From the NCBI GenBank assembly GCA_000143165.1, contig CP002084.1, positions 868,001-932,000 of the forward strand: DNA of 64,000 bases. Reading direction: 5' to 3'. Shown in pieces: positions 1 to 64,000 of the stretch. This DNA comes from Dehalogenimonas lykanthroporepellens BL-DC-9. GTDB taxonomy: Bacteria > Chloroflexota > Dehalococcoidia > Dehalococcoidales > Dehalococcoidaceae. Made by a program: the position numbers and the translations under genes. Each line of letters opens with the position of its first letter. The stretch's first letter is position 1. The notes beneath the pieces were generated by a model, which was given only the letters and a program-made list of their open reading frames with translations, searched no databases and was not told the origin of the DNA.

Positions 1-507
1 GTACACTATCCGCCCCTGGTCGTTGACCCAGAGTATCAGACCGCCGGATTTATCCAGGAAAAACCGGCTGATATAAAGGGCTTCACTGGTCTGTTTGCGA
101 TGGCTGATATCCCTTAAAAAAACCACCAGGCGCTCCCGGCCGCAGACATCGGTCAGGGTACTGCCGACTTCTACCGGCAGTAGTGTGCCGTCAAGCCGGC
201 GCAACTGGTATTCCCGCTCAACGACCACCGGACTGGAATCAACATCATCGGATAGCTGGAACTCCGGAATCAATTCAAGGAAATTTCCGGGTGGCGCCGT
301 CCGTTCATCATAACCGCTCAATCTGGTCATGGAGGCATTGACCGCCATAATATCAAAGGAAACTCTATCAAGAATAGTTGCGGCCCAGGGCATCAATTGA
401 AACAGACGATGTATCTCCTGGATGACCAGGCTATCAGGAATAGGCGATATACCAGCGGTAACCCTGGTCAGCGGTTTGTCATGGGGTGGCGGTTTATTTT
501 CAGCCAT
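1..507 (-). CDS. PAS-domain sensory protein, C-terminus outside window
   Basis: An open frame from ATG at 507 runs leftwards off the window, giving 169 codons without a stop. Visible residues show one PAS fold (about 30-140) ending in a PAC-like segment (RDISHRKQ near 140) and the start of a second PAS unit (LDKSGGLILWVNDQGRIVY). PAS domains of this kind usually precede a histidine kinase or diguanylate cyclase, but the output domain is not visible. There is no Shine-Dalgarno; a TTCACA-17-TATAAT promoter ends 8 nt before the ATG, suggesting a leaderless message. The start is chosen on that basis, as an ATG at 515 is in another frame. Confidence 0.75.
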   Translation of the reverse strand, partial: MAENKPPPHDKPLTRVTAGISPIPDSLVIQEIHRLFQLMPWAATILDRVSFDIMAVNASMTRLSGYDERTAPPGNFLELIPEFQLSDDVDSSPVVVEREYQLRRLDGTLLPVEVGSTLTDVCGRERLVVFLRDISHRKQTSEALYISRFFLDKSGGLILWVNDQGRIVY

Positions 508-515
508 ACGGCCAT

Positions 516-544
516 ATTATAATTGTTAACCTGTAGTTTGTGAA
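516..544 (-). promoter_or_regulatory. promoter of the PAS-domain gene
   Basis: On the minus strand, TTCACA (544-539), a 17-bp spacer and TATAAT (521-516). The -10 box lies 8 nt from the ATG at 507, so transcription should start at or next to the start codon. Confidence 0.6.
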
Positions 545-584
545 TATTTTTACCGCAAATAAGGATAATTGTCCATAATGCCCA

Positions 585-1961
585 TTATTCCGGAACGGCA
601 TTACTCAGGGCTTTCAGTACCAGTTCGGACAACGCGGGATGAATATGAATGCCGGAGGCGATATGGTCGATACCGCCTTCGTTGGCCATGGCATTGACGA
701 CCTCCTGTACCAGCACCGAAGACCATGGGCCAACAATATGAGCACCTAGTATTTTGCCGGTATCCTGCTCGAGGATAATCTTGGCAAACCCGTCATCGTC
801 CATCATCGCTGTTCCAAGGGCGGTGTCCTTGTAATCCGCCCTGCCCACCATTATCTTGGTGTGGTTTTTCCGGGCTGTGGCTTCGGTCAGGCCAACAGAT
901 CCGATCTGAGGATGAGTAAAAACAGCATGCGGTGATGACTGATAGTCCATGACTGCCTGATGCCCGTGAAGTCCATTGGCGGCGGCGACCGCGGCCTCGG
1001 CATGGGCGGTATGAGTGAACTGTTCCCTGCCGTTGATATCACCGAAGGCATAGATGCCTTTGACACCGGTCTCCAGATGTTCGTTGACCTTGATGAACCC
1101 CGGTTCATCGGTTTCGATACCCGACTGCTTTACCTTCAACAGGTCGGTATTGGGGATGCGGCCGGTAGCCACCAGCAATTTCTGAGCCCGGACACTGTCC
1201 GCGCCACTGCCCCCCGCCCTTTCATAATTGACTATAAATCCGAGCTGGTCGCCAGCTGAAGCGACATCGGTAACCCTGGCTCCGGTTATCACTTCCATCC
1301 GACGTCGCAAGGCTCGGGTGACGGTTTCGATAATCTCCGGCTCCTCCCCGGTCAGGATATCGGAACGCATTTCCAGCAGGGTAACCCGGGTGCCCATGGC
1401 TTCGAAGAAGTGAGCGAACTCCACACCGATGTATCCGCCCCCGATTATGACCAGACTGTCCGGTCGCTCTTCCAGTTCCAGGAGTGTTTCATTGGTAAGA
1501 TAGTCCACATTGTTGAGCCCCTGAATCGGCGGCACCGCCGGTCGGGTTCCAGCGGCGATGAATATCTTTTCGGCCTTGATTTCCGTCGAGCCTACCCGCA
1601 GGGTATAAGGCGCTATGAACTCCCCGGTGCCGTCGTAGAAATCCAGGGCATCTGAACTTTCCAGATACCGCCGTATGCCAGAGCTGTCCTCATGTACCAC
1701 CTGACGCATCCGCTTCATGATGGCCGGAAAATCAATGCTTTCCACCCGTCCTTCAACCCCAAGCCGCGCGGCTTCTCTTATCTCCATAATGCGGTCAGCC
1801 GGGAAAATAAGCATCTTCGATGGAATACAGCCGACGTTAAGGCAGGTGCCGCCAACCGGCCCCCGGTCCACCAGAGCCGCCTTGAGGCCAAGTTCAACCG
1901 CATTGTCCAGAACATCCAGCCCGGCACCGGACCCGATGACGATTACGTCATAGTGTTTCAT
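585..1961 (-). CDS. pyridine nucleotide-disulfide oxidoreductase, dihydrolipoamide dehydrogenase/mycothione reductase-like
   Basis: A 458-residue flavoprotein of normal family length. It has the N-terminal FAD Rossmann motif (VIVIGSGAG), the redox-active disulfide GGTCLNVGCIPSK (Cys40 and Cys45), the NAD(P) Rossmann motif IIGGGYIGVEFA near 175, the second FAD motif IYAFGDING near 305, and the C-terminal HIHPALSE with the catalytic His-Glu pair. It should shuttle electrons between NAD(P)H and a disulfide substrate in the cytoplasm. No lipoyl-dependent dehydrogenase complex is encoded nearby, so a free-standing thiol reductase is more likely than a true E3; the substrate is not determinable from sequence. 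A strong AAGGAGG precedes the ATG. It is divergent from the flavoprotein operon at 2086. Confidence 0.85.
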   Translation of the reverse strand: MKHYDVIVIGSGAGLDVLDNAVELGLKAALVDRGPVGGTCLNVGCIPSKMLIFPADRIMEIREAARLGVEGRVESIDFPAIMKRMRQVVHEDSSGIRRYLESSDALDFYDGTGEFIAPYTLRVGSTEIKAEKIFIAAGTRPAVPPIQGLNNVDYLTNETLLELEERPDSLVIIGGGYIGVEFAHFFEAMGTRVTLLEMRSDILTGEEPEIIETVTRALRRRMEVITGARVTDVASAGDQLGFIVNYERAGGSGADSVRAQKLLVATGRIPNTDLLKVKQSGIETDEPGFIKVNEHLETGVKGIYAFGDINGREQFTHTAHAEAAVAAANGLHGHQAVMDYQSSPHAVFTHPQIGSVGLTEATARKNHTKIMVGRADYKDTALGTAMMDDDGFAKIILEQDTGKILGAHIVGPWSSVLVQEVVNAMANEGGIDHIASGIHIHPALSELVLKALSNAVPE

Positions 1962-2085
1962 GGCCGCCTCCTTGAATCTGACGTCCCGACCATTGTATCA
2001 CTCCCGGGAACAGCCCCCTAACCTCCGGGCCGGGTTGCCTTAAGAACGGGCGGCTTATATACTGAACTAAACATGAGGGGGCAGT

Positions 2086-2793
2086 ATGTGGCAGTTCGAC
2101 ACCACGTTTTCAGACATTATCCAGCGAACGCCTAATGTAAAATCATTCCGTTTTCCGGTCAGCCCGGCGGAAGCGCCCTTCAAGGCCGGGCAGTATTTTT
2201 TTGTTACCCTGCAGGTCGGAGGGGAACCGGCCTTGCACCACTTCACCATTTCCAGTTCGCCCGGCGACAACTATCTGGAGTTCACCAAGAAAATCACTTC
2301 CCACCCCTATTCGCTGGCCCTCGACGCCGCGCGACCCGGCGACCCGGTCAGCATCAAAGGTCCGGCCGGCGCCTTTACCCTGCCGCCGGATGACGGTCGC
2401 CTGGTCTTTCTGACCGGCGGTATCGGCATCACTCCGGTCAGAAGCATGCTGGGTGATATCGCTGAAGGCAGAACGGAAAAATTTGAAATTGAGGTAATCT
2501 GCGCCAATGAGCGGCTGGAAGACATGGTCTTCCACGATGAACTCCGGGCAATGTCAGCTGACCTGCCCGGATTAAGAATACACAACGTCCTTTCGCAACC
2601 GCCGCAAAACTGGACCGGCGAAACAGGGCGTATCGACAAAAGTCTTATTATGAAGCTGATACCTGATTACATTGATCGGCGTTTCTTTATTTCCGGCCCG
2701 CCGTCCATGGTGATATCGATCCAGGAGCAACTGGCCGCGCTGAAAATCCCTCTGGACCACATCATGAGAGATTCCTTCACCGGATATGATTGA
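2086..2793 (+). CDS. ferredoxin reductase-type FAD/NAD(P)-binding oxidoreductase
   Basis: 235 residues with an N-terminal FAD-binding beta barrel (FKAGQYF near 28, then HHFTISSSP near 50) and a C-terminal NAD(P)-binding domain (LTGGIGITPVRSML near 108-121; FFISGPPSM near 205). It has no iron-sulfur cysteines, so it is a stand-alone FNR-like module that would pass electrons between NAD(P)H and a carrier protein. GAGGGGG precedes the ATG. It is first in an apparent operon with the glucoamylase (33-nt gap) and two sugar dehydrogenases that produce NAD(P)H, which may explain the grouping. The electron partner is unknown. Confidence 0.8.
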   Translation: MWQFDTTFSDIIQRTPNVKSFRFPVSPAEAPFKAGQYFFVTLQVGGEPALHHFTISSSPGDNYLEFTKKITSHPYSLALDAARPGDPVSIKGPAGAFTLPPDDGRLVFLTGGIGITPVRSMLGDIAEGRTEKFEIEVICANERLEDMVFHDELRAMSADLPGLRIHNVLSQPPQNWTGETGRIDKSLIMKLIPDYIDRRFFISGPPSMVISIQEQLAALKIPLDHIMRDSFTGYD

Positions 2794-2826
2794 TGCGGTC
2801 ATGACAACCGAAACACGGAGGGACGG

Positions 2827-5238
2827 ATGACACTGATCAGACATGACCGGACGGCTTTCGGACGCCCCGGTTCGGCACCGAACTGGACGGGCGGCGCCAA
2901 GGATGGCGTCGGTACCGCCCGTAACTCGGTCAGCCGGGTCTGGTTTACCCTGTCCCGGGGAATGGTCACCGAGCTGTTCTACCCAACCATCGACCAGCCA
3001 CAGGTCAGACACCTGGAACTCCTGGTAAGCGATGGCGAGAGTTTTGTCCAGTCGGAAAGCCGCCATCTGTTTACCGAAACCCGGACGATAACGCCCCACA
3101 GCCTGAGTTACCGTGTCATCAACTCCGACCCCGAAGGGCGTTATGTCATCAATAAAACCGTCATCGCCGACCCGTCGTCGCCATGTATCCTGCAGAAGGT
3201 CGAAACCAGCGGCGCCAGTGAATGGCTTTCCCGTCTTAAGTTGTTCGTCCAATGCGCACCCCATCTTGCCGGGGGCGGCTGGAACAATAACGCCATGGTG
3301 GTGGAATCTGCCGGCAGAACACTGCTGGCGGCCGAAAAAGACGGTACATGGCTGGTGCTGGGGGCGAATGTGCCCTTCATAAAGGTGTCCTGCGGTTACA
3401 GCGGCGTCAGCGACGGCTGGAGAGACCTGGCCGAAGACCACCGGCTGGACTGGGAGTTCAATAGCGCTACCGACGGTAACGTCGTCCTGACAGCGGAACT
3501 GCCGGTCGACAAACCTGGCGGCTTCACCCTCGGACTGGCTTTCGGCGACAGCCTTCAGCACGCCATCACCAATCTGTTCCATTCTCTGGCATTACCGTTC
3601 GAGGAACGCCTTTCACTGTACGACACCCAGTGGTCAAGCTATTACCGGACACTAAGGTCACTGGAAAAATACTCTACTGACGGCGGCACGCTGGCCCAGG
3701 CGAGTGTCGCCCTGCTGTCATCCCATGAGGATAAAACTTACCCTGGAGCCTTCATCGCTTCGATGTCAATACCCTGGGGCGAAAGCCGCGCGGCCGGCGA
3801 CGGGGGCGCCGGTTATCACCTGGTGTGGACCCGTGACATGGTTAATACCGTCACCGGCCTGCTGGCCGCCGGCGATTCAGAACCGGCTCGCCGGGCACTG
3901 GTCTATCTGTCGGCGGCCCAGGGCAGTGAGGGCAATTTCCCGCAGAACTTCTGGCTGGACGGCCGGCCTCACTGGCAGGGCGTTCAACTGGACGAAGTAG
4001 CCTTCCCGGTACTGCTGGCCTGGAAAATGCACCGCGCCAGGACTCCGGTAGGCATCGATACCTACCCGCTGATAACCCGGGCGGCCGCGTTCCTGATTGA
4101 TTACGGCCCGGCCACCGAACAGGAACGCTGGGAGGAGAATTCCGGGTATTCCCCCTCGACACTGGCGTCCAACATCGCCGCGCTCATCTGCGCCGCGTCT
4201 TTCTGCCGGGAATATGGCGATGCGACTACGGGAGCTTTCATCGAGGATTACGCCGATTTCCTCGAAGCCCACCTGGAACAGTGGACGGTGACCGACCGGG
4301 GTCGTCTGACCAAGGGCATCACCCGTCATTACATCCGCATCAATCCGGTGGCGGTCGATGGTATTCACCATGACGATACCCCCGGTGACAAGACGATTTA
4401 CCTGCAGAACCAGGAACCGGGAAACTCAGCCGAGTTTCCGGCCCGCGATATCGTCGATGCCGGCTTCCTGGAACTGGTACGTTACGGCATCCGTGCGGCT
4501 GACGATCCGCTTATCCGGGACTCCCTGAAAGTCATCGACGCGGTACTCAAGGTCGATACCCCATTCGGTCAGGTATGGCGCCGCTACAATCATGACGGCT
4601 ACGGCCAGCGAACGGACGGCGGCGATTATCAGGGCTGGGGACGCGGCGGCGGCTGGCCGCTGTTGACCGGCGAACGGGCGCATTACGAACTGGCCGCCGG
4701 AGGCGACATCAACCAATACCTGACCGCCATGGAGGGGTTTTCATCCTACACCGGCCTGTTGCCGGAACAGGTCTGGGACCGGGACGATTTACCGGAGGCG
4801 GGCATGTACCAGGGGCGTCCGACCGACGCCGCCATGCCGTTAATGTGGGCGCATGCCGAATATATAAAGCTGTTGCGCTCACGAGCTGACGGCCAGGTCT
4901 TTGACCGGATACCTGAAGTAGCCGACCGGTATCTGAAGAAGAACCGACAGAGAACCGAACATGAAGTCTGGAAGCCCAATTATCGGCCGTCTTATATCCG
5001 GGCCGGAACCCGGTTGAGAGTGATTACTCCGGGATCTTTCCAACTGGTGTGGACGATGGATGACTGGTCTACCGTCAATAAGACCCAAGCTACAGCCACC
5101 GGCATCGGTCTGTATTATGTCGACCTGGCCACCGCCCCAAAACAGCGACAGCCGGTGATATTCACTTTTTTCTGGACCGGTGAAGACCGTTGGGAAGGCC
5201 GAAATTATGAAGTCAAGGTAAAAGGAGCCGAAGAATGA
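2827..5238 (+). CDS. GH15 glucoamylase/glucodextranase-like glucan glucosidase
   Basis: 803 residues with a beta-rich N-terminal domain (about 1-270) typical of bacterial and archaeal glucoamylases, an (alpha/alpha)6 barrel (about 280-690) and a C-terminal beta domain. Barrel motifs include YHLVWTRDMV (near 335), the acidic stretch WEENSGYSP (near 433-441) and LPEQVWD (near 643-649), which hold the likely catalytic acid and base glutamates. Family members release glucose from the non-reducing ends of alpha-glucans. There is no signal peptide, so the substrate is probably an internal glycogen-like polymer or imported oligosaccharide. GGAGGG precedes the ATG, and the stop overlaps the next start (ATGA), indicating coupled translation with the 6-phosphogluconate dehydrogenase gene. 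Confidence 0.9.
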   Translation: MTLIRHDRTAFGRPGSAPNWTGGAKDGVGTARNSVSRVWFTLSRGMVTELFYPTIDQPQVRHLELLVSDGESFVQSESRHLFTETRTITPHSLSYRVINSDPEGRYVINKTVIADPSSPCILQKVETSGASEWLSRLKLFVQCAPHLAGGGWNNNAMVVESAGRTLLAAEKDGTWLVLGANVPFIKVSCGYSGVSDGWRDLAEDHRLDWEFNSATDGNVVLTAELPVDKPGGFTLGLAFGDSLQHAITNLFHSLALPFEERLSLYDTQWSSYYRTLRSLEKYSTDGGTLAQASVALLSSHEDKTYPGAFIASMSIPWGESRAAGDGGAGYHLVWTRDMVNTVTGLLAAGDSEPARRALVYLSAAQGSEGNFPQNFWLDGRPHWQGVQLDEVAFPVLLAWKMHRARTPVGIDTYPLITRAAAFLIDYGPATEQERWEENSGYSPSTLASNIAALICAASFCREYGDATTGAFIEDYADFLEAHLEQWTVTDRGRLTKGITRHYIRINPVAVDGIHHDDTPGDKTIYLQNQEPGNSAEFPARDIVDAGFLELVRYGIRAADDPLIRDSLKVIDAVLKVDTPFGQVWRRYNHDGYGQRTDGGDYQGWGRGGGWPLLTGERAHYELAAGGDINQYLTAMEGFSSYTGLLPEQVWDRDDLPEAGMYQGRPTDAAMPLMWAHAEYIKLLRSRADGQVFDRIPEVADRYLKKNRQRTEHEVWKPNYRPSYIRAGTRLRVITPGSFQLVWTMDDWSTVNKTQATATGIGLYYVDLATAPKQRQPVIFTFFWTGEDRWEGRNYEVKVKGAEE

Positions 5239-6143
5239 AAATAGGTATGATAGGACTCGGCCGGATGGGCGGCAATATCACCCGCCGGTTGCTAAGAGCC
5301 GGTCATGAAGTCGCCGCGTACGACCCGGTGCCGTCAGCGGTGGCCACAGTCGCCGAGGAAGGCGCTGTCGGCACCGCTTCACTGGAAGAACTGGTCGCGG
5401 CGCTGGCACCGCCCCGGGCGCTCTGGCTGATGGTGCCTGCCGGCGAGCCGACGGAAGATACCCTCGCCCGGCTGGGAGATTTGCTGGACGCGGGGGATAC
5501 CGTCATCGACGGCGGCAATTCCTATTACCGGGACAGCATGCGGCGGGCTACCATGCTGGCGGACAAAGGCATTACCCTTTTGGATGCCGGTACCTCCGGC
5601 GGCGTCTGGGGCTTGACTGAAGGCTATTGTCTGATGATCGGCGGCGATGAAGCCGCTTTCCTGCGACTGGAGACGGTATTTCAGACACTGGCGCCGTCGC
5701 CCGAACATGGCTACGCCCGGGTCGGCCCGTCAGGTGCTGGCCATTTCGTCAAGATGGTACACAACGGCATCGAGTATGGCCTGATGCAGGCATATGCCGA
5801 GGGCTTCGAACTGATGCAGGCCAAGGAAGAATTCAACCTCGACCTGGCCGAAATATCGGAATTATGGCGTTACGGGAGCGTGGTCAGGTCATGGCTCCTG
5901 GATTTGAGCGCCTCGGCGCTCAAGGACGACCCGGAACTGTCCGGACTGGCTTCCTGGGTGGCCGATTCCGGCGAAGGCCGCTGGACAACCGAAGAAGCCA
6001 TTGAACTGGGCGTTCCGTTGCCGGTCATTACCCTGGCTCTGCAGGCGCGCTTCCGTTCACGGCAGGCGGAGCCGTTTTCCGGCAAACTCCTGGCGGCCAT
6101 GCGCCAGAAGTTCGGCGGTCATGCCGTCAAGCCGGCGGAATAG
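5235..6143 (+). CDS. gnd: 6-phosphogluconate dehydrogenase, decarboxylating, short YqeC/GndA type
   Basis: 302 residues, the short form of the family rather than the usual 470. It has the N-terminal NAD(P) Rossmann motif GLGRMGGNI, DGGNSYYRDS (near 95), the substrate loop GTSGGVWGL (near 118) and the catalytic segment GAGHFVKMVHNGIEYG with its lysine (near 170-185). It oxidises 6-phosphogluconate to ribulose 5-phosphate, CO2 and NAD(P)H. Short forms are often NAD-preferring, which is family knowledge, not proven here. The start overlaps the upstream stop by 4 nt. With the neighbouring glucose dehydrogenase it outlines an oxidative route from glucose to pentose phosphate; a gluconate kinase is not seen in the window. 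Confidence 0.9.
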   Translation: MKIGMIGLGRMGGNITRRLLRAGHEVAAYDPVPSAVATVAEEGAVGTASLEELVAALAPPRALWLMVPAGEPTEDTLARLGDLLDAGDTVIDGGNSYYRDSMRRATMLADKGITLLDAGTSGGVWGLTEGYCLMIGGDEAAFLRLETVFQTLAPSPEHGYARVGPSGAGHFVKMVHNGIEYGLMQAYAEGFELMQAKEEFNLDLAEISELWRYGSVVRSWLLDLSASALKDDPELSGLASWVADSGEGRWTTEEAIELGVPLPVITLALQARFRSRQAEPFSGKLLAAMRQKFGGHAVKPAE

Positions 6144-6188
6144 CCCGGCCCCACTCTTGGACGAAGTATCGACATAAGGAGAAGACAG

Positions 6189-7343
6189 ATGAAAGCCATC
6201 GGCATGATTCGCGGCGAAAGCGGGGTCACCGAACTTGAAATACCCCGGCCAAAAATTACCGCCGCAGACGATGTGCTCATAAAAGTCCGTGAAGTTGGCC
6301 TGGACGGTACCGATTTCGGCATCCTGGCCAAAAATCGGCCGGATATTGCCCCCGGCGCCGATTACATGGTGCTGGGCCACGAAATGACCGGCCGAATCGA
6401 AGCCGTGGGGCCGGCGGTGACAACGCTCAAGCCAGGCGACCTGGTGACGGTCACCGTCCGCCGCGGTTGCGGCATCTGTCATCCCTGCCTGGAGAACCAG
6501 AGCGACATGTGCATGACCGGACTGTATACCGAACGGGGCATCCACAAGCTGGACGGTTTTCTTTCCGAATACGTCGTCGACAGGGAGCAGTATGTGGTCA
6601 AAGTTCCCGACGACTGTACCGACATGGCAGTGCTGTCCGAACCGATATCCATCGTTGAAAAGGGCATCGAACAGATAAGGTTGATTCAGTCCCGACTGCC
6701 CTGGAACTGCGTTCACCCGGAACACACTTTCGATTCACCGCTGTGGGGCGGCTGTAAACTGGCCATGGTCATCGGCGCCGGACCGCTGGGGTTGATGGCG
6801 GCGGCCTTACTGCGTCTGGCCGGGGCCAGCGTGGTAGTCACCGATATTGTCAATGACAACCACCCCAAGGCCCGACTGGCCGGTTATCTGGAAGCTCAAT
6901 ACATCAATGTCCGCGGACTGACCGCCGAACAGATTATGGAACAGTCTCTAATCAAGGGTGAGAGGCTGGATATAATCTTCGAGGCTTCAGGGGCTTCGGC
7001 GATGGCGTTGGAGCTGGTTAACTTTATGTCACGCTCCAGCATCTATGTGATGACAGGTATCCCCCAAAAGGAGCAGAAGGTCGATATCGACGCCGCCGCT
7101 ATCGTCCGCCAGATGGTGCGCTTCAACCAGGTCATCGTCGGCAGTGTCAATTCCAACAGGCATCACTTCGAGTCGGTAATGAAGTCCATCCCCCTCTTGA
7201 AGGAGCGTTTCCCGGAACTGCGTAACCGCGTGCTGACCGACCGTTTTGGTTTTAACGACTATCGGGAAGCCTTTAACCGGCGGAACGCCGAGAGCATCAA
7301 GACCTATATCAGCCTGGAGAAAGAGTTTCAGTCCAACAGTTGA
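6189..7343 (+). CDS. glucose 1-dehydrogenase-like zinc medium-chain dehydrogenase
   Basis: 384 residues of the zinc alcohol-dehydrogenase superfamily. The first zinc-ligand region reads GLDGTDF (near 36-42) instead of the usual Cys-containing form, as in known archaeal glucose dehydrogenases where Asp binds zinc. GHEMTG follows near 65, then structural-zinc cysteines in GCGICHPCLENQSDMC (about 95-111), and the nucleotide fold IGAGPLGLMAAALL near 197-210. It is expected to oxidise glucose to gluconolactone with NAD(P). AAGGAG precedes the ATG; the gap to gnd is 45 nt, so it closes the operon. Its last 16 nt overlap the convergent nuclease-like gene. The sugar specificity rests on motif and context, so another polyol is possible. 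Confidence 0.82.
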   Translation: MKAIGMIRGESGVTELEIPRPKITAADDVLIKVREVGLDGTDFGILAKNRPDIAPGADYMVLGHEMTGRIEAVGPAVTTLKPGDLVTVTVRRGCGICHPCLENQSDMCMTGLYTERGIHKLDGFLSEYVVDREQYVVKVPDDCTDMAVLSEPISIVEKGIEQIRLIQSRLPWNCVHPEHTFDSPLWGGCKLAMVIGAGPLGLMAAALLRLAGASVVVTDIVNDNHPKARLAGYLEAQYINVRGLTAEQIMEQSLIKGERLDIIFEASGASAMALELVNFMSRSSIYVMTGIPQKEQKVDIDAAAIVRQMVRFNQVIVGSVNSNRHHFESVMKSIPLLKERFPELRNRVLTDRFGFNDYREAFNRRNAESIKTYISLEKEFQSNS

Positions 7344-7807
7344 GTTTCGTCATCCGGGGCATCGGCCTCTACCCGACGTTCGATGAGTTCCCAGCGCACC
7401 ATACCGTCTTCGATAAGCTGGCGGATACGGCTCTGGGCCGCGGTCAGGCGGGGGTCCTGTCCGCTCTTCACTTCCATAATAACGATTTCACGGACATCAC
7501 CTGAGGCCAGGCCGGGAAATACCACCAGGTCTACCGGACTGCCGATGAAACGAGCCTCGGTGGGGTCATAACGGAACTCCGGCAGATAAGGCGCCATCTG
7601 TTCGGTAAAACGCCCACCCAGCACTGCTCGGCTCTGAGTGACTGCCTGCCGCGAAGCCCGGGCGACTTCGGTCTGCCAGTAATCCTGTTCCAGTTTCTGC
7701 CAATCACGGAACCGGGCTTCAAAACGCCACTTGATGAGGTAGTAGTTGATGGTCACCAGGATGAAGGTGATCACTAACGCCAAGCCGATGATGAGCAGGG
7801 TATCCAT
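7328..7807 (-). CDS. membrane-anchored Holliday-junction-resolvase-like endonuclease
   Basis: 159 residues. An N-terminal membrane helix (about 3-25) is followed by an alpha-helical linker and a compact domain with a PD-(D/E)xK pattern: GSPVDLVVF then EIVIMEVKSG, whose Asp, Glu and Lys match the nuclease core. This architecture fits proteins annotated as related to archaeal Holliday junction resolvases; the real substrate is unknown. The ATG at 7807 is chosen because it shares an A with the pyrE stop (TAATG), indicating coupled translation; an in-frame ATG 42 nt further upstream lies inside pyrE. It is the last gene of the lepB-pyrE operon. Confidence 0.7.
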   Translation of the reverse strand: MDTLLIIGLALVITFILVTINYYLIKWRFEARFRDWQKLEQDYWQTEVARASRQAVTQSRAVLGGRFTEQMAPYLPEFRYDPTEARFIGSPVDLVVFPGLASGDVREIVIMEVKSGQDPRLTAAQSRIRQLIEDGMVRWELIERRVEADAPDDETQLLD

Positions 7808-8394
7808 TAACTGCTCCCGGGTTTGGTCAGCGGCTCCCCCTGCCGGCACAAGGGGCAGTCCTCGGGGCTGTAAGAAGGAGCCGAGGCTTCCAGACAGCCG
7901 TACAGCGGCAGACCGTCGAAATCCAGCCCGCCGCCGGAACGATCCACCAGCACCCCGATACCGACCACTTCAGCCTGGTACCCAGCCAGAGCATCCAGGA
8001 CTTCCCGGATACTCTTACCAGTGGTTAAAACATCATCCACCACCAGCACCCGGCGTCCGGCCGGGATACGGAAGCCACGCCTGAAGGCGCGTTCCCCTGT
8101 TTCTAATTTTTCAGCGAAAGCCGCCGGTAAACCCATCTGCCGGGCTGTTTCAAAAGCCAGGATGATACCGCCGGTAGTCGGTCCGACAACCAGTTCGACA
8201 CCCTTGCCGGCAAAATGCTCGGCTATCAGACCGCACAACGGCACCGCCGCGGCCGGATTCTCAATGACGCGAAACTTTTCCCAGTAAACCGCCGAATGCC
8301 GCCCGGAGGTCAGCTTGAAATGACCTTTGAGCACGGCGCCGGAACTGATAAACAGCTCTTCGATGCGCTCCCGGCTCAGTCTGTCATCCGTCAT
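7807..8394 (-). CDS. pyrE: orotate phosphoribosyltransferase
   Basis: 195 residues. The PRPP-binding signature VLVVDDVLTTGKS (near 115-127) and N-terminal HFKLTSGRHS (near 25) are those of PyrE, which joins orotate to PRPP to make OMP in pyrimidine synthesis. The C-terminus carries a Cys-x2-Cys pair (DCPLCRQG) not needed for catalysis. It overlaps lepB by 4 nt upstream and the nuclease gene downstream. It lies about 20 kb from the main pyr operon, and no PyrR-type leader is seen in front of this operon. Confidence 0.93.
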   Translation of the reverse strand: MTDDRLSRERIEELFISSGAVLKGHFKLTSGRHSAVYWEKFRVIENPAAAVPLCGLIAEHFAGKGVELVVGPTTGGIILAFETARQMGLPAAFAEKLETGERAFRRGFRIPAGRRVLVVDDVLTTGKSIREVLDALAGYQAEVVGIGVLVDRSGGGLDFDGLPLYGCLEASAPSYSPEDCPLCRQGEPLTKPGSS

Positions 8395-8969
8395 CCGAGG
8401 ACTCCTACAGACGTTGCCGGCAGGAAAGCCGTCTCGCCGGTTTCCTCGAATTTGTGATTGGGGGCGCCGCCGAAGCTACCCAAGGGCCAGAAGATGAACC
8501 AGGCCTTGCCGTGAATATCCTCCCGCTCAATGGTCCAGCCCTGCGATGAATCCAGGCTTACCGGGCGGTTATCGCCCCGCACGTAGTACTCGCCTTCGGG
8601 AATCGTCACCGGAGCGATGGTGCGGGAATCCCGATTGACGATATAACGCTCATCGAGCAATTCACCGTTAATGTAGATGAAACCGTCAATTACCTCGACT
8701 GTTTCACCGGGCAGACCGATTATGCGCTTGATGAACTCACGCCCGTCATTGTACGGTGACGGAAATACAATGATGTCTCCCCGCTGTGGGTCGCCAAAGG
8801 CATAGGCGACCTTGCTCACCAGCAGACGGTCAGCGTCCTTCATGTTGGGGTCCATACTGGTGCCGTCCACGATGGAATTCAGCAAAGTGAACTGAAACAG
8901 GATGAATATGGCCAGCGCCCCGACCAGAACGTAGGCAAGTTCAATCAGTGCGGCTTTGACAGCTTTCAA
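8391..8969 (-). CDS. lepB: signal peptidase I
   Basis: 192 residues with a single N-terminal membrane anchor (about 8-30), the catalytic serine in DGTSMDPNM (near 37), the general-base lysine in FIKRIIGLPGE (near 80) and the later box YYVRGDNRPVSLDS (near 125-138). It cleaves signal peptides on the outer face of the membrane. The start is a TTG preceded by GAGGAG at good spacing. It heads the lepB-pyrE-nuclease operon. The HtrA protease encoded close by may be a topological neighbour in the envelope but is on the other strand. Confidence 0.93.
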   Translation of the reverse strand: MKAVKAALIELAYVLVGALAIFILFQFTLLNSIVDGTSMDPNMKDADRLLVSKVAYAFGDPQRGDIIVFPSPYNDGREFIKRIIGLPGETVEVIDGFIYINGELLDERYIVNRDSRTIAPVTIPEGEYYVRGDNRPVSLDSSQGWTIEREDIHGKAWFIFWPLGSFGGAPNHKFEETGETAFLPATSVGVLG

Positions 8970-9053
8970 GTCATCTCCTCGGTGTTGTCGGCGGTATTAT
9001 ATCAGACACAGCCGGATTGCGATAACCATGGTAAGGTTTCAGTACATATTGGG

Positions 9054-9074
9054 CTTTTGCAATGTATGCAAAAG
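9054..9074. repeat. short inverted repeat upstream of the zinc-ribbon gene
   Basis: Perfect 8-bp arms CTTTTGCA (9054-9061) and TGCAAAAG (9067-9074) around a 5-nt loop, in the divergent region between lepB and the zinc-ribbon gene. Function unknown; it could be an operator. Confidence 0.6.
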
Positions 9075-9081
9075 TTCAGAA

Positions 9082-9126
9082 ACATATGGGACTCCCGGGG
9101 AGGTGAAACCCGGGAGTCCCATATGT
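9082..9126. repeat. perfect 18-bp hairpin in a divergent intergenic region
   Basis: Arms at 9082-9099 and 9109-9126 are perfectly complementary over 18 bp around a 9-nt loop (GAGGTGAAA). No T tract follows on either strand. Both flanking genes are transcribed away from it, so it is not the terminator of a visible gene. It could be a leader hairpin of the zinc-ribbon gene, a protein-binding palindrome, or a trace of a small mobile repeat. Confidence 0.85.
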
Positions 9127-9203
9127 ATTGGCCCCTTACATTTAGTTGACACCATGATGTGCGCGTCATAAAATGCAACCAAATTAGTCAGGGAGATTCT
9201 GCA

Positions 9204-9992
9204 ATGCCATATTGTTCAAAATGCGGAACAGCCATTAGTGACGGCGACGAATTCTGTAAATCATGCGGTACTAATCTACAAAATAAACCTGCCACAAAAA
9301 AAGAGGATGATGTTGTCCGACCTCAAGAAAGCCCACCAACTATTGCCAAACATCCCGTATATGAACCTAATTTCCCTCCTCCGGCAACTCCACCATCTTC
9401 TCCACCGCTGTCATCTCGTACATCTACAAAGAAATCAAATAATATAGAAATACTTCTATCGGTCTTTTTGGGTTTAGCAATAATTGGGGCAGGAATTCTT
9501 GGTTTTTTATATTTTGATGCAACCAACACAATTGATGTTCGTGATCAAACAATCGGTGAGTTGAATAGTGATATATCAAATCTGCAATCACAATTGTCTG
9601 ATTCAGAATTTGAATTGACAACCACCAAAAATGACTTCCAAGATTTGAATGACCAATTAAGCACAACGATAAATCAACTAACAACTACTCAAGATCAGCT
9701 TACGGAAATTCAGTCCAAATATCCACTCAAGAATTTTTCATCGCTTTTCCAATTACAAGCATGGGCAAACAACCATATCCAACCATATCAACAGTATGCC
9801 AATGGAACATATGCAGGAGCTCTGGAAATCCAAGAGGCTGCCATGAATGAAGGGTACTTGGTTTCGGCTTGTTTGGAAGAAACCTCTTCTGGATTATATT
9901 TTATAAGTATGCAGGCAATGATTGGGTCAACACTTTATTGGTGGCACCCAGAAGATGGGAATGTATATTTGTACTTGAATAACATCAATTAG
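9204..9992 (+). CDS. zinc-ribbon, single-pass membrane protein with coiled coil
   Basis: 262 residues. Residues 1-25 form a zinc ribbon with two Cys-x2-Cys pairs (YCSKCG and FCKSCG). A proline-rich linker follows (about 50-85), then one membrane helix (about 95-115), a coiled coil rich in Gln, Thr, Leu and Asp (about 125-190) and a C-terminal domain of about 75 residues with aromatic residues. I do not recognise that domain. The ATG at 9204 has GGGAG 8 nt upstream and starts exactly at the zinc ribbon. Codon use is clearly more AT-rich than in surrounding genes, suggesting acquisition. The HtrA protease downstream, with a similar membrane-anchor and coiled-coil N-terminus, may be functionally tied to it. 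Confidence 0.7.
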   Translation: MPYCSKCGTAISDGDEFCKSCGTNLQNKPATKKEDDVVRPQESPPTIAKHPVYEPNFPPPATPPSSPPLSSRTSTKKSNNIEILLSVFLGLAIIGAGILGFLYFDATNTIDVRDQTIGELNSDISNLQSQLSDSEFELTTTKNDFQDLNDQLSTTINQLTTTQDQLTEIQSKYPLKNFSSLFQLQAWANNHIQPYQQYANGTYAGALEIQEAAMNEGYLVSACLEETSSGLYFISMQAMIGSTLYWWHPEDGNVYLYLNNIN

Positions 9993-10046
9993 CTTAATAC
10001 CATCGCAATTTGATTAATGGGTGGCATTACAATAAGAGGTACGACT

Positions 10047-11216
10047 ATGAGTTCTAGTTTTCGGAATTTTGTCATTATCTCACTGGTTGTGCTACTAAGT
10101 ATTAGCGGAGTCAGTGGTTTTGTGGCTTTTCAGACAAGTAATGACCTGAAAGATTCACTGCAGGAGATATCCGGCCTTACAACCCAGTTATCTAGCGCTC
10201 GAGATGCCATAAGCGATCTACAAGGCCAACTAGGAAGCCTTAAAAATAACTCTGCCACTCTTAATCAGCAGGCCGCCAAACTAATTAAGAACACCACCGC
10301 CATCCAAGATGCGTCCGCTATGGTTCTACCATCTATGGTCTATATCGAAACTTACTCATCATCCGGAGTCGCTTCAGGTTCAGGTGTTATAATGGATGAG
10401 AATGGCTATATTTTAACTAACAAACACGTGGTCGAGGGCGCCACTGATGCCATAGTCATCACCCAGGACCGACGGATATATGAAGTAGTAAACATTTGGG
10501 AAGATAATCTTATGGATCTGGCGGTCATTAAGATCAACGCCCAGAATCTTGTAGAAGCGGAATTTGGGAATACATCTAACTTAAGAATCGGTGATACCAT
10601 CGTCGCCCTGGGTAACCCGTTAGGTTATAATCCGGCCGATTACGGTAGCACGATTACTGCCGGCATTGTCAGTAATCTGGCAAGCTATTGGTATATTGAA
10701 CCAGGTTACTGGTACCCGGATCTTATCCAATTCGACGTTTTCATCACTAACGGCAATAGCGGTGGACCGCTTATTGACCTTGACGGCAAGGTCATCGGTA
10801 TTAACAGCCTGGGTGAAGACGCAGGTATTAACTATGCCATCAACGTAGCTACCGCCGAGCGGGTTTATAATAATCTGGTCAACTCCCAACAGAGCATCCA
10901 TCCATATCTAGGTATTGATATCTGGGACTACGAACAACCGATCCCCGGTGAATCCTCGGCTACTCAACTGCTGGGCGCTGAAGTCTGGGATGTTGCCCCC
11001 GGGTCACCGGCGGCAGTCGCCGGACTTAGAGTCGATGATGTAATTATCAGTGCCAACGGGCAGACAATTGGTCTATCCATTGACCTTATACGATTGTTGT
11101 GGCGATTGGACGCAGGAGACTCGCTGTCTCTTTTTGTTGAGCGCGACGGAACAGCGATTGAATTTACTATTAATCTATCCCAACGTCCATCATCTACCGA
11201 AATGTATATTTTCTAG
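10047..11216 (+). CDS. HtrA/DegP-like trypsin-type serine protease with PDZ domain
   Basis: 389 residues. An N-terminal membrane anchor (about 5-30) leads into a coiled coil (about 35-85), then a trypsin-like domain with the His of NKHVVEG, the Asp of MDLAVIKI and the nucleophile Ser of GNSGGPLI, then one PDZ domain (about 285-375). Such enzymes degrade or refold damaged envelope proteins. The ATG at 10047 is preferred, with AAGAGG 7 nt upstream. It lies 54 nt after the zinc-ribbon gene on the same strand and is followed by a stem-loop terminator. Base use is intermediate between its AT-rich neighbour and the rest of the window. Confidence 0.88.
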   Translation: MSSSFRNFVIISLVVLLSISGVSGFVAFQTSNDLKDSLQEISGLTTQLSSARDAISDLQGQLGSLKNNSATLNQQAAKLIKNTTAIQDASAMVLPSMVYIETYSSSGVASGSGVIMDENGYILTNKHVVEGATDAIVITQDRRIYEVVNIWEDNLMDLAVIKINAQNLVEAEFGNTSNLRIGDTIVALGNPLGYNPADYGSTITAGIVSNLASYWYIEPGYWYPDLIQFDVFITNGNSGGPLIDLDGKVIGINSLGEDAGINYAINVATAERVYNNLVNSQQSIHPYLGIDIWDYEQPIPGESSATQLLGAEVWDVAPGSPAAVAGLRVDDVIISANGQTIGLSIDLIRLLWRLDAGDSLSLFVERDGTAIEFTINLSQRPSSTEMYIF

Positions 11217-11238
11217 TAATCGACCGACCACGAATCAT

Positions 11239-11277
11239 TAAACCGGAGCCGTCGGTGTGTTCTACTGCTCCGGTTTA
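11239..11277 (+). terminator. stem-loop terminator after the HtrA gene
   Basis: Perfect 11-bp arms TAAACCGGAGC (11239-11249) and GCTCCGGTTTA (11267-11277) with a 17-nt loop, 22 nt after the protease stop and followed by a T-rich stretch. Confidence 0.65.
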
Positions 11278-11606
11278 TTTACAAATATATTTTATTTGGC
11301 ATCGTCAGAAATAAGTAAAGAATAGGTGCCAACTTATCCGCGCTAAGTTCCGCGGTGCAGGTACGTCGATTTGAGAATGATGCCAACAACAACCTACCGG
11401 TCAGACAAACAGGTACTTATTTTAACGAAGACCAGGGAATAAACCCGCTTGCTTAAATGCCGATACGATTGCCTTTAACAAATTCTCGGTCGATAGACAG
11501 GGATATATATATGATTGACAGTAGCAGTTGTAACAACCGAAACCTTTTTCTAAAGGAGAGCGGCCTGCCGGGGCGGATGATTTGGTTTTCTGACCCGTAG
11601 CTGAGC
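11278..11606. other. intergenic stretch without a recognised gene
   Basis: About 330 nt, AT-rich, between the HtrA terminator and the stop of the convergent TauE-like gene. I see no RNA gene, no convincing start codon with coding pattern and no large repeat. A minus-strand frame without a start codon (stop at 11422-11424) has a Cys-rich patch at 11518-11535 and may be chance or a gene remnant. Confidence 0.5.
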
Positions 11607-12443
11607 TTAAAAAGTCTTGATGACGGTCAGTATACCCAGTATCGCCAGAAACCAGGGCAAAAAGAAAGCCAGTTTCTGCCGATCAATGTGACGGGAAAGG
11701 GCGATACCGACCTGGGCGCCGACAATGACCCCGGGAACGGCAAAAAGGGCGATGTGGCCGATAACCCGGATATCTTCAGCACTGGCGGCAGTGAAATAGG
11801 AGATATTGAACAGCGACGCCGTCAGGGCGGTCACCGCGATGACAAAGACCGAAGTTCCGGCGGCCATGGCCGGACTCATCCCCAGTTTTTTGACGAAATT
11901 GTAGCCGTTGATTTCACCCAGCCCGGATGAAACCAGCCCGACCATGGTGCCGCCGACCGCGGAGGACAGAAACAGCACCGGCTCCCGGCGAAAGTCACGC
12001 CAATAATCATATCTGTATTTTTTTATGGCTTCGGCGGTATCGTGAGGATGAAGGGGCGTATTGGTGGGTGTTACACCGCTTTCCTTGCGCAGGAAAGCCA
12101 CTGCCAGACCCAGCAGAAGAACGGCCAGACCGTATTCCAAGATGTGAGGTGGCAGGTTCTTGCCGACGAAGGCCCCGACCACAGCGAAGAGCACCGTCAG
12201 CGGCAACAGCCGGGTGCCCAGATGAAAATTAACCAGTTTCTTTCTCATGAAACCGATAAAGCCGCTACCGAACCCGGCGACCTCTATCAGCAGACCGAGG
12301 GCGATGGCGACATCGATGCGCAGTGACAGCGCCAGGGCAAAAAATGGGGAAAACAAGACCGCACCGCCGATGCCGAAAAACATGGCGATAGCGGCGATGG
12401 CTACGGCAACCGGAAACATGAACCAGTAATCGAGAAGTTCCAT
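11607..12443 (-). CDS. TauE/SafE-family sulfite/sulfonate exporter-like permease
   Basis: 278 residues, strongly hydrophobic with about eight membrane segments. The N-terminal repeat GIGGAVLFSPFFAL (near 24) and the C-terminal half starting SSAVGGTMVGLVSSGLGEI (near 160) show the internal duplication of the TauE/SafE family. Members move small sulfur-containing or carboxylate anions, but the substrate cannot be read from sequence. A loop of about 45 residues (near 115-160) separates the halves and includes a charged stretch with KKYRYDYWRDFRREP. A second paralogue lies about 500 bp away on the other strand. Confidence 0.82.
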   Translation of the reverse strand: MELLDYWFMFPVAVAIAAIAMFFGIGGAVLFSPFFALALSLRIDVAIALGLLIEVAGFGSGFIGFMRKKLVNFHLGTRLLPLTVLFAVVGAFVGKNLPPHILEYGLAVLLLGLAVAFLRKESGVTPTNTPLHPHDTAEAIKKYRYDYWRDFRREPVLFLSSAVGGTMVGLVSSGLGEINGYNFVKKLGMSPAMAAGTSVFVIAVTALTASLFNISYFTAASAEDIRVIGHIALFAVPGVIVGAQVGIALSRHIDRQKLAFFLPWFLAILGILTVIKTF

Positions 12444-12472
12444 ACAATATAAAGTCTAACTGTCAGTGACGG

Positions 12473-12901
12473 CTACGGCAACTCATGGTAGCGCCGGACC
12501 AGCGGGTCGAGCCCGGCACGTTCGAAAGCACCCATCACCTGCCGTTCCAGAATGTCGGGGGCATCGCTGAAGAACAGATGCGACCGGCAACGGCAATCAG
12601 TCGCGCCGAAACCGGAAACACCGGGCAATCCGGCCAGACCGTCAGCGACGGCGCATTCCAACCGGACATCGATTTTGGCACAGACAATAGTGAATATCAC
12701 ACTCCGTTCCAGAAGGTAATCGATATGCCAGTGCTTTCTTTTATTCGGACGCAGGTGCCGATTGATACGGGCTTCGAGACCGCTCATCGCCGAACCGATA
12801 TAAGTGTAATAACCGGCATCCAGTGTGAACACCTTACAGCGGGTACGGACAACAGCGTTTTGAGGTAAATCCAGCAGAATGGCATAAATACCGTTGGTCA
12901 C
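12473..12901 (-). CDS. DUF123 (GIY-YIG-like, Uri superfamily) endonuclease-like protein
   Basis: 142 residues. The N-terminal GIYAILLDL and YYTYIGSAMSGLEARINRHL resemble the GIY-YIG core; HWHIDYLL (near 56) and C-terminal CRCRSHLFF are typical of the DUF123 family, found alone or fused to endonuclease III. It is a probable DNA-acting nuclease; its target is unknown. The start is GTG at 12901. There is no Shine-Dalgarno, but TATAAT ends 6 nt before the GTG, suggesting a leaderless transcript. It is divergent from a TauE-like gene. Confidence 0.75.
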   Translation of the reverse strand: MTNGIYAILLDLPQNAVVRTRCKVFTLDAGYYTYIGSAMSGLEARINRHLRPNKRKHWHIDYLLERSVIFTIVCAKIDVRLECAVADGLAGLPGVSGFGATDCRCRSHLFFSDAPDILERQVMGAFERAGLDPLVRRYHELP

Positions 12902-12907
12902 AAGTTG

Positions 12908-12936
12908 ATTATACCAGCGGCTATAGCCGTTTTGAC
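12908..12936 (-). promoter_or_regulatory. promoter of the DUF123 gene
   Basis: Minus-strand TATAAT (12913-12908) with a weak -35 (GTCAAA, 12936-12931) at 17 bp. Six nt separate the -10 box from the GTG start codon. It overlaps the opposing TauE promoter. Confidence 0.5.
12918..12929. repeat. 12-bp perfect palindrome between divergent promoters
   Basis: CGGCTATAGCCG is its own reverse complement and lies inside the spacer of the DUF123 promoter, just upstream of the opposing TauE -35 box. It is a candidate operator for joint control. Confidence 0.4.
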
Positions 12937-12960
12937 ATGCCAGGCATTTTCATAAATAAT
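12932..12960 (+). promoter_or_regulatory. promoter of the second TauE-like gene
   Basis: TTGACA (12932-12937), 17-bp spacer and AATAAT (12955-12960). The -10 lies 12 nt before the ATG at 12973, so the leader would be about 5 nt. It also argues against the in-frame ATG at 12937, which falls inside the promoter. Confidence 0.65.
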
Positions 12961-12972
12961 CGGCTATCTATT

Positions 12973-13698
12973 ATGGATATCTCTCTGATAATCTTGGTCA
13001 TAATTTCATCGTTGGCGGCTTCAACTATCGCAGCGGTGGCCGGATTCGGCGGCGCGATAATCATGCTTCCGGTACTGGTGTTAGCTTTCGGCGTTCAGGA
13101 CGCCATCCCTATACTGACCATATCTCAGCTCATGGGCAATCTATGGCGAGTAATCTTAAACAGGACTGTACTTAATTGGCCGATAGTCCGCCGTTTCGCC
13201 CTGGGGGCCATACCGACCGCCGTCATCGGCGGGATTATATTTGCTGTAGCACCGGCGGGGGCACTGACCCGAGTGCTGGGCATATTTTTATTATTAATAA
13301 TCGTATACCGCCATACTGCCTGGGGCAAAAACCAGCGCATGAGCCTGGCCGGGTTTCTGCCGCTGGGTGCCGCCAGCGGCCTCATGTCGGCCACCATGGG
13401 TGTGGTCGGTCCCGTCGCCGCGCCATTTTTCCTGGCATATGGTCTGGTTAAAGGCGCCTATATAGGTACCGAGGCGATGACCACCGTAGTCATGCATATC
13501 ACCAAGCTGGGAGTGTACGGCGGGTACAATCTGTTGGACCTTAACACTATTCTCATCGGCCTGGCAATCGGTGTAGTGATGTTTCTGGGAACCTATCTGG
13601 GCAAACATATACTGGATAGAATACCCGAAGGGATTTTTCCATATATCATTGAGGGTGTGCTGTTATTCTCTGGAATCATGTTCATCGTTCAGGGCTGA
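12973..13698 (+). CDS. TauE/SafE-family permease, second copy
   Basis: 241 residues with about eight membrane helices and the family duplication: AAVAGFGGAIIMLP near the N-terminus and GLMSATMGVVGPVAAPFFLAY near 135-155. It has a shorter central loop than the copy at 11607, so the two are diverged paralogues rather than a recent duplication. Transport of a small anion is likely; the substrate is unknown. The ATG at 12973 is chosen because a strong promoter covers the earlier ATG. The very short predicted leader has no Shine-Dalgarno. Confidence 0.8.
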   Translation: MDISLIILVIISSLAASTIAAVAGFGGAIIMLPVLVLAFGVQDAIPILTISQLMGNLWRVILNRTVLNWPIVRRFALGAIPTAVIGGIIFAVAPAGALTRVLGIFLLLIIVYRHTAWGKNQRMSLAGFLPLGAASGLMSATMGVVGPVAAPFFLAYGLVKGAYIGTEAMTTVVMHITKLGVYGGYNLLDLNTILIGLAIGVVMFLGTYLGKHILDRIPEGIFPYIIEGVLLFSGIMFIVQG

Positions 13699-13811
13699 CC
13701 GGCACTGATTACTAATAGTAAATCTAGATCAAAAATTATTTTTTACATTCACCTATCCGGGTCATCTCTGCGCCGTTATATATGGTGAAACTGAATGACA
13801 AGGAGAAACAA

Positions 13812-14546
13812 GTGAAAAACAAATTGCTACTCAGCCTTGCGGCTCTGATGCTGGTAACCGTCGGTATTTTTGCCAGCGGATGCGCCGGAACTACTGCCGT
13901 ATCCGGGGATAGCCAACAGTCCGGAATCTGGGTCAGCGGCAACGGCAAGGTCAGCGTTACCCCTGACACCGCCAATCTAAGCCTGGGGGTTCAGGTGGAA
14001 GCGGTCGGTCTGGCTGAAGCCAACCAGCAGGCCGCCGATGTCATGGACGCGGTCATCGAAGCCCTCAAAGACAACGGGATAGCCGAAAAGGACATCACCA
14101 CCAGCGGCTTCAACATCTCTCCGGTATATGAATACGACAAGGAAACCGGCCGTAATTATATCCGGGGCTACCAGGTCAGCAACACCGTCAATCTCAAGGT
14201 CCGCGAGATTGAGAATACCGGTGCGGTTATCGATGCCGCGGTTGCCGCCGGCGGCGACGCCGTCCGCGTCAGCAATATCTATTTCTCCATCGACGACCTT
14301 AGCCCGGCCCAGGACGACGCCCGTGAACTGGCTCTTCTGGACGCCAAGGCCAAGGCTGAACAAATCGCCCGTGTCACCGGTGTCAGCCTGGGCAAAGTCA
14401 CCTATGTAGCCGAGACCTCTTCCGGCGGCGCCCGTGTGGAAGCGCCGGGAATGGTAAATGACGGCAAGGAAGGCTCTGTCACCCCGGTACTGCCCGGCGA
14501 GACCGACGTCGTCGTCACCGTTCAGGTTATCTACTCCATCAAATAG
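13812..14546 (+). CDS. SIMPL-domain (DUF541) lipoprotein
   Basis: 244 residues from a GTG at 13812, chosen because AAGGAG lies just upstream and the translation begins with a lipoprotein signal peptide (MKNKLLLSL through the lipobox FASGC, lipidated Cys24). The body is a SIMPL domain: WVSGNGKVSVTPDTA near the N-terminus, then the central sequence ITTSGFNISPVY and a C-terminal segment ending VVTVQVIYSIK. Homologues are periplasmic or surface proteins linked to stress tolerance; no enzymatic function is established. It is single-gene, with a strong terminator 24 nt after the stop. Confidence 0.85.
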   Translation: MKNKLLLSLAALMLVTVGIFASGCAGTTAVSGDSQQSGIWVSGNGKVSVTPDTANLSLGVQVEAVGLAEANQQAADVMDAVIEALKDNGIAEKDITTSGFNISPVYEYDKETGRNYIRGYQVSNTVNLKVREIENTGAVIDAAVAAGGDAVRVSNIYFSIDDLSPAQDDARELALLDAKAKAEQIARVTGVSLGKVTYVAETSSGGARVEAPGMVNDGKEGSVTPVLPGETDVVVTVQVIYSIK

Positions 14547-14569
14547 TGTTCCCTGCCCGCCTGGAGATA

Positions 14570-14601
14570 GAGGAAGCGCTCCGAAATTGGAGCGCTTCCT
14601 C
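14570..14601. terminator. bidirectional terminator between the SIMPL gene and uvrD
   Basis: Perfect 13-bp arms (14570-14582 and 14589-14601; core GGAAGCGCTCC) around a GAAATT loop, then ACTTTTATC. It sits between convergent genes and can serve both. Confidence 0.8.
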
Positions 14602-14621
14602 ACTTTTATCATCAGGCTTCA

Positions 14622-16865
14622 TTATTGACGTTTCAATTTGGCGAAGCCGAGCAGGAGTTTCTTGAGACCGACGTCCTTAAAGGAGACGACAATCTCGAAA
14701 TCATTTCTGACGGGCATGGAGGAAATGACGACGCCGTCACCGAATATCGGGTGAGCGACCTTGTCTCCGGTCTTATAGGGGGCGACGGCAGGTTTTCCTG
14801 CGGGAACCCTTGTCTGTGACGGCCCCCCGGCGGAAACAGGCGGCCTGCCGGTTGAGGGAGTCCCCACTCGCCCTATGGTCGGGGGCGCCGACCTGGGCGA
14901 AGAAGCCCCAGTCCTGGCGTGAACCGGAGGTGCCTTGGGCAGGGTGCCGGTGGTCAATTCATTTGGAATGGCTTCAAGGAACCGGGAAGGGTCATTCAGC
15001 ATACTGCCACCCATAAGATTGCGCCGGAACGCCCTCAACAGATAAAGCCGCTCTCTGGCCCGGGTGACACCGACATAGCACAACCGGCGTTCTTCTTCCA
15101 TCTGTGCCGGGTCATCCAGCGACCGGAAATGCGGCAGGACGCGTTCCTCCAGACCGACGATGAAAACCACCGGAAACTCCAGTCCCTTGGCCTGATGCAG
15201 GGTTATCAGGGTGACGCCGCCTTCGGTTTCGTCCAGATTATCAATATCCGATACCAGACTGACGCTTTCCAGGAACGGCGACAAAGCCTCGCCCGGTGGC
15301 AGGGCGGCGAACTGCTCGGCCACAGTATGAAGTTCAGCGATGTTTTCCATTCTTTCCTGACCGTCAGGCTGGGCTTCCAAAAAAGCCCGGTATCCCGTTC
15401 GCTCCAGAATTTCGTCGAATAGTTCCGTCAGGCTTTTTTCAGCGGCGGCCTGAATAAACGATTCAACCATGCGATAAAAAGAGGCGAAAGCGCCGATGGC
15501 CCGAGCGCTCAAAGGCGGTTTTTCACCCTCGCCGGCCGAAGCCGCCAGAGCCTCGAACAGAGACAGCCCCTGCCCGCGGGCCCAGTTCTGCAAGTCGGCT
15601 ATGGACTTGTCTCCCAGCCCCCGTGCCGGCACATTGATGATACGCATAAGACTGACGGAATCGGCCGGGTTATGTATCAGCCGAAAATAGGCAATGAGAT
15701 CCTTGACCTCCCGTCTTTCATAGAACCGGGTACCGGCTACCAGCTTGTAAGGCACCCCGTAACGAATGAAGTATTCCTCCAGGACCCGGCTCTGGGCGTT
15801 GGTCCGGTACAACACCGCCATGTCGGATAGTTTGTATTGACCGGACGCGCTGAGCTTTTCAGCCTCCCGTACCACCATCTGGGCTTCTTCCTGTTCATTG
15901 TAAGCCTCAAGGATACACAGCGGCTCCCCGGAACCGTTTTCCGTCCACAACTTGATGTCCTTGCGCTTCTGGTTATGGGCGATGATGCCGGAGGCGGCTT
16001 CCAGAATTTTGGAAGTGGAACGGTAATTCTGCTCCAGGTAATGTACCGACCGGTCAGGAAAGTCTTTTTCGAAATTGAAAACGTTGCGCAAATCGGCGGC
16101 TCGCCAGGAATATATCGACTGGTCCGGGTCACCGACGACGGCGATGTTGCGATAATGGCCGGCCAGCAGTTTGACCAGTTCGTATTGCACCAGGTTGGTA
16201 TCCTGAAACTCATCGACCATGATATGAACGTACCGTTCCTGGTAGCGCTTGAGTATCTCCGGCCGGCGCTGGAAAAGAAAGACGGTCTTGAGCAGTAGGT
16301 CGTCAAAGTCCAGGGCGTTGTTGGCGCGGAGCATCTTCTCATACTGCTCATACATCCGACCGACGATTTCTTCCAGGTAACTATGGGCCTTTTCCCGGAA
16401 CATTTCCGGGGTTTGCATCCCGCTTTTGGCCTTGGAGATGGCACCGGATATGGTCTTCAACGGAAACTTCTTGGGATCGACGCCTATTTCTTCGGCTGAC
16501 CGCTTGAGCAGTTTTTCCTGGTCATCGGCATCGAATATGACGAATTCCCGGGCGATACCGATAGCCTGGCCTTCCTTGCGCAGGATGCCGGCACAGATGG
16601 CATGGAAAGTACCCATGGTGATGTCCTTGACCGAACCGGGGGCCAGTTTTTCCAGCCGCTCCTTCATCTCCCGTGCGGCCTTGTTGGTGAAGGTCACCGC
16701 CATAATCCGGTGGGGCGCGATGCCCACTTCCTTAATCAGATAAGCAATGCGGTAGGTAATGACCCTGGTCTTGCCGGAACCGGGGCCGGCGACTATCAGG
16801 ACGGGACCCTCGATGGCTTCCACAGCCTGGCGTTGGGCGGTGTTCAAATCAGCAAGTATCTTCAT
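14622..16865 (-). CDS. UvrD/PcrA superfamily 1A DNA helicase
   Basis: 747 residues, typical PcrA size. Visible motifs are the Q-motif LNTAQRQAVEAI, Walker A GPGSGKTRVI (near 28-37), Walker B VDEFQDTN (near 218-225), GDPDQSIYSWRAAD (near 245), LEQNYRSTSKIL (near 278), TLHQAKGLEFPVVF (near 560) and VGVTRARERLYL (near 605). A C-terminal beta module (YKTGDKVAHPIFGDGVV, about 690-745) resembles the PcrA RNA-polymerase-binding tail. It unwinds DNA 3'-5' in repair and conflict resolution. Choosing between uvrD and pcrA as symbol is arbitrary. No Shine-Dalgarno; a TATAAT box 13 nt before the ATG implies a leader of only about 6 nt. Confidence 0.93.
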   Translation of the reverse strand: MKILADLNTAQRQAVEAIEGPVLIVAGPGSGKTRVITYRIAYLIKEVGIAPHRIMAVTFTNKAAREMKERLEKLAPGSVKDITMGTFHAICAGILRKEGQAIGIAREFVIFDADDQEKLLKRSAEEIGVDPKKFPLKTISGAISKAKSGMQTPEMFREKAHSYLEEIVGRMYEQYEKMLRANNALDFDDLLLKTVFLFQRRPEILKRYQERYVHIMVDEFQDTNLVQYELVKLLAGHYRNIAVVGDPDQSIYSWRAADLRNVFNFEKDFPDRSVHYLEQNYRSTSKILEAASGIIAHNQKRKDIKLWTENGSGEPLCILEAYNEQEEAQMVVREAEKLSASGQYKLSDMAVLYRTNAQSRVLEEYFIRYGVPYKLVAGTRFYERREVKDLIAYFRLIHNPADSVSLMRIINVPARGLGDKSIADLQNWARGQGLSLFEALAASAGEGEKPPLSARAIGAFASFYRMVESFIQAAAEKSLTELFDEILERTGYRAFLEAQPDGQERMENIAELHTVAEQFAALPPGEALSPFLESVSLVSDIDNLDETEGGVTLITLHQAKGLEFPVVFIVGLEERVLPHFRSLDDPAQMEEERRLCYVGVTRARERLYLLRAFRRNLMGGSMLNDPSRFLEAIPNELTTGTLPKAPPVHARTGASSPRSAPPTIGRVGTPSTGRPPVSAGGPSQTRVPAGKPAVAPYKTGDKVAHPIFGDGVVISSMPVRNDFEIVVSFKDVGLKKLLLGFAKLKRQ

Positions 16866-16878
16866 ATCAAAGAAGTTT

Positions 16879-16907
16879 ATTATATCATTATCGGCCCGGC
16901 GGGTCAG
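16879..16907 (-). promoter_or_regulatory. promoter of the uvrD/pcrA gene
   Basis: Minus-strand CTGACC (16907-16902), 17-bp spacer, TATAAT (16884-16879). The predicted 5' leader is about 6 nt and contains no Shine-Dalgarno. Confidence 0.55.
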
Positions 16908-16931
16908 TTTGTGTATTCAATTTTGTATGAC

Positions 16932-16960
16932 TTGCCTCCCACGTCCGCGTAGTTCATAAT
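16932..16960 (+). promoter_or_regulatory. possible promoter of the small ORF and radical SAM gene
   Basis: TTGCCT (16932-16937), 17-bp spacer, CATAAT (16955-16960), 9 nt before the TTG of a 28-codon membrane ORF. It is back to back with the uvrD promoter. Confidence 0.4.
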
Positions 16961-16969
16961 TCTATCGTT

Positions 16970-17056
16970 TTGGAAATCCTTATCGGCATAATTCTGGCGG
17001 TCATACTGTTCCTGGCGTTGTGGGTCATCGCCGGGGTGTACCGTCACCTGCAATAA
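16970..17056 (+). CDS. possible 28-residue single-helix membrane peptide
   Basis: From a TTG at 16970 to TAA at 17054-17056, this frame encodes MEILIGIILAVILFLALWVI followed by AGVYRHLQ: one hydrophobic helix with a short basic tail. Shine-Dalgarno is absent, but a promoter-like pair ends 9 nt upstream. It lies 21 nt before the radical SAM gene on the same strand. It could be a real small membrane protein, a leader peptide, or chance in GC-rich DNA. Confidence 0.35.
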   Translation: MEILIGIILAVILFLALWVIAGVYRHLQ

Positions 17057-17077
17057 AACTACCCTCTGGACTCGACG

Positions 17078-18460
17078 TTGAAAATACTGCTGGTCAACCC
17101 CGCAAAAAAAGATAAGGAATTCTTCGGCCACCATTCGGTTTTCCCCAACAGTCTGCTGTATATCGCGGCGGTGCTGGAACAGGCCGGACACGAGGTGGCG
17201 ATATACGATAACCAGGTGGACCCGCGTAACCCTGAGGATTTCGCCGAATTCAATCCGGATATCGTCGGCTTTTCGGTGCTGACCGGGCCGGTCATCGAGG
17301 AAGCGCTGACCCAGTCCGCTGAATTCAAAAGGCTCAACCCGTCGGTCGCCATCGTCTGGGGTAGCGCCCATCCCTCGGTACTGCCGGAGCAGACCCTGGC
17401 CGAATCGGTGATAGACTATGTTGTGGTCGGCGCCGGTGAATACGCCATGCTAGAACTGGCCGAAGAGCTGAAAGCGCCGGAACCCCGGCTGGATAAAATC
17501 GAGGGCCTGGGCTGGAAACGCGACGGAAAAATTGTCATGAATCCGCCCCGCCCGTTCATCGACGACCTGGATGCCCTGCCGGACCCGGCCTGGCACCTCA
17601 TCAATGTGCCGCTATACTGGGACAAGTCACTCAATACCAGCCGGGGCTGTCCCGGTAAATGCACCTTCTGTTACAGTCCGCTATTCCATAAAAGCTACAT
17701 CGGAGAACTGTCAGCCGAGCGCATTGTGGCCCAGATGGAAATCCTGTACCAGCGATACAATATCCGCTTCATCCGTTTCTTCGAAGATACCTTCACCGGC
17801 AACCGGGAGCGACTCCGCCGTTTCTGCCACCTGATGATAGAGAAAAAACTGCCGGTTTACTGGGACTGCGATTCCCGCATCGGACTGACCGACGAGGACA
17901 TCGCCCTCATGGCGCGCGCCGGCTGTGTTTCGGTCGGCCTGGGCGTGGAAACCGGCTCTCAGCGACTGTTGAAATTCATCCGCAAGGGTATCGGCGTGGA
18001 AACGGTGGTCAAAACGGTATCCCGCCTGGTGCGTCATCGTATCATGCCCCGGCTGTACTTCATCGCCGAACTGCCAACGGAAACCATGGAAGATTTCCGC
18101 CAGACACAGAATCTGATCCGCCGCCTGGGCAAGCCGCCCTATCAGTACATGCCCTATACGCCCTTCCCCTGCACCGAACTGTACGACTACTGCGTCCGGG
18201 AAAAACTGCTCCGGCCGCCGAGTTCCCTCAGAGAATGGGCCGGCATGGGCACGCTGGCGGCGATGAATCCCTATTACCTGGAAGTGCCTCGGGACATGAT
18301 TGACGCCGCTCTGGCGGACCTCTACCGGGGATATTTCATCCGGCCGCTGTGGTTCAGCTTGAAGCGGATGCCCTGGTATTTCACCCGATTGAAACCGACA
18401 CCGGCCGAGTTGTGGCGGGGTTTCAGAAGATTCCTGAGCTACTGGCGCTCCAGCCCCTGA
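17078..18460 (+). CDS. B12-binding-domain radical SAM protein
   Basis: 460 residues. The N-terminal 150 residues form a cobalamin-binding Rossmann-like domain (MKILLVNPA; VLEQAGHEVAIYDNQ; PDIVGFSVLTGP). The radical SAM cluster motif is RGCPGKCTFCYSP (Cys-x3-Cys-x2-Cys near 190-200), followed by a TIM-barrel half and a C-terminal helical tail. This is the BchE/methyltransferase-like class, which carries out methylation or cyclisation in cofactor, lipid or hopanoid pathways; the substrate cannot be assigned. The start is a TTG. A corrinoid-related gene (cbiZ-like) follows 81 nt downstream on the same strand, so the two may be co-expressed. Confidence 0.85.
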   Translation: MKILLVNPAKKDKEFFGHHSVFPNSLLYIAAVLEQAGHEVAIYDNQVDPRNPEDFAEFNPDIVGFSVLTGPVIEEALTQSAEFKRLNPSVAIVWGSAHPSVLPEQTLAESVIDYVVVGAGEYAMLELAEELKAPEPRLDKIEGLGWKRDGKIVMNPPRPFIDDLDALPDPAWHLINVPLYWDKSLNTSRGCPGKCTFCYSPLFHKSYIGELSAERIVAQMEILYQRYNIRFIRFFEDTFTGNRERLRRFCHLMIEKKLPVYWDCDSRIGLTDEDIALMARAGCVSVGLGVETGSQRLLKFIRKGIGVETVVKTVSRLVRHRIMPRLYFIAELPTETMEDFRQTQNLIRRLGKPPYQYMPYTPFPCTELYDYCVREKLLRPPSSLREWAGMGTLAAMNPYYLEVPRDMIDAALADLYRGYFIRPLWFSLKRMPWYFTRLKPTPAELWRGFRRFLSYWRSSP

Positions 18461-18541
18461 CCGAATGATAGTGGTTTGACCAAAAGGGCGGTGACACACT
18501 ATTCTGTGCCGGACAGAACATAGAAAGGGCCCACTTCTATC

Positions 18542-19330
18542 ATGACCGATATCATCCGCAGAGAACCGGTCGGCGAAAAATACGGCATCACCGCCGAGAT
18601 AGTCACCCATCGCGTCTGGCCGCTGGAGGCCAACACGCTGGTACTGCACCTGCCGGAGCCGCGGCCGTCGCTGACTTCCTACCTGGGATATCGCCGGGTA
18701 ACGACGGTGTGTAATTTCTACCATCCCAAGGACCTGTGGCATGCTATCGATAACCGGCGGTTGACCTTCGGCCATTATTTCCGATGGATTCACCGGGAAG
18801 CGCTGAGACAGATAGTGCCCGGACAGAAGGCGGCCTTTCTGTCCACCGGGGTCGATATGAAATACCACGCCGTAGCCGAAGAGGCTTTCGAAGAAGTCTG
18901 GGTTCAAGCCTGGGTCACCGCCGGAGTGGCCACCAACGCTATCCGGGTCGGCCGGGACACCGCCTTCGGCATTGAACGTAGCGGCACCTGGCAACCCTTC
19001 GACGACCACCGGATGCCGGCCCCCGGTACCATCAATATCATCGTGCTGACCTCGGCCACACTGGGTCAGGCCGCCCTGGCCTCATCTTTCGTAACCATTA
19101 CCGAAGCCAAGACCGCGGCGCTCCAGGATATGGATGTCCGCAGTTCTTACAACCCCGAGTGGTCGGCGACCGGAACTTCCACCGACCAGATATGCGTGGT
19201 TTCGGGGAACGGGGACGAATGCTGGTTCGTGTCCGGACAGGTCAAGCTGGGGGAACTCATGGCCCGGGCGGTTACCCGGGCGGTCAAGGCCGCCATCGAA
19301 AAATGCCGCGCCGCCTGCGAACAGGATTGA
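18542..19330 (+). CDS. cbiZ: adenosylcobinamide amidohydrolase
   Basis: 262 residues matching the CbiZ family by its conserved stretches LSTGVDMKYHAV (near 100), TAGVATNAIRVG (near 128), NIIVLTSATLGQAAL (near 162) and ITEAKTAAL with ATGTSTDQI (near 185-215). CbiZ removes the aminopropanol side chain of adenosylcobinamide so that salvaged corrinoids can be rebuilt with a preferred lower ligand. Organohalide-respiring Dehalococcoidia depend on scavenged corrinoids for their reductive dehalogenases, so its presence in the same window as rdhA is coherent. No cobalamin riboswitch fits in the 81-nt upstream gap. Confidence 0.85.
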   Translation: MTDIIRREPVGEKYGITAEIVTHRVWPLEANTLVLHLPEPRPSLTSYLGYRRVTTVCNFYHPKDLWHAIDNRRLTFGHYFRWIHREALRQIVPGQKAAFLSTGVDMKYHAVAEEAFEEVWVQAWVTAGVATNAIRVGRDTAFGIERSGTWQPFDDHRMPAPGTINIIVLTSATLGQAALASSFVTITEAKTAALQDMDVRSSYNPEWSATGTSTDQICVVSGNGDECWFVSGQVKLGELMARAVTRAVKAAIEKCRAACEQD

Positions 19331-19339
19331 GAGGCAGTC

Positions 19340-20110
19340 ATGCTGGGAGCCATCACCGGTGACATCGTCGGTTCAATATACGAATTCGACAACAACCGCC
19401 AAACATCGTTTCCGTTATTCACCCCGGAATCCGACTTCACCGACGACACCGTGCTGACGGTGGCAACCGCCGAATGTCTGTTGTCCGGTGGTGATTATAC
19501 TGTCTTTTATAAGGAATATGGCCACCGGTTCCCCGGACGCGGTTACGGCGGCCGTTTTCAGGAGTGGCTGGAATCCAACAGCACACTACCTTACAACAGC
19601 TACGGCAATGGCTCGGCGATGCGGGTTTCGCCGGCCGGCTTCGCCTTCAGGACACTGGAGGAAACCCTCTACGAAGCACAACGTTCCGCCGTTGCCACTC
19701 ATAATCACCCTGAAGGTGTTAAGGGTGCCCAGGCGGTGGCCGCCGCCATTTTTCTGTCCCGGCGCGGCCGCGCCCGGGAATACATCCGAGAATTCATTAC
19801 CAATGCTTTCGGATATGATCTCAGCAGAAGTTCAGATGAAATCAGGCCCGGTTACGCCTTCAACGAAACCTGCCGGGGGTCGGTGCCCGAGGCCATTATC
19901 GCCTTCCTGGAATCAACGGATTTCGAGAGCGCCCTCCGGCTGGCCGTCAGCCTGGGCGGTGATTCCGATACCATAGCCTGTATCACCGGAAGTATCGCCG
20001 AGGCATATTACGGCGGCGTACCGGAACCGATTGCCGCCGAAGTGTGGCGCCGTCTGCCGGATGAACTGGCGGAAGTGGTGGATCGATTCCACCGGCGATT
20101 CGCGATATGA
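19340..20110 (+). CDS. ADP-ribosylglycohydrolase-family protein
   Basis: 256 residues. The N-terminal GAITGDIVGSIYEF, the metal-binding TDDT (FTDDTVLTVA near 34-43) and the C-terminal GGDSDTIACITGSIAEAYYG (near 205-224) are the di-magnesium site signatures of the DraG/ARH family. Members remove ADP-ribose from proteins, nucleic acids or small molecules. GAGAGG precedes the ATG, 9 nt after the cbiZ stop, suggesting one transcript with cbiZ. No partner ADP-ribosyltransferase or nitrogenase gene is in the window, so the target is unknown. Confidence 0.85.
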   Translation: MLGAITGDIVGSIYEFDNNRQTSFPLFTPESDFTDDTVLTVATAECLLSGGDYTVFYKEYGHRFPGRGYGGRFQEWLESNSTLPYNSYGNGSAMRVSPAGFAFRTLEETLYEAQRSAVATHNHPEGVKGAQAVAAAIFLSRRGRAREYIREFITNAFGYDLSRSSDEIRPGYAFNETCRGSVPEAIIAFLESTDFESALRLAVSLGGDSDTIACITGSIAEAYYGGVPEPIAAEVWRRLPDELAEVVDRFHRRFAI

Positions 20111-20115
20111 AGTTT

Positions 20116-20145
20116 TCGACAGACCGTAACCGCGCAGGCTACAAT
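20116..20145 (+). promoter_or_regulatory. promoter of the DUF2779 gene
   Basis: TCGACA (20116-20121), 18-bp spacer, TACAAT (20140-20145). The -10 box ends 6 nt before the ATG at 20152, predicting a leaderless transcript, and favours that start over the one at 20107. Confidence 0.55.
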
Positions 20146-20151
20146 ACTGCA

Positions 20152-21654
20152 ATGTATAACAAACCCGGCAAGCTGTTGACTAAATCCCGGTTCATGGCCG
20201 GTTTACAGTGCCCGCGTTACCTGTGGTTGACCACCAACCAGCCAAAAAGCCTGCCGGCGCCGGACCTGGTCACCCGGAACGTTTTCGACCAGGGGCACCA
20301 GGTCGGCGAACTGGCAAAGAAGCTCTTCCCCGACGGCGTCGACCTGGCAGGTCTTGGCTTTCAGCAGTCCATCACCGAAACCGCCCGACGCCTGAAGTAC
20401 CGGCAACCGGTTTTCGAAGCGGCTATCCGGGCTGGTCAGCTTTACGCACGTATCGATATCTTGGCCCCGGCCGCCAATGGGGGCTGGGATATCGTGGAAG
20501 TCAAGAGCAGTACCTCCGTCAAGGAAGAGCATACCGTTGACGTAGCTTTTCAGAAGCATGTGGCGGTCGCTTATGGCCTGCCCGTCAACCGGTGCCGTCT
20601 GACTCACCTGAACCGGGACTTCGTCAAGAACGGCGACATTGACCCGAATGACCTGTTCATCGTCACCGATATCACCGACGAGGTTTCGGAACTCTCCGGC
20701 GGCATCGCCGACAGTGTCGAGGATATGCTGAACACCATATCCGGGAACTGCCCCGACCCCTTCATCTCGCGCGCCTGTAACTACCCCCATATCTGTCCGT
20801 TGAAGCCGGAGTGCTGGCAGGTACTGCCGGAACACCCGGTGACCAGCCTGTACCGGGGCGGTGAAAAAACCGACGAACTGTTGCGAATGGGTGTCACCGG
20901 CATCACCGATATTCCAGCCGGTTTCAGCCTCAACGAGAAGCAGTCCATCCAGCTGGAGTGCGTCCGCACCGGCCGGGACCATCGCAACCGGCCTGAATTG
21001 CGGGATTTCCTGAAAAGCCTGCCCTACCCCCACTATTACCTGGATTTCGAGACATTCAATACGGCCATACCGTTGTTCGACGGCACCCGGCCTTACCAGC
21101 AGGTGCCGTTCCAGTTTTCCCTGCACACCGCCGCCGCTCCGGAAGCACCACTTGAACACCGCGGATTCCTCTACCGTGGCCAGGGTGACCCGCGTCCGGA
21201 ATTCATCAGCGCTTTAAGAGAGGCGTTGGGGGACGGCGGCCGTATCATCGTCTATAATCAAAGCTTCGAACAGGACATTCTGGAACGACTGGCCGATGCC
21301 TTCCCGGAGTACCGGGAGTGGGTTGCCGATGTCATCGACCGAATGGCGGACCTGCTGGTGCCGTTCCGGGCTTTCCACTACTACCACCCGAACCAGCGGG
21401 GCAGTGCCTCGCTGAAGAACGTCCTGCCGGCGGTAACCGGCACCGGTTACGACGGGCTTAATATCGCCAACGGGCAGGTGGCCAGCATCAGGTATTTCAA
21501 CGCGGTGTACGGCAATAAAAACGAGGCGATGGCGGAGTTGTTCGCCGACCTGGAAGAGTATTGCGGGCAGGATACCGAAGGCATGGCCTGGATAATGGAC
21601 AGGCTGAAGATTCTGGCCGAAGACGAACCGACCAGTACTAATGACATGGCTTGA
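20152..21654 (+). CDS. DUF2779 protein, PD-(D/E)xK and RNase H-like nuclease candidate
   Basis: 500 residues from ATG 20152. KSRFMAGLQCPRYLWL opens the protein as in DUF2779 and RecB/Cas4-like nucleases; a nuclease-like core GGWDIVEVKSSTSVKEEH follows (near 107-124). A cysteine cluster CNYPHICPLKPECW near 215-228, with the N-terminal Cys, could bind a 4Fe-4S cluster. The C-terminal half (YYLDFETFNTAIP near 299) looks like a DEDD exonuclease domain, with its first acidic residues in DFET. Its biological role is unknown. An alternative ATG at 20107 overlaps the upstream stop (ATGA), so coupled translation of a form 15 residues longer is possible. Confidence 0.8.
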   Translation: MYNKPGKLLTKSRFMAGLQCPRYLWLTTNQPKSLPAPDLVTRNVFDQGHQVGELAKKLFPDGVDLAGLGFQQSITETARRLKYRQPVFEAAIRAGQLYARIDILAPAANGGWDIVEVKSSTSVKEEHTVDVAFQKHVAVAYGLPVNRCRLTHLNRDFVKNGDIDPNDLFIVTDITDEVSELSGGIADSVEDMLNTISGNCPDPFISRACNYPHICPLKPECWQVLPEHPVTSLYRGGEKTDELLRMGVTGITDIPAGFSLNEKQSIQLECVRTGRDHRNRPELRDFLKSLPYPHYYLDFETFNTAIPLFDGTRPYQQVPFQFSLHTAAAPEAPLEHRGFLYRGQGDPRPEFISALREALGDGGRIIVYNQSFEQDILERLADAFPEYREWVADVIDRMADLLVPFRAFHYYHPNQRGSASLKNVLPAVTGTGYDGLNIANGQVASIRYFNAVYGNKNEAMAELFADLEEYCGQDTEGMAWIMDRLKILAEDEPTSTNDMA

Positions 21655-21719
21655 ATATACCCAAGTACTATTGACTCCGGGCGACCACCCTGTTATGTTG
21701 CTTCTGGAGGGAAATATCC

Positions 21720-22799
21720 ATGACCGTACCTTTGGAAAAACTATTGGAGTTCATCGTGGCCCGGAACGCCACCGATCTGCACCTGACGGTATCCAGTGTG
21801 CCGGTACTGCGCATCGATGGCGAACTCATTCCCCTGCCGGAAATCCCGTCGCTGACGCCGTCGGATGTCGAAGATATTCTGGGCCGAATCACGACTCCGG
21901 AACAACGCAAGGCCTTCGATATCAAACACGAAATCGATTTCACCTACAGTATAAGCGGCTTTGCCCGTTTCCGGGTCAGCGCCATCCGCCAGCGAGGTTC
22001 TATCAGCCTGGCGATTCGCCCGATACCGTTCAAGATTCCCTCCATCGATGAATTCGAACTGCCGCAAATCTGTAAATCACTGGTCGTCAAGCCCCGGGGG
22101 CTTATCCTGATAACCGGGGCGGCCGGCACCGGCAAATCCACCACCCTGGCGGCCATGATCAACCACCTGAACGAAACGGTCAAACGTAACATCGTCACTG
22201 TCGAGGATCCGATAGAATTCCTGTTTCCGAACAAACAATGCCTTATCCGGCAACGCGACCTGGGTGATGATACCATGTCCTTCAACAGCGCCCTGGTTCA
22301 TAACCTGAGACATGACCCTGACGTGCTGGTCATCGGCGAAATGCGCGACCTGGATACCATGAGCACCGCCATCACCGCGGCCGAAACCGGCCATCTGGTA
22401 CTGGCCACCCTGCATACGGTCGATGCCGCCCAGACCATCGACCGCATAGTAGATGTTTTTCCGCCGGAGCAACAGCGCCAGATACGATACCAGCTTTCCC
22501 AGGTGCTTTTGGCAGTCCTGTCTCAGAAACTTCTGCACCGCGTCGGCAGTGGCCGCATCGCCGGTTTCGAGATAATGTTGAACAACGCGGTGGTTTCCAA
22601 GCTGATACGGGAGGAAAAAGTTTTTGACCTCCAGTCCAATATTGAAATCAGCACTAAGGAAGGCATGCAGACCATGGATCAGGCGCTGGCGTCGCTCATC
22701 CGCCGCAAGGTCATCAGCCGAGAGGAAGGACTGCTTCAGGCTTCCAGCCCGGCCCGGCTTCAGCAGTTACTCCGACCTGATTACGATGGGCACGGTTAA
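21720..22799 (+). CDS. pilT: PilT-type twitching motility/pilus retraction ATPase
   Basis: 359 residues, normal PilT size. N-terminal ATDLHLTVSSVPVLRIDGEL (near 17-36), Walker A GAAGTGKSTTLAA (near 137-149), the Asp box VTVEDPIEF, Walker B VLVIGEMRDLDT (near 203) and the His box ATLHTVDAAQTIDRIVDVFP (near 225-244) are all present. In PilT the Walker B box is usually GELRD, so GEMRD is a mild change. It powers disassembly of type IV pili from the cytoplasmic side. GGAGGG precedes the ATG. No pilin, PilB, PilC or PilQ gene is nearby, so it is an orphan here. Confidence 0.9.
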   Translation: MTVPLEKLLEFIVARNATDLHLTVSSVPVLRIDGELIPLPEIPSLTPSDVEDILGRITTPEQRKAFDIKHEIDFTYSISGFARFRVSAIRQRGSISLAIRPIPFKIPSIDEFELPQICKSLVVKPRGLILITGAAGTGKSTTLAAMINHLNETVKRNIVTVEDPIEFLFPNKQCLIRQRDLGDDTMSFNSALVHNLRHDPDVLVIGEMRDLDTMSTAITAAETGHLVLATLHTVDAAQTIDRIVDVFPPEQQRQIRYQLSQVLLAVLSQKLLHRVGSGRIAGFEIMLNNAVVSKLIREEKVFDLQSNIEISTKEGMQTMDQALASLIRRKVISREEGLLQASSPARLQQLLRPDYDGHG

Positions 22800-22812
22800 G
22801 GTCTGGACATCG

Positions 22813-23601
22813 TCAGCCCGCCATACGGCGAACAATGGTTTCTCTGGCCGGTAATTCCGAGCGCCGGGGGCCGTATTCGTACAGATTCTCTATGCCGGAC
22901 AGTACTCGGTCCACAATAACCGCCAGTACCGCGGCCGGAACGACGCCTTGTAGAATATAAGCCACATTATCCTGAGCCAGTCCGGCCACCACCGGCGCGC
23001 CCAGGCCGCCGGCGCCGATGACGGCGCCGATCATGGCGGTACCGATATTGATTATCACCGAAATCCGGATGCCGGCCAGAATAACCCGAGCCGACAGAGG
23101 CAGTTCCACACGAAACAGAACCTGAAAGCGGCTCATACCCAGCCCGCGCGCGGCATCGACGGCGGCGGCAGGAACGGCATTGATGCCGGCGATGGTATTG
23201 CGGACTACCGGCAGTAACCCGTAAAGAAAGAGGGCGAAAACGGTCGGCTCCAGGCCAAATCCCAGCACCGGAACCGCCAGCGCCAGGACGGCGACCGGGG
23301 GAAATGTCTGACCGACCGATAACAGATTGGTCACTATGGGCTGGAAATCCAGTCCGGACCGACGGGTGACCCAGATACCCAGCGGCAATCCCAACAATAC
23401 CGTCAACCCGCTCGACAACCCGACCAGTCCAAGGTGTTCCAGGGTAAGCTGTGACAACGACGATCGGGTGTAAAGCACCTGACGCTGTTCCGGAAACATG
23501 GCCGCCAGTAAACCTGACCACCAATCAGGATTAGCCAGCACCACAGCAAATACAATGATGCCGACACCCAGGGCAGTCCAGCCGAACCACCGAGAGGTCA
23601 T
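22813..23601 (-). CDS. osmoprotectant ABC transporter permease, YehW/OpuCB type
   Basis: 262 residues with about six membrane helices and the inner-membrane loop GINAVPAAAVDAARGLGMSR (near 142-161) that contacts the ATPase; IGAGGLGAPV follows. It is the shorter of two permeases in a four-gene ABC operon for betaine-like or choline-like compatible solutes. Its start overlaps the ATPase stop by 4 nt. Gene order substrate-binding, long permease, ATPase, short permease is that of yehZYXW of enteric bacteria. Confidence 0.85.
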   Translation of the reverse strand: MTSRWFGWTALGVGIIVFAVVLANPDWWSGLLAAMFPEQRQVLYTRSSLSQLTLEHLGLVGLSSGLTVLLGLPLGIWVTRRSGLDFQPIVTNLLSVGQTFPPVAVLALAVPVLGFGLEPTVFALFLYGLLPVVRNTIAGINAVPAAAVDAARGLGMSRFQVLFRVELPLSARVILAGIRISVIINIGTAMIGAVIGAGGLGAPVVAGLAQDNVAYILQGVVPAAVLAVIVDRVLSGIENLYEYGPRRSELPARETIVRRMAG

Positions 23602-24698
23602 GTTTCGCCCTCGGCGGTGGCTTTTTCAATATCGCCCATTCTGACTTCTCCCAGAAGAATACCGTCGCGGTCGATTACCGGCAGGTTCTTGATGCCCTGG
23701 GCCAGCATCCGGGACAGGGCTTCCCGGAAGGAAGCGCTGTCTCTGACCGCCAGTTCATCCGGCACTACCCGTTCCATGACTTGCGCCGGCGCCAGACCGG
23801 GAGCAAGGCTGGTCCGGTCCAGCCAACCGATAAGGTGGCCGTTATCAGTGACCCATATCCAGCGGCAGGTGCGGCAGGCCTGCTCGGCCTCAAGAGCGGA
23901 AGCACCGACATCGATACCGGATGACTGATGAATGAACGGCCGGATATTGATACGCGACAGCCGCTTGAGCGCCCGGTCAGTGCCGACAAAATCATGAACG
24001 AAACGGTCGGCCGGATGACGTAGAACGGTTTCCGGGGTATCGTACTGCACCAGTCGACCAGCGCGCATGATGGCGATACGGTCGGCCAGCCGAATGGCTT
24101 CATCCAGGTCATGGGTCACCAGAATGACCGTTTTTTTCAATTCCCGCTGGATTTCTACGAACTGGGCTTGAAGTGTTTCGCGGGTCAGCGGATCCACCGC
24201 ACCGAAAGGCTCATCCATGAGCAGAATCGGCGGGTCAGCCGCCAGAGCCCGGGCGACGCCAATGCGCTGGGCTTCGCCGCCGGACAACTGGTAGGGAAAC
24301 TTGGCATAATAGGTGTCGGGTTTGAGCCCAATGAGCTGTAATAGTTCCCGCACCCTGGAATCGATACGCCCCTTCTCCCAGCCCAGCAGTTGGGGCACGA
24401 CGGCGATATTACCGGCTACGGTCATGTGAGGGAAAAGACCGACACTCTGAATAGCATAGCCGATGGAGCGACGAAGCTCTTCGGGGCGGCGGTCGGTTAC
24501 ATCATTCCCCTCAATAAGAATCCGGCCGGAGGTCGGCTCGATAAGACGGTTTATCATGCGTAGTGTGGTCGTTTTGCCGCAACCCGACGGCCCAATGATG
24601 ACGACCATCTCGCCGTCACCGACCTGAAGTGACAGGCGGTCAACTGCCGGCGAAGCGGCCGGGGAATATCGCTTGGTCAAATTTACCAGTTCTATCAT
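23598..24698 (-). CDS. osmoprotectant ABC transporter ATP-binding subunit with CBS domains
   Basis: 366 residues. The ATPase domain has Walker A GPSGCGKTT (near 36-44), the signature LSGGEAQRIGVARAL (near 143) and Walker B ILLMDEPFGAVDP (near 164-176), then the switch His in VTHDLDEA. Residues from about 250 form a tandem CBS region (LIGWLDRTSLAP; GIKNLPVIDRDGILLGEVRM), which in OpuA/OpuC systems senses ionic strength. It drives import through the two permeases, whose genes overlap its ends by 4 nt each. Confidence 0.9.
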   Translation of the reverse strand: MIELVNLTKRYSPAASPAVDRLSLQVGDGEMVVIIGPSGCGKTTTLRMINRLIEPTSGRILIEGNDVTDRRPEELRRSIGYAIQSVGLFPHMTVAGNIAVVPQLLGWEKGRIDSRVRELLQLIGLKPDTYYAKFPYQLSGGEAQRIGVARALAADPPILLMDEPFGAVDPLTRETLQAQFVEIQRELKKTVILVTHDLDEAIRLADRIAIMRAGRLVQYDTPETVLRHPADRFVHDFVGTDRALKRLSRINIRPFIHQSSGIDVGASALEAEQACRTCRWIWVTDNGHLIGWLDRTSLAPGLAPAQVMERVVPDELAVRDSASFREALSRMLAQGIKNLPVIDRDGILLGEVRMGDIEKATAEGET

Positions 24699-25885
24699 GT
24701 AACACTTCCTCCGAGACCGCGGGGCGAGCCAAGAATTATGGCCAGACGCATGACCGCGTCCACCACCAGAGCCAGCGCAATTATGGGCAATGTCCCCAAC
24801 AGAATCATGTCCGGGGCGGCCTGTCCCAGCCCCTGAAAAATGAACCAGCCCAGTCCGCCGGCGCCGATAAGGGCGGCCACCGCGGTCAGACCAACAGCCT
24901 GCACCGAAGCAATGCGCAAGCCTTCCAGGATAAGGGGCATGGCCAGCGGTATCTCAATACGCCGGAACAGCTGACCACGGCTCATGCCCATGCCTCTGCC
25001 GGCATCCATGACCCCGGCATCAATCTGCCGCAGGCCGATAAAGGTGTTTCTGACAATAGGTAACAGCGAATAGATGAACAGCGCGATAACCGCCGGGGCC
25101 ACACCGATGCCCCGGATACCGATTTCACGCAGAAACGGGAACTGGAAGGATAGAAAGGACAAAGGCGCGATCATCAGACCGAACAGCGCCAGGCTGGGTA
25201 TGGTCTGGGTAATGTTGGTGACGGCAAAAATGAATTTTTCAGAACGTCGGTGACGGGCCGCCCAGACACCAAGACTGACCCCGGCCAGAGCGGCGGCACC
25301 GACACTGACGCCGGCCAGCATCAGGTGGCGAAATAACTCCTGCCCAAAACGGTCCCGGTTGGTGAGATATTCCCGCATGATGGACAGGTCATCGAACATC
25401 CCCAAAACCAGCATCACTCCCAGCGCCAGAGGCCCGGTCAGCGCCACCGCCAATTGAAGGGGACGACTGCCCGCCGGATGACTGCTGGCGGTATAGATGA
25501 CGATATATACCGCCAGCAGGCTGAGCCAGAACCCGCCGCCAAGCGCCACCCGGGCTGAAGATGTTGCCCCTTCCAGCAGTCCTGTTGACGCCCCGGAGAC
25601 AACAATACCGGTCCAAATTAGAATCGCGGTGCCGGTGGCACCACGGAGCAGAATCAATTCCCGACGCCTGGGGGCCAGCGCCAGCAGAAGGGCTATCAGC
25701 CACAGGCCAAGCAAAACCCAGAAGACACCACCGGCGGCGGACAGCAGAGTATGGTGTTCACCCTGAGCCAGCCGGTTGGCTTTAAGAGTCAGCCAGCCGG
25801 CGAACATTGAGGCGATACCAAGCACGGAGCCGACAACAGCTACGTTGTCGGCTCCTTTTATTATCGGGGGCAACCTGGATTTCAC
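24695..25885 (-). CDS. osmoprotectant ABC transporter permease, long YehY type
   Basis: 396 residues. The C-terminal 210 residues are a standard ProW/OpuC permease with the ATPase-contact loop GLRQIDAGVMDAGRGMGMSR (near 283-302) and LIGAGGLGWFI. The N-terminal 180 residues add about four or five extra membrane helices, as in YehY of the yehZYXW system. The extra region distinguishes it from the short permease of the same operon. It starts 19 nt after the binding-protein stop. Confidence 0.83.
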   Translation of the reverse strand: MKSRLPPIIKGADNVAVVGSVLGIASMFAGWLTLKANRLAQGEHHTLLSAAGGVFWVLLGLWLIALLLALAPRRRELILLRGATGTAILIWTGIVVSGASTGLLEGATSSARVALGGGFWLSLLAVYIVIYTASSHPAGSRPLQLAVALTGPLALGVMLVLGMFDDLSIMREYLTNRDRFGQELFRHLMLAGVSVGAAALAGVSLGVWAARHRRSEKFIFAVTNITQTIPSLALFGLMIAPLSFLSFQFPFLREIGIRGIGVAPAVIALFIYSLLPIVRNTFIGLRQIDAGVMDAGRGMGMSRGQLFRRIEIPLAMPLILEGLRIASVQAVGLTAVAALIGAGGLGWFIFQGLGQAAPDMILLGTLPIIALALVVDAVMRLAIILGSPRGLGGSVT

Positions 25886-25904
25886 AGGCTCTCCTGTGTC
25901 ATTT

Positions 25905-26852
25905 TCAGTTGATAAAACCGTTGGTCGTCAGGTAATGCCTGGCGACGGTTGAAGCTGACTCTCCATCAACAACAATTCGGCCGTTCAGTGTCTGGAGAGT
26001 CACCAGGTCAAGCGTCTGGAATACCGGGTTAAGTATCTGGGCAATTTCAGGATATGTCGCCAGTACTTCGGCTCTGACTAACGGTGCCGGTTCATAAATG
26101 GGCTGAACGCCCAGCGTATCCTCCAGCACCACAAGCCCGAATGCCGCCAGAGCCCCATCGGTACCGTACGCCATGGCGGCGTTTACCCCATCGGTACCCT
26201 GCGAAGCCGCCTGTTCGGTCTGAGCGGTATCGCCGCTACCGACGATTATGGTCTGACCGGCACTCAGTGAAAAACCATAAGCCGCTTCAAAGGCCGGCAT
26301 GGCTAACGGACTGTCGAAGAACTCCGCCGAACCGGCCAGTTTGAAATTGCCGCCGCCGTTGACATAGTCAGCCAAATCTTCCAGACTGACCAGCCCGGCG
26401 GACTGTGCCAGCGCTTCGGTCACGGCAATAGCCCAGGTATTGTTGGCCGGGGCCGGCGTCAGCCACTCTATGCTATTGGCGGCTTTATCCAATTCCTTAA
26501 CCCGCAGGTATCCCTGTTGTGCGTCATTCCAGACCGGGGAATCAGTTTCATCGAAGAAAAAGGCGCCGTTGCCGGTATATTCCGGATAAATATCGATTTC
26601 ACCGGAAATGATGGCGTTGCGTACTACCGGAGTAGTGCCGGTGCCGGTGCGGTCTGTCACCTCGAATCCGGCATCCTGGAGCAGGAGGACAATTATCTGA
26701 CCCAGCAGTCCGCCCTCAGTGTCTATTTTGGAACCTACCGTGACTCTCTTGACCTCGGATGGCTGGTCATTGGGGTCATCGTTACTGCACCCGCTGACGA
26801 CAGCGCCTAAGACAACCAGCGCCGCCAGCAAGGTAAAAACTACTCTTTTCAT
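25905..26852 (-). CDS. osmoprotectant ABC transporter substrate-binding lipoprotein
   Basis: 315 residues. The signal peptide ends in a lipobox VVSGC (lipidated Cys22), placing the protein outside the membrane. VTVGSKIDTEGGLLGQIIV (near 38-56) and GEIDIYPEYTGNG (near 94-106) are hallmarks of the OpuAC/OpuCC/YehZ family, which binds glycine betaine, choline and related solutes. GGAGG precedes the ATG. A TTGACA-17-TACAGT promoter and a nested inverted repeat lie upstream. First gene of the four-gene transporter operon. Confidence 0.88.
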   Translation of the reverse strand: MKRVVFTLLAALVVLGAVVSGCSNDDPNDQPSEVKRVTVGSKIDTEGGLLGQIIVLLLQDAGFEVTDRTGTGTTPVVRNAIISGEIDIYPEYTGNGAFFFDETDSPVWNDAQQGYLRVKELDKAANSIEWLTPAPANNTWAIAVTEALAQSAGLVSLEDLADYVNGGGNFKLAGSAEFFDSPLAMPAFEAAYGFSLSAGQTIIVGSGDTAQTEQAASQGTDGVNAAMAYGTDGALAAFGLVVLEDTLGVQPIYEPAPLVRAEVLATYPEIAQILNPVFQTLDLVTLQTLNGRIVVDGESASTVARHYLTTNGFIN

Positions 26853-26868
26853 CGATCCTCCAGGATTT

Positions 26869-26887
26869 GTTCGGTCAACGAACGTTG
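26869..26887. repeat. overlapping inverted repeats in the transporter leader
   Basis: GTTCG (26869-26873) pairs with CGAAC (26879-26883), and CAACG (26876-26880) pairs with CGTTG (26883-26887). They lie just downstream of the transporter promoter, a suitable place for a repressor. Confidence 0.35.
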
Positions 26888-26894
26888 CTTTTTA

Positions 26895-26923
26895 ACTGTA
26901 AAATGAAACCGCAGATATGTCAA
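26895..26923 (-). promoter_or_regulatory. promoter of the osmoprotectant transporter operon
   Basis: Minus-strand TTGACA (26923-26918), 17-bp spacer, TACAGT (26900-26895), 42 nt from the ATG. Confidence 0.6.
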
Positions 26924-26931
26924 TAAAAAGG

Positions 26932-26960
26932 AACCGGGGCACTGAAACAGCACCCCGGTT
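26932..26960 (-). terminator. terminator downstream of rdhA
   Basis: Read on the minus strand, AACCGGGG (26960-26953) pairs with CCCCGGTT (26939-26932), followed by CCTTTTT. It lies 20 nt after the rdhA stop and would end the rdhA message as a single-gene transcript. Confidence 0.75.
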
Positions 26961-26980
26961 TATCGCCAATATCCCTGATT

Positions 26981-28375
26981 TTACCAGCCTTTGGTGCCGA
27001 AACCCAGCAGAGAGTCTTCCTTCCAGTTACTTAAATCCCGGTTCCACCAGGCCAGATGCTCTTCATCGGTACGCTGTTTTCCATAACCCATGGTTTCATC
27101 CATGGCGGCGAAGAAACCGTTGAACAACGTCGTGGTACCGGCAGTAGCTCTGACGAATGGGTGAACCACAGCATCTTCAGGATGATTCATCGGACAGATA
27201 CTATGGCAATTGACGCAGTCGAAGGGACCGCCGTACTCGCCACAACTACCCCAATCCATGGGCCAGTGCTTGATGCCGGGATTGTTGCCGGGATGCGCCG
27301 TATCCCAGGTCTGTTCCGTTTCCAGCGATAAAGATTTTGAGGGACAATTTTCGGCACACCGCTTACAGGTTTCACAGAATTTGACCAGACCGGATTCTAT
27401 GGGTTTGGTCGGCGCCAAGGGCATGTCGGTCACCGCGAAATCTACATATCTGATGAGATTGCCGTAATCCGGAGAACAGCCCATACTGGCCCTGCCCTGC
27501 TCGATAAGGCCGGCGAAAACACCGAAGCCTACGTTCTGACTGGCCTGGGGTTTCAAGGCATGATAGCCCAGACCCTTGATAAACTTGGTAATCTGATTGC
27601 GGACTTGCGGGCCATGGGAATAAGCCTGATTCTCACCGGCTTTCCCTTGCCGAAACACGGTGTTATACCAGGGATCATCGGGATCATTGCGTAAAGCCAG
27701 TTGCGACATATAGTAATTCTGCTTGACTATCCAGACCAGTATGTAACGGCACTTGTTCGGAATATGATAAATATTGCCGTCATATGAAGGTTCGTCGATG
27801 TTCTCCCAGACGACATTTACATTGAACAACCGCTTCATGTGATCATTGATTTCTATGGCACCGACCTTGGGCGCCCCGTAAAAATGGGCCGCCGCCCTGC
27901 AGGTCTGCAGATTTTCTTCCGCAGTTCCCTGCCAGGGGCCGGGGGCGCCCCGCTGAGCCGGTGTATCCACGTTGTTGGAATCCCAGGGAATGGACGGCGC
28001 GTTGCCGCCGGTAGCTCCGTCAAGTGCCAGATCACGCAAGGTAGTCCCAGGCCAGTTGTTAACTATACCCTGCTTGTGACGTTCAGCTCTGGCTTCACGT
28101 TTTTCCGGGCTGAGCGGTCCATCGAAAAAGCTGGGCATGGGACGCAGGGAAGGATCATAGGCTTGCCAGACATTCCAGTCAACCGGTGAAGTGATGTCCT
28201 CGAAGTCTCTTTCCTTGACCCACCAGCGGTGCATGCTGGAAGGAGCTGAAGAGGTCAGTTCGTCGATATCGGCGAACGCTGGAACGTTCAGTGACGCCAC
28301 TCCAAGACCCGCGCCGGCAACCCCCAATCCTTTCATGAATTCCCGCCGGCTTACCGTACTGTGAAACTTTTCCAT
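26981..28375 (-). CDS. rdhA: reductive dehalogenase catalytic subunit
   Basis: 464 residues, within the RdhA range. The twin-arginine signal SRREFMKGLG (Arg10, Arg11) precedes a hydrophobic stretch and a likely cleavage at AFA-D (about 36). Two iron-sulfur motifs are present: FCETCKRCAENCP (Cys334, 337, 340, 344) and a second set with Cys378, Cys387, Cys390 and Cys394 (CVNCHSICP). The corrinoid-binding core lies between. It removes halogens from organic compounds as terminal reductase on the outer face of the membrane; the substrate cannot be predicted. AAGGAAAGGGGG precedes the ATG, with a strong promoter and a downstream terminator. No rdhB membrane-anchor gene or regulator is adjacent on either side. 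Confidence 0.95.
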   Translation of the reverse strand: MEKFHSTVSRREFMKGLGVAGAGLGVASLNVPAFADIDELTSSAPSSMHRWWVKERDFEDITSPVDWNVWQAYDPSLRPMPSFFDGPLSPEKREARAERHKQGIVNNWPGTTLRDLALDGATGGNAPSIPWDSNNVDTPAQRGAPGPWQGTAEENLQTCRAAAHFYGAPKVGAIEINDHMKRLFNVNVVWENIDEPSYDGNIYHIPNKCRYILVWIVKQNYYMSQLALRNDPDDPWYNTVFRQGKAGENQAYSHGPQVRNQITKFIKGLGYHALKPQASQNVGFGVFAGLIEQGRASMGCSPDYGNLIRYVDFAVTDMPLAPTKPIESGLVKFCETCKRCAENCPSKSLSLETEQTWDTAHPGNNPGIKHWPMDWGSCGEYGGPFDCVNCHSICPMNHPEDAVVHPFVRATAGTTTLFNGFFAAMDETMGYGKQRTDEEHLAWWNRDLSNWKEDSLLGFGTKGW

Positions 28376-28440
28376 GGATGTTTCCCCCTTTCCTTAATTG
28401 TTTTTTGGGACGTTAATAGTTCTTACCTATATTTACTTGA

Positions 28441-28469
28441 ATGTTATCAGTTGTTACTTTTGGTGTCAA
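28441..28469 (-). promoter_or_regulatory. promoter of rdhA
   Basis: Minus-strand TTGACA (28469-28464), 17-bp spacer, TAACAT (28446-28441). The leader to the ATG at 28375 is about 60 nt. Confidence 0.65.
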
Positions 28470-28527
28470 TATTTTTTCAGATATTTTTGTACTGATGGCA
28501 ACTTCCGGACCGGCTCTTACAAAGGGC

Positions 28528-28556
28528 TTGTATCTGCCGGTAAATGCCTGTATAAT
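28528..28556 (+). promoter_or_regulatory. promoter of the pyr operon
   Basis: TTGTAT (28528-28533), 17-bp spacer, TATAAT (28551-28556). Transcription would start near 28563 and give a leader of about 110 nt containing the PyrR site and hairpin. Confidence 0.7.
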
Positions 28557-28591
28557 TCTGAAAGTTAAATAAATACCCTACCTTTAACGAA

Positions 28592-28671
28592 CAGTCCTGT
28601 GAGGCTGGCAAGGGATGACGGGAAGCATGTTGTTGTGCCTCTTGCCGGCGAAGGTTGGTGAGAGGTTTTTT
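28592..28671 (+). promoter_or_regulatory. PyrR-binding leader with terminator/SD-sequestering hairpin
   Basis: CAGTCCTGTGAGGCTGGCAA (28592-28611), followed by GGG, matches the PyrR RNA-binding loop of pyr attenuators (pattern AGUCC-N-GNGAGGCU-GNAAGG). Downstream, CCTCTTGCC (28638-28646) pairs with GGTGAGAGG (28657-28665), 9 bp with two G-U pairs, and six T residues follow at 28666-28671. That hairpin is a terminator, and its 3' arm is also the Shine-Dalgarno (GAGAGG) of pyrR. By analogy with known PyrR systems, UMP-loaded PyrR should favour the hairpin and lower expression of the operon. Confidence 0.85.
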
Positions 28672-28672
28672 G

Positions 28673-29218
28673 ATGCCCGCCAAAACGGTAATGAACCAGG
28701 AAGACATCCGGCGCACCCTGTCCCGGATAGCTCACGAAATAACCGAGCGCAATAAAAACACTTCTGCCCTGGTGCTGGTGGGCATGCAGACCCGAGGCGT
28801 GCCCCTGGCCAACCGTCTGGCCGGACTGATTCAAGAATTCGAAAGCGTCGAGGTGCCGGTCGGCGCCCTGGATTTCAGCCTCTACCGCGATGACCTCAAC
28901 CGCGGCAATTTCAACCCCCAGGTCAAGTCCACAGATATCCCGGTGAACATCGACGGCAAGTTTGTGATTCTGGTGGATGACGTCCTTTACACCGGACGCT
29001 CCACCCGGGCGGCCATGGATGCCCTTATCGACTTCGGACGGCCGAAATCCATCCAGCTGGCGGTGATTATCGACCGGGGACACCGGGAACTACCGATACG
29101 GGCGGACTACGTCGGTAAGAATATCCCCTCGGCGGCCAACGAAGATATCAGGGTGAAACTGATGGAAATAGACGGCCGGGACGAAGTGGTCATCGCCGTG
29201 GTGGAGGATGGTTCATGA
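28673..29218 (+). CDS. pyrR: bifunctional pyr operon RNA-binding regulator/uracil phosphoribosyltransferase
   Basis: 181 residues. The PRPP signature [17 protein letters not shown] (near 97-113) and [12 protein letters not shown] (near 35-46) identify PyrR. It binds the pyr leader RNA when UMP is high and also has weak uracil phosphoribosyltransferase activity. ATG 28673 is chosen, 7 nt after GAGAGG; a second in-frame ATG lies at 28691. The gene follows directly on its own target leader and its stop overlaps pyrB by 4 nt. Confidence 0.93.
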
Positions 29219-30189
29219 CCGAAGCAACCGCTCCGCTGGAAACCAAAAGCTGGCATCGCCGGCATATACTGGACGTCGATGACATGTCACCGGAAGAATT
29301 CGAAACCATATTCCGAACTGCCGACGCCATGAAGGACGTGCTGGCCCGCCCCATCCGGAAGGTGCCGGCCTTGCGCGGCCAGATGGTGGTCAATATGTTC
29401 TACGAGAACTCCACCCGCACCCGCGCCTCCTTCGAAATAGCCGCCAAGAATCTGTCCGCCGATGTCCTGAACATGACGGCCTCGGCCTCATCCGTCACCA
29501 AGGGCGAGAGCCTGACCGATACCATCAGGACGCTGGAAGCACTGGGCGCCAATATCATAGTGATGCGCCATCAGTTGTCCGGAGCGCCCTACCTGGCCGC
29601 CCGTCACAGCCACGCGGCTATCGTTAACGGCGGCGACGGCTGGCACGCCCACCCGACCCAGGCCCTGCTGGACCTGTACACCATCCGGGAACGCAAAGGC
29701 ACGTTCAAGGGACTCAGGGCGGTCATCGTCGGCGATATCCGCCACAGCCGGGTGGCCCACTCCAATATCTGGGGCATGACCCGCCTGGGTATGCAGGTAA
29801 CGTTGTGCGCCCCGCCGACACTCCTGCCATACGGTCTGGAAAAAGCCGGGGGAATGATGCCCGAAGTTGCCGTCGAGACCGACCTGGATAGAGCTATCCA
29901 AGGCGCTGACGTGGTGATGACACTGAGACTCCAGCGGGAACGCCAGCAGAGCGGGCTTCTGCCGTCGGTGGGCGAATATATCAGACGCTACCAGGTGAAT
30001 GAGACCCGGTTGAAAAAGGCCGCTACCGACGCCCTGCTGATGCATCCCGGCCCGGTCAACGAAGATATCGAACTGGCCGCCTCGGCGGCCGGCGGGACAG
30101 CTTCGACCATCGACCGACAGGTGGAGAACGGCGTGGCTGTCCGCATGGCGGTCCTGTACCTCATCAGCGGCAGGCAGAGCGAATTATGA
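29215..30189 (+). CDS. pyrB: aspartate carbamoyltransferase catalytic subunit
   Basis: 324 residues. The carbamoyl-phosphate motif [13 protein letters not shown] (near 62-74) and [14 protein letters not shown] (near 141-154) identify PyrB, which condenses carbamoyl phosphate with aspartate. Further boxes are [15 protein letters not shown] (near 174) and [14 protein letters not shown] (near 278). A regulatory PyrI subunit is not encoded alongside, as in most PyrR-controlled operons. Starts and stops overlap pyrR and pyrC by 4 nt. Confidence 0.95.
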
Positions 30190-31478
30190 AAAGCATCCTG
30201 ATTAAAAACGGGCAGGTCATCGACCCGGCGCGCGGAGTGAACGGGCGGTATGACGTAGCCGTCACCAACGGCAGTATCACCGCAATAGGCCAAAACCTGG
30301 AACCGGGAGACAACCATAAAGTCATCGACGCCGCCGGTAAAATAGTGACCCCCGGTTTCATCGACCTCCACTGTCACCTCCGCCAGCCCGGCGCGGAGCA
30401 GAAGGAGACCATTTACAGCGGCACCCGGGCGGCGGCGCGGGGCGGCTTCACCGCTGTATGCGCCATGCCCAATACCGACCCGGCCATTGATGACCGCCTC
30501 AGCGCCGATTTTATCAAACACACTGCTACTACCGAGGGCGCGGTCCGGGTACTGCCTGTCGGCTGTATCACCCGGGGACGGCGCGGCGAACGACTGGCGG
30601 AACTGGGTGAGCTGGCCGAAGCCGGCGTCATCGGTTTCTCCGACGACGGCTCATCCGTGCCTTCGGCGCGACTGCTGAAGCAGGCCATGGAATATGCCCG
30701 AGGACTGGACTTGCCGGTGCTGGAACACTGTGAGGAAGCCGGGCTGGCCGAGGGCGGCCAGATTAACGAAGGCATTATAGCCACCCGGCTCGGCCTGGCC
30801 GGCATCCCGGCCGCCGCCGAAGAAATGATTATCGCCCGCGATATTGCCCTGGCCTCACTTACCGGCGCCCGCCTCCATTTATGTCATGTAAGTACCCGCG
30901 GCGGCGTCGCCATCATCCGCCAGGCCAAGGCCAAAGGCGTCCGGGTGACGGCTGAGGTCACGCCCCATCACCTGACGCTGACCGAAGAGCGTTGTCTGAA
31001 TTACGATACCGCCGCCAAAGTCAATCCGCCGCTGAGGACACCCGACGACGTGACGGCTTTGATCGACGGCATCAACGACGGCACCATCAACGCCATCGCC
31101 ACCGACCACGCCCCCCATACCGACAACGACAAGTGCTGTGAATTCGCCCTGGCGCCGTTCGGCATCTCCGGACTGGAAACCGCCTTCGGCAGTCTGATGG
31201 GGCTGGTGGCTGAAGGCCGGGTCGAGCTGAACAGAATCATCGAATGTCTGACCGCCGCTCCGGCGGGCATCATCGGTCCGGGACACGGTGTCACCGGCTC
31301 ACTGACGCCCGGCGACCCGGCCGACATCGTAATTCTGGATACCGCCATGGAATGGACGGTTGACACCTCCCAATTCGCCTCCCGGGGTAAGAACACGCCA
31401 CTGGCCGGAGAGAAACTGACCGGGAAAGTCATCATGACCATCTTCGGCGGCGACATCATTTTCCGAGACACCGAATAA
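30186..31478 (+). CDS. pyrC: dihydroorotase
   Basis: 430 residues, the long class I type. The metal site begins [14 protein letters not shown] (near 56-69); further ligands occur in CHVSTRGGV (near 234) and [12 protein letters not shown] (near 305-316). [13 protein letters not shown] (near 88-100) is also typical. It closes carbamoyl aspartate to dihydroorotate. It overlaps pyrB by 4 nt; a 54-nt gap with a GC-rich palindrome (GGCCGCGCGGCC) separates it from carA. Confidence 0.95.
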
Positions 31479-31532
31479 TCAACCGGCCGCGCGGCCGCAG
31501 AAGCTGACAGAACGGGGAACAGGATAAAAGGA

Positions 31533-32630
31533 ATGACAAAACGCGCCATACTGGTACTGGCTGACGGAACGGTATATGAAGGAGACGCCTTCGGAGCGGC
31601 AACGGAGGCTGTGGGAGAAGTGGTTTTCGCTACCGGCATGACCGGCTATCAGGAAATGCTGACGGATCCTTCTTTCGCCGGGCAGATACTGATACCGACC
31701 TACCCTCTCATCGGTAATTACGGGATCAACACCGAAGACTGGGAATCAGACCGGCTTCAGGTACGCGGTTTCGTCGTCCGGGAAGCCTGCGTCGAACCTT
31801 CCAATTACCAATGCTCGGCCACTATCGACGACTACCTGCGGCAGGGCGATATCCCCGGCATCTACGGACTGGACACCCGCGCCATAACCCGCAAACTGCG
31901 CAGTCACGGGGTAATGATGGGCATGATAACCACCGAGAAAACCCCGGAACAGGCAGTAGGCTGTCTGCGGGAGACGCCGGATTACGGACAGACCGATTTT
32001 GTCCGGGAAGTCAGTACCGCCGAACCTTACGAATGGGATTCCGACGACCTGCCGGCGGACGCGCCTCGGATAGCCCTGCTGGACCTGGGCTGTAAGTTCA
32101 ATATCATGCGGATACTTAAAAACCACGGTTGCCGGGTAACGGCCTTCCCCTGCACCGCTTCCGCCGACGAAATGCTGGCCGTTAATCCGGCCGGCATCAT
32201 GCTGTCGCCCGGGCCGGGCGACCCGGAACTGCTGGACTATGCCGTCAGTACGGTCAGGACTCTGGCGGAAAGCGGCAAACCGGTCATGGGTATCTGCCTG
32301 GGCAACCAGCTGGTGGCCCGGGCGTTCGGCGGGCGCAATTTCAAACTGAAGTTCGGCCACCGGGGAGGCAACCACCCGGTGAAGGACCTGGCTTCCGGCA
32401 GGGTACATATCACCGCCCAGAATCACGGCTATGCGGTTGACCCGGCCTCCATCGCAGACAGCGGGCTGGAAGTGACCCACATCAACCTCAATGACGGCAC
32501 GGTGGAGGGCATGGAACACCGTGACCTGCCGGTCTTCACCATTCAATATCACTCCGAAGCCTCGCCGGGGCCGCTGGACAACCTGTATCTGTTTCGACAA
32601 TTCATGGATATGACGGGAGCCGCCAGATGA
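31533..32630 (+). CDS. carA: carbamoyl-phosphate synthase small (glutaminase) subunit
   Basis: 365 residues. The N-terminal domain has [20 protein letters not shown] (near 29-48). The class I amidotransferase triad is the Cys of GICLGNQL (near 251) with the His and Glu of [10 protein letters not shown] (near 335). It releases ammonia from glutamine and channels it to CarB for carbamoyl phosphate, shared by the pyrimidine and arginine pathways. The stop overlaps carB by 4 nt. Confidence 0.96.
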
Positions 32631-35600
32631 CCAAACCCTCCAAAGTACTCATAATCGGTTCCGGCCCGATAATCATCGGCCAGGCGGCGGAGTTCGACTA
32701 CGCCGGCACTCAAGCCTGCAAAGCGATGCGGGAGGAAGGTGTTACCAGCGTGCTGGTAAACTCCAATCCGGCCACCATCATGACCGATGAAGAAATCGCC
32801 GATGTGGTTTACATCGAACCGCTGACGGTGGAAGCAGTCACCCGCATCATAGAGAGGGAACGGCCTGACGGGCTTCTGCCGACGCTGGGCGGGCAGACCG
32901 GGCTAAACCTGGCGGTGGATCTGGACAACGCCGGAGTACTGGAAAAATATAACGTCAAGGTGCTGGGCACTTCGATAGACACCATCCGCAAGGCAGAGGA
33001 CCGGGAACTGTTCAAGCAACTGCTCCTGTCCATCGACGAACATATCTGTCCTTCACATACGGTCGACTCGCTGGAGAAGGCCCGGGACGTAGCCTTCGAG
33101 CTGGGTCTGCCGCTTATCATCCGTCCCGCCTATACCCTGGGCGGCACCGGCGGCGGTATCGCCACTAATATGGATGAGTTCGATGACATCGCCGCCTCCG
33201 GCATCGCCGCGTCGCCCATCCGCCAGATTCTGGTGGAAAAATCGGTGGCCGGATGGAAGGAAATCGAATATGAAGTAATGCGCGACGCCGCCGACAACTG
33301 CATCACCGTCTGCAACATGGAGAACTTCGACCCGGTGGGGGTGCATACCGGCGATTCCATCGTCATCGCCCCGTCACAGACGCTGACCAACAAGGAATAC
33401 CAGATGCTCAGAACCGCCAGCATCAACATCATTCGGGCGCTGGGCATCGAAGGCGGATGCAACATCCAGTACGCGCTGGACCCGGAGTCGGCTACCTATT
33501 ATGTCATCGAGGTCAACCCGCGGGTCAGCCGCAGTTCGGCACTGGCCTCCAAGGCGACCGGCTATCCCATCGCCCGGGTGGCGGCCAAGATAGCCGTCGG
33601 CAAGACCCTGGATGAGATTCCCAACGCGGTCACCGGCAAGACGGCGGCATCCTTCGAACCGGCGCTGGATTATGTGGTGGTCAAGATCCCCCGCTGGCCG
33701 TTCGATAAGTTCGATACCGGCAACCGGGTCATCAACACCCAGATGAAAGCCACCGGTGAGGTGATGGCCATCGACCGCACCTTCGAGGCCGCCCTGCAGA
33801 AGGCGGTGCGTTCCCTGGAATTCGGACGGAAAACCATCCTGTGGGAAGACCCGGAATGGCCTATGGGTGACGAAATCACCGGCTATCCGCTCAAACCGAC
33901 AGACCTGCGGCTGTGGGCGGTGCTGGCGGCTTTGCGGCGGGGTATCGGGCCGCAACAGATATTTGAAGCAACGCGCATTGACCGATGGTTCCTGGACAAA
34001 CTGGTCAATATCGTCGGCATGGAAAAGCAACTCTTGTCGGAAACGCTGAACCCCGACCTGATGCTTCAAGCCAAGCGTCTGGGCTTCAGCGACGAAGTCA
34101 TCGGTAGTCTGGCCGACCGGTTGCCGGAACAGGTGCGGGAACTGCGCCGACAATGGAACCTCCTGCCGACTTACAAGATGGTGGATACCTGCGCCGCCGA
34201 GTTCGACGCCGAAACTCCCTATTTTTATTCCACCTACGAATCCGAGAACGAAGCGGCGCCGGATAACTGCGCCAAAGCCCTGGTCATCGGTTCCGGCCCC
34301 ATCCGCATCGGCCAGGGGATAGAATTCGACTATTGCTCAGTTCACGCCGCCATGTCGCTGTCCAAGGCCGGCTACCAGTCCATCATGGCCAATTCCAACC
34401 CGGAAACGGTGTCCACCGACTTCGACACTTCCAACCGACTGTATTTTGAGCCTCTGGACAATGAAAGCGTCCGGGATATTCTGGATAACGAGAACGACGG
34501 CTGTGACCGGGCAATGCCTTCCATCGTGCAGTTCGGCGGGCAGACAGCCATCAACCTGGCCGACCCGCTCACCCGCACCGGCAATCCCATCATCGGCTCT
34601 TCATCCGACACCATCGACCTGGCCGAAGACCGCAAGCGCTTCGAGGCTTTCCTGTCAGAACTGGATATCCCCCAGGCACCCGGCGCCGGGGTGACCACAC
34701 TGGATGAAGGATTGAAGATAGCCGACCTGATCGGTTATCCGGTAGTAGTGCGTCCCAGCTACGTCCTGGGCGGACAGGCGATGGAGATTGTCAACGACGC
34801 CGGGGAACTGGTGCGTTTCATGAAAAACGCCATGGCCCTCCAGACCGGCCACCCGGTGCTCATCGACAAGTATCTTATCGGCAAAGAGGTGGAGGTAGAC
34901 GCCATCGCCGACGGTGAACGGGTGCTGATTCCGGGTATTATGGAACATATCGAACGGGCCGGAGTACATTCCGGAGATTCCATGGCCGTTTATCCCGGTC
35001 TGAATCTCAGCCGGGAAGAAACCGACACCATCATCGACTATACCACCCGCATCGGCCTGAAACTGGATATCCGGGGACTGATGAACATCCAGTTCGTCAT
35101 CACCCGGGAGGAAGGCCAGAGCAAGGTCTATATACTGGAGGTCAATCCCCGAAGCTCACGCACGGTACCCTTCCTGTCCAAAGTTACCGGCGTCCCGATG
35201 GTAGACGTGGCGGTCAACATCATGCTGGGGCGAAGTCTCGATGAACAGGGTTATGAAGGCGGCCTGTGGCCGGCGCGTCCGCTGGTGGCCATCAAGGCCC
35301 CGGTATTCTCCATGTCCAAACTGGTCGGTGTCGATACCTATCTGGGGCCGGAAATGAAATCCACCGGTGAAGTCATGGGCATCGACCGTGATTTCAGCGG
35401 CGCACTGATAAAGGCTCTCATGGCGGCCGGACTGGCCCTGCCGCCGGCAGGTAACATCCTGCTGTCCATTGCCGACCGGGACAAGGCCGAAGCCCTGCCG
35501 CTTATTCGCAAACTGCATGCGGCCGGATATCATTTCTACGCCACCGAAGGCACCGCGGCCATGATAGAAACGGCCGGACTGCCGGTCAAGCTGATTTCAA

Positions 35601-35848
35601 AGAAACTGGCCGAAGGCCACCCCAATATCGTGGACATCATCCGGAACGGCACCGTCAACGGAGTCATCAATACCGCTACCGGCGACCGGACGCCTCTGCG
35701 TGATGGATTCCATATCCGGCGCGCCGCCGTGGAAAAGCGGGTTCCCTGCTACACTTCGCTGGATACCGCCCGGGTGGCGGTGGAATCTCTCACCAATCAG
35801 GAATGCCGCTACGATATCAGGTCCATGGCGGAGTACCGCAATGGCTGA
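32627..35848 (+). CDS. carB: carbamoyl-phosphate synthase large subunit
   Basis: 1073 residues, full length. Two homologous ATP-grasp halves are visible, each starting with an IGSGPI motif ([14 protein letters not shown] near 5 and [19 protein letters not shown] near 550), with [19 protein letters not shown] (near 298) and its counterpart [19 protein letters not shown] (near 840). The C-terminal MGS-like regulatory domain occupies about 930-1073. It makes carbamoyl phosphate from bicarbonate, ammonia and two ATP. It overlaps carA and pyrK. Confidence 0.97.
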
Positions 35849-36626
35849 CCCCAGGAGCCGGCGTCATTCAGCCGAGGTGCTGGCCAACGATTCGGTTATG
35901 CCGGGAGTGTTCCGTTTGCGTCTCAAGTGCCCGGCGGTGGCTTCGTCAGCCCGTCCCGGTCAGTTCGTCATGGTCAGTTGTGACAACCACCTGCTCCGCC
36001 GCCCCGTCAGCATCGCCGGAGCCGACGTTGCCGGCGGTGAAATCAGCCTGCTTATCGCCAGTGTCGGCACCGGCACCGCCTGGCTGAAAGAGCGGCAGTC
36101 CGGCGATTGGCTGGATGTCCTGGGACCGCAGGGTAACGGCTTCACCATTGACGAAGATAGCAATAAACTCCTGCTGGTGGGCGGAGGCATGGGTATTGCG
36201 CCGCTCAATTTTCTGGCTGAATATGCCGGGAGGCTGAGGCGGGAAGTAACGCTGGTACTGGGCGCCCGCACTGCCGAACTTCTCTGCCCGCCCGGTCACC
36301 TGGCGGATACCGGAGAATGCCTGTTGTTCACCGAAGACGGTTCCGCCGGCACCGCCGGCAGAGTGACCGACTGCCCGGACAGCCACATCGCCACGGCTGA
36401 CCAGATTTTTGTCTGCGGCCCCATCCCGATGTACCGGGCGCTGGCGCAAGATGCCAGATTCACCGGGCGTCCGGTACAGGTCTCGCTGGAAGTCAGAATG
36501 GCCTGCGGCACCGGATTGTGCTACGGCTGTACCATCAAAACCACCGGCGGCCTGAGACAGGTGTGCAGTCATGGCCCGGTCTTCCGGATGGACGAGGTCG
36601 CCTGGCCGGAACTGGCCGACCTCTAA
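35841..36626 (+). CDS. pyrK: dihydroorotate dehydrogenase electron-transfer subunit-like protein
   Basis: 261 residues from ATG 35841, which overlaps the carB stop by 8 nt. It has an FAD barrel ([20 protein letters not shown] near 41-60), a NAD domain ([15 protein letters not shown] near 111) and a C-terminal [2Fe-2S] site with Cys-x4-Cys-x2-Cys then a later Cys ([13 protein letters not shown], then VCSHGP). PyrK passes electrons from the PyrD flavin to NAD. No pyrD follows in the operon, so its partner must be encoded elsewhere. Confidence 0.85.
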
Positions 36627-36635
36627 CGAATCCGA

Positions 36636-37994
36636 ATGAATAAAACCCCACCGGATAATAGAAACAGCGCCGGCATAGTGGTCATCGGCGGCGGCGCCGC
36701 CGGTCTGATGGCCGCCGGGCGGGCGGCCGAATCGGGCGCTGAAGTCACTCTGCTGGAACGAATGCCGCAACCCGGCCGCAAATTGCTGGTCACCGGCAAA
36801 GGCCGGTGCAACATCACCAACAGCGCGCCCCTGCGGGAATTCCTGGCCGCCTTCGGCCAGGACGGACGCTTTCTCTACGGCGCGTTTCACCGGTTTTTCC
36901 GGGACGAACTGCTGGAATTTCTGCGGCGTCACGGCGTCGAGACCAAAACTGAGCGCGGAGGCAGGATATTCCCGGTATCCGACTCAGCCGCTGATGTCCT
37001 GGATGCGCTGGTTTCTTATGTAAAACACAACAGAGTAATTATCCGGACCAACAGCCGGGTGACTGCCATCGAACGGGGAAAAACCGGTATCAGCGGCGTT
37101 ACCCTGGAAAGCGGAGAGAAAATACCAGCCAGGGCGGTGATACTGGCCACCGGCGGCGCGTCCTATCCGGGCACCGGCTCGGCGGGCGATGGGTTTCGAC
37201 TGGCCAAAGGTCTGGGTCACCGGGTAACCCGGCTCTACCCGTCCCTGGTGCCGCTGGCGGTGGCCGAGGCCGATTTCGCCAAAGCCTGCCAGGGAGTCAG
37301 TTTGAAAAACATCCGTCTGACTCTGCTGGCCTGTGACCGGAATAGTATTCCCAACCTGACCATCAACCACGACTACGGCAGGGGAACCGGACACCTGAAG
37401 CCACCAGCACCCGTCATCGAAAGCCGTTTCGGAGAGATGATGCTCACCCATTTCGGTATCGGCGGCCCGGTCACCCTGCTGGCTTCCCAGTCAGCCGCCC
37501 GGGCGCTGGAAAACGGCCCGGTAACGGCGGTCATCGATCTCAAGCCGGCGCTCAGCCGCCGGGAACTGGACCTGAGACTTCAAAGGGAATTGGCGGCCAA
37601 CCCGAAAAGACGCCTCACCGTTATCATGAAAAACCTGCTACCGGCCAAGATGGTCGAACCGATGATCGGCCTGTCCGGAATAGCCGCGGACAAAACCGCC
37701 GCCGGAATCACCGCCGGCGAACGCAAGATTATGGCCGGATTGTTGAAGTGCCTGCCGCTGACGGTAACTTCTCCTTTGCCGCTGAGCGCGGCCATGGTGA
37801 CCGCCGGCGGGGTGGAGTTATCGGAAATCGACCCGCGAACCATGGCCTCCCGGCTGGTGCCCGGCCTGTACCTGGCCGGTGAGGTATTGAACCTGGATGC
37901 CGATACCGGCGGCTATAATCTGCAGGCGGCGTTTTCGACCGGCTGGGTTGCCGGTAAGGCCGCGGTCGAGAGCCTTTTCTCCCTGGAAAATTAG
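36636..37994 (+). CDS. HI0933/BaiN-family FAD-dependent oxidoreductase
   Basis: 452 residues. The N-terminal FAD Rossmann motif VVIGGGAAGLMAAGRAAESG (near 15-34), the family box GRKLLVTGKGRCNITN (near 47-62), VILATGGASYPGTGS (near 168) and the C-terminal GEVLNLDADTGGYNLQAAFS (near 411-430) identify this flavoprotein family. One homologue reduces bile-acid intermediates, but most members have no known substrate. It follows pyrK by 9 nt with no clear Shine-Dalgarno and may be read through from the pyr operon. Confidence 0.85.
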   Translation: MNKTPPDNRNSAGIVVIGGGAAGLMAAGRAAESGAEVTLLERMPQPGRKLLVTGKGRCNITNSAPLREFLAAFGQDGRFLYGAFHRFFRDELLEFLRRHGVETKTERGGRIFPVSDSAADVLDALVSYVKHNRVIIRTNSRVTAIERGKTGISGVTLESGEKIPARAVILATGGASYPGTGSAGDGFRLAKGLGHRVTRLYPSLVPLAVAEADFAKACQGVSLKNIRLTLLACDRNSIPNLTINHDYGRGTGHLKPPAPVIESRFGEMMLTHFGIGGPVTLLASQSAARALENGPVTAVIDLKPALSRRELDLRLQRELAANPKRRLTVIMKNLLPAKMVEPMIGLSGIAADKTAAGITAGERKIMAGLLKCLPLTVTSPLPLSAAMVTAGGVELSEIDPRTMASRLVPGLYLAGEVLNLDADTGGYNLQAAFSTGWVAGKAAVESLFSLEN

Positions 37995-38043
37995 CGCCGA
38001 CGCGCCTTTGAGGTATAATCTTTCCTGATTGGGGGAAATCCGG

Positions 38044-39012
38044 ATGAAAAAAATGGCGGTTCTGACTTCTGGCGGCGACGCCCCGGGCATGAACGCGGCC
38101 ATCAGGGCGGTTACCCGATGCGGCATCGCCGCTGGCTGGCGGGTTATCGGCATCAATCGTGGTTATCGGGGGCTGATAGCCGGAGATTTCCGGCCGCTGG
38201 GCATCAGGGATGTTTCCGGCATCATCCAGGCCGGGGGGACCATCCTGGGTTCCTCCCGCGCACCGGAATTCAAGACCGAAGCCGGGCGTAAACAAGCCAT
38301 GGACAACCTGCATCATGATGGCATCTCAGCGCTGGTGGTCATCGGCGGCAACGGCTCCCAGGCCGGAGCTCACCTGTTGAGCCAGGCCGAATTTCCAGTA
38401 GTCGGCGTGGCCTCCACCATCGATAACGACCTGTTCGGCACCGACCAGAGCATCGGGGTAGATACGGCTCTCAATATTGCGCTGGAAGCCATCGACCGTC
38501 TGAAGGTCACTGCCTCATCCCATCAACGGGCTCATATCGTCGAGGTCATGGGCCGGCACCAGGGATACCTGGCGCTCATGGCCGGTATCGCCGGCGGGGC
38601 GGAATATGTGGTACTGCCGGAACTGGAAACCAGTCCGGAAGTCATCGCTGAAGAAATCAGGAAAAGTTATCAACGGGGTAAGTCCCACTGCCTGATAGTA
38701 GTGGCCGAAGGGGCTGAATGGAACGCAGAACGCCTCATAAATCATTTCAATACCAATGCTGACCTGGGCTATTCCCTGCGGGCAACCATATTGGGACATG
38801 TACAACGTGGCGGCGCGCCGACGGCTTTCGACCGGCTACTGGCGACCCGCATCGGCGCCAGGGCAGTCGAAGAACTGGACGCCGGCAATCATGGCGTCCT
38901 GCTCGGCCTGGCCTGCGGTGAAATCAAGCCGACACCGCTGGAGACCGTGGCCGAAAACACCAAACAGCTTGATCTCTCCTTTCTGTCGGTGGCCAGAAAA
39001 CTGACAGGTTGA
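38044..39012 (+). CDS. pfkA: 6-phosphofructokinase
   Basis: 322 residues from ATG 38044 with GGGGGA upstream. Motifs are LTSGGDAPGMNAAIRAVTR at the N-terminus, GGTILGSSR (near 68), GGNGSQ (near 99), ASTIDND (near 122, catalytic Asp) and VEVMGRHQGYLA (near 165). It phosphorylates fructose 6-phosphate. GGNGS replaces the usual GGDGS, and Ser precedes TIDND; the retained Gly after the N suggests ATP rather than pyrophosphate as donor, but this is uncertain. Confidence 0.9.
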   Translation: MKKMAVLTSGGDAPGMNAAIRAVTRCGIAAGWRVIGINRGYRGLIAGDFRPLGIRDVSGIIQAGGTILGSSRAPEFKTEAGRKQAMDNLHHDGISALVVIGGNGSQAGAHLLSQAEFPVVGVASTIDNDLFGTDQSIGVDTALNIALEAIDRLKVTASSHQRAHIVEVMGRHQGYLALMAGIAGGAEYVVLPELETSPEVIAEEIRKSYQRGKSHCLIVVAEGAEWNAERLINHFNTNADLGYSLRATILGHVQRGGAPTAFDRLLATRIGARAVEELDAGNHGVLLGLACGEIKPTPLETVAENTKQLDLSFLSVARKLTG

Positions 39013-39024
39013 ACCCGTTCCGAT

Positions 39025-39053
39025 TTGACATCGGCAGACTGAATAACTAAAGT
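39025..39053 (+). promoter_or_regulatory. promoter of the ornithine cyclodeaminase homologue
   Basis: TTGACA (39025-39030), 17-bp spacer, TAAAGT (39048-39053), ending 6 nt before the ATG at 39060. Leaderless transcription is predicted. Confidence 0.65.
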
Positions 39054-39059
39054 TAACCA

Positions 39060-40025
39060 ATGTCCACATTACTTTTAACCCGCGAGCATATTTCACAACT
39101 GATTACCATGCCGGAGACACTGTCGGCCGTTGAAAACGCTTTTTCCGCCTATGCCGAAGGCGCCGCCGGCATGCCCCCGAAAGCCTACCTGACACTGGAT
39201 AAAGGGGATTTCCGCGCCATGCCGGCCTCAGTGCCGGGGGCGGCCGGTGTCAAGTGGATAAACGTTCACCTGGGTAACAGCGCTATCGGTTTACCCAGCA
39301 TAATGGGGCTTATAGTGTATTCCGACCCCGAAACCGGTTATCCGCTGGCCATCATGGACGGCACCGAGATTACCGCTTTCCGCACCGGAGCGGCGGCGGC
39401 CATCGCTTCCCGGTACCTGGCCCGCGCCGGTTCGCGGACGCTGGGACTGGTCGGCGCCGGTCACCAGGCTGATACCCAGATAGAAGCCCACCTGGAGTAT
39501 TTCAGTTTTGACGACATCAGGGTATTCGATCTGGATCCATCGGCCGTGACAAAACTGGCGGCGCGTTTCCCGGAATTGCCGATCCACCCGGCCGGACTGG
39601 AAGCAACCTGCGGCGCCGACATTGTCTGCACCCTGACACCCGCGACCAGACCTTACGTCAAATACGAATGGCTGAAACCCGGGGCCCACGTCAATGCCAT
39701 CGGCGCCGATGCGCCGGGCAAGCAGGAACTGACGACCGAATTGCTGAGCCGAGTGACGGTCATCGTCGACGACGTCTACCAGGCCACCCATGCCGGTGAG
39801 CTTAATGTCGCCGTCTCGGCTGGTCTTTTTCAGGCAAGTGATATCTTCGCAACTCTGGGCGAACTGACATCCGGACGAAAACGGCTGGAATCACCGGTCG
39901 GCGACGGAATAACCATATTTGATTCCACCGGTCTGGCCATCCAGGACATCGCCTGCGCCCGCTACATTTACGACAAGGCCTGCCTCGCTGGAATGGGACA
40001 GGCCTGCGATCTCATCGGCGTCTGA
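39060..40025 (+). CDS. ornithine cyclodeaminase/mu-crystallin family dehydrogenase
   Basis: 321 residues. MDGTEITAFRTGAAAAIASR (near 100-119) and the NAD-binding GLVGAGHQADTQIEAH (near 131-146) are family signatures, with the late GDGITIFDSTGLAIQDIA (near 281-298). Members include ornithine cyclodeaminase (ornithine to proline), alanine dehydrogenase and imine reductases; the substrate is not clear here. There is no Shine-Dalgarno and a promoter ends 6 nt upstream, so the message appears leaderless. Confidence 0.85.
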   Translation: MSTLLLTREHISQLITMPETLSAVENAFSAYAEGAAGMPPKAYLTLDKGDFRAMPASVPGAAGVKWINVHLGNSAIGLPSIMGLIVYSDPETGYPLAIMDGTEITAFRTGAAAAIASRYLARAGSRTLGLVGAGHQADTQIEAHLEYFSFDDIRVFDLDPSAVTKLAARFPELPIHPAGLEATCGADIVCTLTPATRPYVKYEWLKPGAHVNAIGADAPGKQELTTELLSRVTVIVDDVYQATHAGELNVAVSAGLFQASDIFATLGELTSGRKRLESPVGDGITIFDSTGLAIQDIACARYIYDKACLAGMGQACDLIGV

Positions 40026-40078
40026 CAAACTCCTTGCGCCAATCCTTAACCAACCGGCCGGAGAGGGCGGGTTATGAA

Positions 40079-40107
40079 TTGTAAAGCAGGCGAGAAAAGG
40101 TTACAAT
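40079..40107 (+). promoter_or_regulatory. promoter of the two-component operon
   Basis: TTGTAA (40079-40084), 17-bp spacer, TACAAT (40102-40107), 27 nt before the GTG start of the kinase gene. Confidence 0.6.
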
Positions 40108-40134
40108 GAATTCAAAATATTAAGATTTTGGGCT

Positions 40135-42117
40135 GTGACCGGACAGAAAGACAAGCTACTAAAGAATGAGAGCGACCTCATGGGGCAATGGAGCCGGTTC
40201 ATGCTGGACAACGTACCCGATGCTGTCATTCTCTGGCGTTACCAGGGACCGGGGCTTTCCTTCATCATTACCGCAGTAAACAGGACCGCGTGCGACCGCT
40301 TCGGCTACTCCGCAGAAGAAATGGTCGGCATGCCCGACAAGGATCTTAACGCCCCGGACAGTTACATCAACATCGGCAACATCACCGGTCTCCTCCTGGA
40401 AAAAGGCCAAGCCGTCTATGAGATGACTCATCTGAGCCGGGACGGCCGGCGTATACCCGCCGAAGTGGCCGGTCGGTTTGTGGAAATCAACGGCGTCCGA
40501 ATGGCTGTTTCGGTAATCAGGGATATTTCCGAGCGCAAACAGATGGAACTGCGTTCGATGCGGCTCAATTCCTTCCCGCTGGCCAATCCCAATCCGGTTT
40601 TGAGAGCGACCCCCGAAGGCGAGGTGGTATTCGCCAATTCCTCGTCGACGCCTTTGTTGAAATTCTGGAATGTCGATATCGACGGTATATTGCCACCCCC
40701 CTGGCCAAACATTCTGAATGAAGTATTTGTTGCCGGGCACCCCGATACTATTGAACTCGACTGTAACGGGCAGGTGTTTTCGATGACCATGGCCCCGGCG
40801 TCTCAGGACCGATTCATCAACATTTACCCCCTGGATATCACCGAACGAAAAAAAATGGAACTGGAAATTCGCGATAACCGTGATTTCCTGGAACAGCTCA
40901 ACGACTCCCTGCCGGAAACGGTATTCAACCTGGACAGCGATTTCGTTATATCTTATGTAAACCGACAAGTGGATAAGATGTACGGTTATCAGCCACAGGA
41001 GTGCCTCGGCCGGTCGATGGCTTTTCTTTTCAGAAACCAAAAAGAGTACGAACACTTCAAAGACTCTCTCAAGATTGAATCCGGTAACAGGCAGGTCGTG
41101 TCTTTTTCAGATTTCTGGCATCGTCGACGGGATGGCAGTGAATTTCCGTGTGAAATAATCATGACCGTCGCCCCCCGCCCGGACGGTTCCGCTGCCGCCG
41201 TCATCATCGTCCGGGACACCAGTGAACGCCAGCGGGCGCAGATGGAGATCGAGAACTATCAACACCACCTGGAAGACATGGTGCTGGAACGCACCCGCGA
41301 ACTGGAAACCGAGATAAGCTCCCGGTTGAAAGCGGAGCAGGAACTGCGCCGTCTTTTTGAAAGAGAAAAAGCCCTCAGCGCTGAATTGAAGAAACAGATA
41401 GAAGAAAGGCAGTTGTTCACCCGAGGGCTGGTACATGAACTCAAAACGCCGTTGACCCCGTTGATAACGGCTTCGGAATACCTGGAACAGCACCTGACCG
41501 ATAAGACAGCTCGTGAATTCGCTCGCAATATCCGTACCGGGGCGCACAACATGGAGAAACGGGTCAATGAGATGCTTGACCTGGCCAAAGGCGAGATAGG
41601 CACGCTCAACGTCCAAAATTCCCGCTTCGACCTGGTTGAACTGGTCTCCCTGACCGCCGAATTCATGAAGCCGGAAGCCGACAGGCGGGGGCTGGAACTG
41701 GTAACCACCCTGCCCCCCGATCCGGTGGAAATCGAGGCTGATCCCGACCGTCTGCGACAGGTAATGTCCAACCTGTTGGGCAATTCCATCAAATTCACCA
41801 AACGCGGCGGCCGTATCGAAATCGCGACGGGAAGTTCCGAACACTCGGTGTTCATCCGGGTAACGGACAACGGCGCCGGCATCGCCGAAGCCGACCTGCC
41901 CTACCTGTTCCAGGCCTATCACCGGGGCCAGACATCCGAAAAGAGCCGGATGAGCGGCCTGGGTCTGGGTTTAACCCTGTCCCGGATGATCGTCGAACTC
42001 CATGGCGGCCGCATCGACCTCGATTCGAAAAAAGGACAGGGCACCACCTTCACCATCACGCTACCAATGAACAATAAAGGAGATAACCCGGATGAAAATA
42101 TTGATAGTAGAAGATGA
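40135..42117 (+). CDS. soluble three-PAS sensor histidine kinase
   Basis: 660 residues with no membrane helix. Three PAS units (about 20-145, 150-245 and 248-375) end in PAC-type motifs such as VIRDISERKQ and VIVRDTSERQ. A coiled coil (about 375-435) leads to the phosphoacceptor box RGLVHELKTPLTPLI (His near 438) and an HATPase_c domain (NLLGNSIKFTKRGG; TDNGAGIAEADLPYLFQAYH; GLGLGLTLSRMI). It senses a cytoplasmic or redox cue and phosphorylates the downstream regulator. The GTG at 40135 is given as start; ATG 40180, preceded by GAGAG, is an alternative. It overlaps the regulator gene by 26 nt. Confidence 0.9.
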   Translation: MTGQKDKLLKNESDLMGQWSRFMLDNVPDAVILWRYQGPGLSFIITAVNRTACDRFGYSAEEMVGMPDKDLNAPDSYINIGNITGLLLEKGQAVYEMTHLSRDGRRIPAEVAGRFVEINGVRMAVSVIRDISERKQMELRSMRLNSFPLANPNPVLRATPEGEVVFANSSSTPLLKFWNVDIDGILPPPWPNILNEVFVAGHPDTIELDCNGQVFSMTMAPASQDRFINIYPLDITERKKMELEIRDNRDFLEQLNDSLPETVFNLDSDFVISYVNRQVDKMYGYQPQECLGRSMAFLFRNQKEYEHFKDSLKIESGNRQVVSFSDFWHRRRDGSEFPCEIIMTVAPRPDGSAAAVIIVRDTSERQRAQMEIENYQHHLEDMVLERTRELETEISSRLKAEQELRRLFEREKALSAELKKQIEERQLFTRGLVHELKTPLTPLITASEYLEQHLTDKTAREFARNIRTGAHNMEKRVNEMLDLAKGEIGTLNVQNSRFDLVELVSLTAEFMKPEADRRGLELVTTLPPDPVEIEADPDRLRQVMSNLLGNSIKFTKRGGRIEIATGSSEHSVFIRVTDNGAGIAEADLPYLFQAYHRGQTSEKSRMSGLGLGLTLSRMIVELHGGRIDLDSKKGQGTTFTITLPMNNKGDNPDENIDSRR

Positions 42118-42766
42118 CAGTACCATTGTCGAGCTGGTCAGCCTGTGCCTGAAGGTCAGCTGGCCGGAAGCCCAGATATTCTACGCCGGACTGGCTGATG
42201 AAGGTCTCGATATCCTGGAACAGGAGAATCCGGATTTGACTATCCTCGACCTGGGTCTCCCCGACCGTTCCGGGCTGGAACTTCTCAAGGACATCCGCCA
42301 GATTTCCTCCGTTCCGGTAATTATCCTGACCGTCCGCGACGAAGAAGCCGATGTGGTCAGAGGACTGGAACTTGGGGCTGATGACTATATCACCAAACCG
42401 TTCCGCCAGATGGAATTCGTTTCCCGGGCCAAGGCGCTGCTCCGGCGACACCAGGCCGGAGATACCAGTTTGCCGGTCACCATCGGTCCACTCCAGTTTT
42501 CCGCCTCCCGCCGCAAGATAACTGCCGACGGCAAGACAATCAAACTGACCGCCACCGAAGGCAAGATGCTGTACCTGCTGGCCCGGAATCGGGGTAAAGC
42601 GGTGTCTCATGATGCCATCTCCAACGCCATCTGGGGAGAAAAGATACCGGATGCCGCCAACTCCATCAGGGTACATATGCGTAATCTTCGACAGAAACTT
42701 CAGAAAATCGACATGGGAGACATTATCGCCACCCGTTCCGGCGCCGGTTACCTGATGAAAAAATAA
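42092..42766 (+). CDS. OmpR/PhoB-family response regulator
   Basis: 224 residues. The receiver has the acidic pair in IVEDDST, phosphoacceptor Asp in TILDLGLPD (near 52), Thr in ILTVRDEEAD and Lys of YITKPFRQ (near 102). The C-terminal winged helix (about 130-224; GEKIPDAANSIRVHMRNLRQ) binds DNA. AAAGGAGAT inside the end of the kinase gene precedes the ATG. It is the cognate partner of the upstream kinase; targets are unknown. It ends 6 nt from the convergent second kinase. Confidence 0.92.
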   Translation: MKILIVEDDSTIVELVSLCLKVSWPEAQIFYAGLADEGLDILEQENPDLTILDLGLPDRSGLELLKDIRQISSVPVIILTVRDEEADVVRGLELGADDYITKPFRQMEFVSRAKALLRRHQAGDTSLPVTIGPLQFSASRRKITADGKTIKLTATEGKMLYLLARNRGKAVSHDAISNAIWGEKIPDAANSIRVHMRNLRQKLQKIDMGDIIATRSGAGYLMKK

Positions 42767-42772
42767 CTGCCG

Positions 42773-44944
42773 TCAACCAACCGTCTGCGGTAATTCCACG
42801 GTAAAGACAGCTCCGCCCTCCGGCCTATTGGCGGCGGTGATACAACCACTATTACGGGTGATGATTCCATGGCAGACCGACAGACCCAAACCTGTCCCCT
42901 GTCCGACTTCCCGGGTGGTGAAAAACGGGTCGAATATCCGCGGCAGGTTATCCGGCGGTATTCCAGGCCCATTGTCGGCGAACGTAACCGCCGTCATCCG
43001 GCCTCTGACTTCGGTGGTAACCGTCAGTCGTTTTGCTCCCTCCAGCTTATGCAACTCAGTGACCGCGTTTTTGATGATATTCAGAAAAGCCTGCTGAATC
43101 TGAGAGGCATCCGTGATCACTTGCGGTAATTCCGGGCTCAACTCCAGAATCAGCTCTATACCATGGTGTTCCAGTTCTGCGGCCATCGATTTCAGTGTTT
43201 CACTGACCAGGTTATTGAGGTCGGCCGGTTCCTGTCGTGGCGGGCGCGGGTCGGCGAAGGTAAGCAGGCGTCTGATAATACCGGCTACCCGCTGAGCGCC
43301 GCTGTCGATGATGGCGGCATCGTCCCGGATGTCTTCCGGCAGGTCCGGTCTTTGCGCCAGCAGTTGGGAAAAACCGATGACTCCGGTGAGCGGATTGTTG
43401 ATTTCATGAGCAATACCGGAAGCCATGACACCGATACTGGCCTGGTGGGCCGCCAGGGCCATCCGGGCTTCCATCTTGCGACGCTCTGTCTCGGCCTGCT
43501 TCTGAACGGATATATCCGACAGTACGCCGATAACAGTCACCCGACCATCATCTTCGAAGGCTTCCAGCGACAGTATCACCGGAATCTCCCGGCCGGAGGC
43601 GTCACTGATACGACATTCCCGGGAAGAAATATTCTCCCCGGCCAGCCGTCGGGCCAGGTCCTGGGCTACCGCCGGGCGGCATGCGGGAACGAACAGGTCG
43701 ATAACATCGTCCGCTTTCTCCCCATCCTGATTAAAAGTCAGATGGGTGGCCGCGTCAAAGAAACGCTGATTGGCATAAACGATATCACCTTCCCTGAGGA
43801 CAAAAACCATGGAAGGCAGGAGTTCAGCCAGTGTTCGAAAGAGCTGTTCCGATTGCTGAAGCCGGCGCTCCGCAGTCTGTCTTTCAGTAACATCTCGCAG
43901 AACCTTGATCAGACCGTAAGCGCCGTCGGCTTCCAATAGGGGAGCGGAGGCAATTTCGTAAAATCGGCCGTCTATTTCGGCGACACTCATCGGTACCCGT
44001 GTTCGTCCATTCAATCCGGCCATGGGGCAATCTTCACAGGGTTCGGTTCGGCCATGCACTGAATAACACGCCTCGCCAACCTCGACTCCCAGATGCAGTC
44101 GGGCGGCCCGATTGATAAAACTTATCGTCCGGTCACGCTTGGCGATGATAACCGCATCGACCATACTGTCAAGCCACCTTTCCAGACTGTGGCGTATCGC
44201 CAGACTTTCGCGGTAGAGCCGAGTGTTCTCCAGAGTTACCGCCAGATGGCCGGCCATGACCAGCAGAGCCATCCGGTCATTCTCGGAATACTGCCCTTTG
44301 AACCGCTTACCGACCAGCAACAACGCCGCCAACTGTCCTTGTTTGAGGGCTACCGGAACTATCATGTCCACCCCGGCCTGTGCCAGAGACTCTGCCACCA
44401 GAGAATTAGCCCCATCCGCCGTCACGGCGGCTTTTATTTCATTGACCAGCAGGGTCTTCCGATGGCGTTCGAGCCATGATACCAGCCCGTCTGCCCGGTT
44501 CAACCGGAGGTCAGCACAGGGTTCATCAGGATGACAGACCGACACGATGAACGATTCCCCATCAAGGTCAGGCACCAGAAGATAAACCCTTCGGCAATTC
44601 ATGGCCCCACAGATAAGTGCGGCTACCCGTTGATCAACATGCCGGGGGTCATGAATGCTCTGGGTTCGATTGATAAAATCATCGAGCGCCTGGAAGTAAT
44701 CATATCTTTCGGAATAAAGCAGGCGGTCTATGAAACCAAGGGTCAGATAGAATACCGGCCAGGACGCTCCGGCAAGCACTGCTACAAGCGCAACCAGTAT
44801 CCAGATATTGTCACTGAGAACCACCAGCTGGCCGATCAGCCAGGCCAGTCCCAGGAATGGGATGCCGAGGATCACCCCCGTTATCAGATAGGCCAGCGCG
44901 CGTCGGGGAAAGAGGGAATCCACCAGATGGTACCGAATCGGCAT
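42773..44944 (-). CDS. membrane-bound GAF/PAS sensor histidine kinase without its own regulator
   Basis: About 723 residues from ATG 44944 (GGTGG upstream), or 738 from a TTG at 44989. Two or more membrane helices (about 15-65) precede a GAF domain (about 90-255), two PAS domains (about 260-360 and 370-480), the phosphoacceptor box GIAHEINNPLTGVIGFSQLL (near 515) and an HATPase_c domain (AFLNIIKNAVTEL; FADNGPGIPPDNLPRIFDPF; GTGLGLSVCHGI). The first PAS contains a cysteine pair (CEDCPMAG), so redox or metal sensing is possible. No response regulator lies in its transcription unit. It faces the PhoB-type system tail to tail. Confidence 0.88.
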   Translation of the reverse strand: MPIRYHLVDSLFPRRALAYLITGVILGIPFLGLAWLIGQLVVLSDNIWILVALVAVLAGASWPVFYLTLGFIDRLLYSERYDYFQALDDFINRTQSIHDPRHVDQRVAALICGAMNCRRVYLLVPDLDGESFIVSVCHPDEPCADLRLNRADGLVSWLERHRKTLLVNEIKAAVTADGANSLVAESLAQAGVDMIVPVALKQGQLAALLLVGKRFKGQYSENDRMALLVMAGHLAVTLENTRLYRESLAIRHSLERWLDSMVDAVIIAKRDRTISFINRAARLHLGVEVGEACYSVHGRTEPCEDCPMAGLNGRTRVPMSVAEIDGRFYEIASAPLLEADGAYGLIKVLRDVTERQTAERRLQQSEQLFRTLAELLPSMVFVLREGDIVYANQRFFDAATHLTFNQDGEKADDVIDLFVPACRPAVAQDLARRLAGENISSRECRISDASGREIPVILSLEAFEDDGRVTVIGVLSDISVQKQAETERRKMEARMALAAHQASIGVMASGIAHEINNPLTGVIGFSQLLAQRPDLPEDIRDDAAIIDSGAQRVAGIIRRLLTFADPRPPRQEPADLNNLVSETLKSMAAELEHHGIELILELSPELPQVITDASQIQQAFLNIIKNAVTELHKLEGAKRLTVTTEVRGRMTAVTFADNGPGIPPDNLPRIFDPFFTTREVGQGTGLGLSVCHGIITRNSGCITAANRPEGGAVFTVELPQTVG

Positions 44945-45045
44945 CTCCACCACCCTTCCAGCACGCACAACGGGGTGCTTCCCGCTCAAGCCGGTTACTC
45001 TTTTTTATGCGGCTTGCGCTCTTGAATATTTCGTTTTGTTATCTC

Positions 45046-45074
45046 AATTTATGCCCTTAATGGTCATTTGTCAA
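45046..45074 (-). promoter_or_regulatory. promoter of the orphan kinase gene
   Basis: Minus-strand TTGACA (45074-45069), 17-bp spacer, TAAATT (45051-45046), about 100 nt before ATG 44944. Confidence 0.55.
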
Positions 45075-45095
45075 TATATTTCTCCTGATTATATA

Positions 45096-45123
45096 CAATA
45101 GTACCAGTATTACCCAATAGTAC
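45096..45123. repeat. direct repeat upstream of the orphan kinase
   Basis: CAATAGTAC occurs at 45096-45104 and 45115-45123, 19 nt apart, next to a minus-strand TATAAT-like box. Two turns of the helix separate the copies, which fits an activator or repressor dimer site. Confidence 0.35.
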
Positions 45124-45179
45124 TATGTCGAGAAGGGCGCAATACCGGTACTTTCGTACCATGTGCATTTTGAGCGGAT

Positions 45180-46064
45180 TCAGGCTGAAGAGCCGGGAAA
45201 ATGCCTGTCCAGAAAGAGGCGAATTCGCTCCTGAATAAGCGGGTAATCATGCCAGTTGTAATCGTGCCCCGGAGCGCCGATGTACAGCAGAACCTTGCCG
45301 GGCGCCTGCTCGCTCCGACCAAAAGCGGCCCCGATATTGGCGGCAATGGCGCGTCGCCAGTGGCCGTAGCTGAAAGCATCCGGTACCCGCCCGTTAGACC
45401 TCATGTTCAGTATCCGGTCGTTGAGAAAGGTTTGGTACCAGAACGGCGGCCCGAACTCGATACTGAAAAGCCGCGGTTCTTCGGGCAGGAGACGCATCAC
45501 CTGATTCGACATTACCGTGCCGTTGCTTTCCGATGTCAGCACAATCTGGAGATCCGGCAGATGCCGGAGCAGGAAACTCAGCCGAAGCGCCAGCTCTTTG
45601 GGCTTAGCGATGCTTTTTGCTCCGGCATTGAGTATTTCCCCGACGTAATCCCGCCAGCCCCGATAGGCCCGCTGGTAACTGAGTACCTTGACCCGGAAAC
45701 CCTTCTTCCCCAAAATGTCTTCTATTGCATCCATGATGGTAGCGTATCCGGGAGACTTATCAAGATTGGACCAGCCATAACCGCCGGAATTGAACAGGAT
45801 GAAAATATCGGTGTCCTTGACTTCCCGGTAGGTAGCCAGCATATCGGCGGCCAGCCGCAATTGCTTCTGGCGGTCATGCCGATGGGCCGCGCCTGCTGTT
45901 GCCAGCGCGTCTTCCCGGATTTCCTGGGGCAGATCCAGCGGCGAACCGGCCGGCAGAAAATCACCGGTTCTGGGTTGACGCATCGTCCCGGGTTCCGGAA
46001 TCTGCCAGCTCAACGCCAGTACCGCCACGATACCCAGCCCCAGCGCAATCAAAAATACTATCAC
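45180..46064 (-). CDS. unrecognised membrane-anchored protein, last gene of the argJBD operon
   Basis: 294 residues from a GTG at 46064. An N-terminal hydrophobic anchor (about 2-21) precedes a globular domain with FILFNSGGYGW (near 92), VLTSESNGTVMSNQV (near 182) and a C-terminal PGHDYNWHDYP (near 268). The spacing of a Ser-containing turn after a strand and a late conserved His resembles an alpha/beta-hydrolase or glycosyltransferase-like fold, but I do not recognise the family. It starts 7 nt after the argD stop, so it is co-transcribed with arginine genes. Confidence 0.6.
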   Translation of the reverse strand: MIVFLIALGLGIVAVLALSWQIPEPGTMRQPRTGDFLPAGSPLDLPQEIREDALATAGAAHRHDRQKQLRLAADMLATYREVKDTDIFILFNSGGYGWSNLDKSPGYATIMDAIEDILGKKGFRVKVLSYQRAYRGWRDYVGEILNAGAKSIAKPKELALRLSFLLRHLPDLQIVLTSESNGTVMSNQVMRLLPEEPRLFSIEFGPPFWYQTFLNDRILNMRSNGRVPDAFSYGHWRRAIAANIGAAFGRSEQAPGKVLLYIGAPGHDYNWHDYPLIQERIRLFLDRHFPGSSA

Positions 46065-46071
46065 CGGGTAT

Positions 46072-47265
46072 CTATGCTCCGACCTCCAGCCTTGTCAGGG
46101 CAGATTCCAGCTTATCGACGGCCTCTTCCACTTCGGATTCGGTGATGTTCAGGGCCGGCATCAACCGCAGAGCATCCGGTTTGACATTGTTGACCAGCAG
46201 TCCCTCGGCCAGGCAACGCCGGGCCAGTAATTGAGCGAAATCACCGCCGAGTTGAACCGCGGTTAAAAGCCCCTTACCCCGGACGCCGGTTACCTGCCGG
46301 GGCCGTCGGACGGCCAGGTCTTTCAGTCTTTCCCGGAGCAGACGGCCCATGTTGTGAGCATGGCCGGAAATATCATTGTCTATGATGTACTTGACCGTGG
46401 CGTAGGCTGCGGCGCAGGTCACCGGATTACCGCCGAAGGTAGAGCCGTGCTCACCGGCGGTAAACACGGAAAACTTTTCCTTAGCCATGATGGCGCCTAT
46501 CGGCATACCACCCCCGAGTCCTTTGGCCAGCGTCATGATATCGGGTTCGACCTGATAATCCTGATAGGCGAAGAGAGTGCCGGTGCGACCGATACCGGTC
46601 TGAATTTCATCCAGAATGAGAATCAGCCCCTTTTCGTCGCACCATTTCCTGACGTCTTTCAGATAACCCGGCGCAGGCACGTTGACCCCGCCCTCACCCT
46701 GAACCGGCTCCAGCATTACGGCGCATACGGTCTCGGTCGTCGCCTGCCGGATGGCTTCGATGCTGTCGAATTCAACATTGATAAAACCCGAAGGCAGAGG
46801 TGTGTAAGGTTGCTGGTATTTCAACTGACCGGAAGCCGAAACCATGGCCAGCGTCCGTCCGTGAAACGAGCCGGTAGCGGTAATCACCTCATAGGCGCCG
46901 TTCAGATGCAACTTCCCGTAACGCCGGGCCAGCTTGACGGCGCCTTCGGAAGCCTCGGCGCCTGAATTGGCCAGAAAAACCCGGTCGAGACAGGAGTTTT
47001 CCACCAGCAGTGCCGCCAGTTGCAACTGAGGGATGGTGTAATAGTGGTTGGATGTCTGTATCAGTTCACCGACCTGTTGTCTGACCGCCTCGACCACGGC
47101 CGGATGACAGTGTCCCAGGGCGTTAACCGCCCAGCCGGCGACGAAATCCAGATAACGCCGGCCGTGTTCGTCCCAGACTTCACTGCCGGCGCCTTTGACA
47201 ATGGTCAGTGGCGCCCGTTCCACGGTGCGCATGAAATATTTCTGTTCCAGTTCTTCCCAGTTCAT
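46072..47265 (-). CDS. argD: acetylornithine aminotransferase
   Basis: 397 residues from ATG 47265, preceded by AGGAGA. PLP-enzyme motifs are FLANSGAEASEGAVKLAR (near 98-115), SFHGRTLAMV (near 133), ILDEIQTGIGRTG (near 215-227) and the lysine box MTLAKGLGGGMPIGA (Lys near 245). GEHGSTFGGNPVTCAAA follows. It transfers the amino group to N-acetylglutamate semialdehyde in arginine synthesis. It follows argB by 17 nt. Confidence 0.93.
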   Translation of the reverse strand: MNWEELEQKYFMRTVERAPLTIVKGAGSEVWDEHGRRYLDFVAGWAVNALGHCHPAVVEAVRQQVGELIQTSNHYYTIPQLQLAALLVENSCLDRVFLANSGAEASEGAVKLARRYGKLHLNGAYEVITATGSFHGRTLAMVSASGQLKYQQPYTPLPSGFINVEFDSIEAIRQATTETVCAVMLEPVQGEGGVNVPAPGYLKDVRKWCDEKGLILILDEIQTGIGRTGTLFAYQDYQVEPDIMTLAKGLGGGMPIGAIMAKEKFSVFTAGEHGSTFGGNPVTCAAAYATVKYIIDNDISGHAHNMGRLLRERLKDLAVRRPRQVTGVRGKGLLTAVQLGGDFAQLLARRCLAEGLLVNNVKPDALRLMPALNITESEVEEAVDKLESALTRLEVGA

Positions 47266-47282
47266 GCTGATATTCTCCTGCC

Positions 47283-48056
47283 TCAGGCGATAATGGCAGT
47301 GCCGCAACCGCCCTCAACTACTTCTTTGTAAAGCATGTGAGCCTGACTGCCATCAACGATACTGGTCACGGTGCCGGCGGCGCTGGCCCGCCGGGCGGCG
47401 CGTATTTTCGGCACCATACCGCCGGTAGCGATACCGCCGGTCACCAGTTCTTCCGCCTCCCGGGCGGTTACAGCCTCTATCAACTCTCCTTCGCCGTCCC
47501 GGATACCCGGAACATCGGTAAGAAACACCAGCTTATCCGCCTGAAGCGCCGCCGCCAGCTCCCCGGCCACCGGGTCACCGTTGATATTGAGTAATCGATT
47601 CTCGGGATCACCGCCGTTAAGTGATACCGGTGACACCACAGGGACAAATTCGTTTTCGAGTAACAGGTGGAGCAGAGTCGGGTCCACCCTTTCGGCATCA
47701 CCCATATAACCCCATTCGACGCCTCTGGGTCTCCCGGTAATCAAACCGCCGTCAACACCGGAAATCCCCACCGCCCGGACGCCCAGGGCGAGAAGATGAG
47801 CAGTGGTTTCCTTGTTGACCAGGCCTCCCAGAACAGCGGCGACCACATCCAGGTTTTCCCTGTCGGTTACCCTCTCACCATTATGAATGCGGGTTGCCAG
47901 TCCCAGGCGTTTCAACCAATCGTTAACCGTTGCCGCGCCCCCGTGAACTACTACCGGACGATAGCCAGCCTTTTTCAGGGCGACCACATCCTCCAGAGAG
48001 GTATCACGACTGCCCAGGACTGAGCCCCCCAGCTTGATGACTATGGTTTTATTCAT
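47283..48056 (-). CDS. argB: acetylglutamate kinase
   Basis: 257 residues. The amino-acid kinase fold is shown by IKLGGSVLG at the N-terminus, VVVHGGAATVNDWLKRLG (near 35-52), VGISGVDGGLITG (near 95), NINGDPVAGELAAAL (near 157) and FLTDVPGIRDGEG (near 178). It phosphorylates N-acetylglutamate. A GGAG precedes the ATG. It is the middle gene of argJ-argB-argD. Confidence 0.92.
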   Translation of the reverse strand: MNKTIVIKLGGSVLGSRDTSLEDVVALKKAGYRPVVVHGGAATVNDWLKRLGLATRIHNGERVTDRENLDVVAAVLGGLVNKETTAHLLALGVRAVGISGVDGGLITGRPRGVEWGYMGDAERVDPTLLHLLLENEFVPVVSPVSLNGGDPENRLLNINGDPVAGELAAALQADKLVFLTDVPGIRDGEGELIEAVTAREAEELVTGGIATGGMVPKIRAARRASAAGTVTSIVDGSQAHMLYKEVVEGGCGTAIIA

Positions 48057-48083
48057 TCGGTAACTCCATTGATGCGCCGATTG

Positions 48084-49289
48084 TCAGGTAGTGTAGTCGG
48101 CGTTGATATGGACATAGGTGTCGCTGAGATCGCAACCCCAACCGGTCAAAGTACAGGGTCCCGACCCCAGGTTCAATCTTACCGGTATTTCCGGACGGCT
48201 CATTACCGTCCCGGCCACGGCTTCATCGAAAGGCACCGGTTGCCCCCTGTCGAATACTACGATGCCGCCGACATCCAGGCTGACACAGGATAAATCCAGC
48301 GGTACTCCGGAACGCCCGGCGGCGGCTACGATACGACCCCAGTTAGGGTCGCCGCCGTGAATAGCGGTCTTGACCAGCAGTGACGACAGCACCGTTCGAA
48401 CAACCTTCCGGGCGTCTCTTTCCGAATCGGTCCCGGTAACGGTCAGCTCAATCAGACGGGTGGCTCCCTCGCCGTCGCGAGCTATTGCCTTGGCCAGAAA
48501 AACGCAGACCGTGGCCAGAGCTTCCTCGAAAAGACTCAGCGCCCCGGGTTCAGTATCCAGAACGACACCGGAAGAACCGTTGGCCATGATGAAAACGCTG
48601 TCGTTGGTCGAGGTATCCCCATCAACGGATACCAGGTTGAAAGACCGGTCGACACAGCGCCGGAGTATCTTTTTCAACAGATTGGCATTGACACCGGCAT
48701 CGGTAGTGATAAAAGCCAGCATGGTCGCCATATCCGGGTGAATCATGCCCGAACCCTTTGCGCACCCACCAACGGTAAAACCAAGCTCTGGCACCGTGAC
48801 GGCAATCTCCTTAGCCACCGAATCAGTGGTCATAATGGCGCGGGCGAAATCATGTCCGCCTGCCTGCGACAGGGTTATCCGCTCCAGCCCGGCTGACACC
48901 CGACCCATCGGCAATGTCACGCCGATAACACCGGTGCTGGCAACCATCACCTCGGACTTATCAAAACCCAGCAGCCCACCGGCCATACCGGTCATGGTGT
49001 CGGCATCCTGACGACCGATTTCTCCGGTACCGGCATTAGCGCACCCTGAATTCACTACTATCGCCCGGCCCCGGCCGTTTCTCAACCTTCGTTGTGACAG
49101 AATCACAGGCGCCGCCCGGAAACGGTTCCGGGTAAAAACCCCGGCGGCCACAGCCGGCTGTTCCGACACCAGCAGAGCCAGGTCCAGCGCGTTGGGAGAA
49201 TTTTTGATACCGGCAGATACCGCTCCCGCAGTAAAACCTGCTGGAGAGGTGACAGAACCACCGGAAATAATAGAAATGCCGTTTCTCAT
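48084..49289 (-). CDS. argJ: bifunctional glutamate N-acetyltransferase/ornithine acetyltransferase
   Basis: 401 residues from ATG 49289, where homology begins (GGSVTSPAGFTAGAVSAGIK near 9-28). The cleavage and nucleophile site is SGMIHPDMATMLAF (Thr near 190), where self-processing makes alpha and beta chains; VNSGCANAGTG (near 86) and GGDPNWGRIVAAAG (near 310) are also conserved. ArgJ recycles the acetyl group from acetylornithine to glutamate. A TTGCCA-17-TATATT promoter lies upstream; longer in-frame starts (49460, 49379) would overlap it and are unlikely. Confidence 0.93.
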   Translation of the reverse strand: MRNGISIISGGSVTSPAGFTAGAVSAGIKNSPNALDLALLVSEQPAVAAGVFTRNRFRAAPVILSQRRLRNGRGRAIVVNSGCANAGTGEIGRQDADTMTGMAGGLLGFDKSEVMVASTGVIGVTLPMGRVSAGLERITLSQAGGHDFARAIMTTDSVAKEIAVTVPELGFTVGGCAKGSGMIHPDMATMLAFITTDAGVNANLLKKILRRCVDRSFNLVSVDGDTSTNDSVFIMANGSSGVVLDTEPGALSLFEEALATVCVFLAKAIARDGEGATRLIELTVTGTDSERDARKVVRTVLSSLLVKTAIHGGDPNWGRIVAAAGRSGVPLDLSCVSLDVGGIVVFDRGQPVPFDEAVAGTVMSRPEIPVRLNLGSGPCTLTGWGCDLSDTYVHINADYTT

Positions 49290-49312
49290 AATCAATAAAG
49301 TGGTGACGCTAG

Positions 49313-49341
49313 AATATATCACAGCCGCCGAAACGTGGCAA
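49313..49341 (-). promoter_or_regulatory. promoter of the argJ operon
   Basis: Minus-strand TTGCCA (49341-49336), 17-bp spacer, TATATT (49318-49313); 23 nt to the ATG at 49289. Confidence 0.65.
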
Positions 49342-49424
49342 AAGCCGAATAAGCGCCGGGTAAATTCATCAATCACCATCGAGTTACGGCACAGTTTTGC
49401 CGTTTCCTTAATGACATTTGATGT

Positions 49425-49442
49425 TTGACTAAGGTTAATCAA
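49425..49442. promoter_or_regulatory. near-perfect inverted repeat in the arg/hydrogenase intergenic region
   Basis: TTGACTAA-GG-TTAATCAA: 7 of 8 positions of the arms match. A candidate operator between the divergent argJ and hydrogenase promoters. Confidence 0.35.
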
Positions 49443-49460
49443 ATAATTTCTACGGTGCAT

Positions 49461-49493
49461 ATAACGGCAGTTTTATAGTTTATAGGCCGTTAT
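49461..49493. promoter_or_regulatory. 8-bp inverted repeat upstream of the hydrogenase promoter
   Basis: ATAACGGC (49461-49468) and GCCGTTAT (49486-49493) flank a 17-nt AT-rich spacer, 17 nt upstream of the hydrogenase -35 box. It is a candidate activator site. Confidence 0.35.
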
Positions 49494-49509
49494 TTAATTA
49501 CACGAAAAC

Positions 49510-49538
49510 TAGCCAAGGACTAATACCTGTGATATACT
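49510..49538 (+). promoter_or_regulatory. promoter of the hydrogenase operon
   Basis: TAGCCA (49510-49515), 17-bp spacer, TATACT (49533-49538). The leader to ATG 49624 is about 80 nt. Confidence 0.5.
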
Positions 49539-49623
49539 CATTGAACTTTTGTAACCGAATAGGGAAAAGCCTCCCGGCCTGCTCCTGCATATAGGCCATT
49601 TTATTTTGTTCAAGGGGGATTCG

Positions 49624-51942
49624 ATGCCGGAAAACTCTGTTCTTATTGTCGACGCCGACCCGGGCGCCCGAGAAACCGCGGTATGGTTGAAAGGGTCCGG
49701 TTTCCGCGTTGCCAGCGCCGCCACGGGTGAAGAAGCTCTGAATCTTATCGATAACCAGGATTTCAGTGTCATGTTGCTGGATCTGCGTCTGCCCGGCAAA
49801 CACGGACTGGGCGTTCTTCGAGAAGCCCGGGTGAAGAGGCCCTGGATGCAGACCATCGTCACCACCGACCATCCTTCGGTAGAATCGGCCACCGAAGCCC
49901 TTCGTCAAGGGGCCGTTGATTACCTGGTCAAGCCGGTCTCACCCCAGGATATGGCGACGCTGTTGAAAGACACCATCAAATCCGCCGCCCGTCAGCGACC
50001 GGCCGCCATCCAGATCAAGGCCAAAGCGGCGCCGACCAAACTGGTACCCCAGGCGTCTTTCGTCATCAGCCGCGACAGCCTGAAACGCATGGTCGATACC
50101 CTGGCCGGCGAACGGGAAGCCATTGGAGTTGTGGCACGCCAGGGGAAATATGTGTATGACCGGGTCGAGGGCTTCGAAGACGTGACCCTGGATTACGATG
50201 TTACCGTCAATCCGCCGACGGCTTTTCTGATACCGACCTGCGAAACCATTCTGAAGTACCGGATGGGCCATTCACCCGAAATCACCCCGATTACCGATAC
50301 CACTCCACGGGTGCTGATAGGTGTTCATCCCGACGATATCAACGCCATCAATCTGCTCGATGAAGTCTTCATGACCAACAATCCCGACCCCAATTACACC
50401 GCCCGCCGTGAGAACACCCTGATCATCGGTGTCGATGTCATCACGCCTCAACCGGCGTCTTTCGCGCCCAGTATGGGCGCCCACACCGCGGAAACGGGCT
50501 ACGACCTGTTGCTGACCGATATCGGCAATGCCGGTTACATGGTCACCGTCGGCTCAGAGACCGGAGCCGAGACACTGGCCCGGCTGGCCCAGGTCAGGGA
50601 ACCGACCCCCGCCGAAACTGCCCGGCAGAAACAACTCCGCGACGAAGCGCTGTCCAAATATCGTCTGTTCCTGGATATGCCCCGCGACAAGATTCCCAAT
50701 CTGCTGGAAACCAACTATGATAATCCTTACTGGCTGGCCCGAAGTGAGGCCTGTCTCAACTGCGGCTCCTGCATCATGGTCTGCCCGACCTGTTTCTGTT
50801 TCGATGTTCAGGACGATGTGTCTTTGAACATGGTTGATGGCGAGCGCATCAGAAAACCCGACGGCTGTATGCTGGTGGATTTTTCACGGGTAGCCGCCGG
50901 GGCCAATTTCCGGGGCGACAAACTCAGCCGTTTCCGCCACCGAATGTATCACAAGGGCAAATATATTCTCGACCGTTACGGCAAATACGGCTGTGTCGGT
51001 TGCGGCCGTTGCTCCATCACCTGTCTGGCTGAGATTGCCAGCCCGCTCGAAGCCTACAATGCCATCGCCGCCAGTGAGAAAACCCGGGACAAAGCCAGGC
51101 GCACCGTGACCAACACCAGGCCGCAACCGGAACTTTACCTGCCGCATCTGGCCACCATAGAGAAGGTTACCCCCCTGTCACCGCGGGAGAAACTCTTCGA
51201 ATTCAGGCTCAACGACGGCAACAAACTAGGCCATCGGCCAGGACAGTTCGTTGAAGTCTACGTTTTCGGCATCGGTGAGTCACCCATTTCCCTGACCTCA
51301 TCGCCGACCCGAGATCATACCTTCGAAGTCGCCGTCAGAAACGTCGGCAATGTGACCGGGGCTCTTCACCGCCTGGAGCCCGGCGCGACGGTAGGCATCC
51401 GCGGCCCGTTCGGCAACGGCTTCCCCCTGGAAGAGATGGAAGGCAAGGACATCCTCTTCATTGCCGGCGGTATCGGTATCTTCCCCCTGCGTTCACTCAT
51501 CCAGTATGTGCTGGACCGAAGGGACGCCTACGGTCATATTAATCTACTGTTCGGCGCCAGGTCGCCGGCGGAAAGGGTTTTCGCCGACGATATGCAGGAG
51601 TGGAGTCAGGCGCCCGACGTTACTTTCCTGGAAACGGTTGACCGGAGCGATGACAGCTGGACCGGCAACGTCGGCGTCATCACCACGCTGATTCCCAAAG
51701 TACAATTCGACCCCAGGAACACGGTCGCCATCGTGGTCGGGCCGCCGATTATGTACCGGTTCGTCATCAACGAACTGAAGAAAAGAGACCTGGCCGACGA
51801 TAACATCATCGTTTCGCTGGAACGCAAGATGAAGTGCGGCGTCGGTAAATGCGGCAACTGCCAGATCAACAATGTCTATGTCTGTCAGGAAGGACCGGTC
51901 TTTCCGATGACCAGACTGCGCACATTAAGGGAGGCCATCTGA
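49624..51942 (+). CDS. response-regulator receiver fused to [NiFe] hydrogenase beta and gamma electron-transfer subunits
   Basis: 772 residues in three parts. (1) Residues 5-120 are a full receiver domain: acidic pair Asp10 and Asp12, phosphoacceptor Asp53 (MLLDLRLPG), Thr80/81 and Lys103-Pro104. (2) Residues 145-490 match HydB (beta) of sulfhydrogenases, with 4Fe-4S motifs at Cys377, 380, 383, 387 (CLNCGSCIMVC) and Cys457, 460, 463, 467 (CVGCGRCSITC). (3) Residues 510-772 match HydG (gamma): FAD/NAD domains (RPGQFVEVYV; IAGGIGIFPLRSL) and a C-terminal [2Fe-2S] site (Cys738, 743, 746, 754). It should move electrons between the hydrogenase core and NAD(P). The ATG follows AAGGGGG. The frame is open throughout, so this is a real fusion. 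Confidence 0.9.
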   Translation: MPENSVLIVDADPGARETAVWLKGSGFRVASAATGEEALNLIDNQDFSVMLLDLRLPGKHGLGVLREARVKRPWMQTIVTTDHPSVESATEALRQGAVDYLVKPVSPQDMATLLKDTIKSAARQRPAAIQIKAKAAPTKLVPQASFVISRDSLKRMVDTLAGEREAIGVVARQGKYVYDRVEGFEDVTLDYDVTVNPPTAFLIPTCETILKYRMGHSPEITPITDTTPRVLIGVHPDDINAINLLDEVFMTNNPDPNYTARRENTLIIGVDVITPQPASFAPSMGAHTAETGYDLLLTDIGNAGYMVTVGSETGAETLARLAQVREPTPAETARQKQLRDEALSKYRLFLDMPRDKIPNLLETNYDNPYWLARSEACLNCGSCIMVCPTCFCFDVQDDVSLNMVDGERIRKPDGCMLVDFSRVAAGANFRGDKLSRFRHRMYHKGKYILDRYGKYGCVGCGRCSITCLAEIASPLEAYNAIAASEKTRDKARRTVTNTRPQPELYLPHLATIEKVTPLSPREKLFEFRLNDGNKLGHRPGQFVEVYVFGIGESPISLTSSPTRDHTFEVAVRNVGNVTGALHRLEPGATVGIRGPFGNGFPLEEMEGKDILFIAGGIGIFPLRSLIQYVLDRRDAYGHINLLFGARSPAERVFADDMQEWSQAPDVTFLETVDRSDDSWTGNVGVITTLIPKVQFDPRNTVAIVVGPPIMYRFVINELKKRDLADDNIIVSLERKMKCGVGKCGNCQINNVYVCQEGPVFPMTRLRTLREAI

Positions 51943-52691
51943 TGAAACCCAGAGTAGCCTTTTTCGATTTTACCGGTTGCGAGGGGTGCCAGCTGGACGC
52001 TCTGAATCTGGAACCGGATGAACTGCTGGGACTTCTCGGCGCGGTCGATATCGTCAACTTTCGCGAAGTCCGCACCGACCGTTCCGACGAATACGATATC
52101 GCCTTTATCGAAGGCAGTATCACTCGCGAATCGGAAATTGCCCGGCTGAAAGAAATCCGGGAGCGTGCCGCGGTTCTGGTAGCCCTGGGCGCCTGTGCCT
52201 GCACCGGCGGTATCAACTGTATGAAAAACGCCTACGAGACCGAGGAACTGCTCAAAGGCGTCTACGGTGATTGCGCCGCTTATTACGATACCATTCCGAC
52301 GCGTCCGGCCGACGCGGTCGTCAAGGTAGATGCCTATATCAGGGGCTGTCCGCCGACCACCACCGAATTCGTCAAGGTAGTCAAGTCCCTGTTGCTGGGC
52401 AAAAAAGCCGACCTGCCGAATTACCCGGTATGCACCGAATGCCGCCGGGCCGGCAATATCTGCGTCTTCCAGCGAGGCGGCACCTGTATCGGCCCGGTCA
52501 CCCGGGCCGGTTGTGACGCATTGTGCGTCAGCGCCGGTCGTTTCTGCTGGGGATGTCGCGGCCTGGTCGATGACCCCAACCTGGATTCCGAGAAGGACAT
52601 CCTGGCCCGTTACGGTCTGACCATAGACCAGATACTGGAACATTTCCGAATATACAACTCCTGCACGGAGGCTACTCAATGTCAGAAATAA
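51942..52691 (+). CDS. hydD: group 3b type [NiFe] hydrogenase small (delta) subunit
   Basis: 249 residues from ATG 51942, which overlaps the upstream stop (TGATG). The proximal-cluster cysteines begin in DFTGCEGCQ (Cys13, Cys16) with GACACTGGINCMKN (near 86) and RGCPPTT (near 139). The C-terminal cysteines CTECRRAGNIC and CFWGC-type segments (RFCWGCRG near 210) hold further clusters. It relays electrons from the Ni-Fe centre to the fused beta-gamma protein. There is no signal peptide, so it is cytoplasmic. The gene overlaps hydA by 13 nt. Confidence 0.92.
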   Translation: MKPRVAFFDFTGCEGCQLDALNLEPDELLGLLGAVDIVNFREVRTDRSDEYDIAFIEGSITRESEIARLKEIRERAAVLVALGACACTGGINCMKNAYETEELLKGVYGDCAAYYDTIPTRPADAVVKVDAYIRGCPPTTTEFVKVVKSLLLGKKADLPNYPVCTECRRAGNICVFQRGGTCIGPVTRAGCDALCVSAGRFCWGCRGLVDDPNLDSEKDILARYGLTIDQILEHFRIYNSCTEATQCQK

Positions 52692-53950
52692 AGATCAAGG
52701 TCAATCAGTTAACCCGGGTCGAAGGACATGGCAACATCCACCTGGAGGCCACCGACGGCAAACTGGACCGGGTGCTGTGGGAAGTAACCGAGTCCCCCCG
52801 ATTCTTTGAATGGATGTTGAAGAACCGCCATTACGACGATGTTTCCACCATCTCTTCCCGTATCTGCGGCATCTGCTCCATCGCTCATACCACCGCCTCA
52901 CTGCAGGCGACCGAAGCCGCCTTCAACATCAAACTGTCGGAACAATCATGGCTGTTACGCAAGCTGTTGTACGACGCCGAACTGCTGGAAAGCCACGTTC
53001 TCCACGTTCTGTTTCTGGTCGCGCCCGATTTCCTGAAAGCCGATTCGGTCATCCCGCTGGTGGCCACTCACGGTGACGTGGTGGTCATGGCCGTAAGAAT
53101 GAAGAAACTGGCCTACAACCTGGCCGAAATCCTGGCCGGACGCAAGACCCATCCCATCACGCCGGTAGTCGGCGGGTGGGCGAAACTGCCCGACATCGAA
53201 GCCCTGAAAGCCATCCGGGAAAGACTGGACAAAGCGGTCGATGATGCCGAAACCATGGTGGCCGTAGTCAAATCGCTGGCGCCAGGCATCCCGGCCTTCG
53301 ATCGTCCCACCGAATATATCGCCCTCAAGGATAACCGGGAATACGCCTTTATCACCGGAAAAATTGCTTCCACCGACGGCGGTACGGTCAACCTGAACGA
53401 TTACGCCAAGGTCACCAACGAGTTCTGCGTTCCCCAGTCCTCTTCCAAATATGCCCGGCACAAGCGCGATTCCTATATGGTCGGCGCACTGTCCCGTTTC
53501 AACCTCAATGCCGACCAGCTTCTGCCGAAAGCCAAGAAAGCGGCCCGGGAACTGGGGCTGAAAGCCCCGGTCACCAATCCATTCATGATATCGGTGGCCC
53601 AGACCGTGGAAACAATGCACGCCCTGGAAGACGCCATCAATATCATCGACAAACTGCTGGCCAGGGGCATCCATGAGGAAGAGGTCAAGGTCAAGCCCCG
53701 CGCCGGGCGCGGCGTCGGCATCGTCGAAGCGCCCCGCGGCATGCTCATTCATGATTACACCTATGACGACAGCGGCCACATTGTCTCCGCCAACTGCATC
53801 ATACCCACCGGCCAGAATCACCTGTCCATCCAGAAGGATTTCGACACTCTGGCTCCGACCATACTGGATAAACCGGAAGAAGAAATCCGGCACACGCTGG
53901 AGATGCTGGTCAGATCATACGACCCCTGTATCTCCTGTTCGGTTCACTGA
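52679..53950 (+). CDS. hydA: group 3b type [NiFe] hydrogenase large (alpha) subunit
   Basis: 423 residues. The N-terminal nickel-ligand motif is SRICGICSIAH (Cys63, Cys66, His70) and the C-terminal one is DPCISCSVH (Cys417, Cys420, His423). The protein ends on that histidine, with no peptide after it for a maturation endopeptidase to remove, unlike most family members. It carries the catalytic centre that takes up or evolves H2, and group 3b enzymes couple to NADP(H) and can reduce sulfur. A strong terminator follows. No hyp maturation genes are in the window. Confidence 0.92.
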   Translation: MSEIKIKVNQLTRVEGHGNIHLEATDGKLDRVLWEVTESPRFFEWMLKNRHYDDVSTISSRICGICSIAHTTASLQATEAAFNIKLSEQSWLLRKLLYDAELLESHVLHVLFLVAPDFLKADSVIPLVATHGDVVVMAVRMKKLAYNLAEILAGRKTHPITPVVGGWAKLPDIEALKAIRERLDKAVDDAETMVAVVKSLAPGIPAFDRPTEYIALKDNREYAFITGKIASTDGGTVNLNDYAKVTNEFCVPQSSSKYARHKRDSYMVGALSRFNLNADQLLPKAKKAARELGLKAPVTNPFMISVAQTVETMHALEDAINIIDKLLARGIHEEEVKVKPRAGRGVGIVEAPRGMLIHDYTYDDSGHIVSANCIIPTGQNHLSIQKDFDTLAPTILDKPEEEIRHTLEMLVRSYDPCISCSVH

Positions 53951-53970
53951 CCTGCGAAGAGAGACAAAAA

Positions 53971-53999
53971 AGCCCGCCTTTTCGGCGGGCTTTTTTTTT
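53971..53999 (+). terminator. Rho-independent terminator of the hydrogenase operon
   Basis: AGCCCGCC (53971-53978) and GGCGGGCT (53984-53991) around TTTTC, followed by an unbroken T run to 53999. A-rich sequence upstream makes it usable from both sides. Confidence 0.93.
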
Positions 54000-54032
54000 G
54001 GATGACATTACCATTCAGGCATGCGGGCCAGG

Positions 54033-54398
54033 CTAACCGACCTTGATGAGAAGCATGGGCAGACTGGATTCCTTTATGACATATTCGGCGATACTGCCCA
54101 TCATCATTCGCCCGATACCGCTACGGCCATGGGTGGCCATGGCAATAAGATCGATGTTATTATTCAATGCGTAATCCACGATACTGGCGCCAACCGGCAC
54201 TGTTTTAAGAGTTACGGTGACGACCTCGATACCACTGGCGGCCAGGTCGCTTTTCATGGCATCGAGGTATTCCGTGGCTTGCCTGAAAACATATTCGCGT
54301 TGTTCAGTTAACGTCACTCCCGGAACGTCCCACCGGGCTCCGGCGACATCAACGATCTGCAGTAGTACCAGGCGACTCCCGCAAGCCTTGGCCAGCAT
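54033..54398 (-). CDS. N-terminally shortened UspA-type universal stress protein
   Basis: 121 residues against a usual 140-150. The C-terminal nucleotide-binding pattern ATHGRSGIGRMMMGSIAEYV (near 88-107) is intact and SLPMLLIKVG ends the protein. The first family strand and its LVPxDGS region are missing: the frame begins at LAKACGSRLVLLQIVDV, which usually lies around residue 30. Open codons further upstream do not resemble the missing part and run into the divergent P-type ATPase gene. It may be a functional short form or a gene that lost its 5' end. Confidence 0.65.
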   Translation of the reverse strand: MLAKACGSRLVLLQIVDVAGARWDVPGVTLTEQREYVFRQATEYLDAMKSDLAASGIEVVTVTLKTVPVGASIVDYALNNNIDLIAMATHGRSGIGRMMMGSIAEYVIKESSLPMLLIKVG

Positions 54399-54416
54399 AG
54401 CCGTACATGGTATAGT
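54388..54416 (+). promoter_or_regulatory. promoter of the P-type ATPase gene
   Basis: TTGGCC (54388-54393), 17-bp spacer, TATAGT (54411-54416), 8 nt before the ATG at 54425. No Shine-Dalgarno follows, so a leaderless transcript is predicted. Confidence 0.5.
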
Positions 54417-54424
54417 TTGTTTGT

Positions 54425-57127
54425 ATGCATAATAATTGGCACGCGCTTTCCGGAACCGAGGTTCTTCAGCGGCTCGAGGCGGTTATTTCGGGGCTCACTG
54501 ACCAGCAGGCCGAAGAGCGCTTGGCCCGCGGCGGCCCGAACGAAATGACGGCTAAACCCCGAAAACCGGTAATAGTCGTCTTTCTGCAACAGTTTCTGAA
54601 TCCCCTGATATATGTACTGATGGCCGCGGCGGCGGTTTCGGCCGCCACCGGTCATTTCATCGACGCTCTGGTCATCCTGACGATACTACTCATAAACGCC
54701 ACTATTGGCTACGTCCAGGAAACCCGCGCCGAAAAAGCCATGGACGCATTGAAACAAATGGCCGCGCCACAGAGTCAGGTGCGACGAAGCGGCCGAATCG
54801 TAAAAATCCCCTCGCGCGACATCGTACCGGGCGATATCATTATTGTCGAAGCCGGTGACCGCATTCCGGCAGACGCCCGTATCCTGGAACTGGCCGGGTT
54901 GAAAGTCAACGAGTCAGCATTGACCGGGGAATCCCAGCCGGTCGATAAACATAAGGAACCCTCTCCCGATGATACCTCGCTGGCCGACCGGCGTAACATG
55001 CTCTATCTGGGAACAGCAATTACCCAGGGCAGGGCGGTAGCGGTCGTCGTCGGCACCGGCATGGATACCGAACTTGGCCGCATCGCCCATGGGCTCGAAT
55101 CAATTGCCATAGGAAAAACGCCGCTTCAGAAAAGCATCGGCCGACTGAGCAAAGCACTGGCAGTTGTCATGCTGGTGGTAGTGGCGGTCATTTTTCTGGT
55201 TGGTCTCTGGCGCGAACTGGACATCCTGGAAATGTTCTTTTTGTCGGTAGCCGCCGCCGTATCCGCCATCCCTGAAGGCTTGCCAGCCGTGGTCACGGTA
55301 GTGCTGGCCATCGGCATGCGCGCCATGGCCCAGCGAAACGCCATCATCCGCCATCTGGTGGCGGTAGAAACCCTGGGTTCGGCCACCGTCATCTGCTCCG
55401 ACAAGACCGGCACTCTGACCATGAACCAGATGACCGTCCGCAATCTGTATCATGACGGCGGTATTTTGGAAATCACCGGGGAGGGGTACTGTCCTAACGG
55501 AGAATTCTTGACCGATTCCCGGATACCGGCACAACCCGACAGTGATGAGAATCTGCGTTTCGTCCTGGCTATCGGAATGCTGGCTTCCGATTCCTCCGTT
55601 ACCATCGGCGAAAACGAGTGCACCCTGTTCGGCGACCCCACAGAGGGCGCTCTGCTGGTAGCCGGGGCCAAAGCCGGATTGAACAAGGAGGAACTGGAAA
55701 AGGCTTTCCCCCGACTGGACGAAATACCGTTTACCAGCGAACGCCAATATATGGCCACCCTGCATACTGATTCTACCGGGCGTATCATTCATGTCAAAGG
55801 GGCCGCTGAGAAGTTAATAGGGCTAAGCTCCCACATCCGTAAGGACGGTCGGGCTGTTCCCATCACCGACACCGACCGCCGTGAGTGGCAGTCTCAAATA
55901 GACCGAATGGCCGGACAGGCCCTGAGAGTTCTGGCACTGGCCTACCGGGAGATGCCTCATGAAGCCAAAACCATCAGCCCGGAGGATATTGAAGGCCATC
56001 TGGTGCTGACCGGCTTGGCCGGCATCATTGACCCGCCACGGCCTGAAGCGGCCTTGGCAGTCCGCCAGGCTACTGAGGCCGGTATAAAGGTCATCATGAT
56101 TACCGGCGACCACGCCACTACCGCCCGGGCTATTGCCGATGAGATAGGGTTACCCCCGGGGAAGGCGATAACCGGCCGGGAACTGGCGGAGATGTCCGAC
56201 GAACAGTTGCACCGCCGGGTGGATGAGATTTCAGTCTTTGCCAGAATTGAACCTCTCCACAAACTGCGCATCGTTCAGGCACTCAGGAGCCGGGGACATA
56301 CGGTTGCCATGACCGGCGACGGCGTCAACGATGCCCCGGCACTCAAGGCGGCGGATATCGGCGTGGCCATGGGCAGAAACGGCACCGATGTTGCCCGGGA
56401 AGCGTCAGATATGGTGCTGGCCGATGACAATTTCGCTTCGGTTATAGCCGCTGTGGACGAAGGCCGAGCCATCTTCAACCGCCTGCGCAATGTCATTTAC
56501 TACCTGTTGTCATCCAACATCGGTGAACTCATCGCTCTCACCGCCGCCATCGCCATCGTCGGGCAGGCTCCCCTTTTGGCGGTACAGATTCTGTGGATAA
56601 ACGTTCTGACCGATACCACCATCACCATACCACTGGGTTTGGAACCCAAAAGCGGCAACGAATTGAAAACTCCTCCCCGGTCGCCCAAAGTGGGCTTGCT
56701 CTATCCCGGATTGATCATGCGGGTGGCTTATACAGCGCTGATAATGGCCACCGGGGTTTTTCTGGTGTTCGTCTGGGCCCGTCAGCACATGGATATCGAC
56801 CAGGCTCGCACCCTGGCTTTCAGCACTATGATCGCCTTCGAATGGTTCAAGGGGTTCATTGCCCGATCCGATGAAAAAAGCGTTTTCAGCATCGGCCTGT
56901 TCAAAAACCGGTGGCTGATTATGGCCGTCGGTGGCGCCATCATCCTGCAACTGGCGGTTGTCTATACGCCGTTCCTTCAGGCCGCCTTCCATACCTCCCC
57001 GTTCGAGACGGTTTATTGGCTCATCCCCATTGGCGCCGGGTTGACCCTGTTCTTGATCGAGGAAATCCGGAAAACGCTGTTCCCCAAGGCTTTCTCGCTG
57101 GGCAAATGGCAACAGGGAGTCCGGTAA
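54425..57127 (+). CDS. P-type cation-transporting ATPase, type II (calcium-like)
   Basis: 900 residues. An N-terminal cation-ATPase domain (WHALSGTEVLQRL) is followed by the actuator motif ALTGESQPV (near 165), the helix-4 motif IPEGLPAVVTVVLAIG (near 280), the phosphorylation site ICSDKTGTLTMNQMT (Asp near 324), and the hinge TGDGVNDAPALKAADIGVAMG (near 630). About ten membrane helices are seen. PEGLP is typical of calcium/manganese pumps rather than heavy-metal pumps; Na+ or H+ type cannot be ruled out. It is likely an exporter coupled to ATP hydrolysis. Single gene, apparently leaderless. Confidence 0.9.
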   Translation: MHNNWHALSGTEVLQRLEAVISGLTDQQAEERLARGGPNEMTAKPRKPVIVVFLQQFLNPLIYVLMAAAAVSAATGHFIDALVILTILLINATIGYVQETRAEKAMDALKQMAAPQSQVRRSGRIVKIPSRDIVPGDIIIVEAGDRIPADARILELAGLKVNESALTGESQPVDKHKEPSPDDTSLADRRNMLYLGTAITQGRAVAVVVGTGMDTELGRIAHGLESIAIGKTPLQKSIGRLSKALAVVMLVVVAVIFLVGLWRELDILEMFFLSVAAAVSAIPEGLPAVVTVVLAIGMRAMAQRNAIIRHLVAVETLGSATVICSDKTGTLTMNQMTVRNLYHDGGILEITGEGYCPNGEFLTDSRIPAQPDSDENLRFVLAIGMLASDSSVTIGENECTLFGDPTEGALLVAGAKAGLNKEELEKAFPRLDEIPFTSERQYMATLHTDSTGRIIHVKGAAEKLIGLSSHIRKDGRAVPITDTDRREWQSQIDRMAGQALRVLALAYREMPHEAKTISPEDIEGHLVLTGLAGIIDPPRPEAALAVRQATEAGIKVIMITGDHATTARAIADEIGLPPGKAITGRELAEMSDEQLHRRVDEISVFARIEPLHKLRIVQALRSRGHTVAMTGDGVNDAPALKAADIGVAMGRNGTDVAREASDMVLADDNFASVIAAVDEGRAIFNRLRNVIYYLLSSNIGELIALTAAIAIVGQAPLLAVQILWINVLTDTTITIPLGLEPKSGNELKTPPRSPKVGLLYPGLIMRVAYTALIMATGVFLVFVWARQHMDIDQARTLAFSTMIAFEWFKGFIARSDEKSVFSIGLFKNRWLIMAVGGAIILQLAVVYTPFLQAAFHTSPFETVYWLIPIGAGLTLFLIEEIRKTLFPKAFSLGKWQQGVR

Positions 57128-57207
57128 CCCCACTCCCGATACTGGCATATCCGCTACAGTTTGTAGCATAATATGCTGTAACGATTAATTCAAAAGAAAG
57201 GCTTTCC

Positions 57208-58413
57208 ATGACAGAAAAAGTAGTTCTGGCCTATTCCGGCGGTATCGATACTTCGGCGGCCATTCCCTGGCTCAAGGAGCATTATGACATGGATGTCATC
57301 GCCCTGACCGTCGATGTCGGCAATGAACGTGACTTCACCGTTATCCGTGATAAAGCCCTCAAGGCCGGCGCCGTCAAGGCGCTGGTGATGGACGCCAAGC
57401 GGGAGTTCGTTGATGAATACCTCTTCCCGGCGCTGGCCGCCGGCGCGTTGTATGAAAACGAATACCCACTGGCTACCGCTCTGGGACGTCCGCTCATCGC
57501 CAAGCTGATGGTCGATGTCGCCCGGGAAGAAGGCGCCACCGCCATCGCCCACGGTTGTACCGGCAAGGGCAATGACCAGGTGAGGCTGGACGTGGCCACC
57601 GCCGCGCTGGCACCCCATCTGAAGGTCATTGCGCCGGCGCGGGAATGGGGTCTGACCCGCCAGCAGACGATAGAATACGCTCGGAAATTCAACATCCCGT
57701 TGCCGGTAACCGCTAAAAGCCCTTACTCCATAGATGAAAACCTCTGGGGGCGCTCCTGTGAATGTGGTATTCTGGAAGACCCCTGGCTGGAACCACCGAC
57801 CGATGCTTTCGGCTGGACGAAGGAGATAGCCGATACGCCGACCAAACCGGCTTATGTCACCATCGGCTTCAAACGAGGTGTACCGGTTACCCTGAACAAC
57901 CGGCGTTTGGACGGTGTCAGCCTCATCACCAGGCTCAATGAACTGGCCGGCGCCCACGGCATCGGCCGCATCGACCATATTGAAAACCGGCTGGTGGGTA
58001 TCAAGTCCCACGAAATCTACGAAGCCCCGGCGGCAGTAGTACTGCTCAAGGCCCACGCGGCGCTGGAGACCCTGACGCTGACCCGCGACCAACAGCGTTT
58101 CAAATCTGCTGTCACCCGCGAATACTCCGACCTGGTGTACAACGGCCTGTGGTTCTCAGCGCATAAAGCCAACCTTGACGCCTACGTCAAGAGCACCCAG
58201 CAGTATGTCACCGGCACCGTCAGGCTGAAGCTGGAACGGGGCTGTCTGCGCGTCGTCGGCCGCAAATCACCCTATTCCCTGTACGCGCACGACCTGGCCA
58301 CTTACGAAACCGGCGATCAGTTCGACGCCTCAGCCGCCGTCGGCTTCATCAAGCTCTGGGGTCTGCCGGTACGAACCCAGGCCAAAGCGCAATTCCTCAA
58401 AAAGGATAAATAA
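57208..58413 (+). CDS. argG: argininosuccinate synthase
   Basis: 401 residues. The ATP-binding P loop LAYSGGIDTSAAIPWLKE (near 7-24), GCTGKGNDQVRL (near 115) and the C-terminal SPYSLYAHDLATYE (near 354) identify ArgG. It joins citrulline and aspartate. GAAAGG precedes the ATG. It is immediately followed by argH (1-nt gap). The two are about 8 kb from argJBD on the other strand. Ornithine carbamoyltransferase (argF) was not found in the window. Confidence 0.95.
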   Translation: MTEKVVLAYSGGIDTSAAIPWLKEHYDMDVIALTVDVGNERDFTVIRDKALKAGAVKALVMDAKREFVDEYLFPALAAGALYENEYPLATALGRPLIAKLMVDVAREEGATAIAHGCTGKGNDQVRLDVATAALAPHLKVIAPAREWGLTRQQTIEYARKFNIPLPVTAKSPYSIDENLWGRSCECGILEDPWLEPPTDAFGWTKEIADTPTKPAYVTIGFKRGVPVTLNNRRLDGVSLITRLNELAGAHGIGRIDHIENRLVGIKSHEIYEAPAAVVLLKAHAALETLTLTRDQQRFKSAVTREYSDLVYNGLWFSAHKANLDAYVKSTQQYVTGTVRLKLERGCLRVVGRKSPYSLYAHDLATYETGDQFDASAAVGFIKLWGLPVRTQAKAQFLKKDK

Positions 58414-58414
58414 C

Positions 58415-59788
58415 ATGAGTCATGTCCGGAGCCGCTTTGACAAATCCGCCGATGACCTGGTGATCGACTATTCATCGTCCTTGCCTTTCGACCGCCGCCT
58501 CTACCGGGAAGACATCCGGGGTTCCATCGCCCACACCCGGATGCTCTCCGACCGCGGCATCATCCCCTCAGCCGACGCCGAAGCCATCATCCGGGGACTG
58601 GAAGAAATCGAGCGGGAAATAAACAACGGTTCGTTTGAGTTCAAGCCGGTAATGGAAGATATCCACATGGCGGTCGAAGCCCGGCTGAAGGAAAAGATTG
58701 GCGAGCCGGCCGGGCGACTGCACACCGCACGTTCCCGCAACGACCAGGTAGCTACCGACCTGCGGCTTTACCTGAAAGACACAATGGAAGAAACCCTGTC
58801 AGAGATAAGTCAATTACAGCGGGCTCTGCTATCGCAGGCCGAGGACAACCCGGAAGTTATCCTGCCGGGATATACCCACCTGCAACCGGCCCAGCCGGTA
58901 CTGCTGGCTCACCACCTGCTGGCCTATTTCGAAATGCTGGACCGGGACAAATCCCGGCTGGCTGACTGCTACCGGCGAACCGACGTCCTGCCGCTGGGCA
59001 GTGGCGCCCTGGCGGGCACCGCCTATGATACCGACCGGGAGGCCGTCGCCCGGGAACTGGGATTCAAAGAAATCTCCCGAAACAGCCTGGATGCTGTTTC
59101 GGATCGTGATTTCATCATTGAATTCCTGGCCGCCGCCGCTATCATCATGACGCACCTGTCGCGTCTGGCCGAAGAACTCATCATCTGGAGCGGGGCCGAA
59201 TTCGGTTTCGTCGAAATGGATGACGCTTATGCCACCGGATCATCCATCATGCCGCAGAAAAAAAACCCCGACGTGGCGGAACTGGGCCGCGGCAAGACCG
59301 GGCGCGTATACGGCCACCTGACAGCCATGCTGACCACCATGAAGGGACTGCCACTGGCCTATAACCGAGATTTACAGGAAGACAAGGAAGGCCTGTTCGA
59401 CACCGTTGATACTCTGTTGCCATCACTCCGCGTTTTTGCCGGTATGGTGAGCACCATGAGATTCCGCCCGGAACAAATGTTGAAGAGCGTCGATAAGAGC
59501 TTCATCCTGGCTACCGACCTGGCTGACTATCTGGTGGCCAGGGGTGAAACCTTCCGCAACGCCCACGGCGCTGTCGGGCGGCTGGTGAACTACTGTATCG
59601 GTCAGGGCAAGATGTTCCCCGACCTGACTCTGGAGGAATACCGGCAATTTTCGCCACTTTTCGGAAATGATGTCATGGAAGTAACCGTGATGACTTCGGT
59701 CGATGCCCGGAACAACCCCGGAGGTACGGCTCGGTGCCGGGTCAGCCAGGCGCTGAAGGAAGCGCAAGCCCGGCTTGCAGATAGCTGA
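58415..59788 (+). CDS. argH: argininosuccinate lyase
   Basis: 457 residues. The fumarase/aspartase-family signature GSSIMPQKKNPDVAEL (near 281-296) carries the catalytic serine; HTARSRNDQVATDLRLYL (near 102-119) and GYTHLQPAQPVLLAHHLLAY (near 149-168) are also conserved. It splits argininosuccinate into arginine and fumarate. It directly follows argG and is followed by a strong hairpin. Confidence 0.95.
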   Translation: MSHVRSRFDKSADDLVIDYSSSLPFDRRLYREDIRGSIAHTRMLSDRGIIPSADAEAIIRGLEEIEREINNGSFEFKPVMEDIHMAVEARLKEKIGEPAGRLHTARSRNDQVATDLRLYLKDTMEETLSEISQLQRALLSQAEDNPEVILPGYTHLQPAQPVLLAHHLLAYFEMLDRDKSRLADCYRRTDVLPLGSGALAGTAYDTDREAVARELGFKEISRNSLDAVSDRDFIIEFLAAAAIIMTHLSRLAEELIIWSGAEFGFVEMDDAYATGSSIMPQKKNPDVAELGRGKTGRVYGHLTAMLTTMKGLPLAYNRDLQEDKEGLFDTVDTLLPSLRVFAGMVSTMRFRPEQMLKSVDKSFILATDLADYLVARGETFRNAHGAVGRLVNYCIGQGKMFPDLTLEEYRQFSPLFGNDVMEVTVMTSVDARNNPGGTARCRVSQALKEAQARLADS

Positions 59789-59806
59789 ACGTTATTCTGA
59801 AAAATA

Positions 59807-59839
59807 AAACTGCCGCATGCTGAAAGCATGCGGCAGTTT
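59807..59839. terminator. bidirectional terminator between argH and rpmB
   Basis: Perfect 14-bp arms (59807-59820 and 59826-59839, core ACTGCCGCATGC) around a TGAAA loop, with A-rich 5' and T-ending 3' flanks. It separates convergent argH and rpmB. Confidence 0.88.
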
Positions 59840-59854
59840 ATATCATAAGGATTT

Positions 59855-60040
59855 CTAGGCGGCGGCGGTCTTTGCCAGCGTCCGCAGACAGCGGGTGCAG
59901 AGGGAGAGCTTCATCGGTTTGCCGTCGACCAATACCTTGGCCGGATGGCAGTTCGGCTCAGAGCGCTTGTTGGTTCGCCGCTTGGAGTGACTTACATTAT
60001 GTCCATATTGGGGGGTCTTGCCACAGTAATCGCATTTCAT
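59855..60040 (-). CDS. rpmB: 50S ribosomal protein L28
   Basis: 61 residues. MKCDYCGKTPQYGHNVSHSK and the C-terminal LCTRCLRTLAK identify the zinc-binding form of L28 (Cys-x2-Cys pairs at both ends). It is a component of the large ribosomal subunit. AAAGGAG lies upstream of the ATG at slightly long spacing. Confidence 0.95.
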   Translation of the reverse strand: MKCDYCGKTPQYGHNVSHSKRRTNKRSEPNCHPAKVLVDGKPMKLSLCTRCLRTLAKTAAA

Positions 60041-60176
60041 GACTTTGGATACGGGCTCCTTTGACTATTCATTCAATGATATAATAAAATCCATCAATAA
60101 ATATAGCATAGACGCCGATTGGTGACAAATCCACAGTGACGCCACCCAATACCGGTGCTCTCTCGAGGTGTGATAT

Positions 60177-61808
60177 ATGTCAGTTCAGAACTCCATGTCC
60201 GGTTACGAGATGCGCGATATGCTGGCCGCCGCCGCGGTGTGGCTGGAAAAAAGCGCTTCGGATATAGACGCCCTTAATGTATTTCCGGTGCCCGACGGTG
60301 ACTGCGGCACCAACATGCTCCTGACACTGAGGTCAGCGGTCGATGAGTCGACCAAGGTCACGGCCAATGATGTCGGCCAGATATCGACCGCCATTTCCAA
60401 AGGCGCTCTGATGGGCGCCCGGGGCAACTCCGGCGTGATATCCTCCCAGATATGGAGCGGTGTCGCCCAGGTGTTCAAGAACAAACCTGCCGTCAGCGCC
60501 ACGGACTGGGCTGTCGCCTGGACCCAGGCGGTTGATACCGCCTATAAGGGTTTGTCCAACCCGGTCGAAGGCACCATCCTGACCGTGCTCAAGGATGTCG
60601 CCGCCGCCGCCAGAAAATCAGCGGCTGAAGACGAATCCATTCCGATGCTGTTTGAAAAAGCAATGGAAGCCGCTTCGGAATCGGTAGCTAGAACTCCATC
60701 ACTGCTACCGGTTCTGCGTGACGCCGGCGTCGTTGATGCCGGCGGCCAGGGGCTTTTTACTTTATTGGAAGGCTTTCTCCATTACCTGCGTGGCGAAACC
60801 GAACAGATGCAGTTCAAGAAATCCCGGGTCATCGCCAGTTTGGTTCCGATCGGAGCCAGGACTGTTGGCCTGTCGTCAGCTGACGAAGAACCATTCGGTT
60901 ACTGCACCGAATTCCTGCTCAAAGGTGAGAACCTGGATCCGGAAAATATTCGCGCCCGTCTGAAACGAAAAGGGGAATCTCTGATTGTGGTTGGTGATGA
61001 CACCACGGTCAGGGTTCATATTCACGCCATCGCTCCCGGACGGGTGCTGAACGTAGTGACCAAGCTCGGCACCGTACATAAGGTCAGTATCCGCAACATG
61101 GACGAACAGCACGAAGATTTCCTGGCCTTGCAGAAGGACCGCCAGCCGGCCATGGAAATCGCTATCGTAGCCATCGTCGCCGGCGACGGTTTCGCAGATG
61201 TCTTTTCCTCACTGGGTGCGGCGGCTATCGTTCCCGGGGGACAGACCATGAACCCTTCCACCAAAGATATTCTGCAGGCGGTGGAGCGGGTGGGCTCCAA
61301 CAAGATAATCATTCTGCCGAACAATAAAAACATCGTCCCGGCGGCGCAACAGGTCAGTCAGCTGACCAGCAAGAAGATTGCCGTCATTGCCACCGAAACC
61401 CTGCCCCAGGGCGTATCCGCGCTCCTGGCCTTCGATTACGAAGCAGATTTCGACACCAATGTACAGCGGATGGCAGACGCCTCCTGCCAAGCCCGCACTA
61501 TTGAAATCACCCACGCTGTCAGGGATACCAAGATCAACGGCCTGGTAATCAAGAAGAATCAGGCTATCGGACTCCTGGACGGGCGCCTGGCCGCCGTCGA
61601 TGAAACTTCGGACAAGGTACTGGCCGATCTGCTGTCCAAAACCGACCTGTCCCAAGTCGAAGTGGTAACGCTGTATTATGGCGGTGACGCCGACGAAGAG
61701 ACGGCTAACCGCCTGGCCGCCGAACTGACCGGCAAATACCCGTCAATACAGGTTGAAGTCGTCTCCGGTGGTCAGCCTCATTACGATTATATCGTGTCCC
61801 TGGAATAA
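60177..61808 (+). CDS. DAK2-domain fatty-acid kinase-like protein (FakA/YloV family)
   Basis: 543 residues. The N-terminal DhaL/DAK2 domain has NVFPVPDGDCGTNML (near 30-44), GARGNSGVISSQIW (near 80-93) and GVVDAGGQGLFTLLEGF (near 183-199). A middle domain and the C-terminal DegV-like half (IVAGDGFADVFSSLGAAAIV near 340) follow. FakA phosphorylates fatty acids held by a DegV-type FakB partner. GAGGTG precedes the ATG. The only DegV-like gene in the window, immediately downstream, is a wreck, so its partner must be elsewhere. Confidence 0.88.
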   Translation: MSVQNSMSGYEMRDMLAAAAVWLEKSASDIDALNVFPVPDGDCGTNMLLTLRSAVDESTKVTANDVGQISTAISKGALMGARGNSGVISSQIWSGVAQVFKNKPAVSATDWAVAWTQAVDTAYKGLSNPVEGTILTVLKDVAAAARKSAAEDESIPMLFEKAMEAASESVARTPSLLPVLRDAGVVDAGGQGLFTLLEGFLHYLRGETEQMQFKKSRVIASLVPIGARTVGLSSADEEPFGYCTEFLLKGENLDPENIRARLKRKGESLIVVGDDTTVRVHIHAIAPGRVLNVVTKLGTVHKVSIRNMDEQHEDFLALQKDRQPAMEIAIVAIVAGDGFADVFSSLGAAAIVPGGQTMNPSTKDILQAVERVGSNKIIILPNNKNIVPAAQQVSQLTSKKIAVIATETLPQGVSALLAFDYEADFDTNVQRMADASCQARTIEITHAVRDTKINGLVIKKNQAIGLLDGRLAAVDETSDKVLADLLSKTDLSQVEVVTLYYGGDADEETANRLAAELTGKYPSIQVEVVSGGQPHYDYIVSLE

Positions 61809-61820
61809 CAAGGGGTCCTG

Positions 61821-62265
61821 CTGACAATTCGCATTGTAACTGACTCCGCTTCGAACCTGCCCCCTGCCTTGGTTGAGCCACTCGATATCACGGTCGTACC
61901 GCTTACGGTTTCTTTTGGCAGTGAATCGTTTACCGACCGGGGTGGATATCCACCCCGATGAGTCTTCCCACCATCTGAGTACTTCCGACCTTTTCCCGAC
62001 TAACACCCGGCCATAGCCCGATTCATCCCTCAATGACTGCAAGAAACTCTCCCGTTATACTGAAGAAATACTGGTAGTCACCATATCGAAAAACTGTCCG
62101 ACACCTTCAGCTCAGCCATGTCGGCTGTCCAGTTGCCGGAAAAGCCGGACTGCCGGATATCGGTTATCAATTCCGAGGTGACCGCCACCGAGCCGGGCGC
62201 ACCTGACGGCCCGGGCAGGCTGGTCATGGCCATCAAGCGCCGACCTGTAAACCGGTCGCCCTCTC
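61821..62265 (+). pseudogene. degraded degV-family (FakB-like) gene
   Basis: AAGGGG and a CTG where ATG is expected (61821) start a readable DegV N-terminus: TIRIVTDSASNLPPALVEP, then ITVVPLTVSFGSESFTD. The first frame hits TGA at 61959-61961. Shifting at about 61938 restores GVDIHPDE and LSTSDLFPT, broken by TAG at 62014-62016. The same frame continues DCKKLSRYTEEILVVTISK until about 62092, where another shift restores LSDTFSSAMSAVQLPEKPD and ISVINSEVTATEPG. The C-terminal half of a DegV protein is missing. It sits 12 nt after the FakA-like gene, which would be its kinase partner, and just before recG. Confidence 0.9.
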
Positions 62266-62274
62266 ATAGCCGTC

Positions 62275-62303
62275 GTGATTCAAAACGCCGCATCGGTTAT
62301 AAT
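62275..62303 (+). promoter_or_regulatory. possible promoter of recG
   Basis: TATAAT (62298-62303) ends 6 nt before the ATG at 62310; the -35 (GTGATT, 62275-62280) is weak at 17 bp. No Shine-Dalgarno is present, so leaderless transcription is predicted. Confidence 0.45.
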
Positions 62304-62309
62304 CAGTTC

Positions 62310-64000
62310 ATGCCGATAGACATCGCCAAACTGCGAGCCGTCATCGAACTGGAAGGCCGCAAAAATTACAATGATACCGCCGTCATCGGTGGCCTTAATC
62401 GCTTTCTGGCCAACTGGGCAGAGGAAGCCGGCCGCGCTCTCACCGATCAAAATAGGCTAAACCAGCTACGTTCACATTTGGCGCGCTTCGACTACGCCGC
62501 TGTTCTGCCGGCAAAACGACCAGCGGCGCTCCAGCAACTGCTGTCGCTGGCAAACGAATTAGAAAAGCCGTCCCGCCCTGAACCTCCTCAGGCGTCAGCA
62601 CCCCCTAAGACGGACACCAAACCGGTTACCCCGGCGGTCAAAAAGCAAACCGTCACCCGTCCGATACACTCGCCTGCCTCCCTGGAACTGCCGGTCACCT
62701 CCCTGAAAGGCATCAATGACAGTACCGGAAGCCGGCTTCGTAAACTGGGCATTCACACCGTTCGGGACATGCTGTATCACTTCCCCAGCCGTCATGTAGA
62801 CTATTCCCGGACCACCCCCATCGCCGAACTATCACCCGGCCCGGAACAGACAATCGTAGCCACGGTCTGGGAGGTAAGAACGACCACCCCCGGCGGGCGG
62901 CGCTCCACCGAAGCCATAGTGGGCGATGAAACCGGCAATATCCGAGCGCTGTGGTTCAATAATCCCTATCTGACACGCCAGATTCACGCCAACGACCGGT
63001 TGGTACTCTCTGGCAAGATAGGCGTCTTCAAAAACACCCTGGTCTTTGAATCCCCGGAATGGGAAAAACTGGAAAACCGGGAGCTGGTTCACACCGGTCG
63101 TCTGGCGCCGATATATCCGCTAACCGCCGGCTTATTCCCCCGACAGATGCGCAAGCTGATGAAGGAGGTGGTGGATGGTTTCGCCCCTTCTCTGGAGGAG
63201 TACCTGCCGGAAGACATCCGCGCCCGGCGCGATCTGATAACTTTGCCGGAAGCGGTAGCTCAGGCCCATTTCCCGGATGACTACGAAGCCAAGGACGCCG
63301 CCCGCTCCCGCCTGGCCTTCGATGAACTGTTCGTTCTGCAACTGGGCGTCATGGCCCGCAAAAGGGCCTGGCGCCTTTCCCGGCCCGGCCTGCCGACGCC
63401 GACTGACCAATCACTGCTGAAACGTTTTCTGGATTCCCTGTCCTTTCAGCTGACAGCCGCCCAGCGTCGTTCTCTGAACGATATCCTGGACGATATGAGC
63501 CGGAGTGAAGCCATGAGCCGCCTGCTTCAGGGCGACGTGGGCTCCGGTAAGACAGTCGTGGCCACTGCCGCGGCGCTGATGTCGGTCGCCGCCGGTTATC
63601 AATGCGCCTTCATGGCGCCGACCGAAATACTGGCCGAACAGCACTACCGCTCGGTGACCGGCATGCTGGACATCCTGGCTTCTGACCGGCAGGAGTCAGC
63701 GGGCGTAACCTCTTTCCTGGGCATACTGCCTGACCGACCGCTGACCGTAGCCCTGCTCATCGGTGATGCCAAGGCATCCGGGAAAAAGCTCATCCGCGAC
63801 CGCATCCGCAACGGCGATATCGACCTGGTCATCGGTACTCATTCCCTGGTGCAGAAGTCGCTGAAGTTCCAGAAACTGGGACTGGCGATAATTGACGAAC
63901 AGCACCGTTTCGGCGTGGAACAACGCCAGAATCTCCGCCAGAAAGGTAATAACCCTCACCTGCTGGTGATGACGGCTACACCCATCCCCCGCACCCTGGC
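62310..64000 (+). CDS. recG: ATP-dependent DNA helicase RecG, C-terminus outside window
   Basis: 563 complete codons from ATG 62310, open at the right edge. An N-terminal extension with helical region and Pro/Ala-rich linker (about 1-125) precedes the wedge domain (SLKGINDSTGSRLRKLG near 132; HFPSRHVDYS near 158). The helicase core follows with Walker A LLQGDVGSGKTVVA (near 403), APTEILAEQHY (near 437), the DExH box IIDEQHRFGVEQRQN (near 527) and MTATPIPRTLA at the edge. RecG reverses stalled forks and branch-migrates Holliday junctions. It follows the degV remnant on the same strand. Confidence 0.95.
   Translation, partial: MPIDIAKLRAVIELEGRKNYNDTAVIGGLNRFLANWAEEAGRALTDQNRLNQLRSHLARFDYAAVLPAKRPAALQQLLSLANELEKPSRPEPPQASAPPKTDTKPVTPAVKKQTVTRPIHSPASLELPVTSLKGINDSTGSRLRKLGIHTVRDMLYHFPSRHVDYSRTTPIAELSPGPEQTIVATVWEVRTTTPGGRRSTEAIVGDETGNIRALWFNNPYLTRQIHANDRLVLSGKIGVFKNTLVFESPEWEKLENRELVHTGRLAPIYPLTAGLFPRQMRKLMKEVVDGFAPSLEEYLPEDIRARRDLITLPEAVAQAHFPDDYEAKDAARSRLAFDELFVLQLGVMARKRAWRLSRPGLPTPTDQSLLKRFLDSLSFQLTAAQRRSLNDILDDMSRSEAMSRLLQGDVGSGKTVVATAAALMSVAAGYQCAFMAPTEILAEQHYRSVTGMLDILASDRQESAGVTSFLGILPDRPLTVALLIGDAKASGKKLIRDRIRNGDIDLVIGTHSLVQKSLKFQKLGLAIIDEQHRFGVEQRQNLRQKGNNPHLLVMTATPIPRTL

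Follow-up and report, generated by a model that had tools for sequence, protein, structure and literature searches.

The usual output of a two-component receiver is transcription or a second messenger. A locus of Dehalogenimonas lykanthroporepellens BL-DC-9 (the reference genome), lying in the 64,000-nucleotide stretch of DNA analysed here and called the window, raises the question of what such a domain may do when it forms the N-terminal part of a hydrogenase subunit, and whether its chemistry is still that of a phosphorylated switch. If the receiver does act on the electron-transfer arm of the enzyme, hydrogen metabolism would come under direct post-translational control in organisms that depend on hydrogen, among them the organohalide-respiring Dehalogenimonas. 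The features of the locus, in window coordinates, are as follows.

49624-51942, + strand: hydBG with an N-terminal receiver; ATG at 49624, alternative in-frame TTG at 49606
49624-49983, + strand: receiver domain, residues 1-120 (Pfam PF00072, alignment with CheY, (beta-alpha)5 fold predicted by the model), with DD1 Asp10, DD2 Ala11 (non-canonical), Asp53, Thr81 and Lys103
49984-50073, + strand: linker, residues 121-150, the fastest-evolving part; pLDDT under 50 at residues 124-137
50074-51093, + strand: HydB-like part, residues 151-490, with two CxxCxxCxxxC motifs for two [4Fe-4S] clusters (cysteines 377/380/383/387 and 457/460/463/467)
51124-51939, + strand: HydG-like part, residues 501-772, containing an FAD domain, an NAD(P) domain and the cysteines of a [2Fe-2S] motif (Cys738, 743, 746 and 754)
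51942-52691, + strand: hydD, encoding the small (delta) [NiFe] subunit; start codon ATG and hydBG stop overlap as TGATG
52679-53950, + strand: hydA, [NiFe] large (alpha) subunit, overlapping hydD; metal motifs RICGIC and DPCISCSVH
42773-44989, - strand: orphan GAF/PAS histidine kinase, 5 kb upstream of the operon

The fused subunit and its hydrogenase

The receiver and the fused HydB and HydG parts are encoded by a single open frame of 772 residues that runs without interruption. All Pfam domains of the protein score above the Pfam cut-offs: Response_reg at residues 6-114 (E 1.5e-21; 77 bits against a cut-off of 30), the 4Fe-4S dicluster domain Fer4_22 at 377-471 (E 7.6e-30), FAD_binding_6 at 511-598, NAD_binding_1 at 612-714 and a DHODB-type [2Fe-2S] domain at 733-765. 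Together with the cysteine motifs they make the set of beta/gamma sites complete, with the [4Fe-4S] clusters, FAD, NAD(P) and the [2Fe-2S] cluster. The AlphaFold2 model (mean pLDDT 86.7) folds the receiver as (beta-alpha)5 and presents it as flexibly tethered to the redox arm; its pTM (0.52) is too low to place the receiver relative to the rest of the enzyme.

The HydB part matches chain 9nez_B of the Pyrococcus furiosus sulfhydrogenase 1 (E 8e-43) and the HydG part chain 9nez_C (E 1e-62), in both cases with the cluster cysteines included, and HydD and HydA match the delta and alpha chains of the same enzyme. For HydA, in which both CxxC nickel motifs are present, sulfhydrogenase alpha chains are the best matches (E 1e-62). 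These results confirm the coordinates, the uninterrupted frame and the domain order of the first-pass annotation, as well as its recognition of HydB-like and HydG-like sulfhydrogenase parts followed by delta and alpha subunits; its placing of the receiver on the beta-gamma, electron-transfer arm of an NAD(P)-type hydrogenase is supported. The NCBIfam equivalog models for HydA/B/D/G and ShyA-D score 140-276, below their cut-offs of 460-880, so that the enzyme is related to those of Pyrococcus without being their equivalog. The enzyme is predicted to be a soluble [NiFe] hydrogenase of group 3b type, linked to NAD(P) and with a predicted H2:NAD(P) activity, and the fusion to be its electron-transfer subunit.

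The 2026 comparative genomics of Dehalogenimonas reports, in the passages covered, Hup, Vhu and F420-reducing-type hydrogenases in all genomes, and those passages do not mention a receiver on a hydrogenase (PMC13390414). The F420-reducing hydrogenase homolog listed there is probably the receiver-hydrogenase operon, to judge from FrhA/FrhG-type similarity, although the subunits match HydBGDA better than Frh.

Several observations concern the operon and its surroundings. A [NiFe] large subunit without a C-terminal extension needs no maturation endoprotease. HydA stops directly at the last metal-site histidine (DPCISCSVH and stop; window 53918-53950), without such an extension, in all eight Dehalogenimonas species, and the HydA of genome G075 likewise ends at the last histidine (CSTH); other relatives carry a C-terminal extension of about 6-7 residues. 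Arginine genes, identified by eye, flank the operon, with argJ, argB and argD upstream (46072-49460) and argG and argH downstream (57208-59788); in several species they all lie on one side of it, and the neighbourhood has therefore been rearranged. A P-type cation ATPase (54425-57127, by eye) stands between hydA and argG, a position conserved in G004 and not seen in the other six species.

Distribution and origin of the fusion

The fusion is present in all eight Dehalogenimonas genomes (81-100% identity; 81-87% for the seven besides the reference) and absent from all three Dehalococcoides genomes examined. It was also found in 11 further genomes of the class Dehalococcoidia, at full length in ten and cut by a contig end in one. 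Eight of these belong to the same order (families f11, f16, f26 and f34) and carry the full fusion at 56-59% identity; in the rest of the class, G437 and G282 (f81) have it at 61-62%, and G194 (f78) at 54% up to the contig end. Outside the class, among 400 genomes sampled over the phylum Chloroflexota, no match with an E value of 1e-90 or better covers the receiver; the strong matches are HydBG or HydG proteins without it, and the three long open frames examined there are all receiver-less. A receiver-less HydB-HydG fusion also occurs in other Chloroflexota. A contig scan that required exact short peptides gave one unfused relative only. The possibility, raised with the first-pass annotation, that the architecture is an invention of Dehalogenimonas is refuted by this distribution, since the order has it in four more families and the rest of the class in two, and it is in these relatives that versions with intact residues occur.

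The same comparison bears on whether sequencing or assembly might have joined two genes. A hidden frameshift or stop, which the first-pass annotation had named as the error to look for, is excluded because the fusion is intact in the seven further Dehalogenimonas genomes. The identical junction recurs in 18 other genomes, and receiver and HydB evolve at an equal rate, so that the probability of an artefact is practically nil.

The history of the fusion was followed in a tree of HydB, HydG, HydD and HydA (41 rows, 1278 columns). All fused rows fall in one clade of 21 with 100% SH-aLRT support, which includes the receiver-less G046 and G047, and two changes are needed: the receiver was gained once and lost once. 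In the nearest rows outside this clade, hydB and hydG are separate genes and the receiver is absent. Within it, G046 and G047 have a fused HydBG from which the receiver is missing (loci L070:7638-9569 and L071:4604-6370); these look like natural deletions, and their N-terminal stubs, MENNSVLTADK and MENNPVCVADK, resemble the receiver start of a fused neighbour, MKGNSVLIVDD. The likeness is short, and it is only suggestive that the stub may be a trace left by deletion of the receiver body.

Free receivers stand close to the fusion in some genomes. G049 and G075 have a free receiver gene directly upstream, and G282 has a short, internally deleted copy of it beside a maturation-protease-like gene; the region upstream of the G282 fusion (L088:8913-10600, - strand) also encodes a frameshifted receiver protein with a Cys motif. 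In G062 the fusion is preceded by another maturation-protease-like gene and by an apparent selenophosphate synthase gene (L066:4152-5131, - strand; the latter named by eye). In the receiver tree, a single clade (98/95) unites the fused receivers with the free ones of G049 and G075 and with that of a receiver-TPR protein; none of the 29 other receivers of the reference genome falls into it. A PAS kinase and an HTH-receiver that form a conserved pair at another place in the genome (L030/L106) were considered as a remnant of the donor system; this is not claimed, the receiver of the pair being only loosely placed in the tree.

Within Dehalogenimonas the receiver has a pN/pS of 0.13, equal to that of HydB (0.13) and close to that of HydG (0.11), with 0.35 for the linker. 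The receiver is under the same purifying selection as HydB and is therefore not a decaying passenger.

Catalytic residues and neighbouring kinases

An alignment with CheY places the VDADP motif so that Asp10 is DD1, Ala11 is DD2 and Asp12 lies one residue beyond. The first-pass annotation had all phosphorylation residues in place, which holds for Asp10, Asp53, Thr81 and Lys103; Asp12 had been mistaken for DD2. Of the eight Dehalogenimonas species, two have Ala and six have Ser at DD2. The residue at T+1 is Asp in all, and DD1, Asp53, Thr81 and Lys103 are kept in every one, as is a Tyr at K-3; the set of five (DD1, DD2, D, T and K) is thus incomplete. DD2 is a direct Mg2+ ligand and is acidic in 100% of true receivers, and a small residue at T+1 is the rule (Bourret et al., PMC12632262). 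By its residues, the Dehalogenimonas domain is a pseudo-receiver under the definition of Bourret et al. 2025 (PMC12632262). Simple control by phosphorylation is doubtful in Dehalogenimonas, because the Mg2+ ligand at DD2 is lost and T+1 is Asp, and the direct phosphorylation control that the first-pass annotation proposed there is unsupported.

It could nevertheless be argued that Dehalogenimonas retains a normal phospho-switch in which Asp12 or another acid replaces DD2: the other four residues are kept in all eight species, and phosphorylation need not be lost altogether when DD, T or K is substituted (PMC12632262). Such a replacement is quite unlikely, given that an acidic DD2 is invariant in true receivers and is found in 28 of the 29 other receivers of the reference genome (25 with the full set of five), and that an Asp at T+1 is itself unusual.

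All five residues are intact in six relatives (G048, G049, G062, G075, G194 and G437). Family f34 has a Glu-Ser pair, with G135 additionally lacking the Thr, and the G282 receiver has Arg for Lys; judging from the losses in Dehalogenimonas, f34 and G282, degeneration probably took place on more than one occasion. The retention of the domain after loss of catalytic residues in three places, together with strong purifying selection, would also suit a purely structural part, that is, a dimerisation or targeting domain without signalling that was kept after a chance fusion. We hold this to be unlikely; it leaves unexplained the six relatives with complete receivers, several of them with a kinase next door.

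The kinases concerned form a family, defined by a kinase core at least 50% identical to that of the L068 kinase. G135 and G137 have a member in the same operon as the fusion, and in G075 the gene immediately upstream of the fusion encodes a kinase that shares 65% identity with the G135/G137 type over the core. G049 and G048 carry theirs on the other strand, about 120 bp downstream of hydA and 5.5 kb downstream, respectively (50-52% identical). A contig of G062 has the end of hydA followed, about 120 bp downstream, by a kinase (64% identical) and overlaps the fusion contig at only 89%, so that the link of this junction to the fusion is probable. Adjacency to the receiver gene is therefore seen in G135, G137, G075, G049 and probably G062. 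The family occurs in 7 of the 8 fusion genomes of the order outside Dehalogenimonas against 26 of 148 genomes overall (Fisher p 1.7e-5) and, by families, in 4/4 fusion families against 10/36 (p 0.004); these p values are optimistic, as genomes share ancestry, and the stronger argument is that adjacency recurs in several families. The one fusion genome without such a kinase is G136, whose contig starts inside an NtrC gene. No Dehalogenimonas kinase carries an [FeFe]-like domain; the kinases there are at most 44% identical to the core, and none consistently adjoins the operon in the eight species. The orphan GAF/PAS kinase of the window was considered as a partner; it is a weak candidate, near the operon in only three of the eight species.

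The G135 and G137 kinases combine ferredoxin, Fe_hyd_lg_C ([FeFe]-hydrogenase-like) and HisKA/HATPase parts. In both genomes the receiver-hydrogenase operon follows a kinase cassette, with a TPR-only protein between them and, in G137, a remnant of the NtrC-like frame. The full cassette, recurring in Dehalococcoidales, comprises a sigma-54-like factor, a kinase with ferredoxin and [FeFe]-hydrogenase-like domains, an NtrC-like activator and a receiver-TPR protein; it was located in uncultured Dehalococcoidales at L194, L196, L197, L198, L200 and L201 (e.g. L194:6797-12793), and in G139 and G140 (L194 and L201) it adjoins a Vhu-like hydrogenase operon. The signature motifs of the [FeFe]-like domain are altered (SSNCP, GPCVAKK and FCHGC), for which reason hydrogen sensing by it is only a guess, redox sensing being as likely.

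The signal might also run the other way, with the receiver docking on the kinase and reporting the redox or assembly state of the hydrogenase, as a feedback inhibitor or phosphate sink. FixT of Caulobacter, a single-domain receiver that inhibits FixL and uses a 4-Cys motif to bind an Fe-S cluster, is a precedent for feedback from receiver to kinase (PMC7078487), and the flexible tether on the redox arm, the redox-type Fe-S and H-cluster-like domains of the kinases and the non-catalytic pocket of Dehalogenimonas and f34, which suits docking without turnover, would agree with it. The fused receiver, however, has no Cys in residues 1-140, which rules out an Fe-S-binding receiver of the FixT kind, and the want of a kinase conserved beside the operon in Dehalogenimonas also counts against this direction, which we regard as improbable.

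Proposed mechanism and comparison with known systems

The kinases adjoining the fusion and the free sister receivers upstream of it in two genomes suggest an ancestral kinase-to-hydrogenase phospho-switch. A free receiver gene would have joined hydB and hydG once, in an ancestor within Dehalococcoidia, the donor being a two-component system with [FeFe]-hydrogenase-like sensors among its kinases. The covalently attached receiver would serve, on its flexible tether, as a regulatory or docking module of the electron-transfer subunit; in the ancestor and in relatives with intact residues, a kinase would most likely phosphorylate it, and phosphorylation would directly, with no transcriptional step, adjust hydrogen:NAD(P) turnover or assembly. 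The Dehalogenimonas receiver, still selected after the loss of DD2, would most likely be weakly phosphorylated or a phosphorylation-independent interaction module; it probably stands outside the standard chemistry and acts by binding. We give this account as a whole, from single fusion through ancestral phospho-switch to alteration in Dehalogenimonas, about an even chance. The more specific proposal, in which a kinase with hydrogenase-like or redox input phosphorylates the electron-transfer subunit of the intact relatives and so gates hydrogen:NAD(P) flow, with Dehalogenimonas as a phosphorylation-independent descendant, is put forward tentatively, as possible rather than probable. Against a phospho-switch stand family f34, which has an in-operon kinase and yet a degenerate receiver, the Lys-to-Arg change of G282, the loss of the receiver in the G046/G047 lineage, and the fact that most relatives never had one.

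A search of the open literature, with most subscription papers and all preprints outside its scope, found no described receiver-hydrogenase fusion, in agreement with the first-pass annotation, which knew of no hydrogenase of such design. Each part belongs to a known family, and the combination is new as far as the open literature shows. With intact receivers next to a kinase, separately degenerated sets and one lineage from which the receiver was deleted, the family offers a natural comparison for how pseudo-receivers work.

Among solved structures, the soluble hydrogenase I or sulfhydrogenase 1 of P. furiosus (HydBGDA, group 3b; PDB 9nez and 9nf0) is the best or nearly the best match for all four subunits. 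It shares with the Dehalogenimonas enzyme the gene order and the Fe-S, FAD and NAD(P) motifs, and the modelled HydB and HydG parts align with its 9nf0/9nez chains at target TM-scores of 0.85-0.90; the Dehalogenimonas enzyme differs in having HydB and HydG in one chain with an N-terminal receiver, at 28-40% identity. Like the pseudo-receivers and atypical response regulators (PMC12632262), the Dehalogenimonas receiver lacks one of the five residues, DD2, but its output is a redox enzyme and its closest relatives are complete receivers. With FixT (PMC7078487) it shares a tie to redox control, whereas FixT is a single domain that itself binds the Fe-S cluster. The nearest receivers are the receiver-TPR and free receivers of the Dehalococcoidales cassette with its [FeFe]-like kinase and sigma-54 activator; compared with NtrC-type receivers and with the receiver-TPR protein of that cassette, the output of the fused receiver is not DNA binding or TPR but a metabolic enzyme subunit.
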